The notes below the pieces were generated by a model. That model ran no database searches, was not told the DNA's origin, and saw nothing but the letters and a program-made list of their open reading frames with translations. Positions 1 to 64,000 of a stretch of DNA of 64,000 nt are shown in pieces. Position 1 is the stretch's first letter, and each line of letters starts with the position of its first letter. The position numbers and the translations under genes are program-made. The stretch is from Sutcliffiella sp. FSL R7-0096 (lineage in GTDB: Bacteria > Bacillota > Bacilli > Bacillales > Bacillaceae_I), in contig NZ_CP152003.1 of the NCBI RefSeq assembly GCF_038595065.1, positions 3,142,001-3,206,000 of the forward strand. The letters are read 5' to 3'.

Positions 1-385
1 GATAGGATTCGGTCTTTGGATGCTTCATAATGTCATCGGTCGTTAACCAATGAACGGCCTCCACCTCATCCGGACTTTTAGGATAAGGCTCTCCACTCTG
101 CCATTCACAAAGGAAGACAATGTCCACTACCTCCCTGCCATCCGCCAAAACAAAGGAGGTATTGCGGACATACGACATTTTTTCATAAACGGTGATGCCC
201 ACTTCCTCCATCAATTCCCTTCTTAAGGTCCGTTCCAAAATATCAGAGGAAGCGCCTTCCTGATCAACCGTACCTCCAACAAAGGAAAGCATTCCTGCCG
301 CATGCTCCTCTTTATGGCTCCGCTCAATCATCAGCCACTTGTCCCCTCTGTACACAGCACCTTCCACATTTATAAAAAACATCAT
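1..385 (-). CDS. NUDIX hydrolase (C-terminus cut by window edge)
   Basis: About 128 N-terminal residues are visible, starting MMFFINVEGAVYRGDKWLMI. The Nudix signature is clear near residues 40-62 (GGTVDQEG followed by RRELMEEVGI), which supplies the Mg-binding REXXEEXG core; the spacing before the RE pair is slightly longer than the textbook box. Enzymes of this type hydrolyse a nucleoside diphosphate linked to another group; the substrate cannot be told from sequence. A G-rich ribosome site precedes the ATG. The methyltransferase gene ends 9 bases upstream, so the two are probably cotranscribed. The C-terminal end lies outside the window. Confidence 0.85.
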   Translation of the reverse strand, partial: MMFFINVEGAVYRGDKWLMIERSHKEEHAAGMLSFVGGTVDQEGASSDILERTLRRELMEEVGITVYEKMSYVRNTSFVLADGREVVDIVFLCEWQSGEPYPKSPDEVEAVHWLTTDDIMKHPKTESY

Positions 386-394
386 TATCCCCCC

Positions 395-1147
395 CTATTT
401 TCTTGCTTTAATTATTAACGTTGATGGAAATCTGCGAGTCTTATAAAGAGAATAGTAGCGGTCCGATCTCGGCGCGTCCTCATCTTTAAAGCGTTCTCCC
501 ACTTCACTTTCCACTACATTTTCGATAGTGAAACCCGCTTGAATTAGTTCGTTTATGTAGGTTGCTAGTTTTCTAGTGTGGATTGTCATTGGTGCATCTT
601 CCCCTTTGAATTTTTCAAAGGTCTGAAGTCCTTCTTCCTGATAGGTGCCTTCTAACGTCATGACACCATTTTCACTTTTGATATGTGGATATAATGGGTG
701 GTCCCAGCTAAAAAGGAAGCTTCCTCCCTTTTTTAGATAAGAATGGATTAAAGTTAAAGTTGTTTTTAAATCTGTCGTCCATCCCAGCGCATAGATGGAA
801 TAAACACAATCAAAATACTCTTTAGGAAGATTTATATCCTGTTCCATCGGTGCACTGAATAAACGAGGCTCCAGTCCTTGTAATGTTTTTTCAGCAGTTA
901 ATTTCTGCTCAGATGAAAGGTCCACTCCCCATAATTCGCTTGCACCTTTCTCCTCCGCCATGTATATCAAGGAATGGCCGCTTCCATAACCAATATCCAA
1001 TACCTTTTTATTTTGCAGATCATCCAAAAGCTTCAATTCATCTTCCGTTTGGGAGAATGGACCGTAACTTGGAAGGGCATCCACCCCGTTAAAATAACGT
1101 GCGACCTTGTCCCAGCTTTTGCGATTACTTTCTAATAGTTGATTCAT
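395..1147 (-). CDS. SAM-dependent methyltransferase, class I
   Basis: A 250-residue Rossmann-fold methyltransferase. The SAM-binding motif I is VLDIGYGSGHS at residues 49-59, followed by an acidic strand end (WGVDLS) and a motif IV-like YFDCVYSIYALGW. It resembles the Methyltransf_11/25 group that includes many Bacillus proteins with unknown small-molecule substrates. GAGGGG sits a few bases before the ATG. It lies just upstream of the NUDIX gene and 6 bases after the acetyltransferase stop, so the three form a run. The substrate is unknown; no resistance or antibiotic function is implied. Confidence 0.85.
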   Translation of the reverse strand: MNQLLESNRKSWDKVARYFNGVDALPSYGPFSQTEDELKLLDDLQNKKVLDIGYGSGHSLIYMAEEKGASELWGVDLSSEQKLTAEKTLQGLEPRLFSAPMEQDINLPKEYFDCVYSIYALGWTTDLKTTLTLIHSYLKKGGSFLFSWDHPLYPHIKSENGVMTLEGTYQEEGLQTFEKFKGEDAPMTIHTRKLATYINELIQAGFTIENVVESEVGERFKDEDAPRSDRYYSLYKTRRFPSTLIIKARK

Positions 1148-1152
1148 ATGAA

Positions 1153-2076
1153 TTACCCCTCTATATCTTTTATAAATGCGATCAATCTGCTTGCTTCCTT
1201 AAACCCCAGCCCAATGTGAAAATCATAACTTACATGGTTGTCCAAATGAATGTCCGAGCCGATCTGCTTGCAGCCCTTCTTTTTAAGCCACTGTTCCCCT
1301 ACTTTCACTAGCTTTGCGGAATACCCTTTCCTTCTATGTTGCGGTTTTACATATATTCCTTCTATATATCCAGTTGGGGAGGATTCTGTACCTTCCACAT
1401 AGTCCACTCTGACGGAGAGGTGGATGAATGAAACAAACTCAGAACCTAGTCGGTAGAATAATATTTTGTCTCGTTCAGAAGTCATTATTTGTTGGAAGGA
1501 CTCTTGCAACTCATCCTCGGTACTTTCCGGCCATAAATCTAAGGCCATTTCGGTGTAATGTTCCATATGAACGTTTAATGCTTCTACTACGTCCGCCTCA
1601 CCTTTACCTTCTGCCGATTTAAGTTCCAACTTAGCCAGTTGCTCTCCCCATGAAGCTATCTCCGTTTCAACAAAACCGGCATTTTCATACAATCGTTTCG
1701 CTAGAAGGTTGTCTGGTTCATATCCTATCATGACTAGAGGGATGGAGGTGGAGTTTCCGCTTTTTATGTCCTTCAGCACTTCTGTAAGGGCCGCTTTTCC
1801 ATATCCTTTTCCTTGTGATTTTTCGTCTATCATCAAACGGTAGATCCAGTAATTCCCGTCATCCGGATCAATCCCATACAACGCGAAACCCACCAATTCC
1901 TCTTCAACATAAACCCCCATCGCCTTAAAATCCGGTAAAAATTGCACTTGTGCAATGGAATAAAGATTGGATGCTACGAAATTTTTTTGCTCCTCTGAAA
2001 CCTTTAATTGTATTGCTTTTTCCCAATTTTTAGCTGTAATCTGGCGTAAAGTAATAATAGTGTTATTTTTTTTTAT
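1153..2076 (-). CDS. Tandem GNAT acetyltransferase: polyamine-type half plus AAC(6')-like half
   Basis: Two acetyltransferase domains are fused. The first (from ITLRQITAKNWEKAIQL) has an acetyl-CoA loop SQGKGYGKAAL and a YENAGF end, like Bacillus diamine/spermidine acetyltransferases. The second (from about VVEALNVHMEHYTEMALDLW) has YVKPQHRRKGYSAKLV and DNHVSYDFHIGLGF, the pattern of aminoglycoside 6'-acetyltransferase-like proteins. The frame is open as far as an ATG at 2193, but that would overlap the upstream gene by 131 bases and add residues with no likeness to the family. An AAGAGGGAG ribosome site points to a start near 2076 (ATA) or 2055-2058 (ATT), so the start is unsettled. The substrates are inferred from family only. 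Confidence 0.7.
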   Translation of the reverse strand: MKKNNTIITLRQITAKNWEKAIQLKVSEEQKNFVASNLYSIAQVQFLPDFKAMGVYVEEELVGFALYGIDPDDGNYWIYRLMIDEKSQGKGYGKAALTEVLKDIKSGNSTSIPLVMIGYEPDNLLAKRLYENAGFVETEIASWGEQLAKLELKSAEGKGEADVVEALNVHMEHYTEMALDLWPESTEDELQESFQQIMTSERDKILFYRLGSEFVSFIHLSVRVDYVEGTESSPTGYIEGIYVKPQHRRKGYSAKLVKVGEQWLKKKGCKQIGSDIHLDNHVSYDFHIGLGFKEASRLIAFIKDIEG

Positions 2077-2515
2077 GATATTCTCCCTCTTTCTTGCTTG
2101 CGTATCGTAAGGATAAGACGATAAATAGAACAAAGACAGCAATTCCCAGCAAAATATATGGTAAAATATCCGTCCAATGAAAAGGCGCTTCATGTAGGTA
2201 CACCGCTTTAACCCACTCGTCTTGTTGATCCTCTACTGCTAATGCAGATCCGGTGTCGATTCCATTAATAGCGTAGTACTTCGTACCCTTTTCATAATAG
2301 TTGGACGCGTCCCCATAATAGGCTCCCGTCATATCATCAGCCATACGTTTAACCTCACCAATCTTCTTCCCTAGGTCTGAAGCATCCACAACTTCCTCTG
2401 TGACTTCGTACACTCCACCTTCCCATACAACAAATTTATATGCCCAGCTAAGCGCATGAGCAGTTGAGGAAGCGATTGTGAAGCCAATTACAAACAATAC
2501 TAGGCCCCTTTTCAT
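2063..2515 (-). CDS. Small two-helix membrane protein, unknown function
   Basis: A 150-residue protein that I cannot assign to a family. It has an N-terminal hydrophobic segment (about residues 4-22, possibly a signal anchor), an exported middle part of roughly 90 residues rich in acidic and Tyr residues, and a second membrane helix (about 113-135, ILPYILLGIAVFVLFIVLSL) followed by a short basic tail. Its stop lies inside the ribosome-site region of the acetyltransferase gene, suggesting translational coupling. It follows the signal-peptidase-like gene by about 30 bases, so it may belong to the same transcript as the ECF sigma factor. Confidence 0.65.
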   Translation of the reverse strand: MKRGLVLFVIGFTIASSTAHALSWAYKFVVWEGGVYEVTEEVVDASDLGKKIGEVKRMADDMTGAYYGDASNYYEKGTKYYAINGIDTGSALAVEDQQDEWVKAVYLHEAPFHWTDILPYILLGIAVFVLFIVLSLRYASKKEGEYHKKK

Positions 2516-2545
2516 TTCTGTATCCCCCGTCTATAATCTCTACTA

Positions 2546-3310
2546 TTACTTCCACTTTCGATAGCCCAAAACCTTCCCGTTTATATTTTCAACCGGGACC
2601 GCTCCGAAATTTCTGCTATCAAAGCTTCTCCACCAGGCATCCCCCAGTAGGAAAACATGATTCTCAGGAATAATGAATTTTTTTGTATCGTATTCTTTCG
2701 CATCTTCAAATAACGGACGATTATACACATTATCCAGACCTCTTCCGTAAAATGAATCAAGCTCCTTGTCATCTATATATACCTGTGCATCTTTCAAATA
2801 AATTGTTTCTCCAGGTAGCCCTACTACCCTGGATATACTTTTTGGCTCATTGTTTCTATCAACCATAGTTGGATCGTTTTTTACTTCTTCAGGATACGTA
2901 AAATATACAACATCTCCACGGTTGATTCCATTTACCTCATAAAAGGTGGGGTCGATAACAAGCAGATCTTTGTAGAAATGGTGATCCCCCCTATCCATGG
3001 CATCACTAAACCATTCATATAAAATCATGTCATCTTCATATACCACCCTTTCAATATTGGGTGAAGTGATTGAATCGGTAATTACGGAAGAGGTCGGCTT
3101 ATAGAGCTGACCGATATAAAGTGCCACTAACAACAGAGAGGCACAAAGTGACATTACTACACTAATTGAAAAAATAACCGCCTTCCTTTTGGAGGGTTCT
3201 TTTTTTATACTTTGAAATACCGCTAGTTTTCGATTTTCTGAAAATAATGCATGTTGAAATACAGTGCAATTCATATTTTTCCTAAGTTGTTTCAACTCTT
3301 TATCAATCAT
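2546..3310 (-). CDS. Signal peptidase I-like membrane protein, catalytic dyad apparently lost; candidate anti-sigma factor
   Basis: 254 residues: a basic cytoplasmic N-terminus (about 1-43), one membrane helix (about 44-68), and an outer peptidase S26 domain. Conserved S26 landmarks are present: INRGDVVYF, SRVVGLPGETIYL, and the box-E stretch LLGDAWWRSFDSRNFG. Against Bacillus SipS, the catalytic Ser of GDSM lines up with Ala in SDAM, and the catalytic Lys of YVKRIIG lines up with Ser in SISRVVG. The fold looks kept but the protease looks dead. The gene overlaps the ECF sigma gene by 8 bases. Known ECF pairs of this layout encode a membrane anti-sigma factor second, so that role is inferred. 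The length is larger than the usual 180-190-residue SipS. Confidence 0.75.
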   Translation of the reverse strand: MIDKELKQLRKNMNCTVFQHALFSENRKLAVFQSIKKEPSKRKAVIFSISVVMSLCASLLLVALYIGQLYKPTSSVITDSITSPNIERVVYEDDMILYEWFSDAMDRGDHHFYKDLLVIDPTFYEVNGINRGDVVYFTYPEEVKNDPTMVDRNNEPKSISRVVGLPGETIYLKDAQVYIDDKELDSFYGRGLDNVYNRPLFEDAKEYDTKKFIIPENHVFLLGDAWWRSFDSRNFGAVPVENINGKVLGYRKWK

Positions 3311-3869
3311 TTCCTCTACCTCCTTCCAAATAGTGAACTCGCAACAACTCTTTCCCTCTCGTCAGTCTAGTTTTGACCGTACTCAGATTGATTTGAAGAA
3401 AACTACTGATATCCTTCAAAGCAAGTTCCTCATAGTAAAAGAGGAAAACGACTTCTCTATATTTCAAAGGAAGGGCTAACACATGTCCAACTAAATCAAC
3501 TGTATATTCTTTTTCTATTAGTGCTTGTTCCGGAGTGCTTTTTGGATCTGCATTCACTCTCCCAAACATTTCAGAAATTTTCACTTTTCTATAGTTCCAG
3601 CTCTTTAAATAATCCTTACATTTATTGATGGCTATTCTGTACAAATAGGTTTTCACACTAGACTCACCACGAAAACTGTTCAGACATTTGAAATAAGTTA
3701 CAAATACCTCCTGCGAAATATCTTCAGCTATATTAAAATCCTTCACATAGGAATATGCCAGCTTTACGATACTGCTTCCGTATTGATTCATCACACTTTC
3801 CAGATGTGTTTCTTTATGGTCAAATCCTCGCAAAGGTTCTTCCAATGCTGCCTTCACCCTCTCTTCCAT
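3303..3869 (-). CDS. ECF-type RNA polymerase sigma factor
   Basis: A sigma-70 family extracytoplasmic-function factor. Region 2 is visible as YVKDFNIAEDISQEVFVTYF, with the core-binding DISQEVF motif, followed by TYLYRIAINKCKDYL. Region 4 is LALPLKYREVVFLFYYEELALKDISSFLQINLSTVKTRLTRGKELL, the -35-binding helix-turn-helix. The frame is open to a GTG at 3902, but that codon directly abuts its only purine run. The ATG at 3869 (MEERVKAAL) fits better and lies about 20 bases from a putative self-type ECF promoter. The signal-peptidase-like protein is encoded directly after it with an 8-base overlap, typical of a sigma/anti-sigma unit. Confidence 0.9.
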   Translation of the reverse strand: MEERVKAALEEPLRGFDHKETHLESVMNQYGSSIVKLAYSYVKDFNIAEDISQEVFVTYFKCLNSFRGESSVKTYLYRIAINKCKDYLKSWNYRKVKISEMFGRVNADPKSTPEQALIEKEYTVDLVGHVLALPLKYREVVFLFYYEELALKDISSFLQINLSTVKTRLTRGKELLRVHYLEGGRGND

Positions 3870-3889
3870 TCTTTCACTAATAATTGTTA

Positions 3890-3914
3890 GACGACACTTC
3901 ACCTTGGAAAGTTT
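3890..3914 (-). promoter_or_regulatory. Putative ECF-type promoter (autoregulation)
   Basis: On the minus strand AAAC (3911-3914) is followed after 17 bases by CGTC (3890-3893) and then TA. AAC plus a 16-17 base spacer plus CGTC/CGTA is the known form of Bacillus ECF promoters (SigW, SigX, SigM types). It ends about 20 bases before the proposed ATG, so the factor may activate its own gene. Seen by eye only. Confidence 0.5.
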
Positions 3915-3949
3915 GGAAAATCTTTCTTTTTATTTTATCAAAAGAAAAA

Positions 3950-3988
3950 GCAGGAGAACTTCTTTTTTTAAAAAAGAAATTCTCCTGC
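3950..3988. terminator. Hairpin terminator after the aminopeptidase gene
   Basis: GCAGGAGAACTTC pairs with GAAATTCTCCTGC around an A/T loop. It lies just after the stop of the aminopeptidase gene and before the ECF promoter, so it isolates the sigma unit from upstream transcription. Confidence 0.8.
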
Positions 3989-3995
3989 CTTATGT

Positions 3996-5222
3996 TTAGA
4001 TGGCCCATTCTCCATCTGTCATGATCGCTTCCTGTACACCATCTTCTGTCTCCCCTTTTATGCTCAGTTGTTCTGAACCAATCATAAAGTCGACATGTAT
4101 CATGCTGGTATTGATACCTTTGGCTTCCAGCTCTTCTTTGGTCATTTTTGCTCCGCCTTCAATATTGATGGGATAAGCTGAACCTAGAGCCAAATGACAA
4201 GATGCATTTTCGTCAAACAACGTATTATAGAAAATCACTTCTTGCTTCGAAACTGGTGAACTATGTGGGACAAGTGCAACTTCCCCTAAGTGGAGAGCAC
4301 CTTCATCAGTTTCTAGAAGTTTTTTCAACACCTCATATCCTTGCTCCGCTGAAAATTCCACCACTTTACCTTCCTTGAAAGTAAGACTGAAGTTGTCAAC
4401 CAAGTTTCCGTTCAGGTTTAATGGCTTGGTCGATGCTACAACTCCGTTTACCCCTGTTTTCACAGGCGCCGTAAACACTTCTTCTGTTGGGAGATTCGGC
4501 ACAAAATAAGTACCTTGATCATTGTTCATTCCACCGCCAAGCCAAACCTGTTCTTTTGGAAGCTCGATGGTAAGTTCTGTTCCTGGAGCTTTGTAATAAA
4601 GCTTTTTGTATTTTTTCGTATTAAGCACTTTTAACTTTTCCTGTAATGTCTTGATGTGCTCATTCCATGCCTCAACAGGGTCGTTTTCATTGATGCGTGT
4701 CACCTGGAAGATGTTTTCCCATAGGCTTGCAACCTGTTCTTCCGGAGATTTGTCAGGGTAAAGCTTAGCTGCCCACTCTTGTGAAGGGACGGAAACAATC
4801 GCCCAACTGACCTTAGCAGTTTGAATATATTTTCGGTAGTTTTGCATAGCTTTTGCCTGAGCTTTGTTAGAAATGGATACCCGTTCAGGATCAACTTCTT
4901 TAAGGAGGTCGGGGTTGGATGCAACAATGGACATAAATGCCGCTCCTTCTTCTGCCATTTCCTCCATTCCTTTAACTTTCCACTCTCGGACAGTCTGGAG
5001 GGAGTCGGTGGAGGCCGTTTCATATGTAATCTTTGTAAGTTGCTCGTCGTTCCACTCGGTATGTACGTACTTAGCCCCTAGCTTGTAAGCAATTTTTGCG
5101 ACCTCTCTTACAAATGATGCTGCAGATATCGGTGCATTGATGACAAGTGGTTGATTTTCTTGCAGGTTGATCCCAACTTTTAGCGCAAGTTCTGCGTATT
5201 TGGTCAATTTTTCTTGTAGCAC
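3996..5222 (-). CDS. ampS: Aminopeptidase, M29 family (AmpS/PepS type)
   Basis: 408 residues, the usual length of M29 metallo-aminopeptidases, which remove N-terminal residues from peptides using a two-metal centre. The C-terminal half carries the family metal ligands: the Glu of LHLGEVALVP, the His of ASCHLALGSAYP, and MIHVDFMIGS near the end. The N-terminus (KYAELALKVGINLQENQPLVI) matches the family opening. The start is GTG, 9 bases after AAGGAGG. It is flanked by a terminator downstream and the 21-bp phased repeats upstream, so it is likely monocistronic. Cytoplasmic; a housekeeping role in peptide turnover is inferred. Confidence 0.92.
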   Translation of the reverse strand: MLQEKLTKYAELALKVGINLQENQPLVINAPISAASFVREVAKIAYKLGAKYVHTEWNDEQLTKITYETASTDSLQTVREWKVKGMEEMAEEGAAFMSIVASNPDLLKEVDPERVSISNKAQAKAMQNYRKYIQTAKVSWAIVSVPSQEWAAKLYPDKSPEEQVASLWENIFQVTRINENDPVEAWNEHIKTLQEKLKVLNTKKYKKLYYKAPGTELTIELPKEQVWLGGGMNNDQGTYFVPNLPTEEVFTAPVKTGVNGVVASTKPLNLNGNLVDNFSLTFKEGKVVEFSAEQGYEVLKKLLETDEGALHLGEVALVPHSSPVSKQEVIFYNTLFDENASCHLALGSAYPINIEGGAKMTKEELEAKGINTSMIHVDFMIGSEQLSIKGETEDGVQEAIMTDGEWAI

Positions 5223-5333
5223 TATGTATTTCCTCCTTTTGGTTGATGAGATTATTGTATCATAGGATGCGGAATGTAGGATTAGGGAGATTTTATATCT
5301 TTTGACGAAGAGAATTTCACTGGTTCCTAGGGG

Positions 5334-5459
5334 ATTGTGACTTTTAGAAGGGTGATTGTGACTTTTTCATCGGTTATTGTGACTTTTCCAGGGCTCATTG
5401 TGACTTTTTCATCGGTTATTGTGACTTTTCCAGGGCTCATTGTGACTTTTTCACTTTCA
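5334..5459. repeat. Six copies of ATTGTGACTTTT at exact 21-bp spacing
   Basis: ATTGTGACTTTT begins at 5334, 5355, 5376, 5397, 5418 and 5439. The 9-base fillers alternate between TCATCGGTT-type and CCAGGGCTC-type, so part of the array is a duplicated 42-bp unit. It lies between ptsI and the aminopeptidase gene, next to the ptsI terminator. It is not coding by any supportable start. The 21-bp period equals two DNA helical turns. Confidence 0.9.
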
Positions 5460-5485
5460 GCTCACCCACCGCAACAAACAAAAAA

Positions 5486-5518
5486 GGCCAACTCCTCCTA
5501 AATAGGAAAGTTGGCCCC
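5486..5518 (-). terminator. Terminator of the ptsHI operon
   Basis: On the minus strand GGCCAACTTTCC pairs with GGAGGAGTTGGCC and is followed by TTTTTTG. It lies about 10 bases past the ptsI stop codon. Confidence 0.9.
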
Positions 5519-5528
5519 AGTATAATGT

Positions 5529-7247
5529 TTACACATTAAATTTCTCTTTCACGAATTCCACTACTTCTTCTGCCGTCCCCATGCTAAGGATCTCTTCACG
5601 GTAGGAAGCAGCTTCCTCCTTGGAGATGCCACGCAATTGACTTCTTGCAGGAAGGATGGATGTCGCGCTCATGCTGAACTCGTCCAGTCCAAGTCCGAGA
5701 AGGATTGGGATCGCGATTGGATCGCCAGCCATTTCCCCACACATGCCGGCCCATTTGCCGTTTTTGTGTGCAGCTTGGATGACATTATCCACCAGACGCA
5801 GGATTGCCGGGTTGTATGGTTGATACAGGTAGGACACCTGCTCATTCATACGGTCCGCTGCCATTGTGTATTGAATCAAGTCATTCGTTCCAATGCTGAA
5901 GAAGTCAACTTCCTTCGCGAAAATATCAGCCATGACCGCTGTTGATGGAATTTCCACCATGATACCGATCTCGATATTTTCGTTAACTGTTGTACCGTTC
6001 TTCACAAGCTCTTCTTTTTCTTCCATAAGAATTGCTTTTGCTTGGCGGAACTCGTCCAATGTCGCAATCATCGGGAACATGATTTTTAGATTTCCGTAAG
6101 AGCTAGCACGCAATAATGCACGAAGTTGCGTACGGAAGATATCCTGTTCCTCTAGGCAAAGGCGAATCGCACGGAAGCCTAGGAATGGATTCATTTCTTT
6201 TGGAAGGTTTAAGTAAGGTAGTTCCTTATCTCCACCGATGTCCAATGTGCGGACAACAACCGGTTTGCCTTCCATGCTTTCAAGAACCTCTTTATAGGCT
6301 TTGTATTGCTCGTCCTCTGTTGGAAGTTCGGTTCTGCCCATGTAAAGGAATTCTGTACGGTAAAGACCGACGCCTTCTCCGCCATTTGCCAGAACACCCT
6401 TCACATCTTTAGGAGTACCGATGTTAGCAGCAAGCTCGACTTCTTGTCCGTCAGAAGAAAGACTCTTCTCGTTTACAAGCTTAGCCCACTCTTTTTTCTG
6501 CTCTTCATGCTTTTCTTGCTTTTCTTTGTAAGTAGCAATTTCTTCTTCTGTCGGATCGACGATTACCACACCGTCCAAACCATCAATAATAACCATCGTG
6601 TCATTTTGAATGGCTTCCATGACGTTCTTTGTTCCAACTACCGCTGGAATTTCCATGGAACGGGCCATGATGGCGGAGTGAGACGTACGTCCACCGATAT
6701 CAGTCGTAAATGCTTTTACATATTGACGATTAAGCTGTGCAGTGTCAGAAGGAGTCAAGTCTTCTGCGATGATGATCACTTCTTCTGATATAAGTGCCGG
6801 ATTGGAAACTGTCACACCTAAAAGGTGGGCAAGCACACGTTTCGTCACGTCGCGGATATCCGCTGCGCGCTCCTTCATGTACTCGTTATCCATCTGTTCA
6901 AACATGTTGATGAACATGCCTGCTGTTTCATCTAAAGCATACTCAGCATTTACACTGCTATTTGTAATTTTATCTTTAATTGGATTTAAAAGTTCAGGAT
7001 CACTTAATACAAGCAGATGGGCCGAAAAGATTTCCGCCTTGTCCGCTCCAAGCTCCTTGTGAGCGTGGTCCTTGATCTTTTCCAATTCTGTTTTAGAAAT
7101 TTCTACTGCTTTCTCAAATCTTTCCACTTCCGCTTGGGCATTGTCGATCGTCTTTTTTTCCACAGATAGCTCTGGGTTTTCCAGACGGTATGCTTTCGCA
7201 ATGGCAATCCCGCTAGAAGCAGGTATTCCCTGGATCGTGTTTGACAT
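5529..7247 (-). CDS. ptsI: PTS enzyme I (phosphoenolpyruvate-protein phosphotransferase)
   Basis: 572 residues, the normal enzyme I length. It takes phosphate from phosphoenolpyruvate and passes it to HPr, the first step of sugar uptake by the phosphotransferase system. The phospho-accepting His is in [21 protein letters not shown] near residue 190; the PEP-binding TIM-barrel half holds [22 protein letters not shown] and the signature [19 protein letters not shown]; the catalytic Cys lies in [10 protein letters not shown]. The ATG shares one base with the ptsH stop (TAATG), so the two are translationally coupled. Cytoplasmic. Confidence 0.98.
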
Positions 7248-7513
7248 TATTCCCCTAACCCTTCTGATTTCAAAGTTTCTTCGATTGCAGAAATTGCCTC
7301 GCTCTCATCAGAACCTTCTGCAACAATCTTGATTTCCGCGCCTTGAGGGATCCCTAAAGACATAACACCCATGATGGATTTCAGGTTTACAGATTTACCG
7401 TTATACTCAAGGTTAACGTCCGCATCAAATTTACCTGCCGTTTGTACCAATTGAGTAGCTGGACGTGCGTGGATTCCTGAATCTGCTGTTACTTTGAATG
7501 TTTTTTCTGCCAT
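7247..7513 (-). CDS. ptsH: HPr phosphocarrier protein
   Basis: 88 residues from [21 protein letters not shown]. His15 (SGIHARPAT) is the site phosphorylated by enzyme I, and Ser46 ([11 protein letters not shown]) is the regulatory site phosphorylated by HPr kinase, which then drives CcpA-mediated catabolite control. The frame extends to a TTG at 7522, but the ATG at 7513 follows AAAGGAG at a good distance. It is the first gene after the leader at 7712-7817; no ptsG precedes it, unlike B. subtilis. Confidence 0.98.
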
Positions 7514-7554
7514 TGTAATCAAACTCCTTTGGGATATGTGTATTTTTTTTGATC

Positions 7555-7567
7555 GTACATAATGTAC
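7555..7567. promoter_or_regulatory. 13-bp palindrome upstream of ptsH
   Basis: GTACATAATGTAC is a perfect inverted repeat with 6-base arms around one base, 42 bases upstream of the ptsH start. On the minus strand a weak TTGAAA-17-TACATT promoter-like pair overlaps it. It could be an operator or chance; nothing identifies the binder. Confidence 0.25.
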
Positions 7568-7711
7568 ATGGTTTTTTACACTGTTTCAACCTATAGTTAC
7601 AGAGCCAAAAACCTGATCAGAAACTATTCAACTAAAAGAACCTTGTTCCCTTTATTCCTATACCCTGTAGCTTTCACCAGTAATCGCGGTGAATATGTAG
7701 GAAAGAATATA

Positions 7712-7797
7712 GAAAAAGGCATGAGAGAGGGGCTTATCTCTATAAAAGGGTACACTCGTCCCCTTAGTATGGATCAAAACCTCTTCACTCATGCCTG
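7712..7797 (-). terminator. Conditional terminator of the ptsHI leader
   Basis: On the minus strand GGCATGAGTGAAGAGG (7780-7795) pairs with CCCCTCTCTCATGCC (7718-7733), followed by TTTTTC. The loop holds a second small hairpin built on AAGGGG/CCCTTTT. Its upstream arm overlaps the antiterminator element, so forming one should exclude the other. It lies about 200 bases before ptsH. Confidence 0.75.
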
Positions 7798-7817
7798 ATC
7801 GTATCAGTAACACGTAA
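7783..7817 (-). promoter_or_regulatory. Ribonucleic antiterminator (RAT), GlcT/LicT-type
   Basis: The minus strand reads GTTACTG, then ATACGAT, then CAGGCATGAG, with CTGAT/ATCAG as the inner stem. GTTACTG…CAGGCA is the core shared by RAT targets of the BglG/SacY/LicT/GlcT family of PTS-controlled antiterminators, and the wording is close to the known B. subtilis ptsG leader. Overlap with the terminator at 7712-7797 gives the classic arrangement. Identification is from memory of the motif, not a search. Confidence 0.75.
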
Positions 7818-7832
7818 AGTTCTTATCTATGT

Positions 7833-7846
7833 TGAAAGCATTTGCA
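7833..7846. promoter_or_regulatory. Possible cre site (CcpA) upstream of the pts leader
   Basis: TGAAAGCATTTGCA matches 12 of 14 positions of TGWAANCGNTNWCA. It lies just upstream of the antiterminator, where the promoter of the leader should be, so it could mediate catabolite control of ptsHI. Weak evidence on its own. Confidence 0.3.
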
Positions 7847-7924
7847 TGAACATTTAGTTGAACGCTTCTTAGCTGTCCGTTGAGATTGTAGCATAAAAAA
7901 CAAAAGCTTGGCAATACTTTTGAC

Positions 7925-8113
7925 TCATACTCCATTCTTTTTCTTCTTAAAAAGCATCATGATTGCATAAGGGAGCACCCCGAAGAGCTGAAACGCGATT
8001 GGAGAACGCTCTTGCTTTTTAAGTTCCCTTTGCTCGCGCTTTACTTCCTTTGGCTGATCCATGTAGGTTACAAGCTGCTGTGTCACATATTTCACGTAAT
8101 CATTCGTTTTCAA
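7925..8113 (-). CDS. yqzE: YqzE family protein
   Basis: 62 residues beginning MKTNDYVKYVTQQLVTYMDQPKE and ending in a hydrophobic segment, LFGVLPYAIMMLFKKKK. This matches the small YqzE protein that lies next to the comG operon in B. subtilis. It has a charged, helical N-terminal two-thirds and a likely C-terminal membrane anchor. No biochemical role is known to me. A GGTGGTGG stretch before the ATG is the probable ribosome site. It follows aroK with a 30-base gap and could share its transcript. Confidence 0.85.
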   Translation of the reverse strand: MKTNDYVKYVTQQLVTYMDQPKEVKREQRELKKQERSPIAFQLFGVLPYAIMMLFKKKKNGV

Positions 8114-8145
8114 TTCAGTCCACCACCAAAAAGATTCTTATATCT

Positions 8146-8661
8146 TTAGTGTGGACTGTTATTCCATGTTTTAATCGCGTTATATACGGCTTCTGTAGCA
8201 TCTTCCAAGGTCAGCCCGGTTGTATTCACCTTGATGTGTGCTTGATTATATAGAGGTAGACGTGTTTTAAAAAGATCTATGACCTCTTCTTTCTTTTTCT
8301 GTTTTACAAGCGGTCTGGTTGTATCATTCTCCAAACGCGCCCATAGTACTTCCGGGTCTGCGTAAAGAAATATCATACAGCCGTTTTCTTTCATCCAGTC
8401 AATGTTTGCCTGTGCTGTCACTATTCCACCACCAGTTGTCACAAGGGTATTACTCACAGATAGTTCTTGTAGTGTCTTAGTTTCAAGCTCGCGAAAATAA
8501 CACTCTCCATATTTTTTGAAGATATCATTTATTTCCAATTCCATGTTCTGTTCAATAAGTGTATCTGTATCGTAGACAGGGAAATTTAGTTTGGTTGCCA
8601 ACGCCTGTCCGATTGTCGTTTTTCCCGCTCCCATAAACCCTGTAAGATAGATGCTCTTCAT
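8146..8661 (-). CDS. aroK: Shikimate kinase
   Basis: 171 residues. It phosphorylates shikimate at O3 with ATP, the fifth step of the chorismate (aromatic amino acid) pathway. The Walker A loop is GFMGAGKTT (residues 8-16); the substrate-binding Asp is in YDTDTLIE, the Arg in YFRELETKTL, and the glycine-rich TTGGGIV follows. The lid region holds the conserved Arg in DTTRPLV. AGAGGGAAG precedes the ATG. It is cytoplasmic and appears to be the first gene of a short unit with yqzE. Confidence 0.95.
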   Translation of the reverse strand: MKSIYLTGFMGAGKTTIGQALATKLNFPVYDTDTLIEQNMELEINDIFKKYGECYFRELETKTLQELSVSNTLVTTGGGIVTAQANIDWMKENGCMIFLYADPEVLWARLENDTTRPLVKQKKKEEVIDLFKTRLPLYNQAHIKVNTTGLTLEDATEAVYNAIKTWNNSPH

Positions 8662-8740
8662 TATTCTTCCCTCTCTTTCTTGGGATTCCTCTTTTTATTA
8701 TATTATAGGGGAAACCAGGCTCCCCCTCCACCTCTTCCTA

Positions 8741-8777
8741 TTTAAAAAGTGCCTCCAGTCAAGGAGACACTTTTGGA
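8741..8777 (-). terminator. Terminator downstream of the comG region
   Basis: On the minus strand AAAAGTGTCTCC pairs with GGAGGCACTTTTT, ending in a T run. It follows the pseudogene at 8790-9025 and would end transcripts coming from comGG. Confidence 0.85.
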
Positions 8778-8789
8778 AAAGTATACCGT

Positions 8790-9025
8790 TTAGTTATCTG
8801 GCATGACCCAAATAACTTCTGCAGACTGAATAAAGAAGCTAGAATTTCTAGCAACTAAAAAGACATGATCCTAATTAACATCCTTCAGTTAAACTCTGAT
8901 AAATCCCTGCGTCTTCTCCATCACCACTTTAGTTCCGACGATACTTCTTAAGGTATGGTACTCAAGTACTCATAGGCTTCTATTCCCATATATTGAACGG
9001 GCATCCCATTGTCCGCTTGATTCAT
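8790..9025 (-). pseudogene. Decayed DUF2642 (YuzF-like) gene
   Basis: From an ATG at 9025 with AAAGGAG upstream the frame reads MNQADNGMPVQYMGIEAYEY and stops. After a two-base frame change it continues LRSIVGTKVVMEKTQGFIRV, then a stop, LKDVN, a stop, DHVFLVARNSSFFIQSAEVI and WVMPDN. The order IVGTKV / TxGxxxxxLKDV / DHVxLV / IxWVMPD is that of DUF2642 proteins such as B. subtilis YuzF (about 78 residues). The total of 236 bases equals 78 codons plus 2, in keeping with one frameshift. Two in-frame stops make a working product unlikely. Confidence 0.75.
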
Positions 9026-9057
9026 TAGGTATCTAACTCCTTTATTTCAAGGTATAT

Positions 9058-9480
9058 TTATATGAATGGGACAATGGGATGGTGAGTTGATGAGATAAAA
9101 TTAATTGCTTCATACCAACCCAGCACCTTTTTTTCTTCCAAATCATAAAGAATGGTTGCTTTGTACTCCCTCCCATTCCTCGTTGTACACACAATGACAA
9201 TTTCCCTCTCTGCTCCAAGTTCTTTTACAGTAACCTTAGCCTCTCCCTCTGGTAATGTCACAGACGAAACGATATCTTCTCCTCCCGCTTCTAACTGCTG
9301 CTCCACAATATCCCATGTGTATTTCATCATGACTTCCAATTCAAACTGTAGATCTGATTCATGATAAAACATTTTTTCAAGCCGGTAGTTTTCCACCTGA
9401 TGGAGCAAGAAGGCGGAGAAAATGACACTTATGACCAGTGTGACGGGGAAGATATATCCGTTGTCCCGTCTACTCCTCAC
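9058..9480 (-). CDS. comGG: ComGG, minor competence pseudopilin
   Basis: The last comG gene, about 140 residues. It begins RRDNGYIFPVTLVISVIFSAFLL: a short leader, one membrane helix and a 100-residue outer domain. B. subtilis ComGG likewise lacks the standard prepilin cleavage motif and needs ComGE, F and D to function. The frame is open to an ATG at 9516, but the GTG at 9480 overlaps the comGF stop and gives a product aligned with B. subtilis ComGG, so I prefer it. It acts in the membrane-wall zone during DNA uptake. Confidence 0.85.
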   Translation of the reverse strand: MRSRRDNGYIFPVTLVISVIFSAFLLHQVENYRLEKMFYHESDLQFELEVMMKYTWDIVEQQLEAGGEDIVSSVTLPEGEAKVTVKELGAEREIVIVCTTRNGREYKATILYDLEEKKVLGWYEAINFISSTHHPIVPFI

Positions 9481-9922
9481 TCCAACTATTGCGGATTGCC
9501 CCGACTTTGAATTCATGGATCATTCCGTCTCTTCCCTTCACCCTGAATATGGCTCCATTTCTCACTTCTTCAAACGAAATACTTTCCACTCCATGTAGGA
9601 GCAATTCGTGTCCAGTTCCATTGACCCGCCGCCTGATATTTTTCTGAAAATATTCATAGGTGACCCTTTGCTCGGCTTGATTGATGATGACCATCGTATT
9701 CCCCTCCACCGAAACTCTCTTCGCAGTACGAACTTCCCTTGTAGCCTGCTGGATAAACACCTCAAGCTCCAAAGGATGGATACCATCCCCTTTTTCTGTT
9801 AAAAGAGAAAGGTTTTTAAGAAGAAGCGGAAAAAACGCTGTGAGAATAAGGATCACCGAAAAACTGACCAAGACTTCCAATAGTGTAAACCCTTCATCTT
9901 TACGAAAGATGGACATACCCAC
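9470..9922 (-). CDS. comGF: ComGF, competence pseudopilin
   Basis: 150 residues. The prepilin signature is MSIFRKDEGFTLLEVLVSFSV, with cleavage expected before Phe by the ComC peptidase. The outer domain includes the family feature RRVNGTGHELLLHGVESISF. It is a minor subunit of the DNA-uptake pseudopilus. It overlaps comGE by 23 bases upstream and comGG downstream, so translation is coupled. Confidence 0.9.
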   Translation of the reverse strand: MGMSIFRKDEGFTLLEVLVSFSVILILTAFFPLLLKNLSLLTEKGDGIHPLELEVFIQQATREVRTAKRVSVEGNTMVIINQAEQRVTYEYFQKNIRRRVNGTGHELLLHGVESISFEEVRNGAIFRVKGRDGMIHEFKVGAIRNSWSEE

Positions 9923-10235
9923 ACCTTTCCTTCTCCAACGACCTATAATTTATATAGGACACACACAGCATCGGCGGGACGATATCTTCTACCAATGTGA
10001 GAGAATAAGAGGTGCCGTTTCTGTTTACCGTACTTTCTTCAAATAATATTGTCTCCGTACGTATTCGTTCCAGTTCCAGCGTCAATATGAATCTAGCTTG
10101 TTGATCGAGGATAAACCCCTTCCGTTCCTGATTCATTCGCACTAGTCCAGGAAGCAGAACAGAGGCGATTACCATCCATACCACAAGAGCCCCTAAGACC
10201 TCCACTAATGTAAATCCTTTAGAGTTTTTCCACAT
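9900..10235 (-). CDS. comGE: ComGE, competence pseudopilin
   Basis: 111 residues with a textbook type IV prepilin start, MWKNSKGFTLVEVLGALVVW (cleavage after Gly, Glu at +5). A single helix is followed by a short outer domain. In B. subtilis it bridges the other minor pseudopilins. The gene overlaps comGD upstream and comGF downstream in the same compact operon. Confidence 0.9.
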   Translation of the reverse strand: MWKNSKGFTLVEVLGALVVWMVIASVLLPGLVRMNQERKGFILDQQARFILTLELERIRTETILFEESTVNRNGTSYSLTLVEDIVPPMLCVSYINYRSLEKERCGYVHLS

Positions 10236-10677
10236 AGAAACGGCCTTTTCCTAAAGTGAAAACGTATTGATAGTTTTCTGTTCCGTCTATGAAGATTCCG
10301 ATTGCGCCTGCCTTATTGATGCTTCCATTGCCATTGTAAGTCAGCCTCTCCCCCATGGTACGTGTATCTATCCTGATATCACGGTGATATTCCCTATAAA
10401 CCAGTTCATGGATCTGGAAGGTTCCTTGACGGATACGGTAATAGTTATTTCTGGGGGTGAAAATGATATTAACATTGGTTTTTGTACTTATGGCATACTG
10501 TTGGGCAAACAACAGGTCATTGCTTAATTGCTCACTAAATTGTTCTCCCACTTTATTTTTGTTGGTACCACTTAGATTAAGGATGGTCACCGAAAGAAGG
10601 ATAGAAACAAGAGAAAGAACCAGTATGGATTCCATGAGGGAGTAGCCTTTTGAATCTAAGGATCTATTACCCACCAT
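10219..10677 (-). CDS. comGD: ComGD, competence pseudopilin
   Basis: 152 residues starting MVGNRSLDSKGYSLMESILV; the cleavage motif is the variant KG/YSLMES, retaining Glu at +5. The C-terminal beta domain (FTPRNNYYRIRQG, TYNGNGSINKAGAI) fits the GspH/ComGD group. It is a minor pseudopilin of the DNA-uptake machine. It overlaps comGC by 11 bases. Confidence 0.9.
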   Translation of the reverse strand: MVGNRSLDSKGYSLMESILVLSLVSILLSVTILNLSGTNKNKVGEQFSEQLSNDLLFAQQYAISTKTNVNIIFTPRNNYYRIRQGTFQIHELVYREYHRDIRIDTRTMGERLTYNGNGSINKAGAIGIFIDGTENYQYVFTLGKGRFYVEKL

Positions 10678-10999
10678 TTGCTTCAGCCTTCTTATTGACG
10701 ATAGTAATGATATTTCCGTTTGGACAGTTTAATGTGTTGTCATCATCAAAACGGTCTTCAAGATATTCGGGCGAGTTCAAATCATCGATGGATTCCGGCT
10801 CGCTGCCTGTATCCAATCGGTATGCCTGTATTTGGGCATCCACCATGCTGAGCAAAGCCTCGCACCCTTTATCCCCGATGATGCTTGAATTTTTTGTGAC
10901 GTTGGGAATCATGATTAAAAGCAATACTGTAATGACTAACATGACTAAAAGCATTTCCACCAATGTAAAGCCACTATCATCTTTTAAAAGCTTTTTCAT
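10667..10999 (-). CDS. comGC: ComGC, major competence pseudopilin
   Basis: 110 residues with MKKLLKDDSGFTLVEMLLVM at the start, the prepilin cleavage site, and a long hydrophobic helix. The mature part holds two Cys (KGCEALL and LNCPNG), matching the internal disulfide known for B. subtilis ComGC. It forms the bulk of the competence pseudopilus that carries DNA through the wall. It follows comGB with no gap. Confidence 0.95.
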   Translation of the reverse strand: MKKLLKDDSGFTLVEMLLVMLVITVLLLIMIPNVTKNSSIIGDKGCEALLSMVDAQIQAYRLDTGSEPESIDDLNSPEYLEDRFDDDNTLNCPNGNIITIVNKKAEANGG

Positions 11000-12040
11000 T
11001 TATAACCCTCCTAATAATTGAAACATCGGAATGAAAATACAAAGATACAACACAAAAACAAATGAACCTATCCCTAAAAATAGAACAGGCTGAATTCTTC
11101 CAAGTAGCCTTTCGCTTTTTTCCTGCATTTTCACTAACAGCAGCTTGCTGTACTGCTCGAGCTCCTGTCCTAACTTCCCATTCTTTTGCCCATGCACAAT
11201 AATCACATCCAACCCCTTTACAAATACGTTCTCGCTTTCCACCAACTTTTCCAATTTCTCCCCTTCCACCAAACGGTAACGATATTCTTTAGCTTTCGAA
11301 TGGAAAAACGGATGGTATCGTTGCTGCTCGAACACAGCTATGGCCTCATTGATGGTTAAACCACTTAAGAGCAAGCTGCTTAATTGTTGAGTGAAATAAT
11401 GGGAATAATGAAGGGAGAGAAAGGTTTTGAGAAGAGGAAACTTCAACAGCAAATCCACCTTTTGAGATGGATTCAATCTTTTTTCTATCACTTTATAAAA
11501 TAGATAAGCTGCAAATAACCCGAGTACACATCCCATCAGCACAATGGGAATTTGAACAACTAGAAAGAAAAATACGGAGATAACTGGACTCAAAGAAATG
11601 TTCATCTGTGAAAAGAGTAGATGAAACTGTGGAAGAAGCACCATTTGCACAAAAACAAGCATGATAATAACCAAAAATAGAAGTAGAATGGGATACCTGA
11701 GTAAGGAGAAGATCTTATCCCGGTAATACCTCTTTCGTTCCAGCAGTGCTCCCCCTGATCGAAAAGCCTGCCCAAGGTTTCCATGCTTCTGAGAAAAGAA
11801 CAGTAAAGACAGGATATCCTGATTGAAATGCAGACTCTCTAGAACTTGGTGAACACTGTACCCTTTTTTCAGCTCCCCAATGGCATCCAGCAAGCTTCTT
11901 TTCTTTTCCGCTTCAAAGTGGATACTCATCAACTCCAACGCTTCCAATAGTGAATAGCCATTTGTATAGAGGTCCCCCATCCGTTTAAGGAAATCCTCTT
12001 GAGCTTTAAGCGGCCAGCTCCTATTGCCCCTTGCCATCAT
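11000..12040 (-). CDS. comGB: ComGB, polytopic membrane assembly protein (GspF/PilC family)
   Basis: 346 residues with two T2SS-F domains (about 15-130 and 215-335), each cytoplasmic, separated by membrane helices near residues 110-135, 155-185 and 315-340. Repeated motifs such as GYSLLEALELM and GLTINEAIAVF mark the two halves. It is the inner-membrane platform that pairs with the ComGA ATPase to assemble the pseudopilus. It overlaps comGA by 20 bases. Confidence 0.95.
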   Translation of the reverse strand: MMARGNRSWPLKAQEDFLKRMGDLYTNGYSLLEALELMSIHFEAEKKRSLLDAIGELKKGYSVHQVLESLHFNQDILSLLFFSQKHGNLGQAFRSGGALLERKRYYRDKIFSLLRYPILLLFLVIIMLVFVQMVLLPQFHLLFSQMNISLSPVISVFFFLVVQIPIVLMGCVLGLFAAYLFYKVIEKRLNPSQKVDLLLKFPLLKTFLSLHYSHYFTQQLSSLLLSGLTINEAIAVFEQQRYHPFFHSKAKEYRYRLVEGEKLEKLVESENVFVKGLDVIIVHGQKNGKLGQELEQYSKLLLVKMQEKSERLLGRIQPVLFLGIGSFVFVLYLCIFIPMFQLLGGL

Positions 12041-13091
12041 TCACCCATCTTTCATATTCCTTTTGATGAATGAATCCCAGGGCTATTCCCTTTTTAATCA
12101 CTTCCCTCAGAGTAGGATAGCTCAATTCCACCTTCTCCCCTTTACACTCCTCCATCACCTTGGACAGTTCCCTCCCATACAAAAGTTCATAAACACTGGC
12201 CAATCGATGATGCCTGTATTTCCTGCAAAAAGATGTACATTCCCCCTGGCAATATGGACATTTTAACTGCACCAGCCTTTGTGCCGAAATAGCGATCAAT
12301 GTCTGTTCCAGCTCCTGTTGAGTGACACCAAACTCCAACAGCCGATGTACCGCCCCTTTGGCATCCCGCGTATGCAAAGTGCTTAACACCAAATGTCCCG
12401 TTAATGCTGCCCTTATGGCAATTTTCGCCGTTTCTTCATCCCTGATCTCCCCAACCATGATAATGTCTGGATCATGTCTGAGAATTGCCTTTAGACCTGC
12501 CGCGTACGTTATTCCAGCCTTTTCATTCACCTGCACCTGCAGAACATGTTTGCTTCTACGCTCCACCGGATCCTCAAGCGTAATAATATTCCGTTGCAAC
12601 AACCCCTTTGATTCTTCCAGTATGGAATACAAAGTGGTGGTCTTGCCTGAGCCGGTTGGTCCGGTGAACAGGACAAGGCCGTGTGAATGCTTCATTAAGG
12701 AAAATAGCTTTCTTGTAGAATTCGGAAATAAGGATAGACGTTTTAAAGGGAAGTGGCTGTCATCATGCGGCAGGATCCTGATGACAAGGCTTTCTTGGTT
12801 AACAGTGGGCAAGGTCGAGAGTCGTAGATTGATGTGTTTGGAGTCAATGTAAAGGTTTAAGGCGCCATTTTGCGGCTTTCTTGTTTCTCCTATATCCATT
12901 TCGGCTTGGAATTTAAGGTGGGATAGCATCCGTTCATAGATTGGTAGGGGGAGTTCTTCTTGGTCATAGAGGTAGTGGTCCAGACGGAAAAGTACTTTGG
13001 CGGACATTTCATGTGGTTTGATGTGAATATCTGATACACGTAAGCCTATAGCTTGGCGAACAATCTCTTCACACTTTTTTTCAATATTCAT
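12021..13091 (-). CDS. comGA: ComGA, traffic ATPase of the competence pseudopilus
   Basis: 356 residues, GspE/PilB superfamily. Walker A is GPTGSGKTTTLYS (about 144-156); the Asp and His boxes include LEDPVERR and LSTLHTRDAKGAVHRL; Walker B is DPDIIMVGEIRDEET. Near the C-terminus CPYCQGECTSFC supplies a cluster of Cys that may bind zinc, as in other PilB-type ATPases. It drives pseudopilus assembly at the cell pole. It is the first gene of comG. The start is ATG; the 440-base gap upstream should hold the ComK-controlled promoter. Confidence 0.96.
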   Translation of the reverse strand: MNIEKKCEEIVRQAIGLRVSDIHIKPHEMSAKVLFRLDHYLYDQEELPLPIYERMLSHLKFQAEMDIGETRKPQNGALNLYIDSKHINLRLSTLPTVNQESLVIRILPHDDSHFPLKRLSLFPNSTRKLFSLMKHSHGLVLFTGPTGSGKTTTLYSILEESKGLLQRNIITLEDPVERRSKHVLQVQVNEKAGITYAAGLKAILRHDPDIIMVGEIRDEETAKIAIRAALTGHLVLSTLHTRDAKGAVHRLLEFGVTQQELEQTLIAISAQRLVQLKCPYCQGECTSFCRKYRHHRLASVYELLYGRELSKVMEECKGEKVELSYPTLREVIKKGIALGFIHQKEYERWVNDGKGQ

Positions 13092-13313
13092 TTGTCACCT
13101 CATTTTGTGTTGGTTTGTTTGTTGGATGGGAGAAGTTGAGCTTGGTTTCTTGAGGATAAAGATCATGGCTGGATGGGGGACAGGCCTTAACATACATGTC
13201 GAAGAGCTTTGCAGTTGCAGGTTTTACATTTCTCAAACTCCTTTCCGAAGAATTTCCTACTCTTATAGCTTTCTACATAGTTTGACAGATTCCTGCAAAG
13301 TTTTTTATTTTTT
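13092..13313 (-). promoter_or_regulatory. Upstream region of comG; no clear ComK box read
   Basis: About 220 AT-rich bases between comGA and the repeat element at 13314. ComK boxes (AAAA-N5-TTTT pairs) are expected from knowledge of comG, but I could not pick out a convincing pair by eye. Short open frames here have no ribosome site and look spurious. Confidence 0.3.
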
Positions 13314-13497
13314 GGCTGTTTTCGTAAACTTTGTTGTTTGTTCGTATTATAGAATCAACCGTAATATTCATTACTGTCGTGCTCTTTTCCCTTCTATACT
13401 GAAAATTACTACCTGCATATTAATGATAAGTAAGCAATAAAAAAGTCCAATTGCCGACTTTTTACTCGTAATAGCAACAATCCTTGAGAAAAGAGCC
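13314..13497. mobile_element. MITE copy A (ISL3-type ends), upstream of comG
   Basis: 184 bp starting GGCTGTTTTCGTAAACTTTG and ending in the complement of GGCTCTTTTCTCAAGGATTG. The 8-bp flank TATTTTTT is present on both sides (target duplication). Inside is a near-palindrome AAAAAGTCCAATTGCCGACT continuing to TTTTT. No coding capacity. Confidence 0.85.
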
Positions 13498-13531
13498 TAT
13501 TTTTTCAAAAAAAATGAGACCACACCTTTCA

Positions 13532-14353
13532 TCAGAAAGATTTAATCCCCTTTATATATTCTTCCACTAATTTTCCGATCTCTTGAATAGCCCTTTTGCC
13601 ACTGTAATTAACAAGCAAGTCATCGACAAGAACCGCCACCGTCAGTTTTTTCCCACCAAAGGTGATAATTCCGCAATCATGCTCTACACCTGCCAGCTCC
13701 CCAGTTTTGTTAGCAATCTTCAGCGAATCAAGATCCATGTAAAATGGAAGCTTATCTAGAAGCTGTTGACCACCAAGAATACACAGCATCGTTTGTCTGC
13801 TCATATCTGAAAACACAGCCCTTTTGGAGTCTTCCGTATGCAAAAGCTTCAAACACGCTACCATATCCTGTGCACTTGTCTTGTTTTCCAATCCGGCAGT
13901 TGCCGCTTTGAAATCCATCATCTTTCGCTCGAGCCTCGTGCTCTTCAATCCCTGCTCTGCACAGAACTCGGCCACAGCACTCAATCCGATAATGTCGATG
14001 ACCTTATTGGTCGCGGTATTATCCGATACAACAATCATCAGCGTCAACAAGTCCCTTAATGTAAAACTTGTTCCTCCGTCTAAAAATTGACTGACTCCCG
14101 CTCCACCGACTCGATTTTCTTTGTCAATGGAATACCTGTCATAAATATTCAACCGGCCCGCTTCCACCTGTTTAAATGCCGCCATCAGAATGGGAATCTT
14201 TATCAAACTGGCCGCCTTTTTCTGAGTATCCGCATCAATTTGCAGCTGCCGGCCACACTCGTCCTCCATCATAAAACTAACGTGTCCGGCAGTGGAATCC
14301 ACCACTGCCTGGACACGTTCCTTCCATTCTAGCAAGCTTGGATCAGCTCCCAT
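13532..14353 (-). CDS. Serine hydrolase, class A beta-lactamase-like fold
   Basis: About 273 residues. The active-site motifs of penicillin-interacting serine enzymes are all visible: SxxK in [15 protein letters not shown] in VVSDNTATN, and KTG in [10 protein letters not shown]; an ERKMMD stretch sits where class A enzymes have the ExxLN loop. There is no signal peptide, so it appears cytoplasmic, unlike secreted beta-lactamases. The frame runs up to 14584 inside ykfD, but the ATGs at 14353-14356 overlap the ykfD end and give the family start. Its place at the end of the dpp-ykf operon suggests action on imported muropeptides; this is inference. Confidence 0.8.
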
Positions 14354-15362
14354 CATGCGCACTTGCCACCATTTCCCGTACTTTATCTGGCCCAACAATC
14401 TTTTCATTATATAAATGACATGCCACATAATGACGGTCTTCCACTTCTTGCCATTCCGGGATCGATTGGCTGCAAGCTTCCATCGCATGCGGACAACGGG
14501 TACGGAAGACACAGCCGCTTGGTGGGTTGATCGGGCTAGGTATCTCCCCTTGGACAATCTGTCTTTCCCTTCTGTCTTCCACATCTGGGTCAGGTATCGG
14601 GATGGCAGAAAGCAATGCTTGTGTATATGGGTGTAATGGCTTTTTGTAAAGTACCTTGCTTTCGGTCAATTCCATCATCTTCCCGAGGTACATGACCCCT
14701 ATCCGATCACTTATATGTTTGACCATGGATAGATCATGGGCAATAAACAGATAGGTCAAGCCTTTTTCTTTCTGAAGTCGTTTCATTAAGTTCACCACTT
14801 GCGCCTGGACGGATACATCCAATGCAGAAATAGGTTCATCTGCAATGATGAAGTCCGGATCCAATGCCAGTGCACGGGCAATTCCGATACGTTGCCTTTG
14901 TCCACCGCTGAATTCATGCGGATAACGGTTCGCATGTTCACGGTTTAGGCCCACATCTTCCAATAGTTGATAGACACGTTCTGTTCGCTCTTTACTATTT
15001 TTGTAGATTCCATGCACTTCCATCGGTTCGGAAATGATCTCTTTTACCGTGGAACGCGGATTTAAAGAGGCATATGGATCTTGAAAGATCATCTGCATGT
15101 TTCGGTGGAAAGCAAATTTCTCTTTCTCGGTAAGAGTATGAACATCCTTTCCGTTAAAGTTAACTTCCCCTGCCGTTTTGCCATATAATCCGATTATTGT
15201 CCTACCAGTAGTGGATTTTCCACATCCGGACTCTCCAACAAGACCAAAGGTTTCTCCCTGATAAATATCAAATGAGACGTTGTCCACTGCTTTAAGGGTT
15301 TGATTTTTCCCAAGAAAAAAATATTTTTGCAAGTTTTTCACTTGTAGTAGTTTCTTTTGCAT
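14343..15362 (-). CDS. ykfD: Oligopeptide ABC transporter ATPase (YkfD/DppF type)
   Basis: About 339 residues from [17 protein letters not shown]. Walker A is [12 protein letters not shown], the signature [17 protein letters not shown], Walker [15 protein letters not shown]. The C-terminal oligopeptide-transporter extension holds the Cys-rich [16 protein letters not shown]. It energises peptide import together with DppD. The frame opens at 15404, but AAGGACGGGGA in front of the ATG at 15362 fixes the start, 3 bases before the ykfC stop. Gene order equals that of B. subtilis ykfABCD. Confidence 0.93.
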
Positions 15363-15364
15363 GA

Positions 15365-16285
15365 TTATTCCCCGTCCTTTTGCCAGTACCTTCTTGCTGC
15401 ACATAATTCTTTTTCGTAGATGGTATTTTCCATTGGCAGGATCTCAATATCCCTACCTGTTTTCGGTGAGTGTAAAAGTTTGCCCTCTCCGTGATAGATT
15501 CCGACATGATGAATCTTGCCTTTGCCCTCTTCATAGGCAAAAAACAGAAGGTCGCCAGGTTCCAATGCGTCAAGTTCCACATTTTCACCCTCTTTAGCCT
15601 GGTCATGAGCATCGCGTGGGATGATATAACCATTAGCTTTGCACATTGTGTAACTAAAGCCAGAGCAATCCATGCCATATCCACTCATGCCACCCCATAA
15701 ATATGGAAGACCAAGGAATCTTTCACCCGTTCGGACGATATCTGCTCCCGAACCCTTTGGAATGGAAGCAAGTCCTTCATAAACAGAAGTATTATCCGTG
15801 CCCAGCAGTCCAACACTTCCATCAGGAAGTTGAACCTTCACCTTCTCTTCCCCTTTATCCACTACTGGCAAAATGGTCTGGAAGCTAAGCTCTAGTAATT
15901 CCTTATCCTCCGTTGAAAACAATGTGGTCAGATTGCTTGTCACCACTACAACCTGACTATCTAGCTTCCAGTCCGTTACTTCTGTAATCTGACATTTCGG
16001 CACCCAGCCAGGATATCCCCTGTCATCCTTCGATGAGCCTTGTGTCAAAGCAATAATATGATAATAATTTTCCTTTTCCTCTAGAACGAGAACCTCTTGC
16101 CCGTAAAGCAATTGAGATTGAATTAGGTTGGCATCACACAGCTCTAACCTTGTTTCAAAATTCAGCAAATCCAGCCAGCTACTGATATCAGTAGGATTGG
16201 ATATAGCTTTTTCGTCCAGCTTCCTTGCTGAATCATAAGAGGTCCATACGGTGGCTACCGGTACATTTATGACAAATTTACTCAA
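15365..16285 (-). CDS. ykfC: Gamma-D-glutamyl-L-diamino acid endopeptidase, NlpC/P60 (YkfC)
   Basis: About 306 residues. It cuts L-Ala-gamma-D-Glu-diaminopimelate peptides derived from cell wall. Two SH3b-like domains come first; the C-terminal NlpC/P60 domain has the catalytic Cys in [12 protein letters not shown] and the His in [10 protein letters not shown]. No signal peptide is present, as in cytoplasmic YkfC. A TTG at 16285 ([14 protein letters not shown]) lies 8 bases after AAAGGAGG, which favours it over the ATG at 16306 that overlaps the ribosome site. It makes the L-Ala-D-Glu substrate of YkfB. Confidence 0.93.
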
Positions 16286-17378
16286 TGCTGACTCCTCCTT
16301 TGACATTCACATCACTGATTCCTAAACCATGAGCATCCGGGAAACTGATTGCCCGACCGTTATAAATGATACCGCCCGTAACGATGTCTTCAGCTAGCAT
16401 GAGCGGTGCATCAAAATCAAATCGTGTTATATTGCTTTTACTTGCGGCAAAATGGGCAGCAGCCGTAATACCGAGTCTAGTTTCAATCATGCTTCCAACC
16501 ATGCACTCGACTCCAAAGGCTTCAGCGATACTATTGATTTTTTCCGCCTGGAAAATGCCGCCTGATTTCATCAGTTTGATATTGATCAGGTCAGCACTGC
16601 GCGTTTTGAGCACATGAAGTGCCTGTTCTGGTGTAAAAACGCTTTCATCTGCCATGATTGGTGTTTCCACTGCATCGGTTACCTGTTTTAAGCCCTCCAC
16701 ATCATGGGCTATGACAGGTTGTTCGACAAGCTCGATATTTAACCCCAAATCTTCCATTTTGCGAATGCCGCGTATAGCTTCCTTAGCCGTCCATCCTTGG
16801 TTTGCGTCAAGGCGTATCTCAACAGTGTCCCCTACACGGTTTCTGATTTCTCTTATTCTGGCAATATCTGTCACCATATCGTCTTTCCCTACTTTTACCT
16901 TGAGAACACGGAAACCTCTTTCAAGATAAAGCAAGGCGTCCTCTCCCATCTCCTTCGGTGAATTGACGCTGACGGTGAAGTCTGTTTCAAGCTCGCTCTT
17001 GGCCCCTCCCAAATATTGATATAGAGGCAGCCTGCTATGTTGGGCCAAGCAATCATAGATGGCCATGTCGACCGCAGCTTTTGCACTTGTATTACGAACA
17101 AGTGATTTATGTAGTTGTTGCAGTAGTGGTTCATAGTTCAGAAGATCCGCGTTTAATAGGTTTGGTTTCAATATCTGTTGAATGACGTATTCTACACTAT
17201 CAAGACTATCCCCTGTGATGACATGTGTAGGTGGTGCCTCTCCCCATCCAACCAGACCATTATCACAGGTGATCTTCACTACCACAGCTTCCGCTACATA
17301 CACGGTACGCAACGCTGTTTTAAATGGTTTTGACAGAGGTACTGCGGTTCGAAAAGTTTCGACTTGCTGTATGTTCAT
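16278..17378 (-). CDS. ykfB: L-Ala-D/L-Glu epimerase (YkfB)
   Basis: About 366 residues of the mandelate racemase/enolase superfamily. The catalytic KxK appears as FRVLKVKVGKDD; metal ligands lie in RLDANQGW, ELVEQPV and MADESVF; the second base Lys is in INIKLMKSGG. It epimerises L-Ala-D-Glu to L-Ala-L-Glu so that ordinary peptidases can use muropeptides. The ATG at 17378 (MNIQQVETF) follows GAAAGGGGCAGG; the longer frame to 17483 overlaps ykfA and is unlikely. Part of the dpp-ykf operon. Confidence 0.95.
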   Translation of the reverse strand: MNIQQVETFRTAVPLSKPFKTALRTVYVAEAVVVKITCDNGLVGWGEAPPTHVITGDSLDSVEYVIQQILKPNLLNADLLNYEPLLQQLHKSLVRNTSAKAAVDMAIYDCLAQHSRLPLYQYLGGAKSELETDFTVSVNSPKEMGEDALLYLERGFRVLKVKVGKDDMVTDIARIREIRNRVGDTVEIRLDANQGWTAKEAIRGIRKMEDLGLNIELVEQPVIAHDVEGLKQVTDAVETPIMADESVFTPEQALHVLKTRSADLINIKLMKSGGIFQAEKINSIAEAFGVECMVGSMIETRLGITAAAHFAASKSNITRFDFDAPLMLAEDIVTGGIIYNGRAISFPDAHGLGISDVNVKGGVSIE

Positions 17379-17392
17379 GTTACCTGCCCCTT

Positions 17393-18313
17393 TCATTCCA
17401 CTCCTGCTTGGATGGTTAATGTCTTGTTGTATGTGTTCAATTCCGCTTTTGCTCCGTGCGGGATGGCGATATTCGGAGAGCAATGTCCAAATTGAAAGCC
17501 GCTCATAGTCGGTTTGCCTGCATCTTTTACATGCTGAGAGATGACTTCCTCAAGTGTCAAGGATGCTTTCCCCTCATCTGGCACACAATTATGGAAGTCC
17601 CCAATAACAATACCTTCCGCGTCCGCGAACTTGCCTGCCATTTTCAACTGATTTAGCATTCTGTCTACTTTGTATGGCTGTTCATCAATATCTTCAAAAA
17701 AGAGGATTTTCCCCTTTGTATCCAGTTCAAACTCTGTTCCAAGCGAACTGACCAAGAGTGTCAGATTTCCTCCGACCAGCTCCCCACTTGCCATTCCCTC
17801 GTTTATCACTTCTAGAGAAGACAATTCTTCTGTATAAACCATTTCAGTTGAGTCAAACAACTGTTGAAAATAAGCTTTTGAAAGAGGGTGTATGCTATCA
17901 AGCCCTATATCTGAGCTTAGCATTGGACCGTGGAAGGAAGTTAAACCGGCCTTTTGATAAAATGCCTGATGTAAAAATGTGATATCACTATACCCCCAAA
18001 AAATCTTTGGGTTATTTTTTATAATGTCATAATCTATGTTGGAAGCAATCCTTGCAGTTCCGAATCCACCGCAAGCACAGAAAATGGCTTTTACCTCATC
18101 ATCCTGAAACATAGCATGCAGATCCTCAAGTTTTTCTTCGTCCTTGGATGCAAGGTAGCCGTATGGAGCATCCACATATTTGCCCATCTTTACTTTCAAA
18201 CCCAGTTCTTCTTCCAAAAAAGGGAGTGCCCGTTTCAACTTCTCCTGTTTAGGTGGACTTGCAGGTGCGATGACACCAACCGTGTCTCCTTTTTTCAAAC
18301 GTAGTGGCTTCAT
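17393..18313 (-). CDS. ykfA: Muropeptide LD-carboxypeptidase (YkfA, MccF/LdcA family S66)
   Basis: About 306 residues. It removes a C-terminal D-residue from tetrapeptides during murein recycling. The S66 features are the opening LKKGDTVGVIAPASP, the nucleophile region FWGYSDITFLHQAFY with Ser in GYSD, and a Glu/His pair in the C-terminal half (FFEDIDEQPYKVDRML and FQFGHCSPN). GGAGAGGAG is placed for the ATG at 18313; a GTG 9 bases further up is too close to it. A hairpin and an inserted MITE separate it from dppE. Confidence 0.92.
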   Translation of the reverse strand: MKPLRLKKGDTVGVIAPASPPKQEKLKRALPFLEEELGLKVKMGKYVDAPYGYLASKDEEKLEDLHAMFQDDEVKAIFCACGGFGTARIASNIDYDIIKNNPKIFWGYSDITFLHQAFYQKAGLTSFHGPMLSSDIGLDSIHPLSKAYFQQLFDSTEMVYTEELSSLEVINEGMASGELVGGNLTLLVSSLGTEFELDTKGKILFFEDIDEQPYKVDRMLNQLKMAGKFADAEGIVIGDFHNCVPDEGKASLTLEEVISQHVKDAGKPTMSGFQFGHCSPNIAIPHGAKAELNTYNKTLTIQAGVE

Positions 18314-18397
18314 TTTCGCCACTCCTCTCCTTTAATAATTTCCGTCAAACTATGTATATGTATGGTGATGCTTTGTCAGTATGTATTCTAATTTCAA

Positions 18398-18462
18398 GGC
18401 TCTTTTCTCAGTGATTGTTGCTATTCACTAGAAAAAAAGCAACAAAGCTTACGAAAATAGTC
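18398..18462. mobile_element. MITE copy E, 65-bp deletion derivative between dppE and ykfA
   Basis: GGCTCTTTTCTCAGTGATTG at the left end and the complement of GACTATTTTCGTAAGCTTTG at the right match both ends of the longer copies, with almost nothing between. The flank AATTTCAA is repeated exactly on both sides as an 8-bp target duplication. Confidence 0.8.
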
Positions 18463-18470
18463 AATTTCAA

Positions 18471-18503
18471 TGAAAAGGGTGTTCAGTGAACACCCTTTTC
18501 CAG
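18471..18503 (-). terminator. Hairpin after dppE
   Basis: AAAAGGGTGTTC and GAACACCCTTTT form a near-perfect hairpin 20 bases after the dppE stop, followed on the minus strand by TTTTC. It may reduce read-through from dppE into ykfA, separating the transporter and enzyme halves of the operon. Confidence 0.75.
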
Positions 18504-18521
18504 TTAAAAACTTATAACCTA

Positions 18522-20153
18522 TTATTCTTTATCTGCCCATTTAAGTTCGATGTATCCTACAGGATGGCGAACGATTCCTTTTACCGCTTCGTTTTGAAGA
18601 TATACATGGTTGTAGAAATACAACGGAATGATCGGCATTTCTTCAAATAGTACTTTCTCTGCCTCATACATGTAATCAAATCGTTTTGCTTCATCTGCTT
18701 CATTTAGAGCATTTTGAATCAGTTCATCATACTTGGCATTTGTCCAGCCAGTACGATTCATGGAATGACCAGTTTGGAAGTTCTCCAAGAAGTTGATCGG
18801 ATCTGCATAGTCAGCCAAGAAAGAACTACGGGAGAATTGGAATTCAAGGTTTCTTTGCGCATCTAGGAATACATTCCATTCCATGTTTGCAAGCTTCACA
18901 TCCACTCCCAAATTGTCTTTGAACATTTGTTGAAGTGTTTCCGCAATGCGCTTATGCTCATCACTTGTGTTATAAGTCAATGTTACTTCAGGTAATGTTT
19001 CATACCCTTCTTCTTCCATTCCTTTTTCCAGTAATGCTTTTGCTTCTTCCGCATTAAACGTTAAAAGATCTCCGTTTGTTTCGCGGAAGTCATTTCCGGA
19101 TGGATCTGTGAATCCTGTGGAAACAAATCCTTTAGCAGGCTCTTCATCTCTTTTTGTAATATAGTCGACGATATCCTGTTGGTTGACAGCCATCGCGAAT
19201 GCTTTACGGATATTGGCATTTTGGAAAGGCTCCTGCTCAACACCGAAACGGAAGAAATACGTTCCTGCTTGCTCCCCTACATTCACTTTACCTTCTTGGA
19301 ATAACTGCTCGCTCACATCTGCAGGAACTCCTGAAGTATCCAAATCTCCTGTTTGGTACATTTGGTATTCTGTATTAGAATCATTCACCATTGCCCAGTG
19401 AACTTTATCAAGCTTTACAGCTTCCGCATCCCAATATTGATCGTTCTTAGCCATTACAAAATGGCTTTCATGCTCCCATTCCGCAAGGTTGAATGGACCA
19501 TTTCCAACAAAAGAATCCGCTTCCGTAAACCATTCTGGATTTTCTGTAGCTACCTTCTCATTGATTGGGAAGAAGGCTGGATTTGTGATGACACTTAAGA
19601 AATATGTTTGTGGAGCTACAAGTGTAACTTCCAAAGTTTTTTCGTCAACTGCCTTTACTTTCACGTCGTCTGCGGAACCTTCACCGCTGTTATATGCTTC
19701 TCCGCCCTCGATGAAGTAACCAAGGAATGCAGCCGAAGATGCTGTTTCAGGATTTAAAAGACGTTTCCAGGCAAATTCAAAGTCACCAGCGGTAACATCG
19801 TCACCGTTAGACCATTTTGCATTGTCACGGATGTAGAACGTGTAAGTTTTTCCGTCTTCGGATACATCCCATTTTTCCGCTGTTGCTTCTTGTGGCAAGT
19901 GCTCATCATTTAGACGAGTAAGTCCTTCCATCAAGTTGTTCAAAGCATTCCAGGAATAAGAGTCAAAGCCGATTGGCGGATCCAATGATGTTGGTTCAGA
20001 TCCGTTGTTCAGACGCAGAACCTTCTCTCCAGATGCGCTTTCGTTGTTGTTTGAGCCTTCGCTCGTGTCGGTGCCAGCGTTGTTGCTTGCGGTACAGGCT
20101 GCAAGTACGAATACTAGCATTGCCGCCATTAATAATGACATTACCTTTTTCAT
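18522..20153 (-). CDS. dppE: Peptide-binding lipoprotein DppE (SBP family 5)
   Basis: 543 residues. The signal peptide ends in the lipobox VLAAC, so the mature protein is lipid-anchored at Cys20, followed by a Ser/Asn/Gly-rich linker. The body is a family 5 solute-binding protein, with LVAPQTYFLSVITNPAFFPI and NIRKAFAMAVNQQDIVDYI typical of OppA/DppE. In B. subtilis DppE binds cell-wall tripeptides and dipeptides for the DppBCD importer. AGGGGGAG precedes the ATG. A repeat element separates it from dppD. Confidence 0.95.
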   Translation of the reverse strand: MKKVMSLLMAAMLVFVLAACTASNNAGTDTSEGSNNNESASGEKVLRLNNGSEPTSLDPPIGFDSYSWNALNNLMEGLTRLNDEHLPQEATAEKWDVSEDGKTYTFYIRDNAKWSNGDDVTAGDFEFAWKRLLNPETASSAAFLGYFIEGGEAYNSGEGSADDVKVKAVDEKTLEVTLVAPQTYFLSVITNPAFFPINEKVATENPEWFTEADSFVGNGPFNLAEWEHESHFVMAKNDQYWDAEAVKLDKVHWAMVNDSNTEYQMYQTGDLDTSGVPADVSEQLFQEGKVNVGEQAGTYFFRFGVEQEPFQNANIRKAFAMAVNQQDIVDYITKRDEEPAKGFVSTGFTDPSGNDFRETNGDLLTFNAEEAKALLEKGMEEEGYETLPEVTLTYNTSDEHKRIAETLQQMFKDNLGVDVKLANMEWNVFLDAQRNLEFQFSRSSFLADYADPINFLENFQTGHSMNRTGWTNAKYDELIQNALNEADEAKRFDYMYEAEKVLFEEMPIIPLYFYNHVYLQNEAVKGIVRHPVGYIELKWADKE

Positions 20154-20192
20154 GTGTTACTCCCCCTTTTTCAATTTTGGTTCTGTAAGACA

Positions 20193-20322
20193 CCGCTGTT
20201 GATCTCCGCACTCGACTTCGCTTTCCGCGGGGCGGTGCTTGAGCCTCCTCACAACGCTTCAGGGGTCTCAACCTACCGCTACCTCCCGCCGGAGTCTTCG
20301 CCATGTGCTCCAATCAACAGCT
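20193..20322. repeat. CTGTTGA…TCAACAG Bacillaceae repeat, copy 1 (inside dpp operon)
   Basis: A GC-rich block bounded by CGCTGTTGAT and AATCAACAGC, containing CTTCGCTTTCCGCGGGGC, TTGAGCCTCCTC, GGGGTCTCAA and GGAGTCTTCGCC. The same words recur at 31.6, 43.8, 48.5 and 57 kb. It sits between dppD and dppE with no gene in it. Confidence 0.9.
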
Positions 20323-20359
20323 ATGGAATCTATGAACAAATTCTATTTCACTATAAGTC

Positions 20360-21370
20360 TTACCTTATAGTAGAAATCACTGTCTTTACGGGCTTAGGAG
20401 CCCGTGGGTCCTGTAGCCAGCAATCTACATGATGTTCCTCGGACAAGGTTGTCTTCATCGGATATACGCGCTCACAAACCTCCATTGCATACTCGCATCT
20501 TGCAGCAAATGCACAGCCTGTCGGTGGTGAAAACAAATCAGGCGGAGACCCGACAATAGGTACCAGTTCTTCATCTTCTAAATCAAGACGAGGAACAGAA
20601 TTTAATAGGCCTTTCGTGTATGGATGCTCCCCTCTATAGAAGATTTCTCTCCTATTCCCAGACTCGACTATTTTCCCTGCATACATGACTGCCACACGGT
20701 CTGCCACTTGTGCTACCACCCCGAGATCATGGGTGATAATGATGATGGAAACGCCTGTTTTCTTTTGAATATCCTTAAAAAGATTTAAGATCTGCGCTTG
20801 GATCGTCACATCTAGCGCCGTTGTCGGTTCGTCTGCTATCAATACTTCCGGCTGGCAGACAAGGGCCATTGCAATGACGATTCGCTGCCTCATCCCTCCA
20901 CTGAACTGGTGAGGATATTGCTTCAGGCGCTCCGTCGGACTTGGTATCCCGACAAGATTCAGCATATCCACCGCTTGTTTCTTCGCTTCAGCCTTGGATA
21001 CCTTCTTATGTTGGATGATCCCTTCCATGATTTGATCCCCAACTGTAAGTGTCGGATTCAATGCTGTCATAGGGTCTTGGAAAATCATCGAGATATCCGC
21101 GCCTCGTATTTTTCTCATTTCCGGTTCGGACACTTTTGTGAGGTCCTTGCCTTTAAAAAGGACCGAACCTTGTGTAATGCGTCCTGGCGGTTCAGGGATC
21201 AAACGCATAATACTTTGGGACGTCACACTTTTCCCGCAGCCTGATTCTCCTACGATCGCAAGTGTCTCCCCTTTATGCAGGTCGAAGCTTACCCCCCGGA
21301 CCGCTTTTACTTCTCCTCCGTAGGTTGTAAAGGAAACGTGTAAGTCTATTACTTGCAGTACTTTTTCCAT
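20360..21370 (-). CDS. dppD: Dipeptide ABC transporter ATPase DppD
   Basis: 336 residues. Walker [13 protein letters not shown], signature [16 protein letters not shown], Walker [15 protein letters not shown], and the oligopeptide-type C-terminus with [19 protein letters not shown]. It hydrolyses ATP with YkfD to drive import through DppB-DppC. GAGGAGG precedes the ATG and dppC ends 9 bases upstream. Confidence 0.95.
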
Positions 21371-21378
21371 GATGTCAC

Positions 21379-22329
21379 TTACCTCCTCAGCTTTGGATCT
21401 AGTGCGTCTTGTAATCCGTCTCCAAGCACGTTAAACGCAAACATGGTCATGGAGATGAAGAATGCCGGGAAGAAAAGGCGCCACCAATGTCCGGATATGA
21501 TCGTGGATAATCCATCATTGGCCATTACACCCCAACTGGCATAAGGAGCCTGTACACCTAGGCCAAGGAAGCTTAAAAATGCTTCTGCAAAAATCGCTGC
21601 CGGTACTGTCAATGTCATTTGGACAATGATAGGTCCCATTGTATTAGGTAGAAGATTTTTTCTGATAATCCGAGAGGTCTTCGTTCCAAAAGTTTTGGAG
21701 GCGAGCACAAACTCATAATTCTTGATTTGCAGCACCTGCCCCCTGACAATCCTTGCCATACCGACCCATCCGGTTACAGTAAGCGCGATGATGATGGTCA
21801 GTAAACCAGGTCCCATAACTACCATTAATAAAATGACGACTAATAGATAAGGAAGGCCGTATAAGACTTCCACCACTCGCATCATGGCATTATCGGTTCT
21901 GCCGCCTTTGTAGCCGGCTATCCCCCCGTAGATAACTCCGATGATAAAGTCGATCAGTGCGGCCATCAAACCGACAAACAAGGAAATCCTTGCACCATAC
22001 CAGGTACGTGTGAAAACGTCTCTTCCAAGTTCGTCTGTACCGAAAAGATGGGTGGATGATGGCGGCTGATTCTGATTGGGCAGATTTGTCTGTGTCACAC
22101 TATGGGAGGAGAAAATCGGACCGAAAATGGCCATGATGGTCAAGAATACTAAAAAGACCAACCCTGCCATCGCCAGTTTATTTTTAACCAGCCTCCGCCA
22201 AGCATCTTGCCAATAGGAAAGACTTGGACGGACAACAGCTTCTGCCTCCCCTTTATTTTTATCGACGGATTTGAACCATTCGTCCGGGACATTGTTATGG
22301 TGATTTTCTTGAAGTTTACGTTGAGCCAT
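21379..22329 (-). CDS. dppC: Dipeptide permease subunit DppC
   Basis: 316 residues. A cytoplasmic N-terminal tail precedes about six membrane helices. The permease loop that docks on the ATPase is EAFLSFLGLGVQAPYASWG, in the form typical of OppC/DppC proteins, and the N-terminal OppC region (WQDAWRRLVKNKLAMAGLVF) is present. It pairs with DppB to form the import channel and starts 2 bases after the dppB stop. Confidence 0.95.
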   Translation of the reverse strand: MAQRKLQENHHNNVPDEWFKSVDKNKGEAEAVVRPSLSYWQDAWRRLVKNKLAMAGLVFLVFLTIMAIFGPIFSSHSVTQTNLPNQNQPPSSTHLFGTDELGRDVFTRTWYGARISLFVGLMAALIDFIIGVIYGGIAGYKGGRTDNAMMRVVEVLYGLPYLLVVILLMVVMGPGLLTIIIALTVTGWVGMARIVRGQVLQIKNYEFVLASKTFGTKTSRIIRKNLLPNTMGPIIVQMTLTVPAAIFAEAFLSFLGLGVQAPYASWGVMANDGLSTIISGHWWRLFFPAFFISMTMFAFNVLGDGLQDALDPKLRR

Positions 22330-22330
22330 A

Positions 22331-23275
22331 TTAGTTCCCCTCCTTTTTATGAAGCTTGATACGAGGGTCTAATATCCCGTAAGCTATATCTACGAGAAAA
22401 AGCATCATGATCAAGAAAGCACTATAAAATACTGTCGTCCCCATAATGACGGGATAGTCACGTGTATTGATGCTTTCCACGAAGTATTTCCCCATGCCAG
22501 GTATCGCAAAGATTTTCTCGATAACAAACGTTCCAGTCAAAATCCCTGCAGCAAGAGTTCCCAAGATGGTGACAACCGGTAGCAACGCATTCCGTAGGGC
22601 GTGTTTAAATACAATTTTCACAGGGGATAACCCTTTTGCTTTAGCAGTTCGTATGTAATCCTGTGTCAGCACTTCCATCATACTTGCCCTCGTCAATCTT
22701 GCAATGATTGCCATTGGTCCGGTTGCAAGAGCTAATGTCGGCAAAATCATATGCTTCCAGCTCGTCCATGTAGCAGGGGGAAGCAGTCCCCAAGTTACTG
22801 CAACCTGCTGTATGAGCATGGTTGCAAGGACAAAGTTCGGAATGGATATCCCGAAAACGGCAAAGGTCATGGCCATGTAATCTATGACACCGTTTCGTTT
22901 CAGTGCAGCAATCACTCCCAAGAAGATCCCCGAAATGACCGCAATCGCCAAGGTGATCATTCCTAGTTCGAACGAAATCGGAAAGCCGCGTCCCAACATG
23001 TCATTTACCGTCTGGGACGGCTGTTTAATCGATGGACCGAAGTCCAATGTCACTAACGTTTTTAAATACATCACATATTGAACCGGTATCGGCTTGTCCA
23101 AATGATAGTGTGCTTCTAGGTTGCGTTGGACCACATCGCTTGTAGAACGCTCTTCATTGAGTGGCGAACCCGGAATGGCATGCATCAAGAAGAAGGTCAG
23201 CGTGATGATGACCCATAAAGTTATGAGCATTGCTAGTAATCGTTTTGCTATAAAAGTTCCCATTCTCCCACTCAC
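22331..23275 (-). CDS. dppB: Dipeptide permease subunit DppB
   Basis: 314 residues. It starts GTFIAKRLLAMLITLWVIIT and has six predicted helices, with the OppB/DppB-type coupling loop FVIEKIFAIPGMGKYFVESI near residues 255-275. It forms the channel with DppC. The start may be the GTG used here or the ATG 12 bases downstream. Upstream lies a MITE-like insertion separating it from dppA. Confidence 0.94.
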   Translation of the reverse strand: MSGRMGTFIAKRLLAMLITLWVIITLTFFLMHAIPGSPLNEERSTSDVVQRNLEAHYHLDKPIPVQYVMYLKTLVTLDFGPSIKQPSQTVNDMLGRGFPISFELGMITLAIAVISGIFLGVIAALKRNGVIDYMAMTFAVFGISIPNFVLATMLIQQVAVTWGLLPPATWTSWKHMILPTLALATGPMAIIARLTRASMMEVLTQDYIRTAKAKGLSPVKIVFKHALRNALLPVVTILGTLAAGILTGTFVIEKIFAIPGMGKYFVESINTRDYPVIMGTTVFYSAFLIMMLFLVDIAYGILDPRIKLHKKEGN

Positions 23276-23303
23276 ACTTTCTTCACTATAGGGTTTTATG
23301 TAA

Positions 23304-23405
23304 GGCGGCTGTTTACTGAAAAATTGTTGTTACTTACTTTAAAGTTTGACCGCTCCTTTTCGCTTGTCTAATTTTTCTATAAGCAACAAACTTAGTAAAA
23401 ACACC
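23304..23405. mobile_element. MITE-like element F between dppA and dppB
   Basis: 102 bp with ends GGCGGCTGTTTACTG and the complement of GGTGTTTTTACTAAG, each followed by a TTGTTG-like block. Flanks are TTATGTAA on the left and TTATGTAT on the right (7 of 8). It seems a diverged relative of copies A-E. Confidence 0.6.
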
Positions 23406-23430
23406 TTATGTATTTTTCGAATAAAACTTA

Positions 23431-24255
23431 TCAACAGAATGTCGTTCTCATTGCCAATTCTGTCATCACAAGCATGGCCTGATAAGCTTCTTTTATATCT
23501 TTTGCTTGAAATTTGACGATCGTCGTGCCAGGCTCTATTTCAGTTCCAGGCATAAGGTTTGCCCATTCCGCTTGCCCGTAATTGGCAAATTCAATACGAA
23601 GCGTCGGGTGATCAGGCGGTAACAACGGTGTTATAGTATGTATGTCATCCAAAGCCATGGACGTTCGTTCTTTAATTAGCTCTTGTGCTTTAATAGGAGT
23701 CAGTGATTTCGCAGCGGAACGCGAAGCCGCTTCCTTGACTACCGCACAATGTATACCAGGGATGAGGCTTTCTGCTTCTAGTGCCGTCTGGTCATCTCCA
23801 GCCACCATGATGACCGGTACACCATAAAAGCCAGCTACATAGGCATTAAACCCCAATTCTCCAATTTGCACATCATTTATGTACATATTTCTTACACCAA
23901 AAATCATGGAGTGAGTCATGACACCTTTCATGGAAGCCCTGGCATGATACCCTACAAAAATGGCAGCATCAAAACTATCATCCAATCCCTGCACCATCGA
24001 GAACGGTTTCACATCTCCTGTTATCAATTTGGTTTCCGGGTGCAGGTCTTCAATCAGGATGTTATTCATTTTGGAATGGCTATCATTGACGACAACCTCC
24101 TTAAATCCTTTTTCAAATGCTGTAGTCACTACTGCGTTCGCTTCTTGGGTCATTATTTTCCGACCGCGTTCATAGTTATGCAGTCTAGAATCGACGTGGG
24201 TATGATCTACTAGACCACTAATTCCTTCCATATCAACCGATATATATAAATTCAC
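23431..24255 (-). CDS. dppA: D-aminopeptidase DppA (M55 family)
   Basis: 274 residues. A zinc D-amino peptidase that releases N-terminal D-Ala from D-Ala-D-Ala and similar peptides in the cytoplasm; B. subtilis DppA forms a decamer. The zinc motif is at the very start, VDMEGISG (Asp8, Glu10), followed by VVNDSHSKMNN, FVGYHARASMKGVMTHSM and the catalytic His region. The start is GTG after AAAAGGAGG. It is the first gene of the dpp-ykf operon, with a good promoter at 24291-24319. Confidence 0.95.
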   Translation of the reverse strand: MNLYISVDMEGISGLVDHTHVDSRLHNYERGRKIMTQEANAVVTTAFEKGFKEVVVNDSHSKMNNILIEDLHPETKLITGDVKPFSMVQGLDDSFDAAIFVGYHARASMKGVMTHSMIFGVRNMYINDVQIGELGFNAYVAGFYGVPVIMVAGDDQTALEAESLIPGIHCAVVKEAASRSAAKSLTPIKAQELIKERTSMALDDIHTITPLLPPDHPTLRIEFANYGQAEWANLMPGTEIEPGTTIVKFQAKDIKEAYQAMLVMTELAMRTTFC

Positions 24256-24278
24256 CCAGTTACCTCCTTTTGTGTTTC

Positions 24279-24293
24279 AATTTTCTTAATATT
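24279..24293. promoter_or_regulatory. Putative CodY box at dppA
   Basis: AATTTTCTTAATATT matches AATTTTCWGAAAATT at 13 of 15 positions and overlaps the -10 region. The dpp operon of B. subtilis is repressed by CodY when branched-chain amino acids and GTP are plentiful, so the site fits its context. Confidence 0.6.
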
Positions 24294-24319
24294 ATAACAG
24301 TATCATGTTTATGATTCAA
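24291..24319 (-). promoter_or_regulatory. SigA-type promoter of dppA
   Basis: Minus strand TTGAAT (24314-24319), 17-base spacer, TATAAT (24291-24296), about 36 bases before the GTG start. Confidence 0.7.
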
Positions 24320-24518
24320 TCAAACTAGGAAAATATGAGTCTAATTATTCAAACTTATCACACATATGTTACGATAAAACCTTTTAAAAACAAGGAGTAA
24401 ATTTGAAACAATCGACAATATTAATACAAGTTTATGGATGAATATGATAGAGAATCTTATATAAAAACGTATTTCAATAAAACTTTTTGGTATTTTTTGG
24501 AATTTTGTTTCATAAAAA

Positions 24519-24556
24519 AAGATCCAAACTGGAGTATTACTCCTTGTCTGGATCCC
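24519..24556 (-). terminator. Terminator of the PfpI-like gene
   Basis: Minus strand GGATCCAGACAAGGAGT pairs with ACTCCAGTTTGGATC, then TTTTTTT. It lies just past the stop at 24565. The rest of the 310-base gap up to dppA holds only the dppA promoter. Confidence 0.85.
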
Positions 24557-24564
24557 ACCGATTT

Positions 24565-25080
24565 TTATTTTAGAAGCTTCAACGATTCTCGGATGAATGC
24601 AGGAATGTCATCTGGTGTTCTACTAGAAACCAGTTGGTCATGACATACGACCACTTCCTTGTCATGGAAGTGAGCTCCTGCATTTTGCAAGTCGACCTTG
24701 ATAGATGTATAACCCGTAATATCTCGTCCCTTAAGAGCTTCTGCCGTGATAAGTAATTGCGGACCATGGCAGATAGCAAAGACCGGCTTTTTGTCATCCA
24801 TGAATGCTTTTGTAAAGGAAACAAATCGGTCATCTGCCCTTAGAATGTCAGGTGAGAATCCCCCCGGTAGCAACAGGGCATCGAAATCCTCCGGACTGAC
24901 ATCATCAATTCCTGCATCAGTCGTGACTTCCACTCCATCTGTTTTTCCTTTGACCGTTTCTCCCTTGGATTTTTCAATAACCGTTAGCTTGTGACCTGCC
25001 TCCTCGAAGGCTTTTGCAGGCTCCGTGTACTCTGAGTCTTCGAATTCATTGGTTAATAGTACTGCGATTTTTTTACTCAT
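24565..25080 (-). CDS. DJ-1/PfpI family protein (YfkM/GSP18-like)
   Basis: 171 residues of the PfpI branch of the DJ-1 superfamily. The nucleophile Cys104 sits in the elbow FAICHGPQLL, with the conserved Glu near DSEYTEPAKAF and a following His, as in PfpI-type enzymes. Members act as general stress proteins or deglycases; the B. subtilis relative YfkM is a general stress protein. The activity of this protein is not known. ATG start with AGGAGACG upstream; monocistronic between two terminators. Confidence 0.88.
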   Translation of the reverse strand: MSKKIAVLLTNEFEDSEYTEPAKAFEEAGHKLTVIEKSKGETVKGKTDGVEVTTDAGIDDVSPEDFDALLLPGGFSPDILRADDRFVSFTKAFMDDKKPVFAICHGPQLLITAEALKGRDITGYTSIKVDLQNAGAHFHDKEVVVCHDQLVSSRTPDDIPAFIRESLKLLK

Positions 25081-25249
25081 GATAGAACGTCTCCTTTATA
25101 TTGGGATTGCTCTGTTTGATAGCTAGCTTAATATTTCGATGCAACAGAGCCAATTAGCTACATATGTGTTTAAGTACCCGCCATATGACAAACTAAACGT
25201 CCCATTACGCATCCGACATGAATTGCTGAAAAGAGCAAAAAATAAAAAG

Positions 25250-25272
25250 GGACAGAGAAAAGTCTCTGTCCA
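25250..25272 (-). terminator. Terminator of the sensor kinase gene
   Basis: GGACAGAGA and TCTCTGTCC flank a 4-base loop; on the minus strand it is followed by CCTTTTTATTTTTT. It lies about 100 bases past the kinase stop. Apart from this the gap from 25081 to 25373 shows nothing I can support. Confidence 0.8.
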
Positions 25273-25373
25273 AAAATCCCGTGTACGAAAGGAGAAGGAA
25301 GCTGCACACGATATATTTTATGTAATAATCTATGAACTGCTTGGTCATCTATCTTCTATCAAACGCACATTTT

Positions 25374-26642
25374 TCACTGAGACGGTAAGATTACAGTGAC
25401 CGTTGTTCCTGTCCCTTCCTCACTTTCAATATTAAGTTGTCCCCTATGTTCTTGAATAATCTTTTTAGTGATCGTCAAGCCAAGTCCCATTCCTTTTTCT
25501 TTTGAGGTGAAAAAGGGGTCGACTAGCTTTTCAAGGTTGGAAGGGCTGATACCGTTACCGCCATCTTTAACTGTGATAATGGCACCTTCCATACGGTCAC
25601 GCTTTCCGCTTATTTCTATTTTTCCTCCTGCAGGCATTGCTTCCATCGAATTTTTAATAAGGTTGATGAAGACCTGCTTGAGACTGTTCTTGTCGCCCCT
25701 AACTACCATATCCTCATCTATATCTATGATTTCTAGAGTGATATTATTATTTCGAGCTTCATTACTCACCAGTTTTATCACATACTGTATGATATCCAAA
25801 ATTGGAAGCAGGGTAAGTTCCTTCGTTTGTGGCTTGGATAGCACCAACAGTTCAGAAACGATATCATTGATTCTATCGATCTCGGATAAAACCATGTCCA
25901 CATGTTGCCGATTTGCTTTCCCGGATTTTTGAATCAGTTGGATAAAGCCTTTAATTGCTGTCAATGGATTCTTTATTTCATGGGCAATACCTGCTGAGAG
26001 TTCTCCAACAACAGATAATTTTTCTTTTGTAACCAACAGCTGTTCCGTCTTCTTCAGGGAGGAAATATCCCTCCCTATCGTAACAAGCGCTTTCCTGCGT
26101 CCATCCGAATAGAATAGGGGGACTTTAATGACATCAAATGTCTTTTGTTCTCCATCCGCCAAACAGAATGACTCTTCTTCACGGGTGGTTTTACCTTCCT
26201 CCCATGTTTGTCTGTCAGTTTCTGTACAATATTCAAAGGCTTCCTTGAAGTGAGGTGAATAGTTTCCAAGCTCAAGGTCTGTCTTCCCCTTATAATCGAC
26301 CTTTTGTAAATCATAAAGAGCAAGTCCGTAATCATTTGTCTGAATCCACTTGCCCTGCCCATCTTTGAAGCAGACAAAATCAGGCATATTATTGATAAGA
26401 GTGGAAAGCTCCTGTTCCTTTTGTTCCAGCTCCTTCAATGCTTCGTGCTTCTTCAACATCATGTACAACAATACAGTTGTTATGAGGATGAACAGCCAGC
26501 CTTTGATCAAATTTATATATTCAGCTATAACGTGATGATTATTTTGATTTAGGACATATAGCCAATAATCGGTTAAGCCAATCCATACAATTCCAAAGAA
26601 TAGATAGATTAAAGGTATAAACTTAAGCCATTTCCTTTTCAT
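25374..26642 (-). CDS. PAS-domain sensor histidine kinase, sporulation-kinase-like
   Basis: About 422 residues from MKRKWLKFIPLIYLFFGI. Two membrane helices (about 8-28 and 42-62) enclose a short outer loop, then a PAS domain (about 78-198). The HisKA domain has the phospho-acceptor His221 in AGIAHEIKNPLTAIKGFIQL, and the ATPase domain has NLIKNSMEAM, VKDGGNGIS and KGMGLGLTITKKI. The H-box and architecture resemble the Kin kinases that feed the Spo0A phosphorelay. No response regulator is adjacent, as for those orphan kinases. AGAGGT precedes the ATG at 26642. Confidence 0.85.
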   Translation of the reverse strand: MKRKWLKFIPLIYLFFGIVWIGLTDYWLYVLNQNNHHVIAEYINLIKGWLFILITTVLLYMMLKKHEALKELEQKEQELSTLINNMPDFVCFKDGQGKWIQTNDYGLALYDLQKVDYKGKTDLELGNYSPHFKEAFEYCTETDRQTWEEGKTTREEESFCLADGEQKTFDVIKVPLFYSDGRRKALVTIGRDISSLKKTEQLLVTKEKLSVVGELSAGIAHEIKNPLTAIKGFIQLIQKSGKANRQHVDMVLSEIDRINDIVSELLVLSKPQTKELTLLPILDIIQYVIKLVSNEARNNNITLEIIDIDEDMVVRGDKNSLKQVFINLIKNSMEAMPAGGKIEISGKRDRMEGAIITVKDGGNGISPSNLEKLVDPFFTSKEKGMGLGLTITKKIIQEHRGQLNIESEEGTGTTVTVILPSQ

Positions 26643-26929
26643 AAAATACCTCTTATATCTTAGATGATTGATTTTAACGAAAAAAATAACCAACAAATGG
26701 TCGTTTTCCCTATTATATCTTTTTATGCTTGATATAGATACAAAGTCCCGCTTGGGAAAGTTGAATACTAATTTATTGAATTACACTATTTTTTCATTAT
26801 ACACTTTCCTGAGCTAGGATTTCTACATACTTTTGCAGTATATCGCTTTCTTCCTATCCACTCCGAGAATGTTTATGCCCTTTTTGAAAGGGTATGTATA
26901 AAATAAAGAATTTCCCAGGAGGGGTTAAA

Positions 26930-27082
26930 ATGGAAGATAAGGACGTAAGGGTAGAAAAAAGGGAAACAAAAGAGGATAGGGGAATGGTTGCATCTACATT
27001 CATCAAATACACAGCTTATCTAATCATATTTTTCGGAATTATCTGGTTCATCATTAGCTATTTACTTCCAATGATTCGATAA
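26930..27082 (+). CDS. Small single-helix membrane protein
   Basis: 50 residues starting MEDKDVRVEKRETKEDRG. A charged first half is followed by one hydrophobic helix (FIKYTAYLIIFFGIIWFIIS). AGGAGGGG is 5 bases before the ATG at 26930, so the longer frame from 26894 is not used. A bidirectional terminator follows. I do not recognise a characterised family. The 290 bases upstream hold only AT-rich promoter-like sequence. Confidence 0.7.
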   Translation: MEDKDVRVEKRETKEDRGMVASTFIKYTAYLIIFFGIIWFIISYLLPMIR

Positions 27083-27102
27083 TAAGTACCAGCACATAAA
27101 GA

Positions 27103-27146
27103 GGAGCAGGGCCGGCGTCGATTAGACACTTGCCCTGCTTTTTGTT
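27103..27146. terminator. Terminator, shared by convergent small genes
   Basis: AGCAGGG and CCCTGCT arms flank a long loop, followed by TTTTTG on the plus strand. It separates the two convergent small genes. Confidence 0.7.
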
Positions 27147-27149
27147 TGA

Positions 27150-27230
27150 TTAGTACGCGATTCCAACGATTACTAACAGAATAAACAATACTAAAATTAA
27201 CACAAAGTTGCTTCCTGGGGAACTACCCAT
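27150..27230 (-). CDS. 26-residue hydrophobic protein, YjcZ/SscA-like
   Basis: ATG at 27230 gives MGSSPGSNFVLILVLFILLV followed by IVGIAY and stop. The GSNFVLIVVLFILLIIVG pattern is that of the tiny YjcZ/SscA-type spore proteins of Bacillus. An AAGGAG lies rather far (about 16 bases) upstream. Role inferred from similarity only; in B. subtilis SscA is a spore coat-associated protein. Confidence 0.55.
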   Translation of the reverse strand: MGSSPGSNFVLILVLFILLVIVGIAY

Positions 27231-27389
27231 TTCAAATTTCAAATACTCCTTCCATATGCGGATAATACATTATATGAAGGGGTAGTCCCATGTGAATAGA
27301 CAAGTCTTCCACCTATAAGTAACTAACTAAATTTTTTCTGTACTTTCGACTCATTATGGAGTAAAAACCTTCTTTTTAACAGGCTTATA

Positions 27390-28445
27390 TTAGAGGATTG
27401 TCCCCGAAAATTGCGGCATTTGCAAGGTGATGGACTTGATCTGTTCACCGTCGATGTCCACTGCCCACAACTTATAATTCGGTTTTCCTCTTAGCCAACT
27501 CTGGTCTTGAATGAATAATACCCGATCTTTATCGCGGAAGAATACTGGTTCTGTAATCAATGTGCGAAAGCTGGTTATCGGTTGCACTTCATTCCCAGCA
27601 GTATCCATTGTGTACATCTCATAAATATATTGAGACTTTTTGCGAGGATTTTCACTTGCTGCGGAGAACGCAATAAGGCCTCCCTGAGGAGATATTTTTG
27701 CACTGTATATTATATTGGTCTCAAAATCAAAGTTCGGGTTGACATACTCTTTCTCCTTAGTGATTGTGTCCATCATCACAAATGAAGAACTTAAACCTTC
27801 CTCCTCATCCATCACCCATTCCACAAACCCAAGTTTCCCCCCATCTTCCGTTAGAGATAGACCTCTTTTCTTTACGCTTTCATCATGCGTGAGCCTTTCT
27901 TTATTTTCTCCTGCAACAGAAATCGAATAAAGATCAATGTTTGTTGGCCCCTCGTCCAGTTTAGTTCCTTCTTGATAATCTCGCGCTACAAAATAATAGA
28001 TGGATTGATCATCTTCAGAAAACACTGCGTCCGTTATGAGCTCATCCTCATCTGAAAGCTTAAATAAATCACTCCCGTCACTATCCATAAGGTATAAAGA
28101 TTGCTTTAAGGAACCCTCCCCTTTTTCTTGGGAAAGAAAGAGTAGTTTATCTCCTTTAGAAGAATACCTTGGATGTACGTGACTTTCAGCCTGTCTTGGA
28201 TAGGTTAATTGATTTACATCACTGCCATCCACATTTGCTTTATACAGTGCACCATCCCCACTTTGATAGAACGGGAACACAATAGATTTGTCATCCGGCG
28301 ACAAGGTGACAGTTTCCCCGAAACCATTATCTATTGGTAGCCAAGCACGTGTAAAACGTTCAGAAAAGAAATATAAGAGCACGGAAATGATGATGACAAA
28401 TCCAATGAGAGCTATCGTGAACAATTTTAATGTTTGTTTTTTCAT
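27390..28445 (-). CDS. Membrane-anchored TolB-like beta-propeller protein
   Basis: 351 residues. An N-terminal membrane anchor (LFTIALIGFVIIISVLLYFF) is followed by repeated PD40/WD40-like blades, e.g. TLSPDDKSIVFPFY, ANVDGSDVNQLTYP, LMDSDGSDLFKLS, VFSEDDQSIYYFV and ISPQGGLIAFSA. Such outer-facing propellers usually bind other proteins or ligands; no enzyme motif is seen. There is no TolB partner system in Gram-positive bacteria, so the role is unknown. Monocistronic. Confidence 0.8.
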   Translation of the reverse strand: MKKQTLKLFTIALIGFVIIISVLLYFFSERFTRAWLPIDNGFGETVTLSPDDKSIVFPFYQSGDGALYKANVDGSDVNQLTYPRQAESHVHPRYSSKGDKLLFLSQEKGEGSLKQSLYLMDSDGSDLFKLSDEDELITDAVFSEDDQSIYYFVARDYQEGTKLDEGPTNIDLYSISVAGENKERLTHDESVKKRGLSLTEDGGKLGFVEWVMDEEEGLSSSFVMMDTITKEKEYVNPNFDFETNIIYSAKISPQGGLIAFSAASENPRKKSQYIYEMYTMDTAGNEVQPITSFRTLITEPVFFRDKDRVLFIQDQSWLRGKPNYKLWAVDIDGEQIKSITLQMPQFSGTIL

Positions 28446-28520
28446 AGTCGGCCTCTCTCTTTCGTAAAGATGGATGATGATAGTTTACCCTGAATGGGAA
28501 ATTTTACTTACAGCGAATAA

Positions 28521-28560
28521 TAAAAGAAGCAACCTAGTACTAATTAGGTTGCTTCTTTCA
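28521..28560 (-). terminator. Terminator of the MurG-like gene
   Basis: AAGCAACCTA and TAGGTTGCTT form the stem, flanked by A and T runs, and it abuts the stop codon of the gene. Confidence 0.9.
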
Positions 28561-29634
28561 TTATTTTGCTGCCTTCACGATTTCTTGCAGGATAATGTCA
28601 AGTGTGTGTGGTGCGCTATCCTCTGCCATCTTCCTTTGCAGCTCTTCTTTATTTGTTTTTAATGCGTTTAATTGCTTACGCAACGTTTCACTTGTTAACT
28701 CTTCCTCAAATAAAACCTTGGCAAATCCTTTTTTCTCGAAGGATTGTGCATTTAATATCTGGTCACCTCTGCTCGCATTCCTGGATAGAGGAATCAATAA
28801 CATCGGTTTGCGCAAGGCAAGAAATTCAAAAATTGAATTTGCCCCAGCCCGGGAGATGATTAATTCCGATGCGGCTAATACATCAGGAAGCTCCTGATTG
28901 ATATATTCAAATTGTTTATAGCCTTTGACTCCTTGTAAAGAACTGTCCACATTTCCTTTCCCGCAAATATGAACAATCTGGAATTGCTCTGTTAGTTCAC
29001 CCAAGATCTGACGTAAGGTTTCATTTATTTTTTTGGCTCCTAAGCTTCCACCCATAATTGTGAGTATTGGTTTTTTCTCGTGAAAACCGAGCAACGCCCT
29101 TCCTTCTTGGGCTTTTCCCTTAAACAACTCTTCACGGATAGGTGAACCTGTGAAAAGGACTTTGTCTTTTGGGAAATGCTTTAACGTCTCATCAAATGTA
29201 ACAAAGACTTTTGTTGCAAACTTTGTGGCAATTTTATTGGCAAGCCCGGGGGTGATGTCCGATTCATGAATGATTACCGGTATTTTCAACATTTTGGCCG
29301 CCATTACAACTGGAACTGTCACAAATCCACCTTTGGAGAAAACAACACTTGGCTTTTCTCTCCTTAAGATGAACAATGCCTCCATTGCTCCCTTAATGAT
29401 GCGTAAAGGATCAGAGAAGTTCTTCCAGTCAAAGTATCTGCGAAGCTTTCCACTGGAAATGCCATGAAAAGGTATCTTCTCATTGCCTATAATTTCTTCT
29501 TCTATACCATTTCTAGAACCGATATATGTAATATCCCAACCAGATGCTTTTAACTTGTTTATTATTGCGATATTTGGTGTGACGTGTCCTGCAGACCCTC
29601 CACCTGTGAATACTATCTTATTATTTTTCATCAT
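28561..29634 (-). CDS. murG: MurG-type UDP-GlcNAc transferase (solitary paralog)
   Basis: About 357 residues, GT28 family. MurG adds GlcNAc to lipid I to make lipid II at the inner face of the membrane. Features: the glycine loop [40 protein letters not shown], the GGSLGA loop ([10 protein letters not shown]), and the C-terminal acceptor/UDP site [17 protein letters not shown]. It stands alone, not in a mur/fts cluster, so it is probably a second copy as found in the B. cereus group. AAGGATG fits the ATG at 29634. Whether it makes normal lipid II or a variant is unknown. Confidence 0.85.
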
Positions 29635-29707
29635 ATCAACATCCTTCATGTCATTCTCTACTCTATATTATTATCGAAATAAGATGGAAAGGCAAAGCAT
29701 TTGGTAA

Positions 29708-29753
29708 AGCGCAGGCTGAGAACTATCTTTTCTGTTTCATCAGCCTGCGCTTA
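29708..29753 (-). terminator. Terminator of the yvrJ-like gene
   Basis: GCGCAGGCTGA and TCAGCCTGCGC are perfect arms with a loop of about 20 bases, followed on the minus strand by TTTACC. It is just past the stop at 29758. Confidence 0.8.
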
Positions 29754-29757
29754 TGCT

Positions 29758-29922
29758 TTATTTAATCCCCCTTGAAGGCAGTGACTGTTTGGATAATTGA
29801 TAGGGAAGCTGTTGCAGCGACTTTGTTACATTTTCTAATTTCTGTTCAATACGATGCAGCAAGTAGAACGTTACGACAATCGGGAATCCCACTTCGCTTA
29901 TCCATGTCCACCACTGATCCAT
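29758..29922 (-). CDS. YvrJ family protein
   Basis: 54 residues: MDQWWTWISEVGFPIVVTFY, then LLHRIEQKLENVTKSLQQL and a short tail. The GFPIVVTFYLLHRIEQKLE core is the YvrJ family, a small protein with one helix and a coiled segment. AAAGGAGG is about 10 bases before the ATG. It closes a run with the DUF1659 and DUF2922 genes, an arrangement common in Bacillus. Function unknown. Confidence 0.8.
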   Translation of the reverse strand: MDQWWTWISEVGFPIVVTFYLLHRIEQKLENVTKSLQQLPYQLSKQSLPSRGIK

Positions 29923-29946
29923 GTTCCATTCCTCCTTTCTTCTGAA

Positions 29947-29982
29947 ATAAGAAAGGCCTACCTTTAAAAGTAGACCTTTCTT
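29947..29982 (-). terminator. Hairpin between the DUF2922 and yvrJ genes
   Basis: AAGAAAGGTCTAC pairs with GTAGGCCTTTCTT. It is placed after the DUF2922 stop and could attenuate read-through into yvrJ. Confidence 0.65.
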
Positions 29983-29989
29983 GTCCCCG

Positions 29990-30205
29990 TTATGCTATTT
30001 CAAATTCTGTTACATTACGCTCAATGACCCTTGCACCATTTTTTTCAACAAAGTTTCCACCTTTGGATGTGAAAACATTCGCTCCAATAATGGCATCCAT
30101 CGCAAGTTCAATTTCCTCAGCTGTTAAATCCGTCTTTGGATCATCAACTAAAATCTTCACAGTAGATCCTTCTTCATTCAAGAATAGCAATTCCAATGTA
30201 AACAT
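29990..30205 (-). CDS. DUF2922 protein
   Basis: 71 residues, starting MFTLELLFLNEEGSTVKILV, with the family core EEIELAMDAIIGANVFTSKG. Short, acidic and soluble. In Bacillus it regularly follows a DUF1659 gene, as here. No function is known. AGGAGG precedes the ATG. Confidence 0.85.
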   Translation of the reverse strand: MFTLELLFLNEEGSTVKILVDDPKTDLTAEEIELAMDAIIGANVFTSKGGNFVEKNGARVIERNVTEFEIA

Positions 30206-30247
30206 GTGGATTCCTCCTTTCTATTTACTTTTGTACTTCAGCTTCCG

Positions 30248-30463
30248 TTACCCTAGGAAGTGCAACTCACTGCGTCTAACAGTCGATACTGGCGTTGTTT
30301 GCAAACCAGAAATCGCTCCTGCTGCTTGTAAAAGTGCTGTTGCCTCAGCATCCACCTTTACGTTGTTGTAGTTTTTCGTACGGTACATCAAGTTTCCTCT
30401 GTCATCCTCTCCAAGTTCATACATAAGACGAAGTTGGACATTTTCTACTGCGTAATCTGCCAT
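30248..30463 (-). CDS. DUF1659 protein
   Basis: 71 residues from MADYAVENVQLRLMYELG, with the family end TTPVSTVRRSELHFLG. GAAAGGGGG lies upstream of the ATG at 30463; the frame opens 18 bases earlier. It is the first gene of the DUF1659-DUF2922-YvrJ trio. Function unknown. Confidence 0.85.
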   Translation of the reverse strand: MADYAVENVQLRLMYELGEDDRGNLMYRTKNYNNVKVDAEATALLQAAGAISGLQTTPVSTVRRSELHFLG

Positions 30464-30537
30464 GTTCTCACCCCCTTTCACCTTCTATATAAAGAAAAAA
30501 AGGCAAAAAGTAGTGAAAAAATTATAAGAAAGACAAA

Positions 30538-30575
30538 AAAACATTCCGGACTATTTTTGTCTCCCGGAATGTTTA
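30538..30575 (-). terminator. Terminator of mgsR
   Basis: AAACATTCCGG and CCGGAATGTTT arms, then TTTTTG on the minus strand, a few bases past the mgsR stop. Confidence 0.9.
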
Positions 30576-30583
30576 GATAGATA

Positions 30584-30973
30584 TTATGAAACGGATTTCT
30601 TTAAATCTAACTTTGATCTTTGTCTGTTCAGCTTTTGTAAAGCTGATTCGTTATAGCCAACAATCAGTTTTTTTCCACTTGTGATGATAGGTCTTCTAAG
30701 TAGCTTAGGTTCTTCAATAATAAGCTTGATCAGTTCGGATACGGTTAATTCGTTTACGTCGATTCCCAGATCCTTAAAGGTTTGGCTTCTAGTTGCCAAA
30801 ATTTCATCTATCCCCTCTGTAGTTAAAGATAGGATCTTCATCATCTCATCGTGATTGGGGGTTTGCCGGAAAATGTGCTTTTCTTGAAACGTGATATTGT
30901 TGCTCTTTAGCCATTTTTTTGTTTTTCTGCAGGATGTACAACTAGGATAACTGTAAAAAGTGATTTCATTCAT
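30584..30973 (-). CDS. mgsR: Spx-family stress regulator MgsR
   Basis: 129 residues of the Spx/ArsC-like family. The redox switch CxxC is at Cys12-Cys15 (PSCTSCRKTKKW), followed by TTEGIDEILATRSQTFKDLG and LLRRPIITSGKKLIVGYN, closest in memory to B. subtilis MgsR (YqgZ), which controls part of the general stress response by binding RNA polymerase. It lacks the longer Spx C-terminus. Next to yqgY, as in B. subtilis. A SigB promoter is expected from that species, but I could not read a convincing one here. Confidence 0.9.
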   Translation of the reverse strand: MNEITFYSYPSCTSCRKTKKWLKSNNITFQEKHIFRQTPNHDEMMKILSLTTEGIDEILATRSQTFKDLGIDVNELTVSELIKLIIEEPKLLRRPIITSGKKLIVGYNESALQKLNRQRSKLDLKKSVS

Positions 30974-31244
30974 TTTTCTTACCTCCCCATTTTTTGATTA
31001 TTTTTAATAAGTATTTATGTTAATCTTATTGTATACTATTTGTATAACTTTTGTATAGGTAAAAGATAATTAATTTTGAACAAAAAACGACAACTATTTT
31101 ATTCACCATTAAAATGAAGGACGAATGTTTAGTTTTGCATTATAATGGAAATAAGTATCATAGAAAAAGAGTTGTATAATCTGGCTAAGGCTGGAGAAAA
31201 ATGTACTTATCATGCAATCGTCACAAACTAGAAACAAACGCTTA

Positions 31245-31274
31245 TTTACAAGTAAAGTATTGGTACATTATAAT
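31245..31274 (+). promoter_or_regulatory. SigA-type promoter of yqgY
   Basis: TTTACA (31245-31250), 18-base spacer, TATAAT (31269-31274), about 47 bases before the yqgY start. Other AT-rich words in the 350-base mgsR-yqgY gap are less convincing. Confidence 0.6.
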
Positions 31275-31320
31275 AGGAAAGTGACAAGCATAAGGATTAG
31301 TGCGTAAGGAGGGGATACAT

Positions 31321-31566
31321 ATGGATCGTATGTACCGTGTAATGGGTTTCTGGACAGGGATCTTTGCAGTTATGTTTTATCTTGGCCACATGACTCAAAC
31401 GTCTTTACTTTTCTTCGGACAAACGGTATTCTTCATTTTATTAAGTTATCTTAAGCTATCTGAACGTATGTACATCTATATTTTCGGAGCATATTTAACA
31501 ATTTTCTTTGTTGCCTTCTCGTATTGGACAACATTTATGATGGTGCCTGGATCTGGTGGTCATTAA
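31321..31566 (+). CDS. yqgY: DUF2626 membrane protein YqgY
   Basis: 81 residues starting MDRMYRVMGFWTGIFAVMFY. Three hydrophobic segments (about 7-22, 27-45 and 50-72) and a short Gly/His end (VPGSGGH). This is the DUF2626 family, restricted to Bacillaceae. AAGGAGGGG is 6 bases before the ATG at 31321. Divergent from mgsR as in B. subtilis. Function unknown. Confidence 0.9.
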   Translation: MDRMYRVMGFWTGIFAVMFYLGHMTQTSLLFFGQTVFFILLSYLKLSERMYIYIFGAYLTIFFVAFSYWTTFMMVPGSGGH

Positions 31567-31587
31567 ACATACGTGGATAAACAATAA

Positions 31588-31622
31588 AAAGCGATTGACA
31601 TCAGTCAATCGCTTTTTATTGT
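31588..31622 (+). terminator. Terminator of yqgY
   Basis: AAAGCGATTGA pairs with TCAATCGCTTT, followed by TTATTG. Confidence 0.9.
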
Positions 31623-31635
31623 TGAATTATATTTT

Positions 31636-31783
31636 ATGAAGTCAGTGGAACTCCCTGCCTCCTATCGTTTCAGGTGTTCGCTTATCCAAGGATGCTGCTT
31701 GAGCCTCCTCACAACGCTTCAGGGGTCTCAACCTAACGCTATCTCCCGAAGGAGTCTCACTCCTTTGACTTCAGTCAACAGGA
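31636..31783. repeat. CTGTTGA…TCAACAG-type repeat, copy 2
   Basis: Contains GGTGTTCGCTTATCC, CTGCTTGAGCCTCCTCACAA, GGGGTCTCAACCTA and GGAGTCTCACTCC, and ends TTCAGTCAACAG. Its ends are a variant form (GAAGTCAGTGGA) compared with copy 1. Confidence 0.8.
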
Positions 31784-31811
31784 TAAACCTTGTATTATAT
31801 ATAGAGTCTGT

Positions 31812-32921
31812 TCAACTAATTGTTTTAAATAATTTGCTCCACACGTTTGTTTTCTTTTCATGCACCAGTACGTGGAAGGAGTTACTCCAATTGCTGTCCA
31901 TGATGAGAGTCCGGATGGCTCTGTTTTGCTTGCTTTTGTCAGAAAAAGGATTAGGGTCATGATTTTCCTGGAGATAATCAAGTATCCCTGCCGCAACTAG
32001 GAATTCCCCTTGCCTCATTGTACATATATGATTAAAACGCTGCTCTGAAAATACCTTCTCTAAGGCATCGAGATGTACATGAGTAGTAAGATCCATATCA
32101 TAGGGATGTAATAGTGGATTGGTCACCATGGCATGGTTGAAGTATCCCCTCAGACTGCCACCTTTACGTTCCTTATGAAGCAAATCTGAGAATCTATAAC
32201 CATAATCGACTGTGATAATACTTCCTTTCTCAAGCTTTTCGGACAGCATTTTCGCATAAGTAATCATTGCAAGTGGAACTTCCAATCGCTGTCCCTCTTC
32301 AAGCGTAATGTCATGAATGGTCAAATAATCACTTATAGCAGGATTTGCTAAAGGGGTCCAAGTTTCCACCAGCTTATGTTCCTGGTCCATTGTCACAAAC
32401 ACTTCTTGAACCTCTCCATCTACACACTCCACAACATGAACAGGTAGGGCATCAAAAAGTTCATTAGAGAAAATAACACCATTATCTTTTGAAATTTCAT
32501 CAATGGTACGGCAATATGTAACATGTGCGGATTTTGGAATGGCTTTTCTTTGTAAAGAAATATGATATGGACTTGCCTCCACCATAAAGTATTCAAGCTT
32601 GTGGTAGAGGACAGGATCTACCCTTTCCACCTCAGTAAGGAGTTGAGCAGCAAATCTGCCGTTTCCACCACCTAGTTCAATCATCACAGGCAAAATGTTT
32701 GTTTCCTTGAAATATTGTATAAAAAGTTTTGCGAAGATTTTTCCATATATATCGTGAACGTTACTTGATGTAATGAAATCCCCTTTTGTCCCCACCTTTT
32801 CTTTGGACTTCATATAATAGCCATGTACAGGATGATAGAGGACTTCCTCCATATATTGTTCATAATCTAATCGTCGAGCAGGGGCACTCTCTATCTTTTC
32901 TATTAATTGCTTTGGTACCAT
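31812..32921 (-). CDS. SAM-dependent methyltransferase, NDUFAF7/MidA family (DUF185)
   Basis: 369 residues. The SAM site is VMIELGGGNGRFAAQLLTEV, with the family-specific YEQYMEEVLYHPVHGYYMKS before it and NELFDALPVHVVE after it. Eukaryotic members methylate an Arg in a complex I subunit; the bacterial substrate is unknown. The ATG lies one base from the yqgX stop, so the two are coupled. In this order (yqgX then this gene) it is conserved in Bacillus. Confidence 0.85.
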   Translation of the reverse strand: MVPKQLIEKIESAPARRLDYEQYMEEVLYHPVHGYYMKSKEKVGTKGDFITSSNVHDIYGKIFAKLFIQYFKETNILPVMIELGGGNGRFAAQLLTEVERVDPVLYHKLEYFMVEASPYHISLQRKAIPKSAHVTYCRTIDEISKDNGVIFSNELFDALPVHVVECVDGEVQEVFVTMDQEHKLVETWTPLANPAISDYLTIHDITLEEGQRLEVPLAMITYAKMLSEKLEKGSIITVDYGYRFSDLLHKERKGGSLRGYFNHAMVTNPLLHPYDMDLTTHVHLDALEKVFSEQRFNHICTMRQGEFLVAAGILDYLQENHDPNPFSDKSKQNRAIRTLIMDSNWSNSFHVLVHEKKTNVWSKLFKTIS

Positions 32922-32922
32922 T

Positions 32923-33555
32923 TTAGAAGCCGTTCAAGAACGGATTGCTATCCATTTCCCTTTCTATAGTTGTGGTCATCCCGTGGCCGGATAGTACAGT
33001 TGTCTCCTCCGGCAGGGTCATCAGCTTGTTGTGTATGCTTTGTATAAGCTGATCGTGGTTACCACCAGGTAGATCGGTTCTTCCGATACTCCCTGCAAAA
33101 AGGGCATCTCCAGCAAATACTACCTTGCTTTCTTTGTGGTAGAAGCTGACACTTCCTGGGGAATGTCCCGGAGTGAAGAGGACGTCAAGCTCAAAATTGG
33201 AGAATGTCAATTTCCCTTCTCCCTGGATAATATGATCTGCAGGGCCAGCCTTTATTGGTCCAAGCTGAAAGAACTGAGAACCATTCAAACTCGGATCCAT
33301 CAACCAATTCTTTTCTTTTTTATGTATGTAAACCGGGATATCCCACTTGCTGCGAACTGCATCTACTGCACCGATATGATCGAAATGAGCATGGGTTAGA
33401 AGAATAGCCAATGGTTTTAGGGACTTTTCTTCTAAATATGCATTAAATGCATCCCCTTCGCTGCCTGGATCAAAGATAAGGCACTCTTTCTTATCATTGA
33501 TTAACAAATATGCATTAGTTTGTAGGGGACCTAGGGGCAATTGTGTCCATTTCAT
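32923..33555 (-). CDS. yqgX: Metallo-beta-lactamase-fold hydrolase YqgX (glyoxalase II-like)
   Basis: About 210 residues from MKWTQLPLGPLQTNAYLL. The metal motif is LLTHAHFDHIGA, with FTPGHSPGSVSFY, FAGDALFAGSIGRTDLPGG and a final SGHGMTTTI. It belongs to the glyoxalase II-like group that hydrolyses thioesters. The upstream part of the frame (33591) lacks a ribosome site, while GGTGTGGAAG fits the ATG at 33555. Cytoplasmic. Confidence 0.9.
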   Translation of the reverse strand: MKWTQLPLGPLQTNAYLLINDKKECLIFDPGSEGDAFNAYLEEKSLKPLAILLTHAHFDHIGAVDAVRSKWDIPVYIHKKEKNWLMDPSLNGSQFFQLGPIKAGPADHIIQGEGKLTFSNFELDVLFTPGHSPGSVSFYHKESKVVFAGDALFAGSIGRTDLPGGNHDQLIQSIHNKLMTLPEETTVLSGHGMTTTIEREMDSNPFLNGF

Positions 33556-33639
33556 TTTTCTTCCACACCTTTCCTTGAAGTATCTATTCATCTATTTTAC
33601 ACTAAGAAGTAGAACTTGAGAAACGAAAGGAAACTGCCG

Positions 33640-34125
33640 ATGAAGTCGATGTATGGATTAGAAATACAATGTGCCGATGACAAACCGCAATACTTTCAGA
33701 ACCTTCTTTTGCAAATGAAACAGATTACCAGTATTTTTGATGTGGATGACAATCTACTTATCGCAAATTCTGCGATGGAAGCAAAGGTTGTAAAGAACAT
33801 GCTTGCGGATCGTTGTATTTTAGAGGAAACTTATGTACTTTCTTTATTGGAAAATCCGATTGCCAGTTCCCTGTTCACCGATTATGGCTTTGTAACGGAA
33901 AAGAACAATCACTTTCTGTATCAAGAAATGGTTTCTATTTTCCGGATTGAAAGCGGTAAACAGGAAGATATCAACATGTTTCTTATACAATTAGAAGAAT
34001 CCATTATTGCAATGGAGGAACAATTTAAAAAATCGTATATTATTGACAAAGAACATAAAGAATATATTGTAAAAGTAGCCAAGGCTTATGACATAGAAGT
34101 GTCATTTTTTGACCTCGACAAATAG
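33640..34125 (+). CDS. Hypothetical protein, unknown family
   Basis: 161 residues from MKSMYGLEIQCADDKPQYFQ, with GAAAGGAAAC before the ATG at 33640. No motif or membrane helix; it looks like a compact mixed alpha/beta cytoplasmic protein with a long acidic C-terminal helix (LEESIIAMEEQFKKSY). Divergent from yqgX and upstream of yqgW. I do not recognise it. Confidence 0.75.
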   Translation: MKSMYGLEIQCADDKPQYFQNLLLQMKQITSIFDVDDNLLIANSAMEAKVVKNMLADRCILEETYVLSLLENPIASSLFTDYGFVTEKNNHFLYQEMVSIFRIESGKQEDINMFLIQLEESIIAMEEQFKKSYIIDKEHKEYIVKVAKAYDIEVSFFDLDK

Positions 34126-34228
34126 TAAGAAAACATTTAAAATGTAAATGGAGTGTAATGTGCCATTACATACTTTATTTTTCGTGATTTCTTTCAAATA
34201 GAAATGATTTCTGAAAGGGGCGTTAACC

Positions 34229-34402
34229 TTGCCATTAGTTATTATCTTTGGACTTGTAACAATCTTATGTGTACTAGGACTTGTCCGTTCCCTGAAAGAA
34301 AAAAACTTCCTAGGAGTTCTTTTCGCTTTTGGAACTGTCGCAGTGTTTGGTTGGTTTACAGTTATGACAATAATCCAATCCGGATACCCGGTAGCACACT
34401 AA
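34229..34402 (+). CDS. yqgW: DUF2759 membrane protein YqgW
   Basis: 57 residues: MPLVIIFGLVTILCVLGLVR, then a charged turn (SLKEKN) and a second helix (FLGVLFAFGTVAVFGWFTVM). The start is TTG, 8 bases after GAAAGGGG. Two helices in a hairpin, as in YqgW. A strong terminator follows. Function unknown. Confidence 0.85.
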   Translation: MPLVIIFGLVTILCVLGLVRSLKEKNFLGVLFAFGTVAVFGWFTVMTIIQSGYPVAH

Positions 34403-34430
34403 TTAAAAAAACAGAGCGCCTTGCGCTTGC

Positions 34431-34475
34431 ACAAAAAAGAGTATTCTTCCTTTCGAGGAGGAATACTCTTTTTTG
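34431..34475 (+). terminator. Terminator of yqgW
   Basis: AAAAAAGAGTATTCTTCC and GGAGGAATACTCTTTTTT are a long perfect stem around a TTTCGA loop. Confidence 0.95.
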
Positions 34476-34603
34476 TATATGAGAGCTTCATAAGCATTTT
34501 ATTTATAAGTGAATATACTGAAAATATATGGATTCCACGTTAGCTTGTGATCGGCTTGGAGATAATAAAAATAAAAGGTTCTTTAAGAAGGAGGCAGATA
34601 AGA

Positions 34604-34732
34604 TTGGCAGTAAAAACTTTATGTGGAATTTGCAACGGATCAGGCAGAAAAAAGCTATTCATCCTCCCCTTTTACAAAAAGTGTACAAAGTGTAAAGGCC
34701 AAGGAAGAATAACAAAGGGTTTTTTTATGTAA
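34604..34732 (+). CDS. 42-residue protein with two CxxCxGxG motifs
   Basis: TTG start, 9 bases after AAGGAGG. The product reads MAVKTLCGICNGSGRKKLFI then LPFYKKCTKCKGQGRITKG and FFM. The pair CGICNGSG / CTKCKGQG is one zinc unit of the DnaJ central domain, as in small YuiA-type proteins of Bacillus. It probably binds one zinc. Its stop codon is the last part of the target sequence of MITE copy B, which begins at the next base. Confidence 0.75.
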   Translation: MAVKTLCGICNGSGRKKLFILPFYKKCTKCKGQGRITKGFFM

Positions 34733-34915
34733 GGCTGTTTTCGCATACGTTGTTGCTTTTTCGCATTTATAAATAACCCGTTATATTCCTTGCTATCGTG
34801 CTCTTTTCCTGACTATACAAAAAAAGACTTTCATGCCTTTTTAGAGTCCTATGCTGTAAAAAGTCCAATAACCGACTTTTTACTAGTGAGCAGCAACAAT
34901 CTTTGAGAAAAAAGC
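34733..34915. mobile_element. MITE copy B (ISL3-type ends)
   Basis: 183 bp; starts GGCTGTTTTCGCATACGTTG and ends as the complement of AGCTTTTTTCTCAAAGATTG. The 8-bp flank TTATGTAA is exact on both sides. The left copy includes the ATG TAA end of the CxxCxGxG gene. Internal GTAAAAAGTCCAATAACCGA with the matching ACTTTTTAC is present. Confidence 0.85.
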
Positions 34916-34966
34916 TTTATGTAAAGCAACTGCCAAGCAATAGGATGCTTGGCAGTGTTTTGTTTT

Positions 34967-35287
34967 TTAGAATGAGTTTGATCGTTTGGATTCCACAGCC
35001 CGTAGCTTGTCATCCATTTGTACGCTTTTGTCCCGACGATCATCTATTCTAATGTTGGTTGCCACCCGATGCAGGCCTTTTTGGAAGGGAGCTTCATGAA
35101 TTACCTGAATGACATGCATAAGGGTCGGAAGTTCTCCTTCGATAATAGTGCTCATCGGTGTTAATTTATAGTTAATCTTTCCTTCTTCTTTAAACCCCTC
35201 TAGAATATCCTGAATCTCCGCTACATACTCACTCACACTTGGTCCGTTTGTTCCAATCGGAATAACGGTTACATCGACTATGGCCAT
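34967..35287 (-). CDS. yqgV: Thiamine-binding protein family (MTH1187/YqgV)
   Basis: 106 residues from MAIVDVTVIPIGTNGPSVSE, with KINYKLTPMSTIIEGELPTL and HRVATNIRIDDRRDK as family landmarks. MTH1187/YkoF-type proteins have a ferredoxin-like fold and some bind thiamine; ligand binding here is inferred. GAGGAGG precedes the ATG. The basic 14-residue tail (LRAVESKRSNSF) is longer than the core. It follows yqgU with a 16-base gap. Confidence 0.88.
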   Translation of the reverse strand: MAIVDVTVIPIGTNGPSVSEYVAEIQDILEGFKEEGKINYKLTPMSTIIEGELPTLMHVIQVIHEAPFQKGLHRVATNIRIDDRRDKSVQMDDKLRAVESKRSNSF

Positions 35288-35302
35288 TTCCTTGATCCTC
35301 CT

Positions 35303-36433
35303 CTAGAATACTTCCACTAAATTTAGCGTTTCACCCGTAGATGGTATTAGTATCTGTTCTAATTGATATCCATATAAGCATAATAGACCATTCGGGGAAA
35401 ATTTTATCGGTTTATTTTCAACATCTTCATATAGCACTTTTTTTGTACCGTTTGGAATATCAATCTCTACAAATTGGAATCCTCCTGCATATGCATCAAT
35501 ACTGCCCGCACTTATTGGTTCGAATGTAAAAAATCTTTCCGTCTCATCTACATAGGCAAAGTAAGGAATGAAGTAATTGGAATACATGGTTAAAAGCGGC
35601 GCTTCATAAGAATAGACCTTTTCTAAGTCTGGAAGACGATAAAAGGAGTACAATCCCATATGCTCGTCTTTCACATCTCCAACCGTAAATAACAGATTAT
35701 GATAGGATTGAAACGTTACTAATTTCTCCAAAATCTCTCTAGCTTCGTTCGTTGTTAGATCATATGTGTATAAAGGTGCTTCCAATAGAGGCATTTCTTG
35801 ATTCCAATTGATAAAACCCAATCTCTCTTCAGACAGCCATTGAACAAATGGGTCGTCCACATTCTTTTTTATCATACCTTGTGTTTGTACATCAACAATA
35901 AAGGTTTCATAGGACCAATCCTCCTTAAAGGAAGACACCAACAGTTTTTCCCCTGTGGTAGGATCCCAAGAAGTAACAAGGTCAATGGAGTCGATAAAAT
36001 TCCACTCCGCTATTAATTCTCCATTATCGGAAACGATACTTAATTTCCCTTCTGTAAAGGAGGGGGCAGAACGAATTAAAAACATATCAAAATCACTATT
36101 AGCAGTGACAGAAATAATGGTTTCAGCTGATTCGAAGAACAGCTCCGTTTCTCCAGTCAATATATGGAAAGATAATACTTTAGAACCAGTTCCATCGTTT
36201 GCTATATACAATATTGTTTCATCATTCAACCATTCAGCTACAGTACTGAATTGTTCAGCAGGTATCGAGAGCATTTCTAACGTTTCATTATGAAGTATTA
36301 AAGGATTGAAAGGTTTTGGTTTTGCATGGTTAGATAGTAAAGGTGCATCGCTGACTTCCTTGGGGGTTGGAGGAGATTGACATCCAGACAACATACAAAG
36401 AACTATTGTAATAATAAAAAAGACTCTCTTCAT
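35303..36433 (-). CDS. yqgU: Lipoprotein YqgU, beta-propeller-like
   Basis: 376 residues. Signal peptide MKRVFFIITIVLCMLSGC ends in a lipobox with Cys18, so it is anchored outside the membrane. The body has repeated strand pairs typical of a propeller (SFHILTGETELFF, DNGELIAEWNF, SPNGLLCLYGYQLEQI). Matches the position and type of B. subtilis YqgU between yqgT and yqgV. Function unknown. Confidence 0.82.
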   Translation of the reverse strand: MKRVFFIITIVLCMLSGCQSPPTPKEVSDAPLLSNHAKPKPFNPLILHNETLEMLSIPAEQFSTVAEWLNDETILYIANDGTGSKVLSFHILTGETELFFESAETIISVTANSDFDMFLIRSAPSFTEGKLSIVSDNGELIAEWNFIDSIDLVTSWDPTTGEKLLVSSFKEDWSYETFIVDVQTQGMIKKNVDDPFVQWLSEERLGFINWNQEMPLLEAPLYTYDLTTNEAREILEKLVTFQSYHNLLFTVGDVKDEHMGLYSFYRLPDLEKVYSYEAPLLTMYSNYFIPYFAYVDETERFFTFEPISAGSIDAYAGGFQFVEIDIPNGTKKVLYEDVENKPIKFSPNGLLCLYGYQLEQILIPSTGETLNLVEVF

Positions 36434-36595
36434 TGCACCCCTCCTTTTTCCCTATCTTACTAACGATTATGAGGCAGGAAAGGTTTCAATACAAGAGAAA
36501 TATATTTTTATTCCTAAAGTAATATATGTGAATTTCTTGGTTATGTAAAAACTTTATTTAATGTTAATATTAGTGGTTTTTTTACTGATTATGTC

Positions 36596-36662
36596 ACGGG
36601 ATAGCAGGGAGCCTAATCATTTATCTTATGCCTTTGATGGCTCACCAGCAGGCTCTTCCCGT
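36596..36662. other. Possible structured element between yqgT and yqgU
   Basis: Nested perfect arms: ACGGGA with TCCCGT outside, and GAGCC with GGCTC inside around a 25-base loop. It lies in the 265-base gap between yqgU and yqgT, just after the yqgT stop. It could be a terminator or a small structured RNA; the strand is unclear. Confidence 0.35.
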
Positions 36663-36698
36663 AAAAATCTTTCATTTTTCCTTTATGGGAGACTTCAT

Positions 36699-37895
36699 TT
36701 ATAGATAAAGCGAAGCCAAGAAAATACCCAAGGTTTTTGGGTAGATTGTATCATACTGCGATAATGGCAGAGGATTGATCCCCTTTCCCAATTCTAGCGT
36801 AAAACCCGGTTTCCTGAATTCCTGGATGAACCAATCCTTAAATCCTGCATGGCTATCAACATACTGCACGCTCTTATACGTACTGACGTGTTCAAATTCG
36901 ATTGCTATCCTCTCGCTATCAGGGGGTTCCAACCCTTCGTATCCCCAGTAGAATTCTTCTCCCTGCGTATGAACAGCAATTACCCTATCAAAGTTCTCCT
37001 TTGCTGCAAGCTCTCTCATTGCTTGTGCCTCTGGCTCAGTTAAAGGGGTGTCTCCAGGATAATCTCGTGGGGAAGGTACCTTTTCTTCCTTACGTTCTTT
37101 TTCCACCATCCAATTAGCTGGAAAGTGCTTGTTCAGGTCCACTCCTCTTATATTTGCTTTCCATCCCATGAAATCTGCTCGATCTTGATTAATCTTTTTC
37201 ACCATTTCCTTGAAGGGCTTTTCATTAGGCACCCCATTAAGCACCAGATCGACACCATCCGGATTTACCATTGGCACAATGGACAGTTCCGTCCCTTCAT
37301 AAAGAGGAAGGCATGGCAAGCCTCTCAGTGGCACACCATTAGTGAGGGCCAGCAAATAATCATTAAGGAGGTTCATTATTACAGCACTTGTTATCCATTC
37401 GTTGGCATGGAAGCTCCCGTTCCAATGAACCTTTTTGGTACCTTTTCCTATTTTTATGTGATGGAGAGGTTTCCCCATCACGGATTGTCCAGCAGAGGTA
37501 CATTCTAGGAAGGGGTAAACCTCCTTCAATTTGTTAAGATCATGGAACAAAGTATGATAATCATACTTCCTCTTTGGATTTACTATTGGCCTGCACACTT
37601 TTTCAGGAAGACAAATCACCTCTCCTGGTTTCATTCGAGATGGATCTTTCTCTTGATTCATCAATAAAATGAAGTCCATCGGGATTCTTTTTTGATGGAT
37701 AATGGATAAAAGTGTGTCACCAGCTTTAATCTCATAAGTTGACTTGCTATAACCTGGTATGAAAATTGTATCTCCTTTATTAAGGAGGGATCGAGACGAT
37801 AATTCCTTATTTGAATCCACAATTAATGAAAGGGGTATCTGGAATAATTGACTGAAGTACCACAACGTATCCCCTCTTCTGCTCACTACCTTCAA
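36699..37895 (-). CDS. yqgT: LysM / M14 gamma-D-glutamyl-L-diamino acid endopeptidase YqgT
   Basis: About 398 residues. Two LysM modules (about 1-45 and 50-95; e.g. YEIKAGDTLLSIIH) bind peptidoglycan, followed by a zinc carboxypeptidase M14 domain. Zinc ligands are the HxxE of GSFHANEW and the His of AVHTQGEE; the catalytic Glu is in FTLELGKG. It cuts D-Glu-diaminopimelate bonds in spore or cell-wall peptides, as endopeptidase I does. A TTG at 37895 follows GGTGGTGG; the frame opens at 37913. No signal peptide is evident. Confidence 0.88.
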   Translation of the reverse strand: MKVVSRRGDTLWYFSQLFQIPLSLIVDSNKELSSRSLLNKGDTIFIPGYSKSTYEIKAGDTLLSIIHQKRIPMDFILLMNQEKDPSRMKPGEVICLPEKVCRPIVNPKRKYDYHTLFHDLNKLKEVYPFLECTSAGQSVMGKPLHHIKIGKGTKKVHWNGSFHANEWITSAVIMNLLNDYLLALTNGVPLRGLPCLPLYEGTELSIVPMVNPDGVDLVLNGVPNEKPFKEMVKKINQDRADFMGWKANIRGVDLNKHFPANWMVEKERKEEKVPSPRDYPGDTPLTEPEAQAMRELAAKENFDRVIAVHTQGEEFYWGYEGLEPPDSERIAIEFEHVSTYKSVQYVDSHAGFKDWFIQEFRKPGFTLELGKGINPLPLSQYDTIYPKTLGIFLASLYL

Positions 37896-37987
37896 CGTAC
37901 AACCACCACCCAATAAACACGTCTATACCTAAAACTTATGTTGTTCATAAGGTTTTAGAACGTTCTTAAGGCTGGTATTAGGTCAAA

Positions 37988-38033
37988 CAAAAAAGCTGCC
38001 ATAAAGATTTAACTAATCTTCATGGCAGCTTTT
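37988..38033 (-). terminator. Terminator of yqgS
   Basis: AAAGCTGCCATGAAGATT pairs with AATCTTTATGGCAGCTTT, followed by TTTTG on the minus strand. Confidence 0.9.
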
Positions 38034-38038
38034 ATTAT

Positions 38039-39934
38039 TTATTCATCAAGCTTACTCTCGTCTACTTGAATGGATGTTCCATCATAAAAGCGTAGTAGGT
38101 CTCCGTACACAATCTTATCAGAGTACTGAAGCTCTTTCTTAGCTTTTTCCATATATGGTTCACATGCTTCTTGCTCTACTTCTTCTTCTGTTTCTTTATC
38201 ATAACAGGCATTCTTGGTGTATACCACTTCATCGGTAACAAAGCTTCCATCACGGAATACCACAAAGTCATTACGATCCTCAGAGAATAAGTCTTCACCG
38301 AATTGGATATCGTTTTTCGTTTCCATACCAATCAAATGCTTGATGGTAGGCTTGAGGTCAATTTGACCTCCAACTGTATCAAATTCCTTAGGATTCTTAT
38401 CTGTTACACCAGGGATATGAACAATCATTGGTACACGCTGTAGCTGTGCGTTTTCGAATGGAGTAACCTCTTTACCTAGATACTGGCTCATCGCTTCATT
38501 ATGATTTTCTGAGATACCATAGTGGTCACCATACATAATGATAACAGAGTTCTCATATAAACCAGCAGCTTTCAATTCATCAAAGAAAGTTTTAAGAGAT
38601 TCATCCATGTAACGTACCGTCGGGAAATAGCGGTTTAAAGTTCGACTGTTAGAATCAAACTCATCAACCAATCTGTCTTCTTCATCCAGTACGAATGGGA
38701 AGTGATTAGTCAATGTAATGAACTTAGCATAAAACGGTTGTTGAAGTTCCTTCATGTGAGGAACTGATTGTTGGAGAAATTCCTCATCTTTCAATCCCCA
38801 ACCGACAGAGTTTTCTTCATTGACATCATAGCTCGCAATGTCAAAGAACTTATCATACCCTAATGAATCATACATCACATCACGGTTCCAGAAACTCTTG
38901 TTGTTTGCATGGAACACGACTGGAGTATACCCTTTTTCCTTAATCGCATTAGGTGTCGCTGTGTGGAAATCATTTGTTCCATGTGTGAAGAAGACAGCAC
39001 CACGGCCAACAGGATATAAGGAGTTATCTAATAAGAATTCAGAATCGGACGTCTTCCCTTGCCCTGTCTGGTGATAAAAATTGTTGAAATAATAACTTTG
39101 ATCTTTCAATTCGTTCAAGAAAGGAGTAATTGGTTCACCATTGATCTCATTATCAATGACAAAGCTTTGTAATGACTCCATTTTCACAATGATGATATTC
39201 TTTCCTTCTGCAACTCCATACAAATCATCGTTCGGAGCTTTGTAATTAGCATTAATATAGTTCTGAACTTCTGCAAGTTCACTTCCATCTGCCATCGCAC
39301 GCTGAGCGCGTGTCTTGGATTGTAGCACGGCATCATACACGTGATAGTTATAAGTCCCTAAGTTTTTAACAAGGATCTCACGGTCAAACGTACGTGTTAA
39401 CAGCTGTGGTCTTTCTGTTTCTGCTAATCCCAAGTTGAACAGGAAAATACCAACAATAGAAAGGAAGTACATTTTACGTACTTTCGGTCTCCAAGTGGTC
39501 ATACTCACAAACTTCGGTGTCCATTTAGCTAGTGCAATCAGGATGACCACGTCCGTAAACATCAACAAGTCCATTGGAGTCATCAGTTCTGTGATACTTC
39601 CGCCAAGATCGCTCATGTTTCCAGATTGGAAAAGCAATGGGATCGTAATGAAATCATTAAAGAAGCGGTAATATACGGCGTTTGCATACAACACAAACGA
39701 AACGATGAAACTTGTGATGATCAAATATCGTTTCATACCCTTTTCCTTAAAGAATAGGGCTAAGCCGGCTATCAGCAAAATAAAACTTAACGGGTTAATA
39801 AATAGGATAAATTCTTGTTTTACGGATTCAATTGTAATATTAAAGCTTGTTTTATAAACAATGTAGGTTTTTACCCAAAGCAGTACTACTGCAATAAGAA
39901 TAAAAGGTACTTTAGATTTAAAGGCTTGCTTCAT
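38039..39934 (-). CDS. yqgS: Lipoteichoic acid synthase family protein YqgS
   Basis: About 631 residues. Five membrane helices (about 1-185) precede an outer sulfatase-type domain. The catalytic Thr is in [13 protein letters not shown]; other metal ligands lie in VKMESLQS (Glu), IMYGDHYGI (Asp/His) and the LTNHFPF region. It polymerises glycerol phosphate on a lipid anchor; YqgS is one of four LtaS paralogs in B. subtilis. AAGGAGG precedes the ATG at 39934; the frame to 40012 is not used. Confidence 0.93.
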
Positions 39935-40217
39935 CTTTTTAACCTCCTTAAAGCGAAAGACAGGGAAGCTCTTTATTTTATTATTGATAATAATCCTGAT
40001 TAGATGTATCACTTACCAAAATTCAGCATGTAAAAATTTCGGCTACGACATATCTTAAAACTTTTTTTACAAAAAATCAATGGATAATTAATACTGCATT
40101 TACAGGGAAGAAGTAGAATAATAGTGTTGGGCTGGTTTTGTATCTATATATAATAGACGGTGTACAAGCAAAAAAGTTTCATGAAAAAGAGAAGTTCTTG
40201 AATTCTGAATAGTCAAA

Positions 40218-40256
40218 CAAAAGGAGGCTTCCGAGTAAGAAGCCTCCTTTACGTAC
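40218..40256 (-). terminator. Hairpin downstream of glcK
   Basis: AAAGGAGGCTTC pairs with GAAGCCTCCTTT, followed by TTGTTTG on the minus strand, between the glcK end and yqgS. The rest of the 380-base gap is AT-rich, with nothing I can assign. Confidence 0.8.
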
Positions 40257-40316
40257 TATGCTTGCTTCTTTCTACATTTTTACCCATGTGGAAGCAAGAA
40301 TAAACCATACACTTTT

Positions 40317-41276
40317 TTACAATTTCATTTTTGCTAAATAGGCAGCGCCGATCACACCAGCGTCATTTCCTAAAGTAGCTTCTGCAATTTTCACACCAAC
40401 CTTGGTTCTAGGAAAGAGATACTTCACAAAATGTTCACGAACAGGGTTCAATAGCTTGTCTCCGGCTTTTGAAACTCCACCACCTATAACGATTTTCTCC
40501 GGATTCATCGCATTAGCCAAGTTGGCAAGTGCCAGCCCCAAGTAAGAAGCCACTTTATTTACGACAAGTAAGGATACTTCTTCTCCGGAATCAGCTTGCT
40601 CGAAGATAACCTTTGCGGTCAAACCTTCTTGTTTAGCCACCTCTTCTAGCTTACTTCCCGGGTTCTCCTCCATCGCTTCCTTTGCAAGCCGCACGATACC
40701 CGTAGCGGATGCAATCGTTTCTAGACAGCCCGTTTTACCACAGTTGCAAGGAGCTCCCCCTTCTGCAAGTACAGTAATGTGTCCGATTTCCCCACCGGCA
40801 CCATTAATTCCGTGGACAATTTCTCCATTCGTGATGATACCTCCGCCTACTCCTGTTCCGAGCGTTACGCAAATGAGATCCTCGGACCCTTCCCCTGCCC
40901 CTTTCCACATTTCGCCAATGGCAGCCAGGTTTGCATCATTATCCACAACTACCGGGAGACCTGTTTCGACCTCGAGAAGATCTTTTAAAGGATAGTTTTC
41001 CCACCCCAGGTTAACCGCTTCATAAATCAAACCTGTTGCCATATTTACAGGACCCGGTGCACCCATGCCAAGCGCTTTCAATTTTGGTTTGGATTCGCCA
41101 AGTTCCTCGAGTTTACTATCGATCGCTTTTGCTATATCGGTAGTGATATATTTTCCTTTTTCACTGATATTCGTTACGATTTCCCATTTATGGGCGATTT
41201 CACCGTATTGAGTGATGAACGCCATTTTAATGGTTGTTCCACCAAGATCAACACCAACTAGCCATTTGCTTTCCAT
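40317..41276 (-). CDS. glcK: Glucokinase, ROK family
   Basis: About 319 residues. It phosphorylates free glucose with ATP, bypassing the PTS. ROK features: ATP site [14 protein letters not shown] at the N-terminus, [23 protein letters not shown], and the zinc cluster [21 protein letters not shown]. The ATG at 41276 (MESKWLVGV) has better spacing from AAAAGGTGA than the one at 41282. It follows yqgQ by 11 bases, as in B. subtilis. Confidence 0.95.
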
Positions 41277-41293
41277 TTCCATTCACCTTTTCT

Positions 41294-41485
41294 TTATGTT
41301 AATTTTGACAGCTCTTGTCTTAATATCATCATGGCAGACTGGAAGAGTGCGGCATCCAACATGCCTGATCGGTATAATTCCCTTACCTCATCTTCCATCA
41401 TTTCTATGTCTGCTACTTTGTCACCTGTGTAGATGAATGCACCATAGTTCTTCAGTAGCTGTCTTACATCATACATCGTTTTCAT
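41294..41485 (-). CDS. yqgQ: YqgQ family protein (DUF910)
   Basis: 63 residues from MKTMYDVRQLLKNYGAFIYT, with GDKVADIEMMEDEVRELYRS. A three-helix fold known for YqgQ; it may bind nucleic acid, but the role is unproven. GAAAAGGTGA precedes the ATG. Cotranscribed with glcK. Confidence 0.92.
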   Translation of the reverse strand: MKTMYDVRQLLKNYGAFIYTGDKVADIEMMEDEVRELYRSGMLDAALFQSAMMILRQELSKLT

Positions 41486-41503
41486 GAATTCACCTTTTCT
41501 ATA

Positions 41504-41686
41504 GGCTCTTTTCTAAAAGATTGTTGCTATTCACTAGTGAAAAGTCGGCAATTGGACTTTTCACCGCTTATATACTCTAAATATGCATGTAGTATATTTA
41601 GTATTGCAGCGAATAGAGCACGACAGTAAGTAATATAACGGTTGGTATAAAAATACGTAAAAGCAGCAAAGTTTACAATGAGAGCC
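41504..41686. mobile_element. MITE copy C (ISL3-type ends), opposite orientation
   Basis: 183 bp starting GGCTCTTTTCTAAAAGATTG and ending with the complement of GGCTCTCATTGTAAACTTTG. The flank TTTCTATA is exact on both sides. Internal GTGAAAAGTCGGCAATTGGA and a matching ACTTTTCAC arm. It lies upstream of yqgQ-glcK. Confidence 0.85.
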
Positions 41687-41767
41687 TTTCTATATTACTC
41701 CGTTAAAGGATATGTACTTCATTTTTAGTATAAAGGAATCACTTGCAACGTCAAGCATGAAAATACG

Positions 41768-41806
41768 CAAAAAACGGATGAGAAAAAGTCCCACCCGTTT
41801 TCTGGC
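41768..41806 (-). terminator. Terminator of the GerA-family gene
   Basis: AAAACGGGTGGGA pairs with TCTCATCCGTTTT, then TTGCG on the minus strand, about 20 bases past the stop. Confidence 0.85.
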
Positions 41807-41825
41807 ACACTCTATAAAATAGATC

Positions 41826-43289
41826 TTATCTATCTGGGTCTTCTGGATGCAAAATCGTCGGCCTTCTGTTTTTCAAAGGAATAGGGGAACGTATCAACAC
41901 GTCACGGAATCCTCGGTAATTAAATGGTATAAACGGCCATAGGTATGGAACATTGTACGATTTCATCATCATCAGGAAAAGAACAAGGATTACCATTCCC
42001 ACCATGAACCCTATCACACCAAACATAAAGGTCAACAACAGCATGACTATCCGAAACAGCCGGTTTGCCAAGCTAAGTTCATAGCTCGGAGTAGCGAATG
42101 TTCCGATGGCGGCAATTGCCAGGTAGAGAATGATTTCCGGGACAAAGAGACCTACCTTTACAGCCACATCCCCAATAAGGATAGCAGCCACGAGTCCTAG
42201 TGCTGTACCTAATGATGTTGGTGTATGAATGGCTGCCATCCTCAACATATCCATTCCGACCTCAATAATGAGGATCTGGGCAATCAATGGAACTGCTCCG
42301 ACTTCGCTGGGACCGATATACGACAATTGCTCCGGCAATAACTGTGTATTTGTAGCAAGCAAGTACCATAATGGCAAAATAAATACGGAGGCCCATACAG
42401 CTAGGAACCTTACCAGCCTCAAGTACGCTCCAACCACAGGTTTATTCCTGTATTCTTCTGCATGTTGCAGGTGATGCCAAAAAGTCGCAGGAGTTATAAT
42501 GACACTTGGTGAATTATCCACTATCACCAATACATGACCTTCATATAAATGTGCCGCAGCAGTGTCTGGCCTTTCTGTGTATCTTACTGTTGGATACGGA
42601 TTCCAATGCCTGCCTCCGACAAACTCTTCTAACGTCTTCTCTGCCATTGGTAATCCATCTGTATCTATTTTTTCCAAAGACGATTTAATTTCCTCCACAA
42701 GATGCGGATCTGCCAATTCATCGAGGTAACATAGACTGATATCCGTTTTTGACCTTCTTCCCACCTGCATATATTCCATTCTAAGTGAGCTGTCCCTCAC
42801 TCTTCGTCGAATCAATGCACAGTTGAAAATCAACGTCTCAACGAACCCATCCCTCGATCCACGTACCACCCGTTCCATATCCGGCTCTTCAGGCCCACGA
42901 ACAGGGTACGTCCTCGAATCGATGATGACAGCTTCCTCTAGACCCTCCACTATCATAACAGTCGGACCAGCTAGTACCTGATCGACGACTTTTTCTAAAT
43001 CGTCTGTTTTATCAATTTCAACATAAGGTATGTAAGTTTTTAATAGCTTGTCAAGTGGTTGCTCCTCCAGGTCCTCCGGCAACAGGTCGGACAGGAACTT
43101 CATCAAGAACAACATGATATCATCTTTCCCGAACCCGTCCACCAGGAACATGGCTATTCTTCTTCCTGCATATTGTAGGTCCAGGAAGATTAGATCGAAG
43201 CTCTTATCCACGGCCATTCTTTCTTTTAAATATCCAACATCCTTTTCAAAATCTCCTGACATTTTCTTTGTCGGTTTATGCCAAGTCAA
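41826..43289 (-). CDS. GerA-family spore germination protein, SpoVAF-like
   Basis: 487 residues. The soluble N-terminal half (about 1-290) has the GerA-A fold signatures YPVRGPEEPDMERVVRGSRD and FVETLIFNCALIRRRVRD; the C-terminal half has about five helices with AAIHTPTSLGTALGLVAAIL. These proteins sit in the spore inner membrane and help nutrient-triggered germination. Length and the SYNVPYLWPFIPFN end resemble SpoVAF more than GerAA. No B and C partner genes are adjacent. The start is TTG after GGAGGAAGG. Confidence 0.85.
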   Translation of the reverse strand: MTWHKPTKKMSGDFEKDVGYLKERMAVDKSFDLIFLDLQYAGRRIAMFLVDGFGKDDIMLFLMKFLSDLLPEDLEEQPLDKLLKTYIPYVEIDKTDDLEKVVDQVLAGPTVMIVEGLEEAVIIDSRTYPVRGPEEPDMERVVRGSRDGFVETLIFNCALIRRRVRDSSLRMEYMQVGRRSKTDISLCYLDELADPHLVEEIKSSLEKIDTDGLPMAEKTLEEFVGGRHWNPYPTVRYTERPDTAAAHLYEGHVLVIVDNSPSVIITPATFWHHLQHAEEYRNKPVVGAYLRLVRFLAVWASVFILPLWYLLATNTQLLPEQLSYIGPSEVGAVPLIAQILIIEVGMDMLRMAAIHTPTSLGTALGLVAAILIGDVAVKVGLFVPEIILYLAIAAIGTFATPSYELSLANRLFRIVMLLLTFMFGVIGFMVGMVILVLFLMMMKSYNVPYLWPFIPFNYRGFRDVLIRSPIPLKNRRPTILHPEDPDR

Positions 43290-43418
43290 AGTTCCTTCCT
43301 CCTAAATTGTGACCTATCTTATCTTAAAATCATCACCTTTCATCTTTTCATTTTTTGCCAATACCATCAATAAAATACAAACTTCGGAAGGATTTCTCGA
43401 ATTTCTGAAAATATGTAA

Positions 43419-43448
43419 AACCGGGCAATAAAAGCCCGGTCCTTTTTT
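43419..43448. terminator. Hairpin terminator near 43.4 kb
   Basis: ACCGGGC and GCCCGGT flank AATAAAA, followed on the plus strand by CCTTTTTT. Its parent transcript is not clear. Confidence 0.6.
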
Positions 43449-43481
43449 GCGTATCGTATAATTGGTTTCAGCTGTATTAAG

Positions 43482-43554
43482 GGCTTCATTCATCCTCTAT
43501 GAGTACCGCTTTTCTTTCGCTTTCCTAATTCTAGGCTTCATCCATCCTCTATGG
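43482..43554. repeat. Two copies of GGCTTCATYCATCCTCTATG
   Basis: The 20-base word occurs at about 43483 and 43534, near CTTTCGCTTTCCTAA. Apart from this and the hairpins, 43290-43740 shows no gene or RNA that I can support. Confidence 0.6.
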
Positions 43555-43750
43555 TTGATGTTTCTCCATTTCCTTCTGTAAAAAGGGACACTCATATTGT
43601 TTAAAAAGGGAACCCAACATTTATTCGGAACGAAGAATATTAGTTTTATAATATTATTTCCATACACTAAAATACCACAGCCAAAAAAAGACTGTGGTAA
43701 ACATTAAATCATTAAATATGTACTTATTTTATAGGCTCAGTTAAACATCG

Positions 43751-43825
43751 CTGTTGATTTCCGCACTAGGCTTCGCTTTCCTAAGGGCGTTAGGGGAGCC
43801 TCCTCGGCTTGCGCCGTAGCCACTG
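43751..43825. repeat. CTGTTGA-type repeat, copy 3 (truncated)
   Basis: Starts CGCTGTTGATTTCCGCACTA, includes GCTTCGCTTTCCTAAGGGC and GAGCCTCCTCGGCTTGCGCC, and breaks off before the right half. Adjacent to full copy 4. Confidence 0.85.
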
Positions 43826-43858
43826 AAAAAGTAATGAACTTTAATAATCTGGTTACCA

Positions 43859-43993
43859 CCGCTGTTGATTTCCGCAAACGGCTTCGCTTTCCGCGGGGCG
43901 ACCTTGAGCCTCCTCAGGCTACGCCCTGCGGGGTCTCAAGATTGTCGCTATCCCCCCGCAGGAGTCTTCGCCTATTGCTCCAATCAACAGCTA
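43859..43993. repeat. CTGTTGA…TCAACAG repeat, copy 4 (full length)
   Basis: Bounded by CGCTGTTGATTTCCG and CAATCAACAGC. Contains CGCTTTCCGCGGGGCGAC, TTGAGCCTCCTCAGGC, GCGGGGTCTCAA and CCGCAGGAGTCTTCG. Confidence 0.9.
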
Positions 43994-44049
43994 GGTTACT
44001 GCAAAAATCAACAGTATGCTTTAACAAAGCCATTTAATAAAAAAGCACC

Positions 44050-44096
44050 AGGAACGACTTCCCTGTAAAAAGGGAAGTTCACTGCCGTTGCTTTTG
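44050..44096 (-). terminator. Terminator of gluP
   Basis: GAACTTCCC and GGGAAGTCGTTC around TTTTTACA, followed further on by TTTTTTATT on the minus strand. Confidence 0.7.
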
Positions 44097-44109
44097 AATT
44101 CCGGTGACT

Positions 44110-45630
44110 CTAATCATCTTCTAACATACGATTGATTTCAGTCTGTAAATTAATATAGTTCTCGCCTTTAGAATCAAGTTCCACCGCTTTGTTAATAGAA
44201 GAAGATGCTTTTTTTGTTTCATCAAGTTCCAAATAAACAAGTGCCAAGTTATAATGTGCTTCATGAAATTCCGGAGCAATAGCAGTCAATCTTTCCAATT
44301 GCTCCCTCGCTTCCTCTTTTCTACCTTCCTTTATATTAATAAAAGATTGATAGAAAAGTACTTCAGGGTATTCCTTTTCCCTGTCTTCCAATTTAGTAAG
44401 CAGTCCGCGCGCCTCTTCATAGTCTTCCTGCTGAATCATCGTTTCAGCTTGAGACAGTAGCAGGTTCGGGTTTTCGCTGTTATAGCCTTGTAGAAGCAAA
44501 AAATATGTCAGCATTACTGCACCCCCAAGACCTAATACCCGGGGAATTAGCTTTTTGTGCTTAGGTAAGTGGACAACAGCTGATGCAAGGAATCCGCCTA
44601 TCAGCCCGCCAATATGTCCGGCATTATCAATTCCCGGGATAGTAAATCCGATAGCCAGGTTAATTCCGATCAGCACTAGGATGTTCATCCCCATCGTCCG
44701 GAAAAATAATTTCGGATACGTCATACCAATAAACAACAGAGCACCAAAACACCCAAAGATCGCGCCGGATGCACCTGCTGAAAGGGATGATGTGAACACA
44801 AAGCTTGCAAGGGAGCCCGCAAACCCCGCAAATAAATAGATAAGTAAGAATCGGGTATTTCCATAGATTCTCTCTACCGCACTACCTAAATAAAATAAGG
44901 CCATCGTGTTCAGTAGGAGATGTAAAATCCCGATATGAAGAACAATGGGTGTGAAAAAGCGCCACCATTCTCCTTCTAAAATTGCTGGATTATACTTGGC
45001 CCCATATTGTACCAGTGTCTCCGGGTTCTGACTCCCACCGTTCGTTTCCAATAGATAAAACATGACAAGATGCAAAAAGATGAAAAGATAAGTGAACAAC
45101 GGTTTGCCATGCTGGAAGATGGATTGTTCCATTTTCACCCTTTGCGATGAAGCGTTCAGGACGCGTTGCTTAAGGTGATACAAACCTAAATCATCCATTA
45201 TAATGTCTTCTTCCACTTGCACCTCGTCTCCCGTAATATTGGATATCTCATTTAGCGCACGATGCAAGTTCCCTTCATGCACCACTACAGAATGAAGTTC
45301 CGCCTTATTTTTAATAAAAGGCTCTTGGATTCTGAACTCCCAATCGTCTACTGGCGGATAGGAGGAAACATATATGTTAAGCGCGTGCAAGCTGCGCTTT
45401 CGTAACTGATTTTTAAAATTCACCACATGATGGGAGGCGTTTTCTATATCTCGCTGAAGCCATGTGCTCCAATCCAGGTCATGCCGATAAAGCCGGATAA
45501 TTGGTGCTTTCTTGTGGTTCAACCCTTCTAGCCAAACCTCCATTTGATCTGGTGATATATGTAAAATTCGATACTCTTTTTTTATAACAAAATGTTGTAC
45601 GAGCTGCCAAAAAACCATATCCTGTTTCAA
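44110..45630 (-). CDS. gluP: Rhomboid intramembrane protease GluP (YqgP)
   Basis: 506 residues: a soluble N-terminal domain (about 1-180), a seven-helix rhomboid core, and C-terminal TPR repeats (about 385-500). The catalytic Ser is in SAGASGAIFGCFG and the His in NAGHIGGLIGGFL; HIGILHLLLNTMALF is the second-helix motif. It cleaves membrane proteins, including the magnesium transporter MgtE together with FtsH in B. subtilis. yqgO lies about 95 bases upstream and was likely its neighbour ancestrally. Confidence 0.95.
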   Translation of the reverse strand: MKQDMVFWQLVQHFVIKKEYRILHISPDQMEVWLEGLNHKKAPIIRLYRHDLDWSTWLQRDIENASHHVVNFKNQLRKRSLHALNIYVSSYPPVDDWEFRIQEPFIKNKAELHSVVVHEGNLHRALNEISNITGDEVQVEEDIIMDDLGLYHLKQRVLNASSQRVKMEQSIFQHGKPLFTYLFIFLHLVMFYLLETNGGSQNPETLVQYGAKYNPAILEGEWWRFFTPIVLHIGILHLLLNTMALFYLGSAVERIYGNTRFLLIYLFAGFAGSLASFVFTSSLSAGASGAIFGCFGALLFIGMTYPKLFFRTMGMNILVLIGINLAIGFTIPGIDNAGHIGGLIGGFLASAVVHLPKHKKLIPRVLGLGGAVMLTYFLLLQGYNSENPNLLLSQAETMIQQEDYEEARGLLTKLEDREKEYPEVLFYQSFINIKEGRKEEAREQLERLTAIAPEFHEAHYNLALVYLELDETKKASSSINKAVELDSKGENYINLQTEINRMLEDD

Positions 45631-45693
45631 ATCTCCACCTCCTCGTTCCTTTATTTTATATGGTAGGTGAGGAAAAGTAAAAAAATAACTAAA

Positions 45694-45725
45694 AAAGAAA
45701 AACCGCCGGATATAACCGGCAGTTC
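45694..45725 (-). terminator. Terminator overlapping the yqgO stop
   Basis: ACTGCCGG and CCGGCGGT arms, followed by TTTTTCTTTTTT on the minus strand. Confidence 0.85.
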
Positions 45726-45903
45726 ATCCACGGAAAACGGTTTGTAAAAAGCGATCTCGGACAAATGGTAAGTCCATGCCAAATGCCACCACAAATCTTC
45801 TAATACTACTGATACCCAAAATGTAATTCAGGATTTTATAACGATTATTATAAATCGCATATGTACCTACAATGATAAGAAAAATTCTTAGTAAGAATCC
45901 CAT
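45724..45903 (-). CDS. yqgO: Small protein YqgO-like
   Basis: 59 residues from MGFLLRIFLIIVGTYAIYNN, one hydrophobic N-terminal helix and a basic second half (GISSIRRFVVAFGMDLPFVR). GGAGGG is 8 bases before the ATG at 45903; upstream in-frame ATGs overlap that site. Assigned to yqgO by position next to gluP and general form; the family match is from memory and modest. Confidence 0.65.
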   Translation of the reverse strand: MGFLLRIFLIIVGTYAIYNNRYKILNYILGISSIRRFVVAFGMDLPFVRDRFLQTVFRG

Positions 45904-45940
45904 TTTCATCCCTCCTATCCTTATTTTGCATAGAAATGAA

Positions 45941-45973
45941 AAAAACATGCCTCCTAGGAGACATGTTTTATAT
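45941..45973 (-). terminator. Terminator of ldh
   Basis: AAACATGTCTCC pairs with GGAGGCATGTTT, then TTTTC on the minus strand. Confidence 0.85.
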
Positions 45974-45991
45974 ATATTTTTATGCTTAGTT

Positions 45992-46010
45992 AAACACCGC
46001 TGTTGATTAG
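45992..46010. repeat. Fragment of the CTGTTGA repeat
   Basis: ACCGCTGTTGATT plus the preceding TTAGTTAAAC match the left edge of copies 1, 3 and 4; the rest is missing and ldh begins. Confidence 0.6.
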
Positions 46011-46015
46011 GTCAT

Positions 46016-47829
<1,814 letters not shown>

Positions 47830-47852
<23 letters not shown>

Positions 47853-48405
47853 ACTCATCCTCATTTGTCACGATTTTATGTACTGGGATATCGAAGTTAT
47901 CTTTCGGGACTTTTTTTACAAGTTGTTGTGAAAATGCCAAAGATACCTTAACGCCAGTAAAATCAACCAAGTAACGATCATAATATCCGCCACCAAAGCC
48001 GATCCTATAACCCTCTTTATCAAAAAGCAATCCCGGAACCAGCATGAAGTCGATAGATTCCTTTGGGCAAGCACTGACTTCTGACAAAATTGGTTCTCTC
48101 AACCCGAAATAAACGGTTTCAAGCTGCTTAAAGTCATCTAAAAAATAGAATTCCATCCTTTTGTCCTTTGGAAAACATTTAGGCACAACCACTTTCTTTC
48201 CCTCATGCCAAGCCCGTAGGATGATGGGTTCTGTATCCACTTCGGGAAAACGGGAAATGGTAACTCCGATCGTTTCGGCCTCTTTCCATTCAATTGAAGC
48301 AAACAGCTTCTCTTGAATCTCTTTACACCACGTTTCATAGCTTAATCGGTCTACCCCACCTAAAACAGTTTTCATTTCATCCCTTAATTGACTCTTATCT
48401 CTCAC
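47830..48405 (-). CDS. yqgN: 5-Formyltetrahydrofolate cyclo-ligase YqgN
   Basis: About 191 residues. It converts 5-formyl-THF to 5,10-methenyl-THF with ATP. Features: RDEMKTVLGG start, ITISRFPEVDTEPIIL-type strand, EVSACPKESIDFMLVPGLLF and the ATP/substrate loop RIGFGGGYYDRYL. A GTG at 48405 follows TAGGAG; the frame opens 9 bases earlier with another GTG. Same location as in B. subtilis. Confidence 0.92.
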
Positions 48406-48460
48406 TCTGTTCACTCCTAACCAACCATCTCTCCTACTACCATATCAAATATCAAAAGGA

Positions 48461-48977
48461 AGACAACAGAGAGTTACACAAAAAACAATTATTAAATGGA
48501 AATTTCCTCTGTTGTCTGGAGTGCAGGGTGTGAGACTCCAGCGGGAGGTAGCGGTAGCTTGAGACCCCGCAACGAAGTGAGGAGGCTCAAGCACTCGCCC
48601 CGCGGAAAGCGAACACCCGGAACGGAAGACAACCGATAGTTATACAAAAAACAAATATTAAATGGAAATTTCCTCTGTTGTCTGGAGTGCAGGGTGTGAG
48701 ACTCCAGCGGGAGGTAGCGGTAGCTTGAGACCCCACAACGAAGTGAGGAGGCTCAAGCACTCGCCCCGCGGAAAGCGAACACCCGGAACGGAAGACAACA
48801 GAGAGTTATACCAAAAACAATTATTAAATGGAAATTTCCTCTGTTGTCTGAAGTGCAGGGTGTGAGACTCCAGCGGGAGGTAGCGGTAGCTTGAGACCCC
48901 ACAACGAAGTGAGGAGGCTCAAGCACTCGCCCCGTGGAAAGCGAACACCCGGAACGGAAGACAACAGAGAGTTACCC
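48461..48977. repeat. Tandem array of three ~166-bp units of the CTGTTGA-type repeat
   Basis: Three nearly identical units beginning at about 48491, 48657 and 48823, each with AAATGGAAATTTCCTCTGTT, GGTGTGAGACTCCAGCGGGA, GCTTGAGACCCC, GAGGAGGCTCAAGCACTCGC and GGAAAGCGAACACCCGGAAC. The joint reads GGAAGACAACAGAGAGTTA. The orientation is opposite to copies 1, 3 and 4. Open frames in the array are artefacts. Confidence 0.92.
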
Positions 48978-49087
48978 AGCCCCCAACATAATTTCCCCTA
49001 ACTCGAAAAAAAACTGGCATTCTAAAAAAATAAGTGATATTATAGTAAGGTCTGAATTGAATGTAATATATGTTTGGAGGGATAACG

Positions 49088-49237
49088 ATGCGCGTAAACG
49101 TAACTTTAGCTTGTACTGAAACTGGTGATCGTAACTACATCACTACTAAAAATAAACGTAACAACCCAGATCGTCTTGAGCTTAAAAAATACAGCCCAAG
49201 ATTGAAAAAAGTAACTGTACACCGTGAAACAAAATAA
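49088..49237 (+). CDS. rpmG: Ribosomal protein L33, form without zinc ligands
   Basis: 49 residues: [50 protein letters not shown] component of the 50S subunit. Only one Cys remains; the two CxxC pairs of the zinc-binding form are replaced (ACTETG, YSPR), so this is the zinc-free C-minus type. TTGGAGGG lies upstream of the ATG. No clear Zur box is seen nearby. It is divergent from yqgN across the repeat array. Confidence 0.95.
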
Positions 49238-49270
49238 GCAGCAGGATTTTCCTGTCTGCTTATTTTTTTT
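49233..49270 (+). terminator. Terminator of rpmG
   Basis: AAGCAGCAGGA pairs with TCCTGTCTGCTT, followed by ATTTTTTTTT. The T run is also the left target duplication of MITE copy D. Confidence 0.9.
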
Positions 49271-49271
49271 T

Positions 49272-49436
49272 GGCTATTTTTACGTATTGATACATCAACC
49301 GTTATTTTCCTTACTGTCGTGCTCTTTCCCCTGCTGTACTTAAAATACTACTTGCAACCTTTAAAGTATGTAAGCAGTAAAAAGTCCAATTGCCGACTTT
49401 TTACAAGTAAATACAACAATCTTTGAGAAAAGAGCC
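49272..49436. mobile_element. MITE copy D (ISL3-type ends)
   Basis: 165 bp; starts GGCTATTTTTACGTATTGAT and ends with the complement of GGCTCTTTTCTCAAAGATTG. Both flanks are 8 T residues, fitting an 8-bp duplication but low in complexity. The left end is partly deleted compared with A. Internal AAAAAGTCCAATTGCCGACT palindrome is kept. Confidence 0.8.
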
Positions 49437-49449
49437 TTTTTTTTGCCCA

Positions 49450-50511
49450 TTATCCCGCTTCCACAGGACTGATATTCTTTTTGTTTTTCACTTTTACAGA
49501 TGTTCCTACCTTGTAGCCTTCGCTTATCTGGTATCTCGGAGCAACGGTCACATTTTTTATGGTTGAAGGTGTGGTATGGTCTATCGTCACATCATCCCAT
49601 ACGATGCTCCTGCTCAGTTCACAGTCCTTATTGATCCTCGAGCTCTTTCCAATAATCGTGTATTTCCCGATTACCACATGATCACCTAAGTAAGAGTCGT
49701 TTCCGATATATGCAGGACGATTGATGGTCACATTGCTTTCCATCTTTACATTAGAACCAACCCATAAATTCGGAAGCACTTCTTCACCAGGAATGTTGAC
49801 CTGAACCTTTTTATCCAGCATATCATATTGGGCTTGCCGGTAATCTTCGTGGCTGCCGATATCCTTCCAATAGCCTCTTGCGTGATAGCCATAGAGGCTC
49901 ATTCCGTTCTTGATGAGTTTGGGAAAGATGTCTTTGCTGAAATCATACTCTTTTCCTTTTTCCATCATACATAATACAAATGGATCCACCACGTAAATCC
50001 CCGTATTCACCACTTTACTGAATTCCTGCTCTTTTAGTGGTTTTTCCACGAAACGCCGGATGTGTCCTTCTTCATCCGTATCAATAATGCCGAATTTATT
50101 CGGTTTCTTTACCTCTTTCATGAAGATGGTGAAAAGGGCATGCTTTTGGATATGATAGTCGACTCCAGCCATCAAGTTGAAATCGGTCAATGCATCCCCA
50201 CTTATGACTAAGAAAGGCTCGTCAAGAAGATACTCCGCATTCTTTACACTCCCCGCTGTGCCTAGTGGGGCATTCTCCTCTAGATACGTAATTTGAACGC
50301 CCCAGTGAGATCCATCTCCGAAGTAATTCCTTATTTTATCACTCAAGTACTGGAGAGTAATGATAATTTCTGTTATTCCGTGTTCTTTCAGAAGTTCAAT
50401 ACTGTATTCCATTACAGGTTTATTCAGCAGTGGCACTAGTGGTTTAGGGAGTTTTTGGGTTAATGGTAACAGGCGGGTACCTTTTCCCCCTGCTAAAATG
50501 ACCGCTTTCAT
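49450..50511 (-). CDS. Sugar-1-phosphate nucleotidyltransferase
   Basis: 353 residues. The N-terminal nucleotidyltransferase domain opens [20 protein letters not shown] and has the PKP motif ([17 protein letters not shown]), [11 protein letters not shown] and [11 protein letters not shown]. The C-terminal part has left-handed beta-helix hexapeptides ([18 protein letters not shown]). It makes a nucleotide sugar, GDP-mannose or NDP-glucose by family; the base is not evident. It follows the glycosyltransferase gene by 15 bases and probably supplies its donor. Confidence 0.88.
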
Positions 50512-50525
50512 CAGCTTGATCCCTC

Positions 50526-52274
50526 CTACTGGACGGAAGAAGTAGTAATTGTTGTTTCATACACAGCCTCTGTCTTCTCTCTTACATCTTCCCAGTTATA
50601 TTTTTGCTTCACTTCATCCATCGCATTCCTGCCGAGCTTGATACGCCATCCAGGATTTTTCAGTAACCAGGTAATCTGTTTACTTAACTCTGTACTATTT
50701 CCCGGTGAAAAAAGCAAGCCTGTTCTTTTGTGGTCTATAATGGAAGCCATTCCACCGGTCCTAGCTGCTATAACAGGTTTTCCAGCTGCCATCCCTTCAA
50801 GGGCCACTATTCCAAATGGCTCATACAAACTCGGCACGACCAGTAAATCTGCTAGATCTAACATGGTCGCTTTTTCTACTTCATTCAAAAATCCGACAAG
50901 CAAAATATTTTTTTCCAACCCCAAGCGGGAAATCTCCAGTTTATAATCCGTTAGCCATGGTCCCTTTCCTGCTATCACAAACAGGCATTCCGGGTCGCCT
51001 TTAAGAGTTGTTCGCGCAGCATCTATTAAAGTGGTTATCCCTTTTTCCGGTACAATCCTTCCCATGAAAAGAACTAGGTGAGACAACGACCTTCTTCCAA
51101 TGAAATCTAAGATACTTTTACTTTTTTCAGATGAAAGCTGAGCTCCATTCGGGATTATATGGATCGCATTAATGTCAAGGTTTCTCTTTTCCAATTCCTG
51201 TTGCATAAAAGCACTACAAACAATCAGCACATCCGAGTCACTAATCAGTAACTCTTCTAAAGTATTCGTATGTTGTTGTATTGGATGTTCAAGACTGCTT
51301 CTACCATTTTCTAGTGCATGGATAGTTGATATCACGGGGAGCGACATCATCTCTTTGAGAGACCTGGCTGCAAACCCCACCAGCCAATCATGTGCATGGA
51401 TAAGATCAAGTTTATATCGACTAGATAGAATACGAACCTGTTCCGCCATGTTCATATTAGTCTGTGCAACAAAAAGGTGAAAATCATCATAATCACTCGC
51501 CACCTCTTTGGCCCGGTACACCTTTATCCCTTCCACTGTTTCCTTCGGGGGAGCCCCGAGTGTGTGTGGTGTTACCACTAGCACTTGATGTCCTGCATGG
51601 GCCAGACGTCTGGATAACTCCCATACATGCCTGCCCAGTCCTCCAATAACCGCTGGAGGGAACTCCCAAGTTAGCATAACAATCGTAAAAGTATGTTTTT
51701 TTTCTTCATGTATGAAATGATTATGTGACTGATTTACAGAATAGAATACTTCAGAAGTAACAGATTCCTGAAAAGTAAAGGAATCTAAATCGTGTAACGT
51801 ACATTGCGAAGAATGAGGGTTGCGGCTGTTACCATAGTAAGTGTAGGTGGCAGATAAAGATTGCCATTTTTGCTTGTCAATAAACTTCAATGGTGTCCAT
51901 TTTTCGGAAGGTGCCATAAGCTGTTCGCGCTTCCACTCCAATGCCATTTCATCACTGTGTAAGAAAGGGAAAAAATCCTTATCCAGTCCCACACCAATTT
52001 CTGCACGGATAACGGTAAAAACGAAAGTATCAGGTAACACCATGCTCCCCTCATTCTTTTCTGCCATTATATCCAAGAAATATGCATGGTTTCTATCAGA
52101 TTGTAAACTCCCTTTCCAGCCTAATAGTCTGATGACCAATTTGTCTGTAGCTTTTGCATGATATACCTTCCCAAACTCTTTCCTCCAGGGATGGATGTTC
52201 CATTCACACTGAAGCTTCCTCATGTCGTTTAATACTAGACGAACATATTCTTGTTTATCCTCATTGATGTCCAT
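50526..52274 (-). CDS. Glycosyltransferase family 4 with N-terminal DUF4912-like domain
   Basis: 582 residues. Residues 1-200 form an extra domain with [20 protein letters not shown] and [20 protein letters not shown], resembling DUF4912. From about 205 ([20 protein letters not shown]) there is a GT-B glycosyltransferase with the glycogen-synthase-type [15 protein letters not shown] loop and the acidic donor motif [20 protein letters not shown]. It likely transfers a sugar to a polymer. ATG start after GAGGTTTG. Paired with the nucleotidyltransferase. Confidence 0.85.
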
Positions 52275-52510
52275 GTATCAAACCTCTTCCCCCACGAATC
52301 TATCTTTGCTTCCATCTTATCACGTAAAATTTCTTTTCTACAACAGCCGTTTTTTGTCGTCTTTTGTGATAAAGTGTAAATTTTTTATGTCCGTTGACAA
52401 AAAACGTTCACAAAACTGTCAAATCTTTCTGAGGAATTTGTCGAAAGACTATTTTTCCATCTCTGTACCTATGATATAAAAAAGAGAGAAACTAATTTTG
52501 AGGTGACAAG

Positions 52511-52891
52511 ATGTTAATTGCAAGTATCAGTTTGATCGTTATTGCTGTCGCAATAATTGTAATTTCCTTTTTTATGGATGACAAGTTTTCCGATTTGGAA
52601 AAGGAAATGGAACAATTATCCTTTGATGTTGTGCAGGACAAGTATAAGTTGGAAAGAAAGATGAAAGTCTTAGAAGAAGAACTATTAGGTGGATCCACTC
52701 CTATACATAAGAGCAAGACAAGAAAGGTATCCAACCACCAAAATGTTAGCGAGGAAGACGTGGCCATTTCCCTTTATCAAAAAGGATATTCTCCTTCGCA
52801 AATCTCTCAATTCACTTCTACATCAATGGACAAAGTTGAACAGATACTCCAATCTGCAAAGCTTAAAGGGAATGTAGCCAATGAGAACTAA
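52511..52891 (+). CDS. Membrane-anchored coiled-coil protein (DUF6115/SwrB-like layout)
   Basis: 126 residues: N-terminal helix (ASISLIVIAVAIIVISFFM), a heptad-like charged segment (KFSDLEKEMEQLSFDVVQDK), and a C-terminal helix-turn-helix-like part (EEDVAISLYQKGYSPSQISQ). The same TM-coil-HTH layout is seen in the SwrB/DUF6115 group. Function unknown. GAGGTGACAAG precedes the ATG. It overlaps the next gene by 11 bases. Confidence 0.75.
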   Translation: MLIASISLIVIAVAIIVISFFMDDKFSDLEKEMEQLSFDVVQDKYKLERKMKVLEEELLGGSTPIHKSKTRKVSNHQNVSEEDVAISLYQKGYSPSQISQFTSTSMDKVEQILQSAKLKGNVANEN

Positions 52892-53378
52892 TCTAAGAGC
52901 TTTCGCAATCGGGATCCTCTTTGCTACAGGAGTCATGGGTGTTGCCTATTCCATCGTAAGCGCCGGGGCAACTACGTTAAATGACGAGTCCGTAAAGGCT
53001 TATGCAGCGGAAAACGAAATGCACCTGTTAACGAAGTCCGAGTATAACGATTTATTACCTGCCATTGAGCCTGAAAAAGAAATAAAAGAAGAATCTAAAG
53101 CAGAAGAAGTGACAGAAGAGAAGAAAGAGGAAGCGGGCAACCAAGAAGAAGTCGAGGAAAAAGAAGAGTCCAATGAGCCTTTTGAGATTGTGATTCCTGA
53201 TGGAATGGCTACCTACGAAATTACCGCTTTATTAGCAAGAGAAGGTATCATTGAGGACGACAAGGAGTTCGATGAGTACCTTGAAGGCCGTGACATCGCT
53301 ACAAAGGTCCGTTCCGGCACATTTATTATGAAAAAAGGCATGAGTTATAAAGAAGCCGCAGAAGTATTGATAAAATAA
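52881..53378 (+). CDS. MltG/YceG-like membrane protein, short form
   Basis: 165 residues: a signal anchor (AFAIGILFATGVMGVAYSIV), a Glu/Lys-rich linker (about 60-110), and a C-terminal piece IVIPDGMATYEITALLAREG … IATKVRSGTFIMKKGMSYKEAAEVL, the LysM-like N-terminal domain of the MltG/YceG transglycosylase family. The catalytic domain is absent, so lytic activity is not expected. It resembles the short YceG-like proteins annotated in Bacillus. Confidence 0.75.
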   Translation: MRTNLRAFAIGILFATGVMGVAYSIVSAGATTLNDESVKAYAAENEMHLLTKSEYNDLLPAIEPEKEIKEESKAEEVTEEKKEEAGNQEEVEEKEESNEPFEIVIPDGMATYEITALLAREGIIEDDKEFDEYLEGRDIATKVRSGTFIMKKGMSYKEAAEVLIK

Positions 53379-53396
53379 GCTGTTTGATATTGCAAA

Positions 53397-53430
53397 AGCA
53401 CCTTCCATGATGATGGAGGTGCTTTTTTTG
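53397..53430 (+). terminator. Terminator after the MltG-like gene
   Basis: AAGCACCTTCCATGA pairs with TGATGGAGGTGCTT, followed by TTTTTTG. Confidence 0.92.
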
Positions 53431-53434
53431 TTTC

Positions 53435-53496
53435 GGGCGATAATTCAAAAATATGGGCGATAGTCCATTTATTCGGGCGAAAATTTAAATGGGCGA
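53435..53496. repeat. Four GGGCGA motifs at about 20-bp spacing
   Basis: GGGCGA starts at 53435, 53455, 53475 and 53491 (20, 20 and 16 apart), in AT-rich filler. Placed between the terminators of two convergent genes. Confidence 0.75.
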
Positions 53497-53538
53497 CAGA
53501 CTAAAATACACTTTCTCTTTAAAATTACTTTCACCACA

Positions 53539-53592
53539 CAAAAAGTAGCAGCCTCCCCTCCCAGAACTGGCCCGGAATGAAAAAGTTGCTAC
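53539..53592 (-). terminator. Terminator of cadA
   Basis: AGTAGCAAC and GCTGCTACT arms enclose GC-rich sequence, followed by TTTTTGTG on the minus strand. Confidence 0.75.
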
Positions 53593-53610
53593 TCTACTAT
53601 TCGATAAATC

Positions 53611-55737
53611 TCATTTGCCCTTGTCTTTAATTTTCAGCAGCCTCAAGCTATTTAACGTCACAAGAAGTGTCGCTCCCATATCGGCAAAGATCGCAATCCA
53701 TAAGGTGAGCCAGCCCGGAATGACCAGCAGGAGTGCTAATACCTTAAGACCCAATGAAAATGCGATATTCTGTTTAATGATGGTCAAAGCTTTTCGACTC
53801 AGCCTGATTGTGAAGGGAAGTTTCCTAAGGTCATCTCCCATCAGAGCCACATCCGCCGTTTCAAGTGCGGTATCCGTTCCCGCTCCACCCATTGCAACTC
53901 CTACTGAGGAAGCAGCAAGTGCCGGTGCGTCATTAATACCATCCCCCACCATCATCATGCTACCATGCTCTTCTCTTAATTCTTTTATATAACGGAGCTT
54001 ATCTTCTGGCAGGAGGCTAGATTTGACCTGGTCAATATCTACCTCATGGCCGATCGCTTCGGCAGTTCTATCATTGTCCCCTGTCAGCATGTATAATTGG
54101 CGGATCCCCATCTCTTTCAAATCTTTCACGCTAGAGGCACTACTTCCTCTGATTTCATCACGGATGCCTAGAATACCTAAAATCTCATTCGGTGTACCCA
54201 CTACAATAACCGTTTTTCCTGCATTCTGAAGTAGATGGATTCTTTCAGCAAGCTTCTCCACTTTCGGATGTTTTTCATTTATAAACCAATTGGGACTTCC
54301 TGCTTTATATCGAACCCCTTCGATGGTTGCCTCTATTCCTTTCCCGGCCACAGATTCAAAATCCTCCATGGTATGGGCTGTGTCAGCTACCCCAATTTCC
54401 TCCGCTTTCTGGAGAATGGCTGAAGCTAACGGGTGAGTGGAACCACCTTCAAGGGTCGCTACGATTCGAAGCAACTCTTCCTCTGTATGGTGGATAGCTA
54501 GAACATCCGTCACTTCTGGTGCTCCCCTGGTGAGGGTGCCCGTCTTATCAAAGGCAATTGCTTTGATCCGACCCACTTCTTCTAGGAAGACTCCACCTTT
54601 GATTAAAACACCATTCCGTGCAGCATTCCCTATTGCCGTCACAATGGCAATAGGCGTAGAAATGACTAGCGCACACGGACAACCGACTACAAGTACAGCT
54701 AGACCTTGATAAATCCATGTGTTCCAATCCGAGGCCAGCAACAATGGTGGTACAGTTGCAACAAGGAAAGCGATGATAATGATCAGAGGGGTATAGTATT
54801 TCGCAAACTTATCAACAAATGCCTGAGAAGGTGCCCTTTCCGCCTGTGCTTCCTCGACAAGATGTATGATTTTAGAAATAGTGGTGTCCTCTACCCGCTT
54901 CGTGACTTCAACTTCAAGTAACCCATCTTCATTAAAGGTTCCCGCAAACACCTCGTCTTCCACACCTTTGGCAACAGGAATGCTTTCACCGGTTATCGAA
55001 GCTTCACTGATTGATGCAGAGCCTTTCAAAATCTTTCCGTCCATGGCGATCTTTTGACCTGGCTTTACAAGCATCCTGTCGCCTATCCTGATATCCCTCA
55101 CAGGTACTTGTTGTTCTTTTCCTTCTATTAATATAGTCGCTTGTTTAGGGGATACATTCATTAGTGAACGAATGGAGGCCCGCGCTTTTTCCATTGAATA
55201 GGATTCGAGTGCTTCACTTATGGCGAAGAGAATCACAACAGTGGCCCCTTCCCCCCATTCTCCGATGATGGCTGCTCCAATAATCGCGATCGTCATCAAT
55301 GTCTTCATATCAAATTGCAGTCGTACCAAATTGTTTAAGCCGCTGATAAACAGCCGGTATCCCCCTACAACAATGGAAACGGCAAATAGGAGTGTTGTGG
55401 TGATATGCCCTTCTCCCTGTTGAAAGTAAGCAATCCAACCTGCTATCAAGAAAAGAAAGGATAGGAGAACCGTCGCATGTTTTTTATAAAATGGCACTGG
55501 CATTTCGACAGGGATCTCCTCCTGTTCAGGAGAAACCTTTATGTTATCGAAAGCTCCAGCCTTCTCAATATCACTTATACTTGCAGCACCAGAAACTGAA
55601 ACTTTTGATGCACCGAAATTCACTTTTGCATCGGTCACTCCACTAATCTTTTTAACATTATTTTCGAATTTTTGGGCGCAATTGGCGCAAGTTAAACCTT
55701 GAATACGGTAAACATGGTCCTCTTGTTTATTTTCCAC
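53611..55737 (-). CDS. cadA: Cadmium/zinc-exporting P-type ATPase CadA
   Basis: 708 residues, P1B-2 ATPase. One HMA domain with GLTCANC (Cys17, Cys20), eight membrane helices, the ion-binding CPC in [11 protein letters not shown], phosphorylation site DKTGTLTRG, the HP motif in [12 protein letters not shown], and the hinge [11 protein letters not shown]. It pumps Cd(II), Zn(II) and Pb(II) out using ATP. GTG start after GAGGTGA, overlapping the cadC stop by 11 bases. A second HMA copy found in some CadA proteins is absent. Confidence 0.96.
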
Positions 55738-56107
55738 GATGCTTCACCTCTTTTTGATGGGTAAAGGCGATGTCAATCAATTGCCTGACGTGATCATCAT
55801 CTAATGAATAATAGACAAGTTTACCTTCTTTTCTGAACTTCGCCAGTCCCAGGTCCCGCAATAGCCTTAAATGGTGGGAGGCTGTCGCAACAGTCGATTC
55901 GGTAATAGTGGCAACATCATGAACACAAAGCTCTACTGCAATATTAAGGGCCTGGGCTATCTTTAATCTGGTTGGGTCGGATAAGGCACGATATATTTTC
56001 GCAACGTCTTTCGTAATCAAATCATCTATCTGCTCTTTTACTTCATTTACTTTTATTTCATCTGCACAATCGTCCTGGCAATTTACTAAATTAGATTTTG
56101 TCGACAT
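55727..56107 (-). CDS. cadC: CadC, ArsR-family metal-responsive repressor
   Basis: About 126 residues from [20 protein letters not shown]. Winged-helix DNA-binding domain [20 protein letters not shown]. In S. aureus CadC the metal is held by Cys7, Cys11, Cys58 and Cys60. Here Cys10, Cys14 and Cys61 are seen, and the fourth position appears as His (ELCVHDV), a possible shift in metal preference. It represses cadCA until Cd, Zn or Pb binds. AAAGGAGAG fits the ATG at 56107. Confidence 0.93.
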
Positions 56108-56125
56108 GGAAAGCTCTCCTTTACA

Positions 56126-56177
56126 TTCAAACATTCATTTGAATATTAGTATATGCGATATAATAGGAAATAGTCAA
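56126..56177 (-). promoter_or_regulatory. cadCA promoter and operator
   Basis: Minus strand TTGACT (56172-56177), 18-base spacer, TATACT (56148-56153). The inverted repeat TTCAAATGAATGTTTGAA (56126-56143) follows, in the form of ArsR/CadC operators, and ends 19 bases before the ATG. Confidence 0.75.
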
Positions 56178-56191
56178 CACATAAAATCTAA

Positions 56192-56232
56192 TTCAAAAAA
56201 GCAAATTGGCACATTTAAGCCAACCTGCTTTT
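56192..56232 (-). terminator. Terminator downstream of the permease remnant
   Basis: AAAAGCAGGTTGGC pairs with GCCAATTTGCTTTT, ending in T residues on the minus strand. It closes the arsR-arsB-arsC side and protects cadC. Confidence 0.85.
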
Positions 56233-56249
56233 CCTCTTCTTAACATGTA

Positions 56250-56409
56250 TTATACAAGATAAAAAAAGAACCCTGAGATCGTGGACATGCTTATCACCGA
56301 AACTACAAAAGTTGCGACTAATTTCTTTTTGTAGATACTGTTCAATAATGCTACTTCTGGAAGGCTAGTCCCTGCAGAACTAATCAAAAATAAACATGTT
56401 CTATCTATT
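56250..56409 (-). pseudogene. C-terminal remnant of a permease gene (DUF318/ArsP-like)
   Basis: Reading the minus strand, one frame gives IDRTCLFLISSAGTSLPEVA, LLNSIYKKKLVATFVVSVIS, then MSTISGFFFYLV and a stop. This is the end of the YraQ/ArsP-type permease family (LFLISSAGTSLPEV, FVVSV, TISGF). There is a stop just before it and no start codon, and only about 70 bases separate it from arsC, so the first 250 or so residues are missing. Such permeases are often next to arsR or metal genes. Confidence 0.7.
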
Positions 56410-56440
56410 TACGTATGAAGAATCGCTGATAAACTCCCAA

Positions 56441-56482
56441 ATAAAAAATGGCCGAGTATTATTTCACTCGACCATTTTTTTA
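56441..56482 (-). terminator. Terminator of arsC
   Basis: AAAATGGTCGAGTG pairs with ACTCGGCCATTTTTT; the right arm ends in a T run. It abuts the arsC stop. Confidence 0.85.
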
Positions 56483-56899
56483 TTTTCCAGTCTCAGCAAA
56501 CGTTTTAATGCGATCACCGATTTCGTCACGCACTCGTTGGAAGAACTTCCACTTCTCTTCTTCTGTTCCTTCTGCTTTAGCTGGATCATCGAATCCCCAA
56601 TGTACTCTCTCTCTGTTCGGTGGTGTTGCAGGGCAAACATCTGCCGCATGTCCGCAAAGTGTTACGACCAGGTCTGCTTTTTTAAGGATATCTTGGTCGA
56701 TGGTGTCAGAAGTTTGGTTGGTGATGTCTATGTCAACTTCGTTCATTGCTTTTACTGCATTTGGGTTTACACCGTGTGCTTCGATACCTGCAGAGTAAAC
56801 ATCCCACTCGTCACTAAGGTGTTTTTTTCCCCATCCTTCTGCCATTTGGCTGCGGCAAGAGTTACCTGTGCATAGGAAGTAGATTGTTTTTTTAGTCAT
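56480..56899 (-). CDS. arsC: Arsenate reductase, thioredoxin-coupled (ArsC)
   Basis: 139 residues. It reduces arsenate to arsenite through a cysteine relay. The low-molecular-weight phosphatase loop is [11 protein letters not shown] (Cys10, Arg16) and the relay Cys82 and Cys89 are in [10 protein letters not shown], the same numbers as in S. aureus and B. subtilis ArsC. AAAGGAG precedes the ATG at 56899; the frame opens 33 bases earlier. It is separated from arsB by a repeat element. Confidence 0.97.
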
Positions 56900-56936
56900 G
56901 TTGAAAAACTCCTTTTGTTTAGTATTTTGCATATAC

Positions 56937-57033
56937 TCCTGTTGACTTCCGTTCCGGGTGTTCGCTTATCCCTAAGGGCGCTGCTTGAGCATCCTCGCGC
57001 AGGTGTCTCACACCCTGCACTTCAATCAACAGG
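56937..57033. repeat. CTGTTGA…TCAACAG repeat, copy between arsB and arsC
   Basis: About 97 bp, bounded by TCCTGTTGACTTCC and CTTCAATCAACAGG, with GGGTGTTCGCTTATCC, GCGCTGCTTGAGC and GGTGTCTCACACCC. A shorter form of the family, inserted inside the ars operon. Confidence 0.85.
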
Positions 57034-57051
57034 GAAACAACATTAATATTT

Positions 57052-58350
57052 TTAACCAATTATTAAAAGCCAGAAATATAGGCCGAGTAGCGTGATGAAT
57101 AGGGTTGGGATGGTTAGGATGATACCTACTTTAAAGTAGTATCCCCAACTGATCTTTACACCTTTCAGGCTTAAGACATGTAGCCATAAAAGGGTTGCCA
57201 GGGAACCGATTGGCGTTATCTTTGGACCAAGGTCGGATCCGATGACATTTGCATAAATCAATGCTTCCCTGATGGTTCCGGTTGTTGCTGTATCTTTGAT
57301 TGCAATGGCATCAATCATGACAGTCGGCATGTTATTCATAAAGGATGAAAGGATGGCTGCAATGAATCCCATTGAGATGGTTGCAACGAACAGCCCTTCA
57401 TCTGCCGCCATTTGAATGACATCTGTCAATAGATTGGTCAATCCGACATTTCTTAGGCCATATACTACCACGTACATTCCAATGGAGAAAAATACGATTG
57501 CCCATGGTGCACCTTTTAATATTTGTTTTGTATGAATAACCGGGCTGTTCCTACTAATTAGAAGAAAAATGATTGCTACAGAGGCTGCTACAAAAGAAAC
57601 AGGAATGCCGGCGAATTCACTTGCAAAATATCCAATTAGAAGTACAGCAAGTACAATCCATGATAAATTGAACAGCTTCACATCTTTGATAGCCTCTCTT
57701 GGTGCTTTCAAAACAGACATATCATAATTTTCCGGGATGCTCTTGCGGAAAAACAAGTAAAGCACCACTATACTTGCACCAAGCGCAAAGAAGTTCGGAA
57801 CAATCATCCGTGAAGCATACTCCACAAACCCTATATCGAAAAAGTCTGCAGAAACGATGTTCACCAAGTTACTAACAACCAATGGCAAGGATGTCGTATC
57901 GGCAATAAATCCACTAGCCATGATGAACGGTAGGATCATCTTTTCTTTAAACTGAAGATTCCTCACCATTGCAAGCACAATCGGTGTCAGAATTAAGGCT
58001 GCACCGTCATTGGCAAAGAATGCTGCAACCACTGCACCAAGCAACGTGATATAGATGAACATTCTTACTCCGCTTCCTTTAGCGAAGCGCGCCATGTGCA
58101 ATGCTGACCATTCAAAGAAACCCACTTCATCTAAAATGAGGGATATGATAATCAGTGCCACAAATGTCAATGTGGCATTCCACACGATGCCAGTCACATC
58201 AATCACGTCTGTAAAGGTAACAACCCCAAAGAGTAAAGCCAAAAGGGCTCCACCACAGGCTGACCACCCGATGGACAATCCTTTAGGTTGCCAGATAACA
58301 AATACTAATGTTAGTAAAAAAATCACAGATGCCAAAATAATATCCAGCAA
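57052..58350 (-). CDS. arsB: Arsenite efflux permease ArsB
   Basis: 432 residues with 11-12 membrane helices, ArsB/NhaD superfamily. Landmarks are [52 protein letters not shown] and [20 protein letters not shown]. It expels arsenite made by ArsC, by proton exchange. The start is TTG after AAGGGGGGA. arsR ends 12 bases upstream, so arsRB(C) forms one unit. Confidence 0.94.
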
Positions 58351-58362
58351 ATAAATCCCCCC

Positions 58363-58704
58363 TTAACAACAAGTAATTCTAAGTCCTTTTTCCTCTAGTT
58401 CTTTCAACTTTTCTTCAAGTGAAGGAACATGCACAAGTATCGATGTGATTAGTCCATAATGTGGATGTTCCGTATTAATGGAATACGTAATCCACTGGCC
58501 TTTCCTTGATTCCTTTACAAGGCCCACATCTTTTAGCTTCTTCACATGCTGGCTGATAGAGGGTTGACTCATTTGAAAAATCTCGACAAACTCACATACA
58601 CAGCAAGCGTGATCTTGAAGGAGTGCTAGCATGGAGAGTCTGGTTTTGTCACCTAATATTTTCAACGTCACTGCTGCTTCTTCCATTTCTAAGACATGTT
58701 GCAT
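58363..58704 (-). CDS. arsR: ArsR-family arsenic-responsive repressor
   Basis: About 113 residues from MQHVLEMEEAAVTLKILGDK. The As(III) site is at Cys35 and Cys37 (HACCVCEFVEIF, compare ELCVCDL in ArsR), with an extra Cys34 and a C-terminal CysCys. Helix-turn-helix QMSQPSISQHVKKLKDVGLV. It represses arsRBC until arsenite binds. AGGTGAATG is upstream of the ATG at 58704. Confidence 0.93.
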   Translation of the reverse strand: MQHVLEMEEAAVTLKILGDKTRLSMLALLQDHACCVCEFVEIFQMSQPSISQHVKKLKDVGLVKESRKGQWITYSINTEHPHYGLITSILVHVPSLEEKLKELEEKGLRITCC

Positions 58705-58740
58705 ACATTCACCTGCTTTCGGAAAAGGTAATCTCGTATA

Positions 58741-58790
58741 AACAATCACTTATATAAGAATATTATTATATAATAAAACACTTATATGCT
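58741..58790 (-). promoter_or_regulatory. ars operator/promoter region
   Basis: Two copies of ATATAAGTG (minus strand) enclose AT-rich TTTTATTATATAATAATA. The repeated ATAAGTG words lie 35-40 bases upstream of arsR and are a fair candidate operator. The promoter elements cannot be told apart in the AT-rich stretch. Confidence 0.45.
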
Positions 58791-58830
58791 AGGGGCAACC
58801 TTTTATTTGTAAAGTTATTGTAAAGGTTGA

Positions 58831-58859
58831 TTGCTGTATTATCAGTCAATAGTTATAAT
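58831..58859 (+). promoter_or_regulatory. Promoter of the 50-residue protein gene
   Basis: TTGCTG, 17-base spacer, TATAAT (58854-58859). Confidence 0.6.
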
Positions 58860-58866
58860 GGAATTA

Positions 58867-58880
58867 AGAAAGCGCTTCCA
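58867..58880. promoter_or_regulatory. Candidate cre site (CcpA)
   Basis: AGAAAGCGCTTCCA matches 12 of 14 positions of TGWAANCGNTNWCA. It starts 8 bases after the -10 box, so it would overlap the start of transcription. Confidence 0.4.
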
Positions 58881-58912
58881 AAAACATATGATTGGGAAAG
58901 GTGATGCTGTTT

Positions 58913-59065
58913 ATGATGGACTATCAGTACAGACGACAAGCTTTTCAAAACCTACATGTGGAACAAGAAGAAGCAAAAAAAGATTTTAAACAAAAAGTTA
59001 AAAAATCCAAATCGATGCTGGCTTCCATAGCCGCGTTCTTTTCTTTTTTTCATCACACATCTTAA
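58913..59065 (+). CDS. 50-residue cationic protein, unknown function
   Basis: Starts MMDYQYRRQAFQNLHVEQEE, continues with a Lys-rich stretch (KDFKQKVKKSKSM) and ends in a hydrophobic tail (LASIAAFFSFFHHTS). AAAGGTG is upstream of the ATG. It has its own promoter, a possible cre site and a terminator, which support a real gene although it is short. The amphipathic helix plus hydrophobic end suggests membrane association. No family recognised. Confidence 0.6.
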   Translation: MMDYQYRRQAFQNLHVEQEEAKKDFKQKVKKSKSMLASIAAFFSFFHHTS

Positions 59066-59090
59066 GGAGCTTGTATGCTCCTTTTTATTA
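59064..59090 (+). terminator. Terminator of the 50-residue protein gene
   Basis: AAGGAGC and GCTCCTT with loop TTGTAT, then TTTATT. Confidence 0.85.
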
Positions 59091-59106
59091 TGCCTGTTGC
59101 AACACA

Positions 59107-59135
59107 AAAAACGGGACATTTTTATGTCCCGTTTA
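59107..59135 (-). terminator. Terminator of the SulP gene
   Basis: AAACGGGACAT pairs with ATGTCCCGTTT, with T residues on the minus-strand side. Confidence 0.85.
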
Positions 59136-59147
59136 GTAAATTATCTA

Positions 59148-60611
59148 TTAATGACCAGAAGTTGCAGATAAGCCTACTCTGTCTATAAGTGTTTTACTTT
59201 CATCATTAAGGCCTATAATTTTAACGTTCTTACCTAGTCTTTGATATTTTAATACCGTTTTTGAAATAGCAGTAACTGCGGATTGATCCCAAATATGTGT
59301 GTTACTGAAATCAATAACGATTTCTTTTGGATCATTATTGTAATCGAATAAATCTACAAAGTGACTCATCGTTCCAAAGAACATTTGTCCCGTGATTTGA
59401 TAATGCATGACTTTATCTTTTAACACCATGGTTGCTTTGATTTTGGCCATCTTCCAACCGAAGATCAAAGCACTTAATACAACCCCTGCTCCCACTCCTT
59501 TTGCAAGGTCATGTGTATATACAACAATTGCTACGGTTACAATCATGACTACGGCATCAGCGCGAGGTATTTTGTGAATTTCACGGATGGATTGCCAATC
59601 AAACGTACCAACGGAAACCATGATCATTACTCCAACAAGAGCTGCCATTGGGATTTGAACCACTACATCTCCAAGCACCATAATCAGAAATAAAAGGAAC
59701 GTCCCTGCTACTAGTGCAGATAATCTACCACGCCCACCTGATTTAACGTTAATTACTGATTGTCCAATCATTGCACAACCAGCCATACCACCAAAGAACC
59801 CGGTTATGACATTCGCAATACCTTGTCCCTTCATTTCACGGTTTTTATTACTTTTTGTATCTGTCATTTCGTCCACGATTGTTGCAGTTAACAGGGACTC
59901 TAGATTACCTACGATAGCAAGTGTAAATGCATATGGAAGGATGATCATAAATGTTTCCAAGGACAAATCCACCATAGGGATATGGAAGAAAGGTAAGGTT
60001 CTTGAAATTTCGCCTTGATCCCCAACTGTACTGAGACCAAACCCTCCACCAAATAAGGTAATTGCTGTGATAACGACAATTGCCACTAATGCAGATGGTA
60101 ATGCTTTTGTGACTCTTGGAAGCAAATATATAATGGCAAGTGTAGCAATTACAAAACCGACCATTATCCAGGATCCACCTTTTTCAGGATAAAAGTGAAC
60201 CAATTGTGCTGAAAAAATTAAGATTGCTAAAGCATTTACAAATCCAATAATTACGGCCTGAGGTAAAAATGAAATAAATTTCCCAAGTTTAAATACACCC
60301 ATCAAAATTTGGATGATACCCGTTAAGACGGTAGCAGCAAACAGATATTCTATTCCATGATCCGCAACCAGTGTAACCATCAATAATGCCATCGCGCCGG
60401 TTGCAGCAGAAATCATCCCCGGTCTCCCACCAGTGAAAGCGATAACCACGGCAATACAGAAGGACGCATAAAGACCCACCATCGGGTCAACACCAGCAAT
60501 GATAGAAAATGCGATTGCTTCAGGAATGAGGGCTAATGCTACGGTCATTCCGGCAAGTACGTCACCGCGTACGTTGCCAAACCATTCTTGTTTTAAGTTT
60601 GCTACGTTCAT
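59148..60611 (-). CDS. SulP-family anion transporter with STAS domain
   Basis: 487 residues. About 11-14 membrane helices (residues 12-385) with the SulP motifs [24 protein letters not shown] and [23 protein letters not shown], then a C-terminal STAS domain (about 395-480, [20 protein letters not shown]). Bacterial members move sulfate, bicarbonate or dicarboxylates; the substrate cannot be called. ATG after AAGAGGTG. Its neighbours give no clue. Confidence 0.9.
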
Positions 60612-60822
60612 AGCACACCTCTTTCGTTTTATTTAGTTTTTTGACTTTCTACTCTCAAGAAAGTCGGGTCCGTTTGCAACAGGAAAAATCATACCACAAA
60701 TTTTCTAAGCTAAAAAATAGGATGAAAACGGGAACACACAAGATTATCTCTCAGTTTCTTAAAATCCCTCTATTTTTCTCTTGTTTTTGCACGTATGTAA
60801 AAAAGCGCACAATAAACATAAA

Positions 60823-60854
60823 GAAAGCTCTGTTCTTAAAGAACAAAGCCGTTA
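60823..60854 (-). terminator. Terminator of the pst-phoU operon
   Basis: GGCTTTGTTCTT pairs with AAGAACAGAGCTT, followed by TCTTTATG on the minus strand; next to the phoU stop. Confidence 0.75.
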
Positions 60855-60856
60855 AA

Positions 60857-61516
60857 TTAATCATTTAGTTCATAATGACTACCCTTAACAAGGTAGAAAA
60901 TGTTTTCCGATATATTGGTTGTATGATCCGCCATACGCTCAATATAACGGCAGATAAAGCTAAGTTGTGTAATTTCAGGAATCATATCAGGGTAGTCTTT
61001 TGTAAGCTGCAGCAGTTCACGGATATTTTGACCATAAAGCTCGTCCACCTGGTCATCCATGTCGGCAACCTTTTTCGCCAATACGATGTCCTCATCGTAA
61101 TATGCTTTTAATGATAAAGATAACATCTCTGTAGCTATACTGTGCATTTTCTCAATCTTTTCAATTGGTAATAATGGCTGATCGCTTTTTCCGATTCGAA
61201 TAGTGGATTTTGCAATGTTTACTGCAAAGTCAGCAATTCGTTCCACATCTGTTGAAATTTTAATAGCAACAAATATTCTTCTTAAGTCAATTGCAACAGG
61301 TTGTTGCTTGGCTATCAAAAGGATGGCAAAATCATTGATTTCCTCATCCAGTCGATCTGCTTTGTTATCTTCTTCAATAATTTGGAGGGCAAGGTCCACA
61401 TCTTTATTTGTTAATGCCGTAATGGATTTACCCATTGCCACTTCTGCTAAGCTACCTAGCTCCAATAATTTATCTCTTAACGTTTCCAAATCGACATGAA
61501 ATTGACGCACTACCAT
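60857..61516 (-). CDS. phoU: Phosphate regulator PhoU
   Basis: 219 residues, two PhoU three-helix bundles. Metal-cluster motifs ERIADFAVNIAK and ERMADHTTNISE are visible near residues 85 and 190. PhoU restrains the Pst transporter and phosphate signalling when phosphate is ample. AGAGAGGAAG precedes the ATG. Last gene of the pst operon. Confidence 0.95.
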   Translation of the reverse strand: MVVRQFHVDLETLRDKLLELGSLAEVAMGKSITALTNKDVDLALQIIEEDNKADRLDEEINDFAILLIAKQQPVAIDLRRIFVAIKISTDVERIADFAVNIAKSTIRIGKSDQPLLPIEKIEKMHSIATEMLSLSLKAYYDEDIVLAKKVADMDDQVDELYGQNIRELLQLTKDYPDMIPEITQLSFICRYIERMADHTTNISENIFYLVKGSHYELND

Positions 61517-61540
61517 CTGATTCTTCCTCTCTTCAATTTA

Positions 61541-62365
61541 TTATCCGAAACGGCCAGTAATGTAGTCTTCTGTGCGCTTATCTGCCGGATTGGAGAATAA
61601 TTTATCTGTTTCCGAGTACTCTACTACTTCTCCATTTAAGAAGAAGGCTGTCCTATCAGAAATACGTGCAGCTTGTTGCATGTTATGGGTTACAATGACA
61701 ATGCTATAGTCTTTCTTCAATTCTTGAACCAACTCTTCTACTTTCAGTGTTGAAATTGGATCAAGGGCAGATGTCGGTTCGTCCATAAGAATAACATCTG
61801 GTTCAATCGCCAAGCAGCGGGCGATACATAAACGCTGTTGCTGTCCACCGGATAGGCCGTATGCATTTTCCTTCAAGCGATCCTTCACTTCATCCCAGAT
61901 AGCCGCTCCCCGCAAGCTCTTTTCAACGATTTCATCAAGGATTTTCTTGTTACGGATTCCGTGAATTCTTGGACCGTAAGCAATGTTGTCATAGATGGAT
62001 TTTGGGAACGGGTTAGGCTTTTGGAATACCATTCCTACACTTGTTCTTAGTTCTTCCACTTTATAGGGCTTTGCCAAAATGTTATTTTCACGGTAAAGGA
62101 TATCGCCTGATACTTTGACACTTGGTACAAGCTCCACCATACGGTTCAATGTTTTGATATACGTGGATTTACCACAACCGGATGGACCGATGATTGCTGT
62201 CACTTCATTTTCATAGATTGGCAAGTTGATGTTTTTCAATGCCAAATTTTCTCCGTACCACAGGTTTAAATCTTTTGTATGATAAACAATGTTCTTTTCT
62301 TTTGGAGTAGTAATAATGGAAGAAGGATTGTACTTCGTTTCACGTTCAGGTACCGCAATTTGCAT
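61541..62365 (-). CDS. pstB: Phosphate ABC transporter ATPase PstB
   Basis: 274 residues. Walker [17 protein letters not shown], the family loop [20 protein letters not shown], signature [16 protein letters not shown], Walker [16 protein letters not shown], switch His in [15 protein letters not shown] 25-residue N-terminal extension precedes the ABC domain. AGGAGG before the ATG. Confidence 0.97.
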
Positions 62366-62383
62366 AGATGATTCCTCCTATGA

Positions 62384-63268
62384 TTAAAATCTTCTTTGGA
62401 ATTTATTTCGAATGATAACCGCTATGGAATTCATGAATAATAATATGAAAAGTAGTACCACAATGGTTGCTGCTGCAAGGTTCGCGTATTCTGCCACAAG
62501 AGCTGCGTCAATGGTCCAATAGTAAATTTGCATAGGTAGCACAGTAAATTTGTCAAAGATTCCTTCAGGTAGCGGAATCAATAATGCAGGTATACCCAAT
62601 ACAACTAGTGGAGCTGTTTCCCCGATCGCACGGGATAACGCTAAAATAACTCCTGTCAAGATACCTGGTAATGATGCTGGCAACACGATATTCTTGATTG
62701 TCTGCCACTTTGTCGCACCCATACCATAGGATGCTTCCCTCAAATAACCAGGTACAGAACGAATTGCTTCTTGACTTGCTACAACCACAATAGGAAGAAC
62801 TAATAATGCCATTGTAAGTCCACCGGCTAAAACGATGTTTCCAAGTCCTGCCGCTCTTACAAAAATAGTTAATCCCAAGATACCAAATACAATGGAAGGT
62901 ACACCCGCCAGGTTAGAAATATTCGTCTGTAGAAAACGTTGAAGGCGTCCTTTTTTTGCATACTCTTCTAGATAGATAGCCGTTCCGACTCCAAGGAACA
63001 TGGTAAGTGGTGCTACCACCAACATCAGCCATACTGTCCCCATGATGGCTCCCATGATTCCTGCTCTATCTGCCATGGTAGACAGTTTACTCGTAATAAA
63101 TTGAAGATCAATCCACCCCATACTTTGGGAGATAACACGGTAGAATAAGATAACTAGAACAACAAGACCAATTAACGTAGCTGCTAGGAATAATGATTTA
63201 GCCAATTTATTTATGCTCAATCTTGTGTTCATTTTCTTTTGTACTTGCGCTGCATCAACATACTTCAT
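62384..63268 (-). CDS. pstA: Phosphate permease subunit PstA
   Basis: 294 residues, six helices. The ATPase-coupling loop is REASYGMGATKWQTIKNIVLP followed by LPGILTGVILALSRAIGETAPL. It forms the channel with PstC. GAGGAAT precedes the ATG, one base after pstC. Confidence 0.96.
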   Translation of the reverse strand: MKYVDAAQVQKKMNTRLSINKLAKSLFLAATLIGLVVLVILFYRVISQSMGWIDLQFITSKLSTMADRAGIMGAIMGTVWLMLVVAPLTMFLGVGTAIYLEEYAKKGRLQRFLQTNISNLAGVPSIVFGILGLTIFVRAAGLGNIVLAGGLTMALLVLPIVVVASQEAIRSVPGYLREASYGMGATKWQTIKNIVLPASLPGILTGVILALSRAIGETAPLVVLGIPALLIPLPEGIFDKFTVLPMQIYYWTIDAALVAEYANLAAATIVVLLFILLFMNSIAVIIRNKFQRRF

Positions 63269-63269
63269 C

Positions 63270-64000
63270 TTAATATTCCTCCCTGTACTTGCGAGAGATA
63301 TACTGGGCGATTAGGTTCATGACTAGTGTAAACACGAACAATGTCATCGCAACAGCGTACAAGCTGTAATATAAAGTTGAACCAGCTGGTGCATCTCCAC
63401 CGGTTACTTCCACAATGTATGCAGTCATCGTTTGCATAGATTGCGTTACATCAAACGTAAAATTCTTGGTACTTCCACTTGCAATTGTCACGATCATCGT
63501 TTCACCGATTGCACGGGAAATAGCCAGGACAAAGGAAGCGATAATGCCAGACATAGCTGCAGGAACAACAACCTTCCAAGCCACCTCTAATTTAGTAGAT
63601 CCAAGCGCCAATGCTCCTTCTCTCATTGCATTAGGAACAGAGCTCATCGCATCTTCAGATAAAGAGGCAACCATCGGGATGATCATGATTCCCATCACTA
63701 TTCCGGGACTGAGGATATTGGTTGATTGTAATCCAGGAATGATTGCTTGTAAGATCGGTGTCACAAAAGTGAATGCAAAGAATCCATAAACAATAGTTGG
63801 AATACCGGCAAGGACTTCTAAAATTGGTTTTAAGACTCTTCTAACTCTATCAGAAGCATATTCACTTAAGAAAATAGCGGACATCAGTCCGATTGGGATC
63901 GCAACCACCATTGCTATCAAAGAGGAAATCAATGTTCCCATTAGCAATGGAAGAACCCCAAATTGAGCGTTCTGTCCCAGTGGCTTTAGCACAGTACCTG
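63270..64000 (-). CDS. pstC: Phosphate permease subunit PstC (N-terminus outside window)
   Basis: About 243 residues of the C-terminal part are visible. The coupling loop is MREGALALGSTKLEVAWKVV, then AAMSGIIASFVLAISRAIGE, and GGDAPAGSTLYYSLYAVAMT near the end is typical of PstC. The frame stays open to the window edge (GTVLKPLGQNAQFG), so the GTG near 63992 is not the true start. pstS and any Pho box should lie beyond the window. Confidence 0.94.
   Translation of the reverse strand, partial: GTVLKPLGQNAQFGVLPLLMGTLISSLIAMVVAIPIGLMSAIFLSEYASDRVRRVLKPILEVLAGIPTIVYGFFAFTFVTPILQAIIPGLQSTNILSPGIVMGIMIIPMVASLSEDAMSSVPNAMREGALALGSTKLEVAWKVVVPAAMSGIIASFVLAISRAIGETMIVTIASGSTKNFTFDVTQSMQTMTAYIVEVTGGDAPAGSTLYYSLYAVAMTLFVFTLVMNLIAQYISRKYREEY

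What the first reader, a model, noticed from the sequence alone, without database searches (positions are those of the whole stretch)
2546..3310. Signal-peptidase-I fold without its catalytic Ser and Lys, encoded as partner of an ECF sigma factor
Seen: the S26 landmarks RGDVV, GLPGE, GD…SFDSRN are present, but the catalytic Ser position reads Ala (SDAM) and the catalytic Lys position reads Ser (SISRVVG). The gene overlaps the ECF sigma gene by 8 bases and has one membrane helix after a basic cytoplasmic segment. Known: ECF factors are usually held by a membrane anti-sigma factor encoded next. Inference: a dead signal peptidase has become a sensing anti-sigma factor, perhaps recognising signal peptides or their fragments outside the membrane. 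I know of no described system of this kind.
Basis: partly seen in the sequence, partly recalled or inferred. Interest (0 to 1): 0.78.

Follow-up and report, generated by a model that had tools for sequence, protein, structure and literature searches.

The report
Dead signal peptidase as anti-sigma sensor
A protease fold that has lost its cutting residues appears to have become the outside sensor of a membrane protein that holds a gene-switching sigma factor in check, and relatives of this dead domain recur in many Bacillus-like bacteria.

Summary
The minus-strand gene 2546-3310 encodes 254 aa: a basic 44-aa cytoplasmic segment, one membrane helix and an S26-fold domain (Pfam E=2.5e-25). The catalytic Lys position is Ser160; the Ser position is most likely Ala104. 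The gene overlaps an ECF sigma gene by 8 bases.
It belongs to a family; of 68 distinct members collected, none keeps both Ser and Lys. 27 of 68 follow an ECF gene, and all 27 have a cytoplasmic segment plus helix (hydropathy). 41 do not; 37 of these look like lipoproteins. A quick tree forces at least six changes between the two forms.
The first ~40 residues resemble the pre-PadR extension of LstR, the partner of Listeria sigma C. In the own genome three ECFs of the SigC clade precede proteins that start with this module but end differently (PadR; dead S26; DUF4871-like); a fourth ECF of that clade (L147) does not. An ECF-type promoter (AAAC-N17-CGTC) precedes the operon.
Anti-sigma function is very likely, sensing by the dead domain likely, the ligand unknown; signal-peptide recognition is only a guess. 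New sensor variant of a known kind of system.

The parts
3306..3869 (-). ECF sigma factor, SigC subfamily (PRK09415, 203.5 bits, cut-off 198); 188 aa from ATG 3869 (longest ORF begins at GTG 3902); stop codon 3303-3305
   Evidence: sigma tree
3890..3914 (-). ECF-type promoter: AAAC (3914-3911), 17-base spacer, CGTC (3893-3890); presumably autoregulatory
   Evidence: conserved in six aligned loci (one base differs in L013); in 6 genomes only the own operon matches with 0-1 mismatches
2546..3310 (-). dead S26-fold membrane protein, predicted anti-sigma factor, 254 aa
3179..3310 (-). residues 1-44: cytoplasmic module, predicted to bind sigma, similar to the pre-PadR extension of LstR
3113..3178 (-). 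residues 45-66: membrane helix
   Evidence: hydropathy; helix 49-66 in the AF2 model
2549..3076 (-). residues 79-254: extracytoplasmic dead S26 domain (ITDxxT, SDAMDRGDH, RGDVV, SRVVGLPGE, LDSFYG, GDAWWRSFDSR)
2063..2515 (-). third gene of the operon: 150 aa with signal-sequence-like N-terminus and C-terminal hydrophobic helix; possible output gene
   Evidence: also downstream in L006, L009-L013 (searches list, 72); no confident family

Best explanation
The gene encodes a membrane anti-sigma factor for the ECF sigma encoded directly before it. Residues 1-44 bind the SigC-type sigma in the cytoplasm (inferred from the shared module). A single helix crosses the membrane. The outer domain is a signal-peptidase fold that can no longer cut in the usual way and works as a receptor: binding of an extracytoplasmic ligand, or a change in the envelope, changes its state and leads to release of sigma, most likely through stepwise proteolysis of the anti-sigma as known for RsiV (inferred, not tested). 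Free sigma then transcribes its own operon: sigma, anti-sigma and the small membrane protein at 2063-2515. The same dead domain also exists as a stand-alone lipoprotein, including one elsewhere in this genome, and has been swapped repeatedly between the two forms. Shown: fold, loss of Lys, lack of a conserved Ser, gene order, promoter sequence, shared N-terminal module, family distribution. Inferred: sigma binding, sensing, release mechanism, autoregulation. Ligand unknown.
For: S26 fold by sequence and by model (SpsB E=2.3e-7, SipA 5.1e-6). 0 of 68 family members hold both Ser and Lys. 27 of 68 follow an ECF gene and all 27 have a cytoplasmic N-terminus plus helix; of the other 41, 37 have a lipobox, 2 a short anchor, 2 are truncated. 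LstR N-terminus profile: 10 of 68 hits at E<=1 (6 at E<=1.3e-6), all sigma-linked; none among 68 reversed sequences, 15 active S26 or 41 sigma-free members. On 154 ORFs from 25 own-genome loci plus P0001, a profile built from other genera hits three distinct proteins at E<=1e-5, each directly after an ECF of the SigC clade; the next hits are one forward ORF at 0.39 and one reversed ORF (in two loci) at 0.6. The 13 best-scoring LstR-like loci all have an ECF directly upstream. Promoter. Literature: deletion of lstR raises the sigC operon about 140-fold and its expression depends wholly on sigma C (PMC6624303, passages).
Against: No interaction, release or ligand was tested. The module similarity is clear only in the window's own clade: 17 of 27 sigma-linked members gave no hit at E<=1. 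A fourth own-genome ECF placed in the SigC clade, L147 (long branch), is followed by a 112-aa protein that the module profile does not hit; only 20 of the 39 own-genome region-4 hits had loci and were examined. In the Listeria paper a change in LstR's DNA-reading part derepresses as much as the deletion, which its authors read as ordinary repression. AF2 confidence is low in the Ser-box region (pLDDT 40-47) and overall (60.8). Placement of the Ser box differs between aligners.
Confidence: 0.68

Rival explanations
1. The protein is an anti-sigma factor, but the dead S26 domain is only a structural cap or protease-protection domain; the signal is sensed by a separate site-1 protease.
For: No ligand known; the outer domain has diverged strongly (29-48% identity of the window protein to all but its closest relatives), and one sigma-linked copy (L095, first copy) has lost the MDRG motif.
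Against: A specific motif (DxM[DE]RG[ND]H, FY, W226/R228) is kept in both the membrane-bound and the lipoprotein form; repeated change between forms suggests a transferable binding function.
Confidence: 0.2
2. The domain keeps an enzymatic activity with other residues (for example D103, H110, D224) and is a processing enzyme, not a sensor.
For: D103 in 61, R107 in 60, D224 in 67, M105 in 67 of 68.
Against: H110 in only 48 of 68; no conserved Ser or Lys; fusion to a cytoplasmic module beside an ECF in 27 of 68.
Confidence: 0.06
3. The protein is a signal-peptidase-like assembly factor similar to SipA and only happens to lie beside a sigma gene.
For: SipA is a characterised dead S26 protein and is among the closest structures.
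Against: Recurrent coupling to ECF genes across genera (27 of 68); cytoplasmic module shared with LstR; no sortase or pilin recognised by eye among the translations (no profile search was run).
Confidence: 0.04

Closest known systems
RsiV / sigma V of Bacillus subtilis
   Same: Anti-sigma factor of an ECF that is itself the receptor (for lysozyme); signal peptidase does the first cut (PMC4183432, abstract and outline seen)
   Different: Outer domain is another fold (recalled); here the outer domain is itself a signal-peptidase fold
LstR / sigma C of Listeria
   Same: Related ECF (LstR-partnered and 25 of 27 S26-partnered ECFs in one clade, SH-aLRT 98), same gene order, similar first ~40 residues, operon that is its own main target (PMC6624303, passages seen)
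   Different: C-terminal part is a PadR domain, from residue 54 in the own-genome relative L177
SipA/LepA of Streptococcus pyogenes (4n31, 4k8w)
   Same: Signal-peptidase fold without catalytic Ser and Lys (Asp and Gly there), peptide cleft kept (PMC4049620, abstract and outline seen)
   Different: Pilus assembly factor; other replacement residues; no ECF coupling described in what I saw
PbpP / sigma P of Bacillus thuringiensis
   Same: A cell-envelope enzyme fold used as a sensor in ECF control (PMC8092216, title, listing and outline seen)
   Different: By the section headings PbpP acts on a separate anti-sigma factor, RsiP; here enzyme fold and anti-sigma are one chain

Membership tests
Type I signal peptidase (S26A) | S26 fold | tested here: met
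Type I signal peptidase (S26A) | catalytic Lys | tested here: not met
   Ser160; Lys in 16 of 16 viral-contig rows (L119, with His, not in that alignment) and Lys-Arg in 47 of 50 comparison sequences; in the dead family Lys in 1 of 68
Type I signal peptidase (S26A) | catalytic Ser | tested here: not met
   Ala104 by the best reading; other placements of the Ser box give no conserved Ser either
Type I signal peptidase (S26A) | cleaves preproteins | not testable with these tools
   needs purified protein
Membrane anti-sigma factor of an ECF | encoded directly after the ECF, same strand | tested here: met
   8-base overlap; also in L006, L007, L009-L013
Membrane anti-sigma factor of an ECF | cytoplasmic N-terminal segment plus membrane helix | tested here: met
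   hydropathy; model helix 49-66
Membrane anti-sigma factor of an ECF | N-terminal segment similar to other partners of the same ECF clade | tested here: met
   not found in the partner of L147
Membrane anti-sigma factor of an ECF | binds and inhibits sigma | not testable with these tools
   none
LstR (PRK09416) | C-terminal PadR domain | tested here: not met
   only PF10502 found in P0001; NF006931 22.5 bits, cut-off 112, residues 3-49 only
SipA pilus assembly factor | encoded in a pilin/sortase cluster | tested here: inconclusive
   translations (window 1-9000) read by eye show none; no profile search for sortases was run

The most novel reading that the evidence does not exclude
The dead peptidase is a decoy of the cell's own signal peptidase: it reads the supply of signal peptides or the presence of natural signal-peptidase inhibitors (arylomycin-like; recalled), so that the ECF reports trouble in protein export, while the stand-alone lipoprotein form acts as a sponge for the same ligand. 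It would follow from the shared module that Listeria LstR is a soluble anti-sigma factor as well as a repressor.
Probability: 0.12. Interest if true: 0.85.

Novelty: new variant of a known kind. Interest (0 to 1): 0.66.

Why it matters
It shows a protease fold turned into a recurrent, interchangeable outer domain of ECF partners, and points to a short putative sigma-binding module shared with LstR, whose link to sigma C the Listeria paper leaves open. It also marks a naming problem: NCBI's signal peptidase I equivalog model scores P0001 above its cut-off and matches 31 of 31 family members scanned at E<=0.1, although the catalytic pair is gone. The predictions are simple to test in a laboratory Bacillus.

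Tried and rejected
Regulon search: the promoter pattern with up to 2 mismatches in six genomes gave 10 matches, 6 of them the own operon; the other 4 are no more than the reversed-pattern control (13 in all), so no wider regulon could be named. Output gene 2063-2515: only sub-threshold similarity to lantibiotic-immunity domains (NF033433 E=0.0062; PF18218 E=0.12); not claimed. ECF promoters before the sigma-free genes: 2 of 41 with a strict pattern, both from one related pair (L098, L099), 0.185 expected from shuffles; not enough for a claim. Viral contigs: 34 S26 loci, none of the dead family; used as comparison. Comparison set: 50 sequences (15 cellular, 35 from viral contigs), 49 with an SM box by a loose pattern, 47 with Lys-Arg; the other three, near-identical rows L119, L133, L134, have His-Arg. 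Alignment with full-length enzymes placed the Ser box outside SDAM, so the structure job used viral-contig rows cut after the Ser box; from the 21 rows listed, L107, L110, L116, L119 and L126 were not used. Rows dropped: one search used 6 of the 15 active rows; the 68 members are counted after merging identical last-150-residue ends. L097 counts as sigma-linked although its sigma ORF ends early, 133 bases before it. Plasmid search: 27 records matched, only one over at least 80% of the query; that one (L141) is in the 68, the rest were not examined. The second structure job was not used.

Rejected: active signal peptidase (no Lys, no conserved Ser); chance similarity (E-values). Pilus factor is thought unlikely from context only.

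Full report
What is there. The gene lies on the minus strand, 2546-3310, 254 aa. Upstream and overlapping by 8 bases is an ECF sigma gene of the SigC subfamily (PRK09415 203.5 bits, cut-off 198). A promoter-like sequence of ECF type, AAAC-N17-CGTC, lies at 3914-3890, inside the GTG-extended sigma ORF, so the sigma start is probably ATG 3869. A third gene, 2063-2515, follows. Two Sutcliffiella horikoshii records encode the protein at 79% and 78% identity.

Is it a dead signal peptidase? The outer domain is S26 by Pfam (E=2.5e-25), by NCBIfam, by a profile search of solved structures (4nv4 E=2.5e-15) and by Foldseek on an AF2 model (SpsB 2.3e-7; model mean pLDDT 60.8, best ten-residue blocks 84-92). 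The Lys position is Ser160, next to R161, which is present in 68 of 68 family members. All 16 viral-contig S26 rows have Lys there; three near-identical rows not in that alignment (L119, L133, L134) have His, so Lys-Arg stands in 47 of 50 comparison sequences. The Ser position is best read as Ala104. MAFFT and hhalign, given full-length enzymes, put the Ser box within residues 75-85, so this is not proven. Under every reading no Ser is conserved.

The family. Profile searches found the dead family in 38 of 397 genomes of the order sample (12 of 135 genera; E<=1e-25), 20 of 398 of the class sample (10 of 145 genera; E<=1e-22) and 1 of 299 of the phylum sample, the own genome (E<=1e-18). The samples share some genomes, and the searches scored only the best 6, 7 and 10 candidates per genome. 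After merging identical ends, 68 distinct members score 96-270 bits, against 48-66 for 15 active S26 from the own and related genomes. Ser column: N 29, A 14, S 11, E 3, G 3, D 3, T 2, V 1, gap 2. Lys column: S 28, A 16, G 10, T 7, I 2, N 2, K 1, V 1, H 1. The single Lys (L086) goes with Asp at the Ser place, so 0 of 68 hold both. L010, an orthologue 78% identical to the window protein, still has Ser. Other conserved features appear: D103 (61), M105 (67), R107 (60), G108 (62), F187 and Y188 (67 each), W226 and R228 (61 each), D224 (67), each of 68.

Two forms. 27 of 68 follow an ECF gene within 150 bases; by hydropathy all 27 have a segment of 41 residues or more before a membrane helix. 41 of 68 have no ECF beside them: 37 have a lipobox (33 by pattern, 4 LMGC read by eye), 2 a short membrane anchor (L088, second copy of L095), 2 are truncated (L063, L070). 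The tree puts the 68 on one side against the six active rows used (SH-aLRT 100) and needs 9 changes of form by parsimony, at least 6 forced by strongly supported branches (quick search, several long branches). L089 (sigma-linked) and L091 (lipoprotein) are sisters at 99; L087 (sigma-linked) and L088 (stand-alone, short anchor) at 97.

Why the N-terminus is probably a sigma-binding module. Residues 3-49 match positions 2-48 of the LstR model (E=1e-4). In Listeria LstR is encoded after sigma C. In the 13 best-scoring LstR-like loci of a class sample an ECF gene is directly upstream in 13 of 13, and PadR begins only at residue 54 in the own-genome relative. A profile of 13 LstR N-termini found 10 of 68 dead-S26 proteins at E<=1, all sigma-linked, 6 of them at E<=1.3e-6, and none among the reversed, active or sigma-free sequences; 17 of the 27 sigma-linked ones gave no hit. 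A profile without the own genus, run on 154 ORFs from 25 own-genome loci plus P0001, found three distinct proteins at E<=1e-5: LstR, the window protein, and a 344-aa membrane protein (L150) with a DUF4871-like end (24.2 bits, cut-off 25); next came a forward ORF at 0.39 and a reversed one at 0.6. Each of the three directly follows an ECF of the SigC clade. Against this, L147, placed in the same clade on a long branch, is followed by a 112-aa protein without the module, and only 20 of 39 own-genome region-4 hits were examined. In the sigma tree 25 of 27 S26-partnered ECFs fall with the LstR-partnered ones (98), while L016 and L087 fall with another ECF clade (97), so the dead domain seems to have been recruited by at least two ECF lineages.

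Literature. PMC6624303 (passages): loss of lstR raises the Listeria sigC operon about 140-fold; expression is wholly sigma C dependent; sigma C acts mainly on its own operon; the term anti-sigma does not occur in its main text. This fits an anti-sigma role of the LstR N-terminus, but a change in the DNA-reading part derepresses as much, so it is not proof. Searches for a signal-peptidase-like anti-sigma factor and for LstR with the word anti-sigma listed no paper that describes either, judged by titles and starts of abstracts; the library lacks most subscription papers.

Mechanism. Most likely: an outer receptor domain, a membrane helix, a cytoplasmic sigma clamp, release by stepwise proteolysis, positive autoregulation, and 2063-2515 as an output. 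Only anatomy and homology are shown.

Noticed in passing
G000:C1:839729-840154 (L177, L155): Own genome carries an ECF-LstR pair; LstR has a ~50-aa N-terminal part before its PadR domain that resembles the window protein's cytoplasmic segment, so LstR may be an anti-sigma factor as well as a repressor.
   Followed up: partly
L150:441-1475 (-): Another own-genome ECF of the SigC clade is followed by a 344-aa membrane protein with the same module and a DUF4871-like end (just below cut-off).
   Followed up: partly
L147:1147-2026: An ECF placed in the SigC clade (long branch) is followed by a 112-aa protein without the module.
   Followed up: partly
G000:C1:3554430-3555032 (L005, L028, L080): Stand-alone lipoprotein form of the dead S26 domain in the own genome, with no ECF in the stretches examined.
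   Followed up: partly
L095/L105 (G566): One ECF gene followed by two dead S26 genes in tandem; the first has lost the MDRG motif and has His at the Lys place.
   Followed up: no
L106 (G454), L092 (G745): Dead S26 domain inside longer sigma-linked proteins (ORFs of 518 and 390 aa) with extra unassigned parts.
   Followed up: partly
L086 (G690): The only family member of 68 that keeps the Lys, but with Asp in place of Ser.
   Followed up: no
window 2063-2515 (-): 150-aa membrane protein conserved behind this sigma pair; faint sub-threshold similarity to lantibiotic-immunity domains.
   Followed up: partly
L141 (plasmid NZ_CP019641.1 of Planococcus lenghuensis): Dead S26 lipoprotein on a plasmid, annotated as lepB, signal peptidase I; likely misnamed.
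   Followed up: partly
L119, L133, L134 (viral contigs): Three near-identical S26 proteins with Ser kept but His at the Lys position.
   Followed up: no
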